Positions 1 through 29,370 of a stretch of DNA of 29,370 nt are shown here, in pieces. The notes beneath the pieces were generated by a model. That model did no database searches, was not told the origin of the DNA, and was given only the letters and a program-made list of their open reading frames with translations. The DNA is taken from NCBI GenBank assembly GCA_036940085.1, contig JALLBK010000716.1:1-29370 (forward strand), written 5' to 3'. Source of the DNA: Discostella pseudostelligera. Its lineage: Eukaryota; Bacillariophyta; Thalassiosirophyceae; Thalassiosirales; Thalassiosiraceae. Made by a program: the position numbers and the translations under genes. How positions within the stretch are numbered: the first letter of the stretch is position 1; each line of letters opens with the position of its first letter.

Positions 1-1
1 C

Positions 2-1408
2 AATGAGCAATCTGCATCAATTTCTTCTTCATCTTCGACTTTGTCTTCGAGGCAACTTCAATTATCCATGGTACAAGCCATGGAAGACTTTTCCGTGTCT
101 GCCATTATGGGGCGAATGGCTGTGGAGAATAATAACTTTGATAAGGTTGTTGGTGAGCAGAAGAACAGCGTGGAAGAACAACGGGAGACAATGGTGATCA
201 CTGAAAAGACTCAGCAGCACCTGGATGATGTTGCCAGTGAAGATGTTGGACGTGATAGCACGAAGAAAGATAGTGAGAAGAAGGCGAGCAGCAATGATGA
301 TGTCGGTCAAATGATCACAGTTCACGACAAAGCAGTTACAACGTCAGACGAACCTCCTCGATCTCTCCTCTCGCAGGCCTTGAAAACAGGCACCGCCAAA
401 TCCCACTCCGCCGCCGAAAATGTCCACTTTGTCCATAATTTCATCAATGGTATCATCGATCGTGAATTGTACAAGGATATGATTACGGGATTGTATCACA
501 TTTATGTCACGCTCGAACAATTGTTGGAGGAATATGCACCCACCTTCTTCCCATCTTTGCATTTCCCCAAGGAATTAAATCGTGTGGATTCCTTACGTGA
601 GGATATGGAATTTTGGCATGGTTATGATTGGGAAAGTAAATGCAAGATACCCTCTCCTGCGGTACAAGATTATATCGATCGTATGAAAGAGGTGGGTCGA
701 CTGGATCCACTATTACTGTTATCTCATGCTTATACTCGATACCTTGGTGATTTGAGTGGTGGGAAAGTTCTATCTCGTATTGCTCGTCGTGCTCTACAAT
801 TGGGAAAGAAGAATACTGGAGATGGAACCGCAAACAATGATGATGGGTTGCAATTTTACAATTTTGATAATATTCCGAGTGCCAAATTATTCAAGGACAT
901 GTATCGTACGAAATTGGATGAATTGTCATTGACATCACGTGAGATTAACAAATTAGTGGCCGAGGCAAATGTGGCATTTGCATTGAATATGAGAGTGTTT
1001 GAGGAGTTGGATGTCAAAGGTGGTGTGATTGGGGCGCGTGTACGGAATGTACGAGAGGCATTGTCGTATTACGATATTGAAAGAAAGGGAGATGATGGGG
1101 AAGCATTATCCGAAGAGGAGGGGGGAGAGGAGGATGGCGAGGCGAAGTGTCCGTTTGGCTTCGGTTCGGGGCCTAACCCGCATCAACGTGGATCTGTCGA
1201 GGTGACGAAGAAGTTGGCGAAGGAGAGCTTGCATCAAACTGATGAAGATACATCGAGACATGCGTCATCTCATGCTGGAGGAGTAGGCCGTTGTCCATGG
1301 CCATTCGTCTTCTTTCATGATCCAACGACGGGATTTAAGGATTGGCAAACTTGGTTTGTGATTGGTATTGTTTTGTGCTATGCATGGTCTCATGTTACTG
1401 GCTTGTAG
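2..1408 (+). CDS. Heme oxygenase, C-terminally membrane-anchored (5' end open at window edge)
   Basis: Heme oxygenase opens heme to biliverdin, Fe2+ and CO. The frame stays open to the left edge and is serine-rich there, so the true start may lie outside; the first in-frame ATG is at 68 (447 codons from there). The proximal heme-ligand His is at nt 404-406 in AKSHSAAEN. The family signature with the distal-helix glycines (YTRYLGDLSGGK) lies near nt 728-775. After the catalytic domain comes an acidic linker with two Cys-Pro motifs (KCPFGF, Cys at 1148; RCPWPF, Cys at 1292). A hydrophobic tail of about 19 residues (1349-1405) ends the protein, the usual tail anchor of microsomal HMOX proteins. 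The first ~110 residues before the domain are charged and low-complexity, with no clear plastid presequence. This points to an ER-type enzyme rather than the plastid heme oxygenase. It converges on the next gene. Confidence 0.93.
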   Translation, partial: NEQSASISSSSSTLSSRQLQLSMVQAMEDFSVSAIMGRMAVENNNFDKVVGEQKNSVEEQRETMVITEKTQQHLDDVASEDVGRDSTKKDSEKKASSNDDVGQMITVHDKAVTTSDEPPRSLLSQALKTGTAKSHSAAENVHFVHNFINGIIDRELYKDMITGLYHIYVTLEQLLEEYAPTFFPSLHFPKELNRVDSLREDMEFWHGYDWESKCKIPSPAVQDYIDRMKEVGRLDPLLLLSHAYTRYLGDLSGGKVLSRIARRALQLGKKNTGDGTANNDDGLQFYNFDNIPSAKLFKDMYRTKLDELSLTSREINKLVAEANVAFALNMRVFEELDVKGGVIGARVRNVREALSYYDIERKGDDGEALSEEEGGEEDGEAKCPFGFGSGPNPHQRGSVEVTKKLAKESLHQTDEDTSRHASSHAGGVGRCPWPFVFFHDPTTGFKDWQTWFVIGIVLCYAWSHVTGL

Positions 1409-1705
1409 ATTCGTTGTTCATATTAAGATGTACAAACAGAGATGTCCTAGTAATCAGCGCTGTTCGGTGCTGGGAAATTCCATATCTTGGAGGCCTTGCA
1501 CAATCGCAAGTTTCCCATCACTCGCTGAGAAGAGCTGAGAAGTCTGAGTTGGGTTCCGTTTGGCTCTTGACTCTGGAGTATGTCTCGTCAGGAGTTTTGG
1601 AAAATGGAGTAAACAATAGTTAATCCACTCAAATCGAGAATATGTAATACACACGACGGAATTAACACGTTATTACTATTTCCCGATACGGTGACGGCGC
1701 TAAGT
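1409..1705. other. Short convergent 3' intergenic region
   Basis: This 297-bp stretch separates the stop codons of two convergent genes. I see no repeat, RNA gene or credible coding frame. It presumably holds the two 3' untranslated regions. Confidence 0.5.
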
Positions 1706-4048
1706 TCAGAATCTGTTTCTCCTCTCGTCTCTATCATCGAATCGACCGCCACCACCTTCGTTGAGCCTTCTTGAGAAGCCTCCCCTTCTTGATCCCCTCG
1801 CGTTGAAAAATGCTTCATAATCAAACGCTTCCTTTGACGAGGGATATTGTGGGCGAAAGATCAAGTAACTTGCCAATCCAAAGAAAGGAATGAACTTGGC
1901 AACATTCCTCAAAAACTTCTCCTCCTCCATACTCCGTCCCCTGCGTTTCCAGTCGTCGTCAACAAGCCATCCCTGAAATATACCATATACCCAGAAATCT
2001 ACAAGGAAGCTAGAAGCGACGCGGTCACTGTCGAGTATCTTCATGAAGTCCACCATGCGCTTGTCTGAGACCCAAATGGGTGGGCCAAAGTCCTCCGGCC
2101 GACCTGCCACTCCCCAATAGAGAGCAAAAAGGCCAATCGACGCCAGCAGCACTCCCAGACCCTTCCACTCCCCAAGAACAAGGGCAGGCCTATCCAACTC
2201 CTCCTTGTAAAGTGGTCGGATCCTACGCGGCAAATTCTGTTCATACCGACGGTTGTCTAATGATTGTGTCGACGAAAATCGCTCCGTCGTCCGTGCAAAT
2301 AGGTAGGGTAACATGAAGGCGGATGTCAAAAACTGCATCCCCACAATGGTTGGTACCATGGGGATTAAATTCTTCTTGGTGAGGTTCACCGGTGGAATCA
2401 AAACGATACCATTTTCCAATACCTGTTCTTGATTCTGCATTAGGCGTTCGTAGTATCGTGAATCTTTCCCGTATGGTCCTAAGCCTGACCGTTCGTCGGA
2501 TAAGAAACCAGCAAACAAGAATGACCATGCCAATAGTCCATTGAAGATCCCCTCGAGGACTGGATTCACCTTGGCAGCAGTGGGCATGTGCGTAATAGGT
2601 GCGATGAACAAAAAGTTGAAGCTCAAGTCCTGAATCTCTTTCCATGTCTTGGCATCGGCGTGGAAGATATCCTTTCCGGGCAAAATACCATTGCTGAAGA
2701 AGACAATGTAAACGTACGCCAACCAAACAAAGAAGGGCAGCAACCGCTTCGGCTCCGTCGTCAGCTTACTCGCTAACCCAAATACCTTTAAACCCGTCGA
2801 TCCAGTCTTGATCACCGCCGGTTCTGGAAAGTCATACGCCTCCACAATCAAGTTCGAGTTCGGATCGACCTTGAAGAACGAACACCCTCGTGCAAATGGC
2901 AACGGGCCAAATTCATTTTCGACATGCCACAGTGCACCAATGCTAATAGATGGTGCATTTGCCGCCCGCCTCGTGGCGAGGGCGACGCGGTTGCGTCCCA
3001 ATTGGAAAGTTGGCGAGGCAGGTCGATCCCTCCTCCTACCACTTCTCTGACTCCGTCCCACGGACAATTCATCGACCACGAAATAAAACGAGTCTGGTAG
3101 GCATTCGGCCACATACAAAAGATGATTGGCCAACTTATCTTTCCCCTCAAACGGTTCCGAGAACTGTGTATCATCATAATATACATCATCATCAAAGCAC
3201 GACAGAGCAAGTGGAATATTCCGTCGATTCCAAGCCTCAAAGTATTGTTCCACGGCCGTTAACTGATTGAATGAACGCCCATCCAGAATACCATCATCAA
3301 TAAGATCACGCCGATAGATTTGTGGTACATTGGCACCACGTCCTCGAAAACCACCACGTCTTGGTGCATCAAAATCATCAAAATATTCAGTATCTCGTCC
3401 CCTACTACTCCTCCGTTGTGGCGATCCATTGGTATTAATAAAATCTGAATTCAATCCCCTATCATACGGATCCGAAGAAGGCGATCTCACAAGTCCATTC
3501 TCATTGTACAATTGGTTATTAATTCGACGTGTCGAGGAACCTGGCAAATCATCAAAGTCGACATTATCAAATATCCGTGCATTGCGTCTTGTACTACTGA
3601 TACTACTACCTCGTCCTCCTCCTCCTCCTCGGACGGGTGTGTCAATGACAACATCATAGGCGGGATAATTCCGATCACCACGGAATCCTATAAAGCCAGG
3701 GGAGTTTCGTCGTCCAAACCCTCCACCACCGCCACCACTGGTACTACCGCCGCCAAAACCGCCAGTGCCACCACTGGCATAGCCACCACTGCCAAAAGAG
3801 CGATCATTCCTCAAGACAGAATTCCGTTCGTCACGAATCGAGGGTGGGATGTAGGGTCCAGAAGCGGCACCATATTCATCACTGTCGTAGGGACCGACGA
3901 GATCGCGGAGACCGGCGTGGAGTTGGGATGTCGACGTCGACGTCGTCATCTGCCGCCATGATGATTGCCGGGCGGCACTACTGTAGCCATGAGACGAAGT
4001 CGCTAATAGAAGTAATGGAGCTAGTGCCGGAGGAAGGAGCAACATCAT
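1706..4048 (-). CDS. Presequence-bearing multi-spanning membrane protein with NTF2/SnoaL-like domain
   Basis: This is a single-exon gene of 780 codons. It starts at a double Met followed by a strong hydrophobic signal (about residues 2-20, ending near SSHGYSSAAR). A Ser/Arg-rich stretch follows, consistent with a secretory or bipartite plastid presequence. Residues ~30-240 are low-complexity and Gly/Arg/Asp-rich, with RG and RGG clusters (FRGRG, RGGGGGRG). Around residues 255-400 the pattern LTAVEQYFEAWNRR...ALSCFDDDVYYDD...FEGKDKL is typical of the NTF2-like/SnoaL fold. The C-terminal half has about five or six hydrophobic segments (for example LPFFVWLAYVYIVFF, GVLLASIGLFALYW, FIPFFGLASYLIF) and a conserved-looking FQGWLVDDDWKRRG. 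Similar C-terminal segments occur in plant and cyanobacterial plastid proteins of unknown function, as I recall. No reaction can be assigned. The upstream region carries the 173-bp array. Confidence 0.85.
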   Translation of the reverse strand: MMLLLPPALAPLLLLATSSHGYSSAARQSSWRQMTTSTSTSQLHAGLRDLVGPYDSDEYGAASGPYIPPSIRDERNSVLRNDRSFGSGGYASGGTGGFGGGSTSGGGGGGFGRRNSPGFIGFRGDRNYPAYDVVIDTPVRGGGGGRGSSISSTRRNARIFDNVDFDDLPGSSTRRINNQLYNENGLVRSPSSDPYDRGLNSDFINTNGSPQRRSSRGRDTEYFDDFDAPRRGGFRGRGANVPQIYRRDLIDDGILDGRSFNQLTAVEQYFEAWNRRNIPLALSCFDDDVYYDDTQFSEPFEGKDKLANHLLYVAECLPDSFYFVVDELSVGRSQRSGRRRDRPASPTFQLGRNRVALATRRAANAPSISIGALWHVENEFGPLPFARGCSFFKVDPNSNLIVEAYDFPEPAVIKTGSTGLKVFGLASKLTTEPKRLLPFFVWLAYVYIVFFSNGILPGKDIFHADAKTWKEIQDLSFNFLFIAPITHMPTAAKVNPVLEGIFNGLLAWSFLFAGFLSDERSGLGPYGKDSRYYERLMQNQEQVLENGIVLIPPVNLTKKNLIPMVPTIVGMQFLTSAFMLPYLFARTTERFSSTQSLDNRRYEQNLPRRIRPLYKEELDRPALVLGEWKGLGVLLASIGLFALYWGVAGRPEDFGPPIWVSDKRMVDFMKILDSDRVASSFLVDFWVYGIFQGWLVDDDWKRRGRSMEEEKFLRNVAKFIPFFGLASYLIFRPQYPSSKEAFDYEAFFNARGSRRGGFSRRLNEGGGGRFDDRDERRNRF

Positions 4049-5367
4049 TCGTAGACGACAGTAATTAGATAGTAAGGGGAAAGCAGGAGGCTGAGGGAGG
4101 GGGGTTGTTCCCTTCTGCTATCTACTGGCAAGAGCTGCCGCCGATGGGCGCCATGGTCAAACTTGGTCGATGGTGACATCTGACATCACACAAAGGAACG
4201 TCGTCAACAGCGCACCCAGTGACGTCAGCGAACTGCAATGAATCTCCGCGCAGATGAAAATCTTTGGATGATGGACAGACCCCTGAGGTGGGGTTGACTC
4301 GACTCTGACTTACTTACACGTGGCAGTGATCAATGGGACTTCTTGGGCGACCATGACCAATCATACCTTTACTTCTATCCATCCGTTTTGACCCCGTTTC
4401 GACCCCGTTTCACCCAAATGTAGCCCATGGCATCATCTATCGTGTCTGTGATTTATGAAGTAAGAAACGAATAAGGGGCCAGTCGGCGGCAGTCGAAGTG
4501 GACATTACCCTTCATTTTGACTGACTTCCCCGTGGGTAGGTGACCATAACTTCATGAATAGCCATACGTTGTCGTCCCCATTCCACCCTAATGTAGCCCA
4601 TTGCATTGTCTATCATATCGGTGATGCATAAAGTAAGGAACGAAGAGGGGGCCAGTCGGCGGCAGTTGAAGTGGACATTACCCTTCATTTTGACTGACTT
4701 CCTCGTGGGTAGGTGACCATAACTTCATGAATAGCCATACGGTGTCGTCCCCGTTTCACCCTAATGTAGCCCATGGCATTGTCTATCGTATCAGTGATCC
4801 ATGAAGTAAGAAACGAAGAGGGGGCCAGTCGGCGGCAGTCGAAGTGGAATTCACCAGTAATTGACTAACTTCCCCGTGGCAGTGACCATAACATCATGCA
4901 TGTCCATCCGTTGTCGTCCCCGTTCCACCCAAATGTAGTCCATGGCATCATCTATCGTATCGGTGATGCATACAGTAAGGAACGAAGAGGGGACCAGTCC
5001 GTGTGAGTCGAATGAGGTCGAATTTGAAGTTACCTTACACGTGGCACTTTCATGTTTGCGACCATCGTAACCTTCATGAATTCAATCCGATATCTTCCCT
5101 GTACATATCATGTCGCCAATGGTCGCAATAAAATCGGTGAATGAATGGACGAAAAGGGTGTCAGTCAGTGTCAGTTTAGTAGAGATACTTGTTGGCTTGA
5201 TAACTCGACACTTGACAAACTTATTTCGTCTTTCACGTGGCAGATAGAACGACCGAGAAAATCTCATTTTCAAGAGGACAATGTTCTGGGTTGTCTTAAT
5301 TGTCATTTCTCGTTACTATTGGCTTTTCAGAAGAACAACATCTTCCACATGATTGTTTAAGTGTCAA
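4049..5367. other. 1.3-kb intergenic region dominated by a degenerate tandem array
   Basis: This gap lies between the start of the NTF2-domain gene and the stop of the CER1-FMO gene, both on the minus strand. About 4049-4300 is probably the proximal promoter of the former. About 4300-5260 is the tandem array listed separately. Short open frames near 5082-5360 have no recognisable protein features, so I do not call them. Confidence 0.6.
4300..5260. repeat. Tandem array, ~173-bp unit, 4 good and ~2 degenerate copies
   Basis: The anchor TGTAGCCCAT (TGTAGTCCAT in the fourth copy) occurs at 4419, 4592, 4765 and 4934, spacings of 173, 173 and 169 bp. A second anchor, CGTGG within CACGTGGCA- or CCCGTGGGT-like context, occurs at about 4319, 4531, 4704, 4875, 5040 and 5236, which extends the array by diverged units on both sides. 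Each central unit also carries GGCCAGTCGGCGGCAGT, a TGACTGACTTCC block and GTGACCATAAC. Units 2 and 3 are the most alike. No coding frame is conserved across units. The unit is close to a nucleosome repeat in length. Whether it is a dispersed satellite or a local duplication cannot be told here. Confidence 0.9.
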
Positions 5368-8300
5368 TCATGTTCTGCTGTGATAGGATTCAGCAATGTC
5401 GTCTGCGATGCATTTCGCATCCTCGCATATTGTTCGCAATGGCAAAAATCGATCCGAGCTGCCAAATCCACATTTGTACAATCCATTCAATCTATCCTCG
5501 CGTTCGATTACACATTCCTCAACGTATCCGGTTGCGAGAATAACCATGTCAACCTTTACTCTAGAATTAGCGGGGCATGCGCCGCTTCCAACCAATGTTG
5601 GTTGGTCATCGAACTGAACAACGTTATCGTTTGTAACATTCATAATTGGACCATGACCCACTAGAGATCCGGATTGAAATCCCGAAGCAAGCCATCCATA
5701 TTTGTCAATTACGGGAACCTTCCCCCCAATTCTGCTCCAATGTTGTAGATGTAATGGAAATGCCGAGTAGCATGCTCTACTTCCGGGAAGAGCCCACCAA
5801 AGAAAATTTACTATCATATCCTGAAGAGTAGATGGCAATAGTCGTATGAGGTACCCCATGGTGTCCACGCGTAAGAATTTGATTCGCCTCGGGAAGACTG
5901 GTGGTACTGTTCGGGTAGCAATATGAATCGTTGGATTGTTTGTGATGTTGTTGCAACCAATGCAATTTTTGTGACACTGTTGCAAGATGACATTGACGAG
6001 GTCTCCTGCTGAATTTCCGAATCCAACAATGCAAAGCTTGCCGTTCTGGGCTGCTTGAACCGCTTGCGACCAAATTGCATCGTCGCATAGTTCAGCACTA
6101 TGAACGTGTGGTATTGCACTGGATTTGAGCTTCTGTGCAATAACGTCGCTCGTATGTTGTTTAGGAATCCGATGCTTTCCAGATGCGACGACGACTGCCC
6201 ATGCGGCCACAACATCATCCGCACCATATTTGACAATGTAAGGACGATTTTGATCGGGCCCTCGAACTATTGATGTTACCTTTGCCCCTCGCCGTATGTT
6301 GATTGCATATCGATGAACGTACTGCTTGAGATATCGCTGATACTCTTCGGCTGTCATATAATCATTGGGGTATTCCTTGTCACTAATGCGCAACCCAGGC
6401 AAAGTGCACCACTTCTTTTGTGTTGTAATTTCCAACCCAGAAAAGTGCTGTCCCCATGAGCCGAACAAATCAGGATTCATCTCCGCTTCCAGCACGATGT
6501 GAGGAACTTGCTTTTGGCTCAGATACGCAGCCACAGATAGACCGCTTGGTCCACAGCCTACTATTATCACTGGCGGCTTGTCTTTGGCAAGACTTCCAAC
6601 ATATGATTCAGAAACAGGTTCAACATAGGGCACCACAAAACCAAGCTTTTGCGCATCAACAAGCCAACTATCCATTTCACTCGGATTAACCGGGCCCATC
6701 TCATCAATGCGTAAAATATCGGGTTGTTCATTCAATCGGTGTGCGGCGACAAATCCAGCGGCATGACAAGCAAATATTTCATGTTCCATGAGCTTATTGG
6801 CGAACAGTCGAGGTTTATCCAGATGAGATAGATCCATATGTAGCGTCCCTGCTTCGATTACTCGTAAATCTCGACGACCCTTCAGCGGATGCGGAACCGA
6901 AAATACAATGGCCACTGCTCCATGCGGAATCACCTCTGAAACTTCTGCATCGTACTTCCCCACAATCCAGTGGCGACAATAGGCGGCGCCCTCTGAAAGA
7001 GTTGATGTAGATGCGAACCCATTCAGCTCAAAGTACTTCCGCCTTCCTGGATCCGTGCTATGGCAGAGTATATCGTAGCCATAACGATCACGCAACGCAC
7101 GAGCAACGGCCCAACCAACCTTTGAGCTCGCACCGGTCAAGAATAGCTTTGTCTTACGGTTTCTGAAACACCGATATATCGTCTCAACCACTGCCGCGGC
7201 CGTAAGATGATTGCCGTGAATGATGGAAAGCTTCCTGTTTGGTCCTAATGCTCGGCCAACGCCCCATCCGCCTCCGTTGATGCTCTGAGAAGTATATTAC
7301 AAAGATAGATGCAAAAAATGTGAGTGGCATGCGTCTGATAAATTCAATTCATCTCTGCATTTACTCGCTCACCTCTGCCTTATTCAATGCTCCAAGACAT
7401 AGCACCCTCACCCCTGTCCTTTCCGCGTGGCGTGCACACGCCTCTATATTCTCCTTGACTTGATGTGGGTGTGTGACAAAGTGCCTGCCGAAGTGTGGAG
7501 CAACCCAGTTCTGAATCCGCAACTGACCGTAGCGATTGTCGTCGCCGAGGAAATAGTCTGTGTTGCCCCAGTTGCAGATGTACCAGCCAAAAATGAAATG
7601 TATTGGCCACAGTGGTAGTGCCCAGAATGGAGCCTGCCATCGTTCCTTGAGCGAGTAGGGCAAGAGCCAAAGTGCCCAGAAGTCGGATAAGAATGCTGGG
7701 TGGCCAAGAAATACGACGTCCACTCTCTCGTTGTCGCCATGGCTATTGTCATCTCTTACTAGCTGAGTGGAGTGGTTTCTCATGGTCCTTGCCGCCACCA
7801 CCGAGACAACCCAAGTAATCGCCAGCAATGATGATGATACTACCGTTATCGTGCCGAACGATGCAGAGGTTGTCAATACTCGCAATACCGCCAGCTTTGA
7901 TACGAACTCCACTATGCTCAAGCTCCTACGCACAAACTTGGGATAACGCATCGACTGTGCATATGCCTTAAAGGTGAGCAGGACACAAATCAGCATGATC
8001 GAATTCCTGCTCATGTCAATACCATAATTGTTGGACGGTGTAACTGTCGCTTGCGAAGCCATACCCAACATTACCGACAAGTCAATTATTTGAATGATAA
8101 ACCATTTTCTAATCATGGAACCGGTAGGCTGAGGAGGACGAGGTTGTGGTGTTCTGAATACTGCCCCTATCGCGTGCAACAAGCTCCAGAGAACCCAAGA
8201 ATGCATAGCAAGGTGCGTCAACATATGCCTTTGACCTCGAACCAACCCAACGATGACAGTCGACCATTTCTTATCAAAATAGCAATGTATATCAATGCTT

Positions 8301-9820
8301 CTGATTGCAGTAGTCGTCATCATTGGAAGAGCCTTCAATGGAACTTGCCCTAGTCCAAGCATGAAGAAAGCTGACAACACAGCAACAGCCATGCTTAGCC
8401 TGACAGCTCCGTCAACGGCTACGGAACCTCCCGTCGTGCTCGTACACCCCATTTTACTGGAGGCCGCGTTGCCATTAGATATGTTGTCGTTGGGTTGAAG
8501 CAGTCGTCGGACAATGAACTCGTCATCCACAATGTACACACTGGAGCAATTCTTGTCTGCTTCAATCCCAGTGCTGCTGCTAGTACTGCTGCTGCTACTG
8601 CTCCGACGACCACTGCCATCATCAATATCCCCATCGTCGTCATCTGCAGAAATAGAGATTGATACACCACTACAATTCGATGACGAGACACTCCTAGTCC
8701 TATCAGGAGCACAATCGTCCTTCATTGCACCAATGCCACAATTCTCACTATTCTGTCGATGCGAATAATCATCCTGATCATCTTCTACCCCATCCATTGT
8801 CATCGTCGACTTCATTGTTGTTGCTTTACTTGTCTTCGTCAATGATTGCCACCACATCACCATAATACTCGCGGTACTGCATCGAAATAACTGATTCAAT
8901 GCTGCATGTATCACCCAGATGATAAATAGGATGTGCATCCTCATTACCATTGTCGAGTAGTAGGATGATGTAGTACATGTTTCATTTTCAACTTCTTCTG
9001 TAAGCATCGATGATGTTGACAACAATGATGTGGTGTACGAGGACGAGGAGAATACTGCCAACAAATCTCTCACGATGCAATAATGAATAAACGTATCTGA
9101 TCCTTGCAACAATAGTCGGAATACCGATAATAATACCTCATACATGTCATGGATATAAAAATCATCAATGACCAATGTCATTATCCCCAAGGGGGAGGAA
9201 GAAAATTTGGATGCATCGCGTCGCACACCTCGACTTTTGTAGGTGTGGTATAGTAGTGAGTAGAGTATGAGATAGTGTGTCATGGAGAAGTTATATAAGT
9301 TGTTGCTGCTGTTGGTGGTGGTGGCGGTGGTGGTGACATACATTGATGATGAATCTGATATGGACGATGATGTTGTTGATGTGGGTGATGGCAGCATCAA
9401 AAACGGCAGACATAAAAACATACCCAACGACTCTCTAGTCCAATACGCACTTAGTGTCCCAGCAATCACCCAATGTTTCTTCGATTTTAGTAATGCAATT
9501 CCATATCGACGATCGAGGTGTTGCAATAGTGGGTTGGCCAGGACGTTCATGTGTTGTAGATACACCCAATATTCGTGTAGGAAGAGTGTTAGTAGTAATA
9601 GTGATGGGGGGAAGATGGCGGAAGATTGATCATGATTAGGATGAGTGGATGTGATATCGTCGCTCATGCAGGAGATGGAGGAAGACGCCGAAAAAGAGGA
9701 GTAGATGCTGCCGATATGATCTTCTATCGTCCACACCGTACCAAAGTGCACGACGACGCCGAACATGGTCGTTAAGAGCGCCCTGACGACGGGGTCGATA
9801 TCGCGCACCATTGACGACAT
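5368..9820 (-). CDS. CER1/CER3-like (WAX2) protein fused to YUCCA/FMO-type flavin monooxygenase
   Basis: Two exons: 9820-7373 and 7284-5368, with an 88-nt intron (GTGAGC...TTCTCAG, phase 0), giving about 1454 residues. Near the end of exon 1 is the family block VDVVFLGHPAFLSD, then QLRIQNWVAPHFG and GVRVLCLGALNKAE. Exon 2 continues the same fold across the junction with RKLSIIHGNHLTAAAVVE and FLTGASSKVGWAVARAL, then TLHMDLSHLDKPR and CHAAGFVAAHRL. These match the order of the WAX2/CER1 C-terminal domain. From about residue 1050 a flavin monooxygenase begins: GCGPSGLSVAAYL (FAD site, near nt 6540), GSWGQHFSGL, EYPNDYMTAEEYQRYLKQY, GFGNSAGDL (NADPH site, near nt 6020) and VILATGY near nt 5535. 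The N-terminal ~700 residues are membrane-rich and low-complexity; I do not find the three His boxes of the fatty-acid-hydroxylase superfamily. Known CER1/CER3 proteins act in very-long-chain aldehyde and alkane formation; the role of this fusion is unknown. Confidence 0.85.
7285..7372 (-). other. Intron joining the two halves of the CER1-FMO gene
   Basis: The donor is GTGAGC after a GAG codon ending at 7373. The acceptor is TTCTCAG before AGC at 7284. It is phase 0 and 88 nt long. Without removal, exon 1 reads into a TAA at 7361-7363. With removal, the CER1-family homology runs on without a break on both sides of the junction. Confidence 0.88.
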
Positions 9821-9968
9821 TATTTGCGCGTGCGATATCGGGAATTTGTGTACGTATACGACGGATCACCTGGTGATGCTTTGAGTGGATCTAGCTGAGG
9901 GCCATCCGCATCATAATATTATTTATTAGGAGTATTTGAGAGTAGAGCAGTATTATGGTGGAGGATCG

Positions 9969-9989
9969 GATGGATGGATGGATGGATGG
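9969..9989. repeat. Short GGAT microsatellite
   Basis: About five tandem GGAT units lie in the divergent promoter region. Confidence 0.85.
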
Positions 9990-10051
9990 TGCTTGTTTTT
10001 GAGCCGATGCTGATGACGCAGCCGCACACCCCTATAAGAAGGGGAAATACC

Positions 10052-10107
10052 GACGGACAGGCACCTTCTATGAATTGAACAAAATGCTACGTAACCTTCT
10101 GTCCGTC
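10052..10107. promoter_or_regulatory. GACGGACAG dyad element, copy 1
   Basis: The left arm GACGGACAG (10052-10060) and right arm CTGTCCGTC (10099-10107) are perfect 9-nt inverted repeats around a 38-nt spacer. AATT lies at offset 22-25 from the left end. A similar element occurs in the other two divergent promoters of the window. The function is inferred only from this recurrence. Confidence 0.7.
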
Positions 10108-10154
10108 AAATATCGCTTCTGGAAGTGTTGTGAGATTAAGATTCGCTCAGTTCT

Positions 10155-10241
10155 CTTCCCGCCATTTTCGCAAGCACTACTCTCTTCCCGCCATTTTCGC
10201 CAAATTGCCAAATGTTCGCCAATATTCTTCCCGCCATTTTC
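10155..10241. promoter_or_regulatory. Cluster of three E2F-like sites upstream of Misato/DML1
   Basis: CTTCCCGCCATTTTC occurs three times, starting at 10155, 10184 and 10227. The first two extend identically to CTTCCCGCCATTTTCGC. On the other strand the core reads GGCGGGAA, the classic E2F/DP half-site. The cluster ends about 80 bp before the chosen ATG at 10323. Confidence 0.6.
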
Positions 10242-10322
10242 ATTCTCCACATCTTCTATTGTGCTATGTATTGCTATGCACTTCGCCATAAACGTAAGTA
10301 CATCAAAAGCAAGTCGTCCACC

Positions 10323-13300
10323 ATGACATCCGACGGCAATAATGGCAATGGCGGCGGAGGAGGCGAGATAGTACACATCTCCCTCGGATCTACTGCCAAT
10401 TACATCACATCACACTTCTTGAATCTGCAGGGGCTGGCTGCGACACCTTCTTCATCATCATCATCATCACGCGATTATGACAACTGCTACGGGCAAGACC
10501 AGCGTGATCGGGAGAGTTCGCTGTGTGATCCTTCCATCACACATTGCACCGCATCCTCCACATCGTCATCATCATCATCATCTTCCAATAATCGAATGTA
10601 TGTCCCCCGAACACTCATTGTAGATGGTCGAGATTCATTTGGAACATCGTGGGGGGGATTAGGTTCGCAGCGGGACGTGCTCATTTCGTCAAACCATCAA
10701 CATCCTAATCATACGTCGTTACAACATGCGCATCCATCGAATCATACTAATGTTGCTAACACCAATTCCGCGTGGGATGGGGCAGTTTCACTATTTGATC
10801 CTTCGCTATCATATTTTGGCGAGAAGAATGATACAAATACTACTACCAATGAAGGTGATGATCGACGATTGCCACCAAGACAACAAGCTAACCAACGACA
10901 GCAGCAGCAGCAACATGACAAAGACGACCCATTACACAAATTCCATGAAGCTGCCTCTCTCGTGGGACTATCATCACAACATTCTCGCTTTCGTGTCACT
11001 TCTTCTTCTTCTTCGGCAGCTGCAGTCTCGTATTCATCGTACAATGAAAATTATGACAAGGATGACGACGAGGAGGAAGAGGAGGAAGAAATGGATGACT
11101 ACGATCGCGAGCGACAACAACGTCAACTAGCCAAACTACAGCATCAAACTCGAGAGAAGGAAAAGGAATGGAAGGCTTGTATGGAGTCCTCATGGGAGGA
11201 GGCATTTTATGGTGGTGGAATATTATCCTCGTCAGATATGGCCACATCTACCAAGGAGGGACACTACAGTGATTCGACATCATCGGGCAAAAAGGTTGAC
11301 GTTACGAATGATCTTTCAAACGATGGTACTCATATTACCAACGCAATGAAGGCGATGTCAACAACAACAGCCAGAAATGAACGGGAAATTCAATGGCACG
11401 ATTATTGGATGCCACCACGACCACGCGAATCGGACTATCAAGTGCCTCTTCCATTTGATTCAATGTCGACATCCTCATCGTCGTCGTTGTTGTGGCCCAC
11501 ATCGTACAATAGGGGATACAATCCCATATCATCGAGTGGTGGCGAAGGAGGAGGAGGAGGAGGTGGTGGAGGCAATGGCAATGATGGTTGCATTACCAAC
11601 TCATGGCGGGAGCACGTCCTATCAGAAAAACTGCGGAGAGTGTTGGAAGCATCGGATATTGTCAAGGGGTGCAATGTCTTCGTCGATGGTGGTGGCGCAA
11701 GCCCTTCATTTGCAGGCGGTCCATCCTCCTCGAATGCTATCGTAGCCGGGGGAGGGTTTCACGCTGGATTGGCAGCATCCCTCCTTGAGGAACTGTCTGA
11801 AGAATGTCGCTCTGCTGGAAGATGGGCGGTGATGGTCGATCCACCCTTGTATCCTAGTAGTACTACCTTCGGTGATGGAAGTAATGAAAGCACAGGTTGC
11901 GATCATCAGGCAAATCGATTTCGCCAACGAGTGAATGCTGGCCTGGCATTGCATGGCCTGTCGACGAATGCTGATGCATTTTTGCCAGTGTCGATCGATG
12001 ATGCGCATCGCGCTCTGTATCATGACAATGATGGTGATCATGGACGACAATCTTCGCCAAATCGCGTGCTGTTTGAGGGAAGCGCGGCAATCTCGCTTGC
12101 GCTGGAGGCGTCGACTCTATTCTACCGTCTTCGTCGTACTCAGCAAAACACCTCTTCCGTTGGTCGAATGGGTTCCGGTGGTGGGAGTGGCGGCGCAACA
12201 CGTCGTCGTAGCCGAATTGGGATCCAATCTGGATATTATCAGGGATATGGTGGTAGCAGCAACCGCTACGAGGAATGCGACAATGAACCGTATGCCACGT
12301 CGCCATCGATGACGTATCATGAGTTCCTAGCATGTCTACGCCCCTCGTCAGATAGGCGACGGTCGGTTTTGGAGTTGGATGCGTTGCTTCATCCGATATC
12401 GTATCCATTTGCTGCTGGGGGTGGGGGTGGATCCGTATCATCGTTACTTTCAGGAACTAGTGGTAATGCATTGCCCCCTTCGTTACTTGCTTCATTGACA
12501 TCATCTGGAATTATAGGAAATACCAATGCCATGGGAGAATTGCATAGACGAATGATGAGGGGGACAAATGTGGAACTCATGATGTTGGAGCAACGGGGTC
12601 GGCAGTATCGGTCGTCACGTGGAAGATCCTCTACTATGCCAACAAAGCCAGGAGAATGGTTGGATGATATTTCTACCAAAACATTAGAGGGTGGTGGATT
12701 GCTCTCCTCGCTCTCTGGCAACTCTACTCCTTTCGGCAGGCGATCAGATCATCGTCACTTTGCTTTATCGACATCCCTGCGTCCGGCAGACTCTGATTCC
12801 CGCTCTTTCTCATCTGGAATAAATACCATCCCTGGTGGTGGTAGTGATTGCGTTGTATCTTCATTCCTCCGTCCGATAATGGAAAGCATGGGATCTAACT
12901 ATCGTCCTGAAGTGAGTTCGGGTTTAGTTGTAAAGGATTCAGTCGTTGAGTTGACTGAAGTGGATTCATATTGGCGGTCAATCTTTTCGGATAGACGTTC
13001 GTCACACGGTGATAGTAGTATGGCAACAACATCTCGAATAACGCCAAGAGAACGAGCATCGCTCACTCCACAATTATCGGTGCTTGGAAATTCCACCCGT
13101 TCGTACCCGAGGCTCAAGTCAATCTCCGATGGAATAATCGATTCGTTGCAATCGCGATGCAATATGGGCTATTTGTCTCGTGATGTCATGTCTGGTCTCA
13201 TTCCAGAAAAGGATGACTGTGAGGAGGCATTGGAATACTGTCGTGAATTGGTAGATGTCTACGAACCTCCGATGGGAAGCGGGCTAGTATTAGGAGAAAA

Positions 13301-13346
13301 TGAGAATGATGACATGAATGCATACTTCGACGAAAGTGATGATTAG
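10323..13346 (+). CDS. Misato/DML1-like tubulin-fold protein
   Basis: This is a single-exon gene of 1007 residues from the ATG at 10323. It opens with EIVHISLGSTANYITSHFLNLQ, matching the tubulin-like N-terminal segment of Misato/DML1 proteins. YVPRTLIVDGRDSFGTSWGG, the second family block, follows after a serine-rich insert. A conserved C-terminal part includes WREHVLSEKLRRVLEASDIVKGCNVFVDGG, GFHAGLAASLLEELSEE and AGRWAVMVDPP. DML1/Misato proteins are linked to mitochondrial distribution in yeast and to chromosome segregation in flies, with a degenerate tubulin/FtsZ-like core. The usual length is about 450-570 residues, so nearly half here is low-complexity insert (poly-Ser, poly-Gln, an Asp/Glu run near nt 11060, poly-Gly near nt 11545). 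It converges on the ERCC6L-like gene with only 64 bp between stops. Upstream lie three E2F-like sites and the dyad. The ATG at 10212 would add 37 hydrophobic residues; I consider this less likely. Confidence 0.82.
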   Translation: MTSDGNNGNGGGGGEIVHISLGSTANYITSHFLNLQGLAATPSSSSSSSRDYDNCYGQDQRDRESSLCDPSITHCTASSTSSSSSSSSNNRMYVPRTLIVDGRDSFGTSWGGLGSQRDVLISSNHQHPNHTSLQHAHPSNHTNVANTNSAWDGAVSLFDPSLSYFGEKNDTNTTTNEGDDRRLPPRQQANQRQQQQQHDKDDPLHKFHEAASLVGLSSQHSRFRVTSSSSSAAAVSYSSYNENYDKDDDEEEEEEEMDDYDRERQQRQLAKLQHQTREKEKEWKACMESSWEEAFYGGGILSSSDMATSTKEGHYSDSTSSGKKVDVTNDLSNDGTHITNAMKAMSTTTARNEREIQWHDYWMPPRPRESDYQVPLPFDSMSTSSSSSLLWPTSYNRGYNPISSSGGEGGGGGGGGGNGNDGCITNSWREHVLSEKLRRVLEASDIVKGCNVFVDGGGASPSFAGGPSSSNAIVAGGGFHAGLAASLLEELSEECRSAGRWAVMVDPPLYPSSTTFGDGSNESTGCDHQANRFRQRVNAGLALHGLSTNADAFLPVSIDDAHRALYHDNDGDHGRQSSPNRVLFEGSAAISLALEASTLFYRLRRTQQNTSSVGRMGSGGGSGGATRRRSRIGIQSGYYQGYGGSSNRYEECDNEPYATSPSMTYHEFLACLRPSSDRRRSVLELDALLHPISYPFAAGGGGGSVSSLLSGTSGNALPPSLLASLTSSGIIGNTNAMGELHRRMMRGTNVELMMLEQRGRQYRSSRGRSSTMPTKPGEWLDDISTKTLEGGGLLSSLSGNSTPFGRRSDHRHFALSTSLRPADSDSRSFSSGINTIPGGGSDCVVSSFLRPIMESMGSNYRPEVSSGLVVKDSVVELTEVDSYWRSIFSDRRSSHGDSSMATTSRITPRERASLTPQLSVLGNSTRSYPRLKSISDGIIDSLQSRCNMGYLSRDVMSGLIPEKDDCEEALEYCRELVDVYEPPMGSGLVLGENENDDMNAYFDESDD

Positions 13347-13410
13347 TTCAAAGATTTTGATTCTATTAGCGGTTGAATGCCTAATGCGTTCACCGTAATG
13401 CAGTAGTAGA

Positions 13411-16400
13411 TCATAGCCATCCTAGGACACCTGCGACTTGAGCAACTTTGGCGTGGATTGTTAGTTTGTCCTCGCCCTTGATCAAAGCAAAATCTCCTTC
13501 GATCGAAGATAGCAGAACATCCATTGCATCGCCATACTTTTGATTCGCAATCAATGACTCAGCATCGCGCAAAGTATCCTCGACATGACTACTTTGGTGG
13601 GCCTGTTTTGTTTGAGCTCGTTTTGCCTTCTTTGCATCCTCTATTTTCTGTTTTGTCCTATTCAAGCCCCCGCCAAGCGGCTTCAAGTCAAGGATGGCTT
13701 CCGGCGACGAATCATCAACCGTAAGGTCAATATGAGCATTCAATGGAGTAACCCCCTTCCCCATGCCCGCCTTTTGATATGGCAATCGCGAAAAAGGAGC
13801 CCCGTCGTTGTCCACATCGATTTCAATAGTAGAATACAAGACGTCATGACTTGCAACACCGATGACCATGGGGTGCTTCGTCAAGAAGGATGGCTTTCCA
13901 GACGATTCCGCGGCATTGTTGTCCGACTTTTTGTGAAATTTCTCCAGTGTCGCTGAGACTCCATCCGGCGCAAGCTTGAATAGATCCTTCAATTCGGAGT
14001 AATCAAAATACCTTGCAGTAGCCCCGGCGTTAGACAAGACTACCCGTTTAATTCCATCTTTATGCACTTGCTTTTCGTACATCTTCTCTTCGACTGTGCC
14101 TGCAGATATGAACCTATAGACAGTGACGTCTCTAGTTTGGCCCTGATGAAATAGATAGTAGATGAAGACGTAAATGAGAGGACGATAAGAAAACTAAAAA
14201 TCGCACACCTCTGATTGCGCTTACAATTCGATAGCATCTGTCTACAGCCTGCGAGTCTTCTGCTGGATTCCACGATGGATCGTAAATGATGGCCCTATCA
14301 GCACCTGTGTTTCAAAGGATGTTGCAATATGCTTGTGAGCTCTCGGCAATTTATGACACGGTGATAGGTGGGGGTTTTGGAACCAACCACATAGTCTTAC
14401 CAGTCAATGTAATGCCAACTCCAGCAGCTTTCGTCGAAAGAAGCATGATATCGATTCCTGAGTTACTATCGTTGAAATGATCCACGGATTTTTGACGTGA
14501 CTTCTCAGCGGTGGTCCCGTCAATTCGAAGGTGGGTGATCGATCCAGGCAATGCCCGTTCCATAATATCCAACATCTTCGTGCTCTGTGAAAATACTAGC
14601 GCCCTGTGACCGGAACGTTTTAATCGATGAATTAGATCAATCAGCACCTGCAGCTTGGTACTATCTTTGACTAACAGATCGACATCATCATATTCTTTGT
14701 ACCTGCCAGAGGCGTCTTTGACAAGTGACGGATGACCACATAACATTTTCAACCACGACACGGCGGCGAGAGGAGTAGAAGATCCGCCATCAAATACTTG
14801 ATGCTCCGCGAAATGTTCATACATGCGTCGTTGTTTCGCGGACAATCGAGTGAAAACAACCAATTCCTTCTTCTTGGGCATGGTATCCTCAAACTCAGTC
14901 TCCTTCAGCCGTTGAAGGAAGTACGGTTGGATTACCTGCTGGAGCTTTCCATTCATCTCGGCAGCCTTCTTTATTGCCCAATCGGATGCATTCCGTTGTC
15001 TACCATCTTCGATTGGATAACCATATTGATTGAGAAATGTTTTGATTGATCCAAGAAGTTGGGATGATGTCGCCCAATCGAACAGAGCATGGAGTTCTCG
15101 CATATTGTTTTGTATTGGAGTACCGGTGAGGAGTAATCGACGAGTCTTCTCCGAGCGTGCCAGTATTCTAATATCTTGGGAGGTTTTCGTTTTGCGATTC
15201 TTGCAGATGTGTCCCTCGTCGAGGATGACGTAACACCAGTGATGTTCCGGGAATGTCGTGGCCATTGAGCTTAGATCGGTTATGTGATTTGACACTAGTC
15301 CCTGCAAAAGATTGATAATATTAAGAAGAGAATAAGCAATATGAGATTTCGTTCGTTCATCAAAATATTTCTACCATGGAAGCAAGCCAAATTCATTTGC
15401 AACTCACATAGGTAGTAACAATAAGTCTCGGAGCATCCGCACTACAACAAAACGCTTCCGTAAATATCCTCTTCCGCTTCTCACTTTTCATATCACTCGT
15501 CACGGCGTACACCGTAGCCTTGGACACACACATATTCTTTACGATGAGATTCGCTTCCCTCTCCCAGCTTCGTACTACCGACTTTGGGCAAACCACAATA
15601 GCATTATATATAGTTCTGGCCCGCATGAGTGATCCAAGATAGGCCAATGTGCTGAGTGTCTTACCCATGCCCATATCATCAGCTAAGATGCCCCCCTTGA
15701 TTTTATTCCGATGTAAACTTGCCATCCACTGCACACCAATGCGTTGATGTTGGAATAATTTGTTGTACAGTGGAAGTGGAAGGCGTACCTTGGGCCATTT
15801 GACGTTATTGGAGTGGGTAGTGTCGGAGGGTAAAGTGAGATCGCGTCTGGTGTCGTCGAGTTCCCAACATCCGCAGCTGTCAAAGCAGGTGACACTCTTT
15901 TCGTCGGTGCTACTACTACTGCTGCTGCTGCTGTTGACATTCTCTGCATCATCAAATGTTGCATCTGCATTCCTACCCTTGTCATCTTCGTTGACATACT
16001 CTGAGTCATCATCGGCGTAATCGTCGTCATTGTCATTGCTATCAACGTCGTCGTCGTCATCATCATTCAAGTTTAGGCCAGAGAAGTTTAAGATATCATC
16101 CTCCTCCTCTTCTTTCTCCGCAATCGGTTCTTCAACTCCCGATGACTTGAGCGTCGGTTCATCCCTCGTGTTGTTGCTATCGCTGCTGTTGTTGTTGTTG
16201 TTGTTGTTGTTGTGATCTAAGTTGCTGACTGTGCTCTCATCATCATCATCATCATCATCCATGATAATTCGCCGTCGTAGTTTCATCGAATCCACACTAA
16301 AATCATCATCACTATCATCACTTAAACCACCACCAGCTGCACCACCAGCAGCGGTGGAGAATGATGGTCCATAAATCATTTCCATAACCTCTTCAATTTC

Positions 16401-16907
16401 AGTATCTAGCGTTTGTCCAATGCGTTGGATGGTATCGCGAATGTATTGCGAATTGGGTGGTGGTGGACTTTTCATCATATTATTTCTGATGTTGTTGTTG
16501 TTGGGTGTTGATGATGCATCATCGAGCGGCTGCATAAGATTTGTCGAGGATGTGGACATGGGAGTGTTGTTGTTGTTGTTGTTGTTGTTCATTGTGTAGT
16601 TGGAGTTGAGAGTTGCTGGGTGGCGTCGTCGTCGAGTCGAGGATGTAGGCGGTGGTGGCGGTGACACCATGAGCAGATCGGTATCGTCGTAGATTGCCAA
16701 TGACGTCGAGAGGAGTTCGCCAATCTCGTCATCATCAACAGATGCAGCATCAGCAGCATGGTTGTCGCCACCGTCGTCCGTGGTGTCGGCACGTTGATCC
16801 ATGACCATGGCATCGCTAATTGATCTTCCACTCATCTTCGCTCCTTCTCCCGCCGCCACGACGCCTTCTGCCACGGCATTGATTCTGTTCTCCTTGTCAT
16901 CCATCAT
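13411..16907 (-). CDS. SNF2-family ATPase, ERCC6L/PICH-like
   Basis: Four exons: 16907-15408, 15301-14401, 14304-14225 and 14142-13411, with introns of 106, 96 and 82 nt (donors GTGAGT, GTAAGA, GTAAGC; acceptors TTGCAG, CACAG, ATCAG), giving about 1070 residues. Exon 1 codes for an acidic, Asn/Asp/Ser-repeat N-terminus, then HQRIGVQWM and Walker [11 protein letters not shown]. Exon 2 has the DEGH box ([10 protein letters not shown]), [20 protein letters not shown] and motif V GVGITLTG. The 80-nt exon 3 gives [26 protein letters not shown], and exon 4 starts [11 protein letters not shown], restoring the arginine-finger motif R-I-G-Q. Downstream, [12 protein letters not shown] and [15 protein letters not shown] resemble the post-helicase region of ERCC6L (PICH), a translocase on anaphase bridges. 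The closest alternative is CSB/ERCC6. The promoter has E2F-like sites. Confidence 0.88.
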
Positions 16908-17132
16908 TGTAAAGAGGGCAGCCTACAATAAATAGTGTATGGCAACGATCCATGCGATGGGCTCGACGTGGACAGCAATGGCAATGATGAATGATGAAGA
17001 TGAATGCTTGTGCTGGTGCCGGTTTGATCGCGATGTTGTTGTGTTGTATGCTGAATGCTGCTGTTTTTGGTTCGACGGCGCGGCAACAACAGCAACGGTC
17101 TGATTCGTCAGTTCTACCAATTCCTCTGCAGC

Positions 17133-17180
17133 CTCCCGCCAAAATTCTCATGTCTCCCGCCAAAATTATCTTCCCGCCAA
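17133..17180. promoter_or_regulatory. Cluster of three E2F-like sites upstream of the ERCC6L-like gene
   Basis: CTCCCGCCAAAATT occurs at 17133 and 17154, and CTTCCCGCCAA at 17170. The reverse strand reads TTTTGGCGGGAG, very close to the E2F consensus TTTTGGCGGGAA. The sites lie about 226-273 bp upstream of the minus-strand start at 16907. Confidence 0.65.
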
Positions 17181-17216
17181 TATATTATTGCCACGTGTGC
17201 TCGCTAAGTAGTGATT

Positions 17217-17274
17217 GACGGACAGACGTACTTATCGAATTCTCTTCGATGAATTATTAAGTCGCCTGTCCGTC
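17217..17274. promoter_or_regulatory. GACGGACAG dyad element, copy 2
   Basis: Perfect 9-nt inverted arms lie at 17217-17225 and 17266-17274, around a 40-nt spacer. AATT lies at offset 22-25 as in the other two copies. The spacer ends AGTCGC, matching AGTCGT in copy 3. Confidence 0.7.
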
Positions 17275-17568
17275 GTTAATGCCCCGTTTCTGAGGTGGGC
17301 GGGGCGCGCGGGCTTATCGACCATCGTCACACAAGGACACGTCACAACAACATGTCACATAGAAGTACAACCACGATAGACCACAATACATGATTCATGA
17401 CCACTGCCGAGTATTGATGTCTTACCCATCGATCCAGGAGCATACACATCTGCATCATCACTGTCTTCATTACCTCTCTCTCTCTCTCTTGCTCAACTGG
17501 CCTGCTTCACGAGTCATATCACATCATTCATCATTATCGTACCCCGCCGACCAATTATTTCTCTTTGA

Positions 17569-19450
17569 ATGTCGAACGACCGTCGATTGCGCCATCGCGC
17601 TTCAACACACGCTTCGCATTATTTCAATAATAACGGATCTTCGTCATCGTCGTCATCTGTGCCAACTTCACATCCACCACAGCGTCGGAAATTAGTGCAG
17701 TTTGGCACTATGGATATGGAGGATGCCTATAGAAATAATGTGAGTGGCGATGCGAAGCATCATCCACCATCACATCATCATGACAATAAACATAATGCAC
17801 AAAATAAATCATTGGAAGATGACATGGATGAAGAGCATGGATGTGATCAATACGAAATGACATCACCGTTGCTAGGTAGTAGTAATGATGGAGGAGGAAG
17901 AGGAGGAGGGGGCAGTGCTATTATTCAACATGATGCAAATGGAAATACGATGAAAAAACACAATCGAATATCATCTACAACAACAAAAGCGTCATTATCC
18001 TCCGCTACCGCTGCTATTGATCATGGTGGAGCAGACCATCACCACCACGACAAGAATACTACGCTCTCAGCAACATCATTATCCTCAAATCATGCAAAAT
18101 TATTGCACGATTCCACCTCCAAAACCGACATACGTTCCCAAACACTCTACCTCAAAACAGCCTTTTGGTTAACCGCCTGGTACTCCACATCCTTGGCAAC
18201 ATTATTCTTGAATAAGATTATATTATCACGTCCGAATTCTTCAGTGCATGTTCTTGGAATGTGTCAAATGACTACGGCTGCCGTGCTTGGTGGATGGAGT
18301 ACCTATGGTGGATTGGATTATATGACTAGAAAGGGACGAGGGTTGTATGATTGTCTGATGGAGGTTTATCGATGTAGAATAGTTAGGGGTGGTGGTACTA
18401 CTTCGTCGGTCACCAAAAATCGAAGTGCAGACAATATTGATGGATCATTATTAACAAATTCATCCAAATCGAATACGAGCATGCTACCTTCAAAATCCAA
18501 ATCAAACAATAATACCGTTGCTGCTAGTGTAGTGTGCGGCAATGTCGGNGAGCATGCTACCTTCAAAATCCAAATCAAACAATAATACCGTTGCTGCTAG
18601 TGTAGTGTGCGGCAATGTCGGTGGGGGCGCTGGTAATTTAGGAGGAGCAGGCGGCATCAGCTTTCATTTTGCACGTGACATGAGCATCGTCGGCATATTA
18701 AGGGGTGTCACAGTCCTCCTTGGCCTAGTCGCACTCGAACATGTCCCAGTCTCCTTCGTCGAAACAATCAAAGCCACTGCACCGGCATTTACGGTATTGT
18801 TTGCCCGGCTGATATTGCAAGAACGGACCGCCCCAACGGTTATGCTAACATTGGTACCGGTTGTGGGCGGTTTGATATTGTGCAGTGCATCGAAATTACG
18901 ATTTGATACTATTGGATTTGTTGCGGCCGTAATGAACAATTGTGCGGACTGTGTACAGAATGTCATGTCGAAGCGTATGTTGGCGCATGTGAAACCGACC
19001 CAGTTGCAATTCTACACAAGTGTGGCGGCATTGGTACTTCAAACTCCGTTGATTCTCCGGGATGTTTCGGGGTTGGTAGGGAATTGGGCACAACATGCCA
19101 CAGACGAGGATATTACAATTCACGCAGAAGAACGACACCTCGATACTACCGAAGATGATGGAGAATTTATGCCATCATCCTACTATCATCAAAATGAATG
19201 GTCGCTTACGAAACTCTTAATTGTCGATGCGATATTCTATCATTTACAATCTGTCTCGGCGTACTGCACAATGGGATGTATGAATCCTGTATCTCAATCT
19301 GTAGCGAATACTTTGAAGAGGGCACTGCTGGTCTGGGCATCGATATTGTACTTTGGCAACCCGGTAACAAGTAGCGGAATTGTGGGTATACTGATGGTCG
19401 TAGCTGGGGTCTTCTTGTATAATCATGTCCGAAGAATTCATCAATCTTAA
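17569..19450 (+). CDS. SLC35E2-like transporter of the triose-phosphate/nucleotide-sugar family (frame broken by assembly duplication)
   Basis: The gene starts at ATG 17569. Its frame runs to 18548, where an N and an exact 72-bp repeat shift it by one base; the second frame then runs to the stop at 19450. Counting the repeat once gives one continuous protein of about 602 residues. Residues 1-190 are low-complexity and His/Ser/Gly-rich. Membrane segments start near nt 18154 (YLKTAFWLTAWYSTSLATLFLNKIIL). After an insert, the family blocks are VSFVETIKATAPAFTVLFARL, NNCADCVQNVMSKRML, LQFYTSVAALVLQTP, YHLQSVSAYCTMG and PVSQSVANTLKRALLVWASI. Their order and wording fit SLC35E2-type members of the drug/metabolite transporter superfamily. 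The substrate cannot be read from the sequence. The TPT-domain assignment is firm and the E2 subgroup is likely. Confidence 0.88.
18477..18621. repeat. Exact 72-bp direct duplication flanking a single N (probable assembly artefact)
   Basis: Positions 18477-18548 and 18550-18621 are identical, separated only by N at 18549. The 73-base offset moves the reading frame by exactly one. Collapsing one copy with the N restores the transporter frame. This is what two overlapping contigs joined with a placeholder gap look like. Confidence 0.92.
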
Positions 19451-19565
19451 TTCATGAACTTTACAAACCCCCAGAGTAATCACTAGCGATTTGCTAAATT
19501 GGAATACTTTGTTCGTTAGAACATCCGGCTACAACTACAACTCATATTTCTTATTGAGTTGTAGC
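19451..19565. other. Short convergent 3' intergenic region
   Basis: These 115 bp lie between the stops of the transporter and the S9 peptidase. Nothing beyond presumed 3' untranslated sequence is seen. Confidence 0.5.
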
Positions 19566-22542
19566 TCACAGTACGACAGCTTCATCCTTCTCCAGCAAAG
19601 GAAATCGCGCCGTCGCACCCTCCACAGCAACAAACTCTTCGGCCCTGCCTCCTAGATGAGTTTTCAAGAACAATTCCACTCGGCCCTGAAAGTCAATCCG
19701 ATTCTCCGGCCTCGCAAATCCGTGTCCTTCGTCCGGATACAAGACATATTCCACTGGGATAGCCTTCTCCTTCATGCGGAATGCAATTTGATCAGCCTCG
19801 GCCTGCTTCACTCTAGGGTCATTTGCACCCTGACCAATCAGCAACGGAGCTTTTATGAAATCGACGTGAAAAAGAGGACTGATTTTCTTGTTGAATTCCT
19901 CGTCGTTGTCAACATCTCCAATCTTTTTTAGCATTCCATTCCGCAGCGGGGCCCAGTAGGCTGGAATAGAATCGAGAAGTGTTTTTATGTTTGAGGGCCC
20001 AACAATGTCAACCCCACATTTGCTGCGCAATACGAGACAAATCGCGGATCATTTGATTCAATTAGAAATGAACAGTCAACGAATCTATTTCACACATGAT
20101 GTACTCACTACAAGTCTGGGGTAAATGTCAAGCCAGCCAGACAGGCATAACCTCCATAACTCCCACCATAGATGCATATCTTGTCCTTATCGGCAATACC
20201 CTCCTCTATGGCCCATTTGACAGCAGAAGTGAGATCGTGCTGCATGTCACCTACTCCCCATTGACCATCGCCCTTGTGCAAAAAAGTCTTGCCATAGCCA
20301 GTCGACCCACGAAAGTTCACCTGCAATGTAGCGTAGCCTCGGTTGGCAAACCACTGAGCTCTTGCATTGAAGCCCCAATAATCGCGGGCCCATGGACCTT
20401 GGGGTGTTTCAAGTAACACAAGCATGATCGAGAAATGAACAAACTTCCGGTTAGTGACGATAATTCAAGGAGTGAGTGGCTAGTACTTAGATACTAACCT
20501 CCATGGACAAGTAGAATCAATGGGCTTGGCCCTTCCGTAACAGCTCGTGTGAGATATGCCACCAGTTCCAGTCCATCATGTGCGGGAATTCTCCTGCCAT
20601 TGTCATGGTGATGGTAAGGAAACGTATAAAGAAAGGACGATGACATAAGACTAGGCAAATGAAATCAATTCTGACATCAGACATCAAGTACACTTACACA
20701 TCCTCCATATGTGCAAACTTAAACTTCAACAACTTTGGATTCGATACAAAGAGCGGCACCACAGTCCGTGTTGGCTTATCATACAAAACATACGACGATG
20801 GCCCGTCCGACCGAAAGTACGACACTACCCATTTGGTCTCATCGAGCGATCGACTTGGAACGCCAATTTCACAATTGGGTTCTGGGGCATACGTTTTGAG
20901 AAAGGCATAATCGCGTTCAAGTTCATTGTCGAAGAATATGCGTTCCTTCGATTTGGGATAGAGAGAGATGAGAAGATGAACGAGCATGATAGATGGATGT
21001 GAGAAGATGGCAATGACCATGAATTTGACGATGCATACATTGCACTTACCGTTCGTGCATAATTGTAGGTCAATGCTCTTATCTCCTTCGTCTCCTTATC
21101 CAACGTCACGCCTCCCACATTGCACTTGTCATTATTATACAATTCCTCCAATGTTTCTCCTGTAGTTACATCCACCTTGAGCAATGCCGTCGTTTCCCGT
21201 CCAAGGGACGAGGTTAGATACGCTGTCTTGCCATCGGGTAAAAAGTCGAGTAATCCACCTTCTTCACCATAGGGGAAATGGAAGACGTCTTTCCATTGGA
21301 AATCGTCGTGGGAACCCATGACAACATCAGATGTTTGGCGTATACGTATGGTTGTGGAACTGTCGTCGGGGTTGCGTGCCGTCTATGTGCGGAAAGAGTG
21401 AATGGAAAGACAACCACCAATTCAAGGTGAGAAAAAATGAGCAGCAAACTCACATCAACGAATGCATATCACAATGATGTGTGCGGATTCATCATCCGTC
21501 AAGTGCATATGCTCCTCAATCAACTCTACTACTTCATCTTCCCCACCATGCATCGTCAGCTCTCATACAAAGCAAATAAATAATGATCAAAAACAAAACG
21601 TACCGCAGCACGAATTTCAAACGATTTCTCTTCCACCTTCCACCCCAATACATCTCCTGGATTGATCGTATCCAAATATTTTTCCCCGCTTTTGTAAAAT
21701 ATACGATACATGTCAAAGATTTTCGAGTTGCGTTCATTGGTCCCGACGAGGATTTGGTTGGGGTGGTATCGATTGGTAATTATGTTTTGTGCCTTGACGT
21801 TGGATCCGGGTGTTAGATCTCGTACTGGATATGGATGTGTAGTTGTTGATGATGCAGAGTCGATATTGGATTGCGAGTTCTCATCAGTATTATCAGTGAT
21901 GGAGTTGGCAAAAGTTGTGACAATATTACTAATATCCACCGCAAACAAATGAAAATTCTCATCCCCATCACTATCATTCATGTATAGTATAGTTTCATTA
22001 TCGTAGGCCCAGGCGTAAGATCGTATGGCACGTTTTGGTTCATTTGTGATCATGATATCCCCTCCCTTCTTCTCGTTGTCGTTATTGTAATTGTCGTTGT
22101 TGACGTTGCTGCCCCTTGCTGCTGCTGCTGCTGCTGCTGTTGTTGATGTTATGACTGATGCAAGATTGCGTATCCAAATGTTCATTACACCATTAGGCGA
22201 TGGTGCCAAGTAGGCCAATTTATTGCCATCAGGTGATAATAGTGGCGAGGAATATTCAGGATTGCCAAAGAGGATGTTTCGTGGTATGAGTTCTTCGGAT
22301 GTGGTGGAGGTGGATGCAGGAGTGGCGGTGGCGGAGAGGGAACTGTCGAATCGGCATCTGTTGCTGTTGCTGCTACGAGCACCTTCACCAACATGACAAA
22401 GATCACGGTGATCCATGGCCGATGAAAATACCGTCTTTGTCAGTGGAAGATGAGGAGGCGATGACGTGATGAATGCCAATGCTGGAAGGCGGAGAAACAG
22501 CGGCAGGAAAAAGATCTTGGAAGGTGTCGACATCATTATCAT
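19566..22542 (-). CDS. S9 (prolyl oligopeptidase family) serine peptidase with probable plastid presequence
   Basis: Six exons: 22542-21604, 21382-21050, 20945-20698, 20650-20499, 20397-20109 and 20022-19566. The introns are 221, 104, 47, 101 and 86 nt. The total is about 805 residues from the first ATG (22542); the frame upstream has no ATG. The N-terminus is a signal peptide ending [11 protein letters not shown], the Ala-Phe junction of diatom plastid presequences. A beta-propeller follows ([26 protein letters not shown]). The alpha/beta-hydrolase domain starts at [12 protein letters not shown], formed across the exon 4/5 junction. The nucleophile is in GGSYGGYA (Ser codon 20161-20159), the Asp in QGANDPRV (19820-19818) and the His in DEGHGF (19724-19722), so the triad is complete. 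The closest types are S9C acylaminoacyl-peptidase-like or dipeptidyl aminopeptidase-like enzymes that trim short peptides. Plastid location is inferred. Confidence 0.9.
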
Positions 22543-22819
22543 TATGTCATGAAGAAGAGAGGCGGCAGAGTTTTGAAGATGAGAGAGCTTCACCGACACC
22601 GCATATGGTGGACGTTTTCTTAGTTAATGCGGCCGACGAGACGAAGGAGATAGAGAGGTGTCTATTAGAGAATGGAGGATGGAGTAGACACTAGTAGTTC
22701 TAGTAGTAGTCGGCGGCAGCCATGGTCCCCATCATCATCTGTCCCCTGTCCCCATCGTCATCGTCGGCGTCCTCCGACGCTTCGTCGTGGCTTGCTTCTG
22801 CAGGTAAATACGCTTGTAT

Positions 22820-23015
22820 GAATTCCTTTGTAACATACGTAGAAAAGTCCGGTCGAGAAAATATATGAACTGCTTTGTACGTAGTTTTGTCCCGTAGAGA
22901 AACGTATGAACTCCTTTGTACGTAGTTTTTTCCGGGAGAGAAACGTATGAACTCCTTTGTACGTAGTTTTTTCCGGGAGAGAAACATATGAACTCCTTTG
23001 TACGTAAATCTGTCC
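22820..23015. repeat. 41-bp minisatellite, five copies
   Basis: The marker GAACTCCTTTGTA (GAATTCCTTTGTA in the first copy, GAACTGCTTTGTA in the second) starts at 22820, 22867, 22908, 22949 and 22990. The last four are exactly 41 bp apart; the first unit is 47 bp and diverged. The core also contains ACGTAGTTTTTTCCGGGAG. Period 41 is not a multiple of three, so it is not a protein repeat. Confidence 0.93.
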
Positions 23016-23030
23016 AGTTGCAAGGCGGAG

Positions 23031-23139
23031 GTTCGTTCTCCGGATGGGCTGGGCCGATTTTCAAGCTTTTGCTCTCAATAGAGCCCACATACTGGATCAA
23101 AAAAGTTGGAAATCGGCCCAGCCAATCCGGAGAACGAAC
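23031..23139. repeat. Foldback: 30-bp inverted repeat with 49-nt loop
   Basis: The arms at 23031-23060 and 23110-23139 are reverse complements at 29 of 30 positions (they start GTTCGTTCTCCGGAT and end with its complement). The loop is 49 nt. A TCAATAGAG motif in the loop recurs just outside the right arm (near 23163). It may be a foldback or MITE-like remnant, or a strong RNA or DNA hairpin. No target-site duplication is obvious. Confidence 0.9.
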
Positions 23140-23236
23140 TGTTCCCAATTTTCAACTACTTGTCAATAGAGTGCAAACGTACGATATTGTATCGTATCGT
23201 ACGGTACTTGGTCGGTGGTGAATGTTGAGGTGGCAG

Positions 23237-23288
23237 CTCCCGCCAAAATATTCTGCTGCCGGTTGGCTCGAAATCTCTCCCGCCAAAA
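23237..23288. promoter_or_regulatory. Two E2F-like sites upstream of the RAD54B-like gene
   Basis: CTCCCGCCAAAA occurs at 23237 and 23277; the reverse strand is TTTTGGCGGGAG. The sites are about 233-284 bp upstream of the ATG at 23521. Confidence 0.62.
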
Positions 23289-23330
23289 GGGTTGGCACTT
23301 TGCCACCACCCCTCTAAAACAGCCACTTGT

Positions 23331-23387
23331 GACGGACAGGCTCATGCATAAAATTCTCGTAAGATACTACGCAGTCGTCTGTTTGTC
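23331..23387. promoter_or_regulatory. GACGGACAG dyad element, copy 3
   Basis: The left arm GACGGACAG is at 23331-23339. The right arm CTGTTTGTC is at 23379-23387, with two substitutions from the perfect complement. The spacer is 39 nt, with AATT at offset 22-25. CTACG lies 12 nt before the right arm, as in copy 1. The element is 134-190 bp upstream of the RAD54B-like ATG. Confidence 0.65.
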
Positions 23388-23520
23388 AAACTTTCTTCTA
23401 TCAGCGGCTGTTCATGATGGCCGACAGCTGAGGCTGAGGGCTGAGGGCCGAGGGCCGAAGCCGCCGCGCGCCGCCCCCACCGCCGTAATATTGTAGCCCT
23501 ACCTACCATCGACATCGACA

Positions 23521-24661
23521 ATGACGCCTCCTCCGCTACCATCCTCCTCCTCTGCGGCAGCACCACCCCCGCCACCCACACGACGATATTCCGTCCTGTA
23601 CTACAAACGATCCTTCAGCTCCTCATCTACAAATAAAAATCGGGGCAACACCGCCCGATCCGATGGAATACTGACCATATCACCCCCTCCATCGTGTGTT
23701 GTCAAATTGACTTCCTCCGATGATAATGGCAATGTTGACATTGAAGAGGAGAGTGATGATGATGAATGCAATGATGATACTAACAATTCAGACGATGATG
23801 ACGAGGGTGGCACTTGTGGCGCTTTTCGTGGTAGTACCAAGAAGCAAAAGTGGAATAAATTCAAAAACAAACGACAGCAGACGGCACAGAAGAAGAAACT
23901 CAAACAGCAGAAGCTACGACAAAACTCCATTGTTTGGAGTGGAGTCAATGCTGATTTGAGTCGTAGGGCCTACTCTGACTTCCAACCTGACGCTGCTGGC
24001 ACTAGTGAAATGAGGGGTGGGATGTTAACAACAATGACAATGATACGTGACGATGATACACTACTATTGAATGGCCAATGGGCATGTGAGATCGTTTGCC
24101 TTCTGGATAATCACTCGGATGCAGTTGCTACTACCTATGCTGCATCTAGTCTTGGTGGACGTAGTAATGGATTATTGAACAATGGGTCGACAATGATGAA
24201 CAAGCAAGAGTCGTCTTCGTCCAATAGCCTTGTGGGAGCAAATGGTACCGGTAGCACAACACTGGCAATGCCACCAGCACGTGCACCATTGTCGTCTATG
24301 CGTGCCAATGTCATTCAACCACTTCGATCCAAGAAGACTGGGTTGGGAACTGGGTTGACTCTTCCGCCTAAGAGGGTAGTAGGGCTTGGTGCAGCACCTT
24401 CCCATGCATCGGTGTGCCAATCTGTAACTACACCTGCATTACCAGCAGCGGCTTCGTCTGCGGCAGGAGTTGTAAGAGTTGATATGGGGGGCACCAAGAG
24501 ACAGAAGGATGCTGCCGACGGAAAGCATGACCAATCCGAAAGCGACGATAGCGATCATCGCGACGAGAATGAAACGAATGCAAAAACTTCCTCGTACAAA
24601 ATACCACCGTCACTTCTCCGTTCTACCAGTAGTACTGTCGCCAATTGCCCACGAACAGTTC

Positions 24662-24713
<52 letters not shown>

Positions 24714-24714
24714 N

Positions 24715-24750
<36 letters not shown>

Positions 24751-27021
24751 TGGGATCGTCATTGTCTTCTTCACATTTTCCAACCTCGACTACTATCAGA
24801 GGCAACATACGAACTGATGCCAGCAGTAAAAGTAGCAGCAATATCACTGACTTTCCAGGAGCAAAGGGTGAGCGAATCAATGTCCCCGCCTCACTACGCA
24901 ATGTGTTGCGTCCCCATCAACGAGAGGGGATTGCATTCTTGTGGAATTGTGTTACGGGTGTCAATGAAGGGTTGAAGAATGCGTACTACAGTGCAGCTGT
25001 TGGCTCTGCGAGTGGGAGCGTCGGTGGTGATGAGAACGAGGATGAAGAGGACGATGGTGATGTTGGGAGGAGATCAACCGTTACGTTGCCAGCGGGTGGT
25101 GTTGTGCCTCGAGGTGCGGTATTGGCTGATGAGATGGGTCTTGGCAAGGTGAGCTGGCTATGTCAAAAATTGAGAGGGTACGCTTCACTTTTCTACAATA
25201 TTGATCACCTGACATTTCCCAAATCGTCATCTCTTCCCTTTTCGCAGACGCTCATGACAATCGCCACAATCTTCGCATACCATCGCCTCCATCGCGATCG
25301 ACGCTTCATCGTGGTATGTCCTTCCAGTCTTGTTTCCAACTGGTCGAAGGAATTCGATAAATGGTTAGGAAAGGCATCCCAACCTAAACGCATTGTGGTA
25401 CGCAATGGTGCCGAATCGGAGGGGTTGCGTAATCTCAAGTCCTTCGTGCCATTGAAATCCAATCAGAGTGAGGTGTTGATACTGAGTTATGAGATTTTTA
25501 GGCTGCATGTCAAGGTAATCCATAAGGCAAAACAGATTGGGATATTGGTTGTGGATGAAGGACATCGGTTGAAGAATACGAGTGGAAGTCAGATACTAAC
25601 GGCGTTGAATTCCATTGACGTGGAGGCTAGGATTTTGATATCGGGCACACCCATTCAGGTACGCCTTGTTTCGACTTATTGACTTTTGTTTCAATGTTTC
25701 ACGTGCATGAAATCTCAATGCATCGCAATCTTTTTTCAATCAGAACAATCTCTCCGAGTTTTACAATGTCTCCAATTTTGCAGTTCCCGGCATCCTTGGG
25801 GAGTTGTCCAGTTTCCGACGGTTGTACGAACGTCCCATGTCACAAGCCAACCAAAAGAACGCGTCTACAGTACAAAGGGATAATGGCCGAAGACAATCGA
25901 AGGCATTGGATGCCATTACATCACAGTTCGTATTGAGAAGGACGCAGAAAGATATCCTAAAGTCTCTGCTCCCGCCGAGGACAGAGGTACTTTTGTTTTG
26001 CCGACCGACCGAACGTCAATGTGAATTGTATCAGAGCATTGCACAACGCGCTTCCAAATCGATTGGATCGATTGGCGGTATTGAAGACTGCAATAATCCG
26101 CTGATGCTGCTCACTGAACTGCGTAAGCTATGCACTCATCCGTCGTTATTGGATAACACGGATGCAGTGGCAGATGCTTCGCTCTCTGGAAAGTTGGCTG
26201 TTCTTAGCAATCTACTAGACTCGATCCGTCGCCACAACCCCATGGACAAAGTTGTCATTGTTAGCAATTTTACTTCGGCGCTGACTGTCATCGAAAGATC
26301 TATACTGCGGAAGACAGGATTGACATTTTTGCGCCTCGACGGATCGACTGACAACAAATCACGTGGCGCTCTCGTGGACGCATTCAATAATTTCTCAGTG
26401 GAACATAGCTTCGCCTTCCTCCTCAGCTCTAAGGCTGGTGGATGCGGCTTGAACTTGATCGGGGCCAATCGTCTCATCTGCGTGGATGCAGATTGGAATC
26501 CAAGTACCGATCTGCAGGCTATGGCCCGCGTCTACCGCCAGGGTCAGACTAAACCATGCTACATCTATCGCATGTTTACTACCGGCACCGTCGAGGAAGT
26601 CATCTACCAACGCCAACTTCAAAAGGGGAATCTGGCCAAGTTGGCCAATGACGGCGGGAGTAAAAAGATAGACAAAGACTCGTCAAGTTTCACGAAAGAT
26701 GAGCTGCGTGATTGCTTCACATTGAAGCGGAGTTCGAAGTGTGATACAAAGCAAAAGCTGGGTTCGAAGTGGAGCGACTATGCTGGGGATTCGACGTTGC
26801 GCTCGCATGGATGCGAGGATGAACCACTTCTTGAAATTTGCGAGGACGATGCTCTGACATTTGTTCATATTGTTGATAATGACGAGAAGCTCACGACAAC
26901 AGTAGACGGTGGTAGAAGTGACGGCGAAGTCTCGTCAGCTGATGATGATCTCTCTGAATCTGAGTCTTCGGTTCCTGGTGATGACCGGCCATCTTCCGAA
27001 GAGAAGGAGTTCCATGGATAA
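23521..27021 (+). CDS. RAD54B-like SNF2 ATPase (homologous recombination), with assembly gap in a poly-Thr tract
   Basis: Three exons: 23521-25148, 25248-25658 and 25744-27021, with introns of 99 nt (GTGAGC...TTCGCAG) and 85 nt (GTACGC...AATCAG), giving about 1100 residues. The N-terminus RRYSVLYYKR...RSDGILTI resembles the small domain before the helicase in RAD54B/Rdh54-type proteins. A serine/asp-rich linker follows. The frame breaks at N 24714 inside an ACT repeat and resumes one frame over. The helicase domain has LRPHQREGIAFLWNCVTG, LADEMGLGK|T (Walker A split by intron 1), PSSLVSNW, the DEGHRLKN box, SGTPIQ|NNLSEFY (split by intron 2), SNFAVPGILGELSSFRRLYE, FVLRRTQKDI, LLSSKAGGCGLNLIG and QAMARVYRQGQTK. 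The C-terminal FTKDELRDCFTLK is also typical. RAD54/RAD54B remodel DNA with RAD51 during recombination; RAD54B fits better than RAD54. The promoter carries E2F-like sites. Confidence 0.91.
24662..24749. repeat. ACT/CTA trinucleotide microsatellite containing an N gap
   Basis: About 17 units lie before and 11-12 after the N at 24714, all inside the RAD54B-like coding sequence and read as poly-threonine. The two sides are in different frames relative to the flanking coding sequence, so the true repeat length is unknown. Confidence 0.95.
25149..25247 (+). other. Stop-free 3n intron inside the Walker A motif of the RAD54B-like gene
   Basis: The 99-nt segment starts GTGAGC and ends TTCGCAG. It is divisible by three and has no in-frame stop, so the frame reads straight through it. 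Retention would separate GLGK from the T that completes Walker A by 33 residues. Removal gives GLGKTLMTIATIF, the normal SNF2 motif I. Confidence 0.88.
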
Positions 27022-27204
27022 TTTGGCGGCGTCAGTTTTGCCTACTGCAAATTTGCGGCCACAAGAGATCAAATCAATTCCACTATGATCTATCTGTCAT
27101 TACATATACAATGCATGATAAAGATAACATCATTTCGACAGCGAAAACAATGTAGGTCTCAGAGACGCTAATATTGGCAATTAATTAATGGCTGAGATTA
27201 TCGC
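27022..27204. other. Short convergent 3' intergenic region
   Basis: These 183 AT-richer bp lie between the stops of the RAD54B-like and FKBP genes. No feature was recognised. Confidence 0.5.
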
Positions 27205-28122
27205 TCACAACCCCCAAACCATGTACGGAGCCGCAGCCTCTTCATCAAGAATGTCCAACAGTTCGACCTTGTAAACAAGTGTTGCACCCGGGTTGATTCT
27301 GTTTATTGCCTCAGAACCATACCCTCCAATGTTACCATATGCCTGCGATACAATTCAGATGACATTTGTTAAGAATTGATGTTGTGTTTGATCGAGGGTC
27401 GAAGGTCGAACAAGGAAAAGAAGAGGTAGAACATACCATGTCAGATGGCACAACCAGCTTGCGCTTCTCACCAACACACATGTCTAATAGACCCTTCTCC
27501 CATCCTTCGATCATTTGTTGTCTACCAATCTGAAACACAAATGGCTCCTCTCTGAGGATATAGGGTGCAGGCGAGGCGGATAAAAACCAGCATATGTCAG
27601 AGAACGCAGACGGCAAGGTTGAAATGGTACCACTTTCCAACGATTATTTACCTAAGGATGGACGAGTCGAAATCTTTGCCATCACTGAAAAGTGTACCAT
27701 TATAATGGACAGAGAGATAATCACCTGATTTGCTTTTGGCTCTTCCAAACACGCACGTGTCAAAAAACAGAGTTATGATCATGATGTAATATCATTAGAA
27801 TGTTCCTCGTTGCAGAACAATACGACCTCCATAGAAACGTCAACAGTGACAATACAACTTACGGGCAATCACGTGGACGGTATGTCACACCAACCCTCAA
27901 CATCGAATCCGGGGTAAGATCAAGGCGTATCCATCCATCCTTTGTTCGTTTGTAACCCTCGCGCGCACGCTTCTTCTTCTTTGGCTCGCGACGGAAATTA
28001 AATGCCGCATTTATTGAATCATTCAACAGAGTGGAGGTGAGGAGTAGATAGATGGTGCCCTTCTTGGTCATGGTTGTCGAAGAAGATGGTGGTTGTTGTT
28101 CTGTGCTGGATTCCTCTCGCAT
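27205..28122 (-). CDS. FKBP-type peptidyl-prolyl cis-trans isomerase
   Basis: Four exons: 28122-27863, 27741-27652, 27551-27437 and 27342-27205, with introns of 121, 100 and 94 nt (donors GTAAGT, GTAAAT, GTATGT), giving 200 residues. After joining, the protein reads the FKBP fold in order: [76 protein letters not shown] and [16 protein letters not shown]. The active-site aromatic positions (Y of VHYNG, F of [10 protein letters not shown]...W of the MIEGW loop, Y of AYG) are largely present, so isomerase activity is expected. The start may be 28122 or the internal ATG at 28071. The latter begins a hydrophobic stretch ([18 protein letters not shown]) that looks like a signal peptide with an Ala-Phe end, followed by a Lys/Arg-rich segment. 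Secretory or plastid entry is therefore possible. The C-terminus is a short acidic tail after the fold. Confidence 0.92.
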
Positions 28123-28224
28123 TCTCTCCCCTCCCTCGGGATTCCGTCTTCAAATTCAAAATTAAAATCGAATTTTCATCGTTCCGATCACCATCCTCAA
28201 CCTCAACCTTCACCTCAACGCCAC

Positions 28225-29142
28225 TCAAACGGTCACCTCACTATTCTGCCCGTCCCCATTTTCATCAACATACAATCCTGCCATCTTCCCAAACAATTCC
28301 GCCACCTCCCGAAATAGCGTCACCATCATATGCTCATCCGTCGAGGCCACACTATTCTTCTTCAATATAATCGAAACACCAATCAAATGTTCTTGTATTG
28401 CCAATAGATTAGGAACACTACACGGTGGGCCGACACTACAACACCCCGAAATGTTCGATATATCTTTCAATTCATGACTAATATTCTCAAACAATGTCCC
28501 GAGTGGTAAACTCTCATCGATGTTAGCGCTTCCGAATACATTGCTAATGTCATAAAATGATTGGGAGGCAAGGAGCATGCTGTCTTGTACTACAGACCAA
28601 TCGGATGACCAATATTCACCGGCATGGACCAGATGTGATCCGGCTTGGAGTAAGTGAGCTTGGATATCCTTGTGATCTAACCCACCAATGTTGTAAAAGA
28701 GCATCCCGAGGGATTTGGATGAGGCGGAGATGAAGGATAGACCGGCGGATTTGATGGGATTGTCGATCAAAGAAGAAGATAATAGGTGGTCATTAGTGTC
28801 GGATGCTGTTGTTGATGGAATTATTGATGTGTTGTCGCGGATGGATGATTTTAGTGCGGATGTCCTCCTGAAGCTGTTGTTGATGCTCCTGCAGCTGCGG
28901 CGGCGGATGCGTGGATTTGCAATCGTCATCAGCATATTGTCGTGACGATTGTAGAAAGAAAACGAGGTTGACGGATCTGCCATACTAGTCCATGATGAAT
29001 TTATGCGCTTTGTGGATGATGGAAGAACAAACGCCGCCGACGCCGACGCCGACAACGACAACGACGATGCGTGCGAGGTGGCGAGGCTCATCAACATCGT
29101 GATGACAACGTGTACATGTAAATAGTTTTTGTAAGCCCCCAT
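28225..29142 (-). CDS. Unrecognised protein with plastid-type presequence
   Basis: A single frame of 305 residues from ATG 29142. The frame opens further upstream but without an ATG. The N-terminus is hydrophobic (YLHVHVVITMLMSLATSHA), then SLSASASAAFVLPSSTKR, which closely fits the A-F type cleavage motif of diatom bipartite plastid presequences. The mature part is Ser/Asn-rich at first, then more ordered and mostly helical-looking (AGLSFISASSKSLGMLFYNIGG, IQAHLLQAGSHLVHAGEYW, LLAIQEHLIGVSIILKK, VTLFREVAELFGKMAGLY). Four cysteines cluster in SGCCSVGPPCSVP and CC...C could bind metal or form disulfides; this is speculation. I do not recognise the family. It lies 102 bp upstream of the FKBP gene on the same strand. 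Confidence 0.72.
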   Translation of the reverse strand: MGAYKNYLHVHVVITMLMSLATSHASSLSLSASASAAFVLPSSTKRINSSWTSMADPSTSFSFYNRHDNMLMTIANPRIRRRSCRSINNSFRRTSALKSSIRDNTSIIPSTTASDTNDHLLSSSLIDNPIKSAGLSFISASSKSLGMLFYNIGGLDHKDIQAHLLQAGSHLVHAGEYWSSDWSVVQDSMLLASQSFYDISNVFGSANIDESLPLGTLFENISHELKDISNISGCCSVGPPCSVPNLLAIQEHLIGVSIILKKNSVASTDEHMMVTLFREVAELFGKMAGLYVDENGDGQNSEVTV

Positions 29143-29370
29143 TGTCCAGAGAGTTTGACGGCGAGAGGACGATGTGTGGGTGTGGCGATTAATAGACACG
29201 CACAGCCACCGCAATGAAAGGAGTATTGCAAGAGTGGTTGGTAGTGCTTATACCTTACGTAGGGGTTGGATGCCAACCATTGCCATTGCCATCGCCACCG
29301 CCATTGCCGACCCGAGTGTTGGTGTTGGTGTTGGTGGATGTGGATGGGTGTGCATCTTCATCGTCATCGA
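29143..29370. other. Right-edge region, probable promoter
   Basis: This is the 5' flank of the minus-strand gene at 29142, with GCC/ATT and GTTGGT short repeats near 29280-29335. A minus-strand frame open from the edge to a TAA at 29248-29250 encodes Met/Ala/Thr/Pro repeats only and cannot be supported as a gene. Confidence 0.4.

Follow-up and report, generated by a model that had tools for sequence, protein, structure and literature searches.

The window, by which I mean the whole 29,370-nt stretch of DNA analysed here, is contig C685 of an assembly of 23,041,147 bases in 963 contigs, and it holds three gaps in which two inverted arms of nine letters lie between genes transcribed away from each other. 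These gaps had been described as all three divergent promoters of the stretch, and among its larger open reading frames they are in fact the only head-to-head gaps. The features are listed below, with genes taken from the ORF list and a Pfam scan, arms from arm matches, cassettes from profile matches (each copy being a member of the model) and E2F-like words, as I take them to be, from word positions.

7364 to 9865, minus strand: open reading frame left of copy 1, without a Pfam match
10027 to 10127, no strand: cassette copy 1, from CACCCCTATAAG to CTTCTGGAAGTG, placed by its outer words and a profile match at 10030-10126
10052 to 10060, plus strand: left arm of copy 1, GACGGACAG, facing the left gene
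10099 to 10107, minus strand: right arm of copy 1, CTGTCCGTC, facing the right gene
10140 to 13343, plus strand: open reading frame right of copy 1, weak match to a Misato-like tubulin domain
10156 to 10235, no strand: three E2F-like TTCCCGCC words by copy 1
15396 to 16922, minus strand: open reading frame left of copy 2, SNF2-related domain
17134 to 17179, no strand: three E2F-like TCCCGCCA words by copy 2
17205 to 17297, no strand: cassette copy 2, reversed, with a profile match at 17205-17296 on the minus strand
17217 to 17225, plus strand: left arm of copy 2
17266 to 17274, minus strand: right arm of copy 2
17569 to 19447, plus strand: open reading frames right of copy 2, triose-phosphate-transporter family
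19569 to 22623, minus strand: open reading frames left of copy 3, of which the piece at 19569-19934 is of the prolyl oligopeptidase family
23238 to 23285, no strand: two E2F-like TCCCGCCA words by copy 3
23307 to 23407, no strand: cassette copy 3, profile match at 23309-23406
23331 to 23339, plus strand: left arm of copy 3
23379 to 23387, minus strand: right arm of copy 3, CTGTTTGTC, matching the arm with two changes
23497 to 27018, plus strand: open reading frames right of copy 3, with an SNF2-related domain and a helicase C domain

Residues given as X in the translations near 18540 and 24710 suggest that two of these genes are interrupted by assembly gaps or by stretches of N.

The three dyads lie where the initial annotation had placed them, at 10052-10107, 17217-17274 and 23331-23387, and with the arms it had given; two of them match both arms perfectly, and a match of this kind did not turn up once in 100 shuffles of the window. 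Its element size of 56-58 bp has to be corrected, since the dyad is only the core of a whole inverted-repeat cassette of about 105 bp with CACC(C)CTAGAA-like ends. These ends have worn unevenly: copy 2 retains a right outer word (CCCCGTTTCTGAGGTG at 17282-17297) with an indistinct left outer end, and copy 3 retains a left outer word (CACCCCTCTAAAA) with a badly preserved right one. By the asymmetry of the family's GC and AC halves (described below), copy 2 runs opposite to copies 1 and 3. The AATT reported at offset 22-25 is found there in all three dyads when they are read on the plus strand; in family orientation copy 2 has it at 20-23, and in that orientation 12 of the 20 family copies carry AATT at 22-25. 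The top 30 of the 190 pairwise scores between the 20 copies include none that joins two of the window copies, which speaks against their having arisen from one another by simple tandem duplication.

Across the assembly, the exact two-arm pattern with a spacer of 36-42 nt occurs 5 times and its reversed counterpart never, and the genome scan that had been proposed for this spacing, with up to two mismatches, bears this out with 25 matches against 2 for the reversed pattern. The 25 matches are 24 distinct places (C899 is counted twice), and 14 of these were accepted as family because they share sequence beyond the arms, while 10 were dropped: C29, C75, C899, C914 and C946 with their flanks viewed, and C88, C92, C137, C151 and C255 judged from the match alone. 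Half-element, outer-part and interior-part searches added C615, C59, C90, C351, C173 and C525, giving a family of 20 copies in 23 Mb, which is few for a MITE and is a lower bound, since very worn copies escape pattern searches. C735 and C128 belong to the half-element set discussed below and are left out of the 20, as is C782; C13, C186 and C185 (one to two mismatches) and the other new three-mismatch places were judged from the match alone. In viral contigs the exact two-arm pattern turned up at five places (two with one and the same sequence; GC 0.54-0.69), which are taken as chance: they are unlike the cassette inside and in the 40 bases on each side.

What makes these copies a family is homology beyond the arms, since outer words and interiors are shared among the 20. 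When the halves are aligned, the outer word CACC(C)CTAGAA leads, in well-kept copies, into GGGGCTCTTAC and then into GACGGACAG, after which the two halves part, one continuing with GC and often with the interior GAATTCTC, the other mostly with AC. Over 84 bases C626a is 75% identical to C626b, and a BLAST-type genome search with C626a matched only itself and this neighbour; C774 and C173 share 47 identical bases from their start, with the identity beginning, save for one base, at CACCCC; and the interior TCTCGTAAGAGCCCCGTCTAC is common to C90, C173 and C537 with no more than three mismatches. A profile search over the window and 13 loci returned, beyond the model's own members, C446, a weak partial match to C914 (E 0.0058) and two matches at chance level (E 0.64 and 1.8). 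The copies are also clustered: four pairs are separated by 8 kb or less, where an equal-contig model predicts 0.11, and 0 of 20,000 simulations reached four.

Several features of the family are transposon-like. Inverted outer words stand on both sides of well-kept copies such as C774 and C90, and are worn on one side in many others, window copies 2 and 3 included. The unit of C774, 108 bp long and with inverted ends that resemble each other, lies between two copies of CCATTATTT, and removal of the unit together with one CCATTATTT leaves a regular tandem array, although this same local array, in which identical 9-mers are common, leaves the duplication more open to a chance match. The array itself (L018, about 9010-9185) is E2F-like with a 13-bp period (CCCGCCATTATTT) and is interrupted by the cassette. 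C90, at 127 bp, is flanked by two copies of ATGACGGA, and C525 has GGCCGACG on both flanks, so that exact flanking duplications of 8-9 bp are present in three of the 18 copies tested, all of them among the better preserved, and the other 15 lack one of at least 8 bases. None of that length flanks any of the three window copies, as had already been remarked. When the ends are fixed by the family word, two of the 18 copies score 9.0 and 8.0 and all 306 permuted pairings score 4.5 or less; with free ends, three of the 18 copies have at least 8 duplicated bases, and so do 9 of the 306 permuted pairings, a modest excess for the copies. Taken as sequence evidence, these duplications suggest transposition. 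C173 is a long form of 669 bp (L035, 1532-2200) that runs to an inverted GC half and contains nested inverted repeats, including repeats of ACGGGGCTCTGACGA, with no between-stops reading frame above 104 aa. A DNA search of the assembly with its interior matched only C173 itself, and no autonomous partner was found that way. The short cassettes may be internally deleted forms of a C173-like unit, with C173 a possible source.

The gene setting of the copies is less uniform than the window had led one to believe. Placement between head-to-head genes is clear for 11 of the 20 copies, in 10 gaps, and does not extend clearly to the whole family (judged from ORFs and a hexamer coding track that model neither introns nor short genes), but four copies lie at contig ends (C774, C933, C446 and C90), four are ambiguous or perhaps tandem (C84, C626b, C59 and C173), and C525 stands outside the count. 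Likewise, presence in all divergent promoters is true within the window and fails in the genome, where at least two other head-to-head gaps in the fetched loci (L016, about 7600-8250, and L021, about 9300-9420) have no profile match, which rules out an element in every divergent promoter. Pfam matches in 19 of 30 proteins near the copies are of mixed kinds (SNF2, HMG-CoA synthase, gyrase A, ERG4/24, NPL4 and an exportin-7-like protein among them), and one shared pathway for the neighbouring genes was rejected on account of this mixture. At L020 (3021-8140, contig C197), an HMG-CoA synthase gene and a gyrase A-type gene stand head-to-head across one cassette.

The E2F-like words that had been noticed close to each window dyad do lie within about 50 bp at all three. 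More widely, TTCCCGCC occurs within 150 bp of the dyad at 7 of 18 dyad loci, at 2.97 per kb (the overlapping flanks of the two C150 copies being counted twice), at 4 of 32 loci with single or clustered arm words, at 0.51 per kb, and at 0.09 per kb in other fetched sequence, coding parts included. A further word, CCACGTGG, occurs eight times within 150 bp of dyads, at 4 of 18 loci, or 1.48 per kb against 0.04 per kb in other fetched sequence.

The arm word has a life of its own outside the cassette. The assembly contains GACGGACAG 634 times and its reversed counterpart 147 times, where a third-order model built on 171 kb of fetched sequence predicts about 123 occurrences of the word, and its longer form GGTCGACGGACAGA, with at most one mismatch, has 144 matches against 2. 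In the loci viewed, non-cassette words carry this other flank (GGTCGACGGACAGA) and lack the outer words and interior of the cassette. The first 100 of the 634 places include 16 pairs of neighbours no more than 90 bp apart, 12 tandem, 4 outward (one of these, C59, being a cassette) and none inward; a search of the whole assembly gave a single exact inward pair at a spacer of 25-55 nt and five outward ones at 36-42 nt. From the same 100 places 32 loci were viewed, 12 with close pairs and 20 with single words. Two or three GACGGACAG words also cluster on one strand outside the cassette, at intervals of 20-62 bp and often in the form CCGGTCGACGGACAG, at L041, L042, L044-L046 and L048-L052 (contigs C3, C7, C28, C32, C36, C54, C55, C58, C61 and C68).

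The direction of the word rests mainly on this arrangement of pairs, because a test of coding direction downstream of CTGTCCGTC is flat unless filtered: sense outscores antisense at 11 of the 20 single sites and at 14 of the 26 cluster sites, and only with a coding signal of at least 15, a threshold picked after the scores were seen, do nine loci read sense and one antisense. Starts lie close downstream of the word in some of the viewed loci, while at least one single site (L054) falls inside a coding stretch, and the promoter placement of single words is based on few loci. From the pair arrangement, the nearby downstream starts and the E2F-like neighbours, I infer that the arm word is a directional promoter motif. 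A dimeric transcription-factor site had been suggested for the dyad; the arms look like separate copies of a directional word in excess genome-wide, and one dimer bridging both is not needed, because single and tandem words are far commoner than the dyad.

The arms have also outlasted the repeat in which they sit. In half-element searches the opposite arm is retained at 8 or more of 9 positions in 15 of 21 half-elements and perfectly in 11, and the adjoining outer repeat of the same 21 has a mean identity of 0.50 against 0.39 for shuffles. Two things weaken this comparison: the outer part, which contains gaps, was aligned without them, and the search patterns were built from copies that had originally been recognised by their two arms. 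The half-elements represent 18 copies (C59, C90 and C933 are counted twice), and the set leaves out those that needed three mismatches to be found, namely halves of C685a, C150 and C446 and, for C626a, the AC half. Such retention fits selection on the arms, which might act for the host or for movement.

The explanation that best joins the word excess, the homology beyond the arms, the outward geometry, the duplications in three of 18 copies and the retention of the arms is that a decayed, non-coding, dispersed MITE-like family of about 105 bp, of which the window elements would be old copies, has probably set a back-to-back directional promoter motif between divergent genes, with the arms kept. 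Each half of the cassette would carry one directional word, GTCTGTCCGTCGA read towards the gene, so that a cassette lying between head-to-head genes would supply one outward-facing word to each, and I propose that the dyad prefers head-to-head gaps because its palindromic form does just this. The family would have spread by transposition, a DNA-binding or core-promoter factor would read each arm beside the E2F-type sites, and the arms would have been preserved because promoters use them. The options first offered for the dyad are thereby divided, the promoter element probably applying to the arms, as a word in excess genome-wide, and the MITE probably to the dyad, as part of a dispersed inverted-repeat family. 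A bolder version, which I put forward tentatively as a possibility and would not yet expect to hold, is a mobile bidirectional promoter module, that is, a palindromic transposon with the host's directional word in each half, whose insertion between divergent genes would install a matched pair of words that selection keeps while the rest decays.

The rival accounts each remove one part of this combination. If nothing had moved and selection had built two outward sites of similar spacing in place, one could understand why outward and tandem word pairs also exist without a cassette, why 11 of the 20 copies sit between clearly head-to-head genes and why 15 of 18 copies lack a long flanking duplication; but homology that continues through outer words and interior (C626a with C626b, C774 with C173, and C90 with C173 and C537) and three exact duplications of 8-9 bp speak against such a purely regulatory origin, and I consider it unlikely. 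Conversely, the family could be a neutral, decayed MITE without host function, its arms simply the inverted ends and the 634 words mostly debris, and the repeat family, inverted ends, clustered copies and occasional duplications would agree with that, as would arms kept for movement. This I judge quite improbable, since single and clustered words have another flank (GGTCGACGGACAGA) and no cassette outer words or interior in the loci viewed, since words are tandem or outward and never inward among the close pairs of the first 100 places, and since in worn copies the arms are far better preserved than the adjoining repeat. That the two arms form an RNA hairpin or a small RNA gene is hardly credible. 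The window copies do fold somewhat better than shuffles (z of -2.69, -5.43 and -1.96), but every dyad folds like that, and in 13 aligned copies none of the nine arm pairs has changed on both sides (3 G-U and 7 unpaired among 117 cells), so compensatory changes are absent; nor does the window contain an Rfam match at gathering score or a tRNA, and the hairpin was rejected on these grounds. The preferred reading, then, is still that of a decayed MITE-like family with retained, outward-facing promoter words.

No description of the arm word or the cassette was found in the open-access literature searched; in two algal papers that contain the arm word, it stands inside a vector sequence, which I take to be Cre-bearing, and inside a qPCR primer. 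What this analysis joins is a directional word that recurs hundreds of times in one genome with a transposon-like repeat that delivers a back-to-back pair of it, and, if that is true, head-to-head gene pairs would gain symmetric promoters in one step. As to the kind of element, the hAT and Mutator superfamilies make flanking duplications of 8-9 bp, ends starting with CA fitting hAT and a duplication of 9 bp fitting Mutator. The cassettes are like them in the 8-9 bp duplications of three of the 18 copies, and like hAT in ends beginning with CA, and differ in that no transposase or autonomous copy has been linked to the family. MITEs and hAT elements are annotated in a diatom genome paper (PMC7466962). 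For the word, the nearest likeness in a stramenopile is to the strand-biased core promoter motifs INR, FPR and DPEP of oomycetes (PMC3599244), which are likewise short promoter words with an orientation bias, although the patterns published there (YCAYTYY and SAASMMS) are different and the arm word here is known from sequence rather than from start sites. For the combination of word and element, there are the Brassicaceae MITEs that carry E2F sites, mostly far from genes according to a review (PMC12595863). Those too are short non-coding inverted-repeat elements bringing a host regulatory word near genes, whereas the cassette described here carries another word, carries it in both halves and facing outward, and does so in few copies (20 counted), 11 of them in clear head-to-head gaps.
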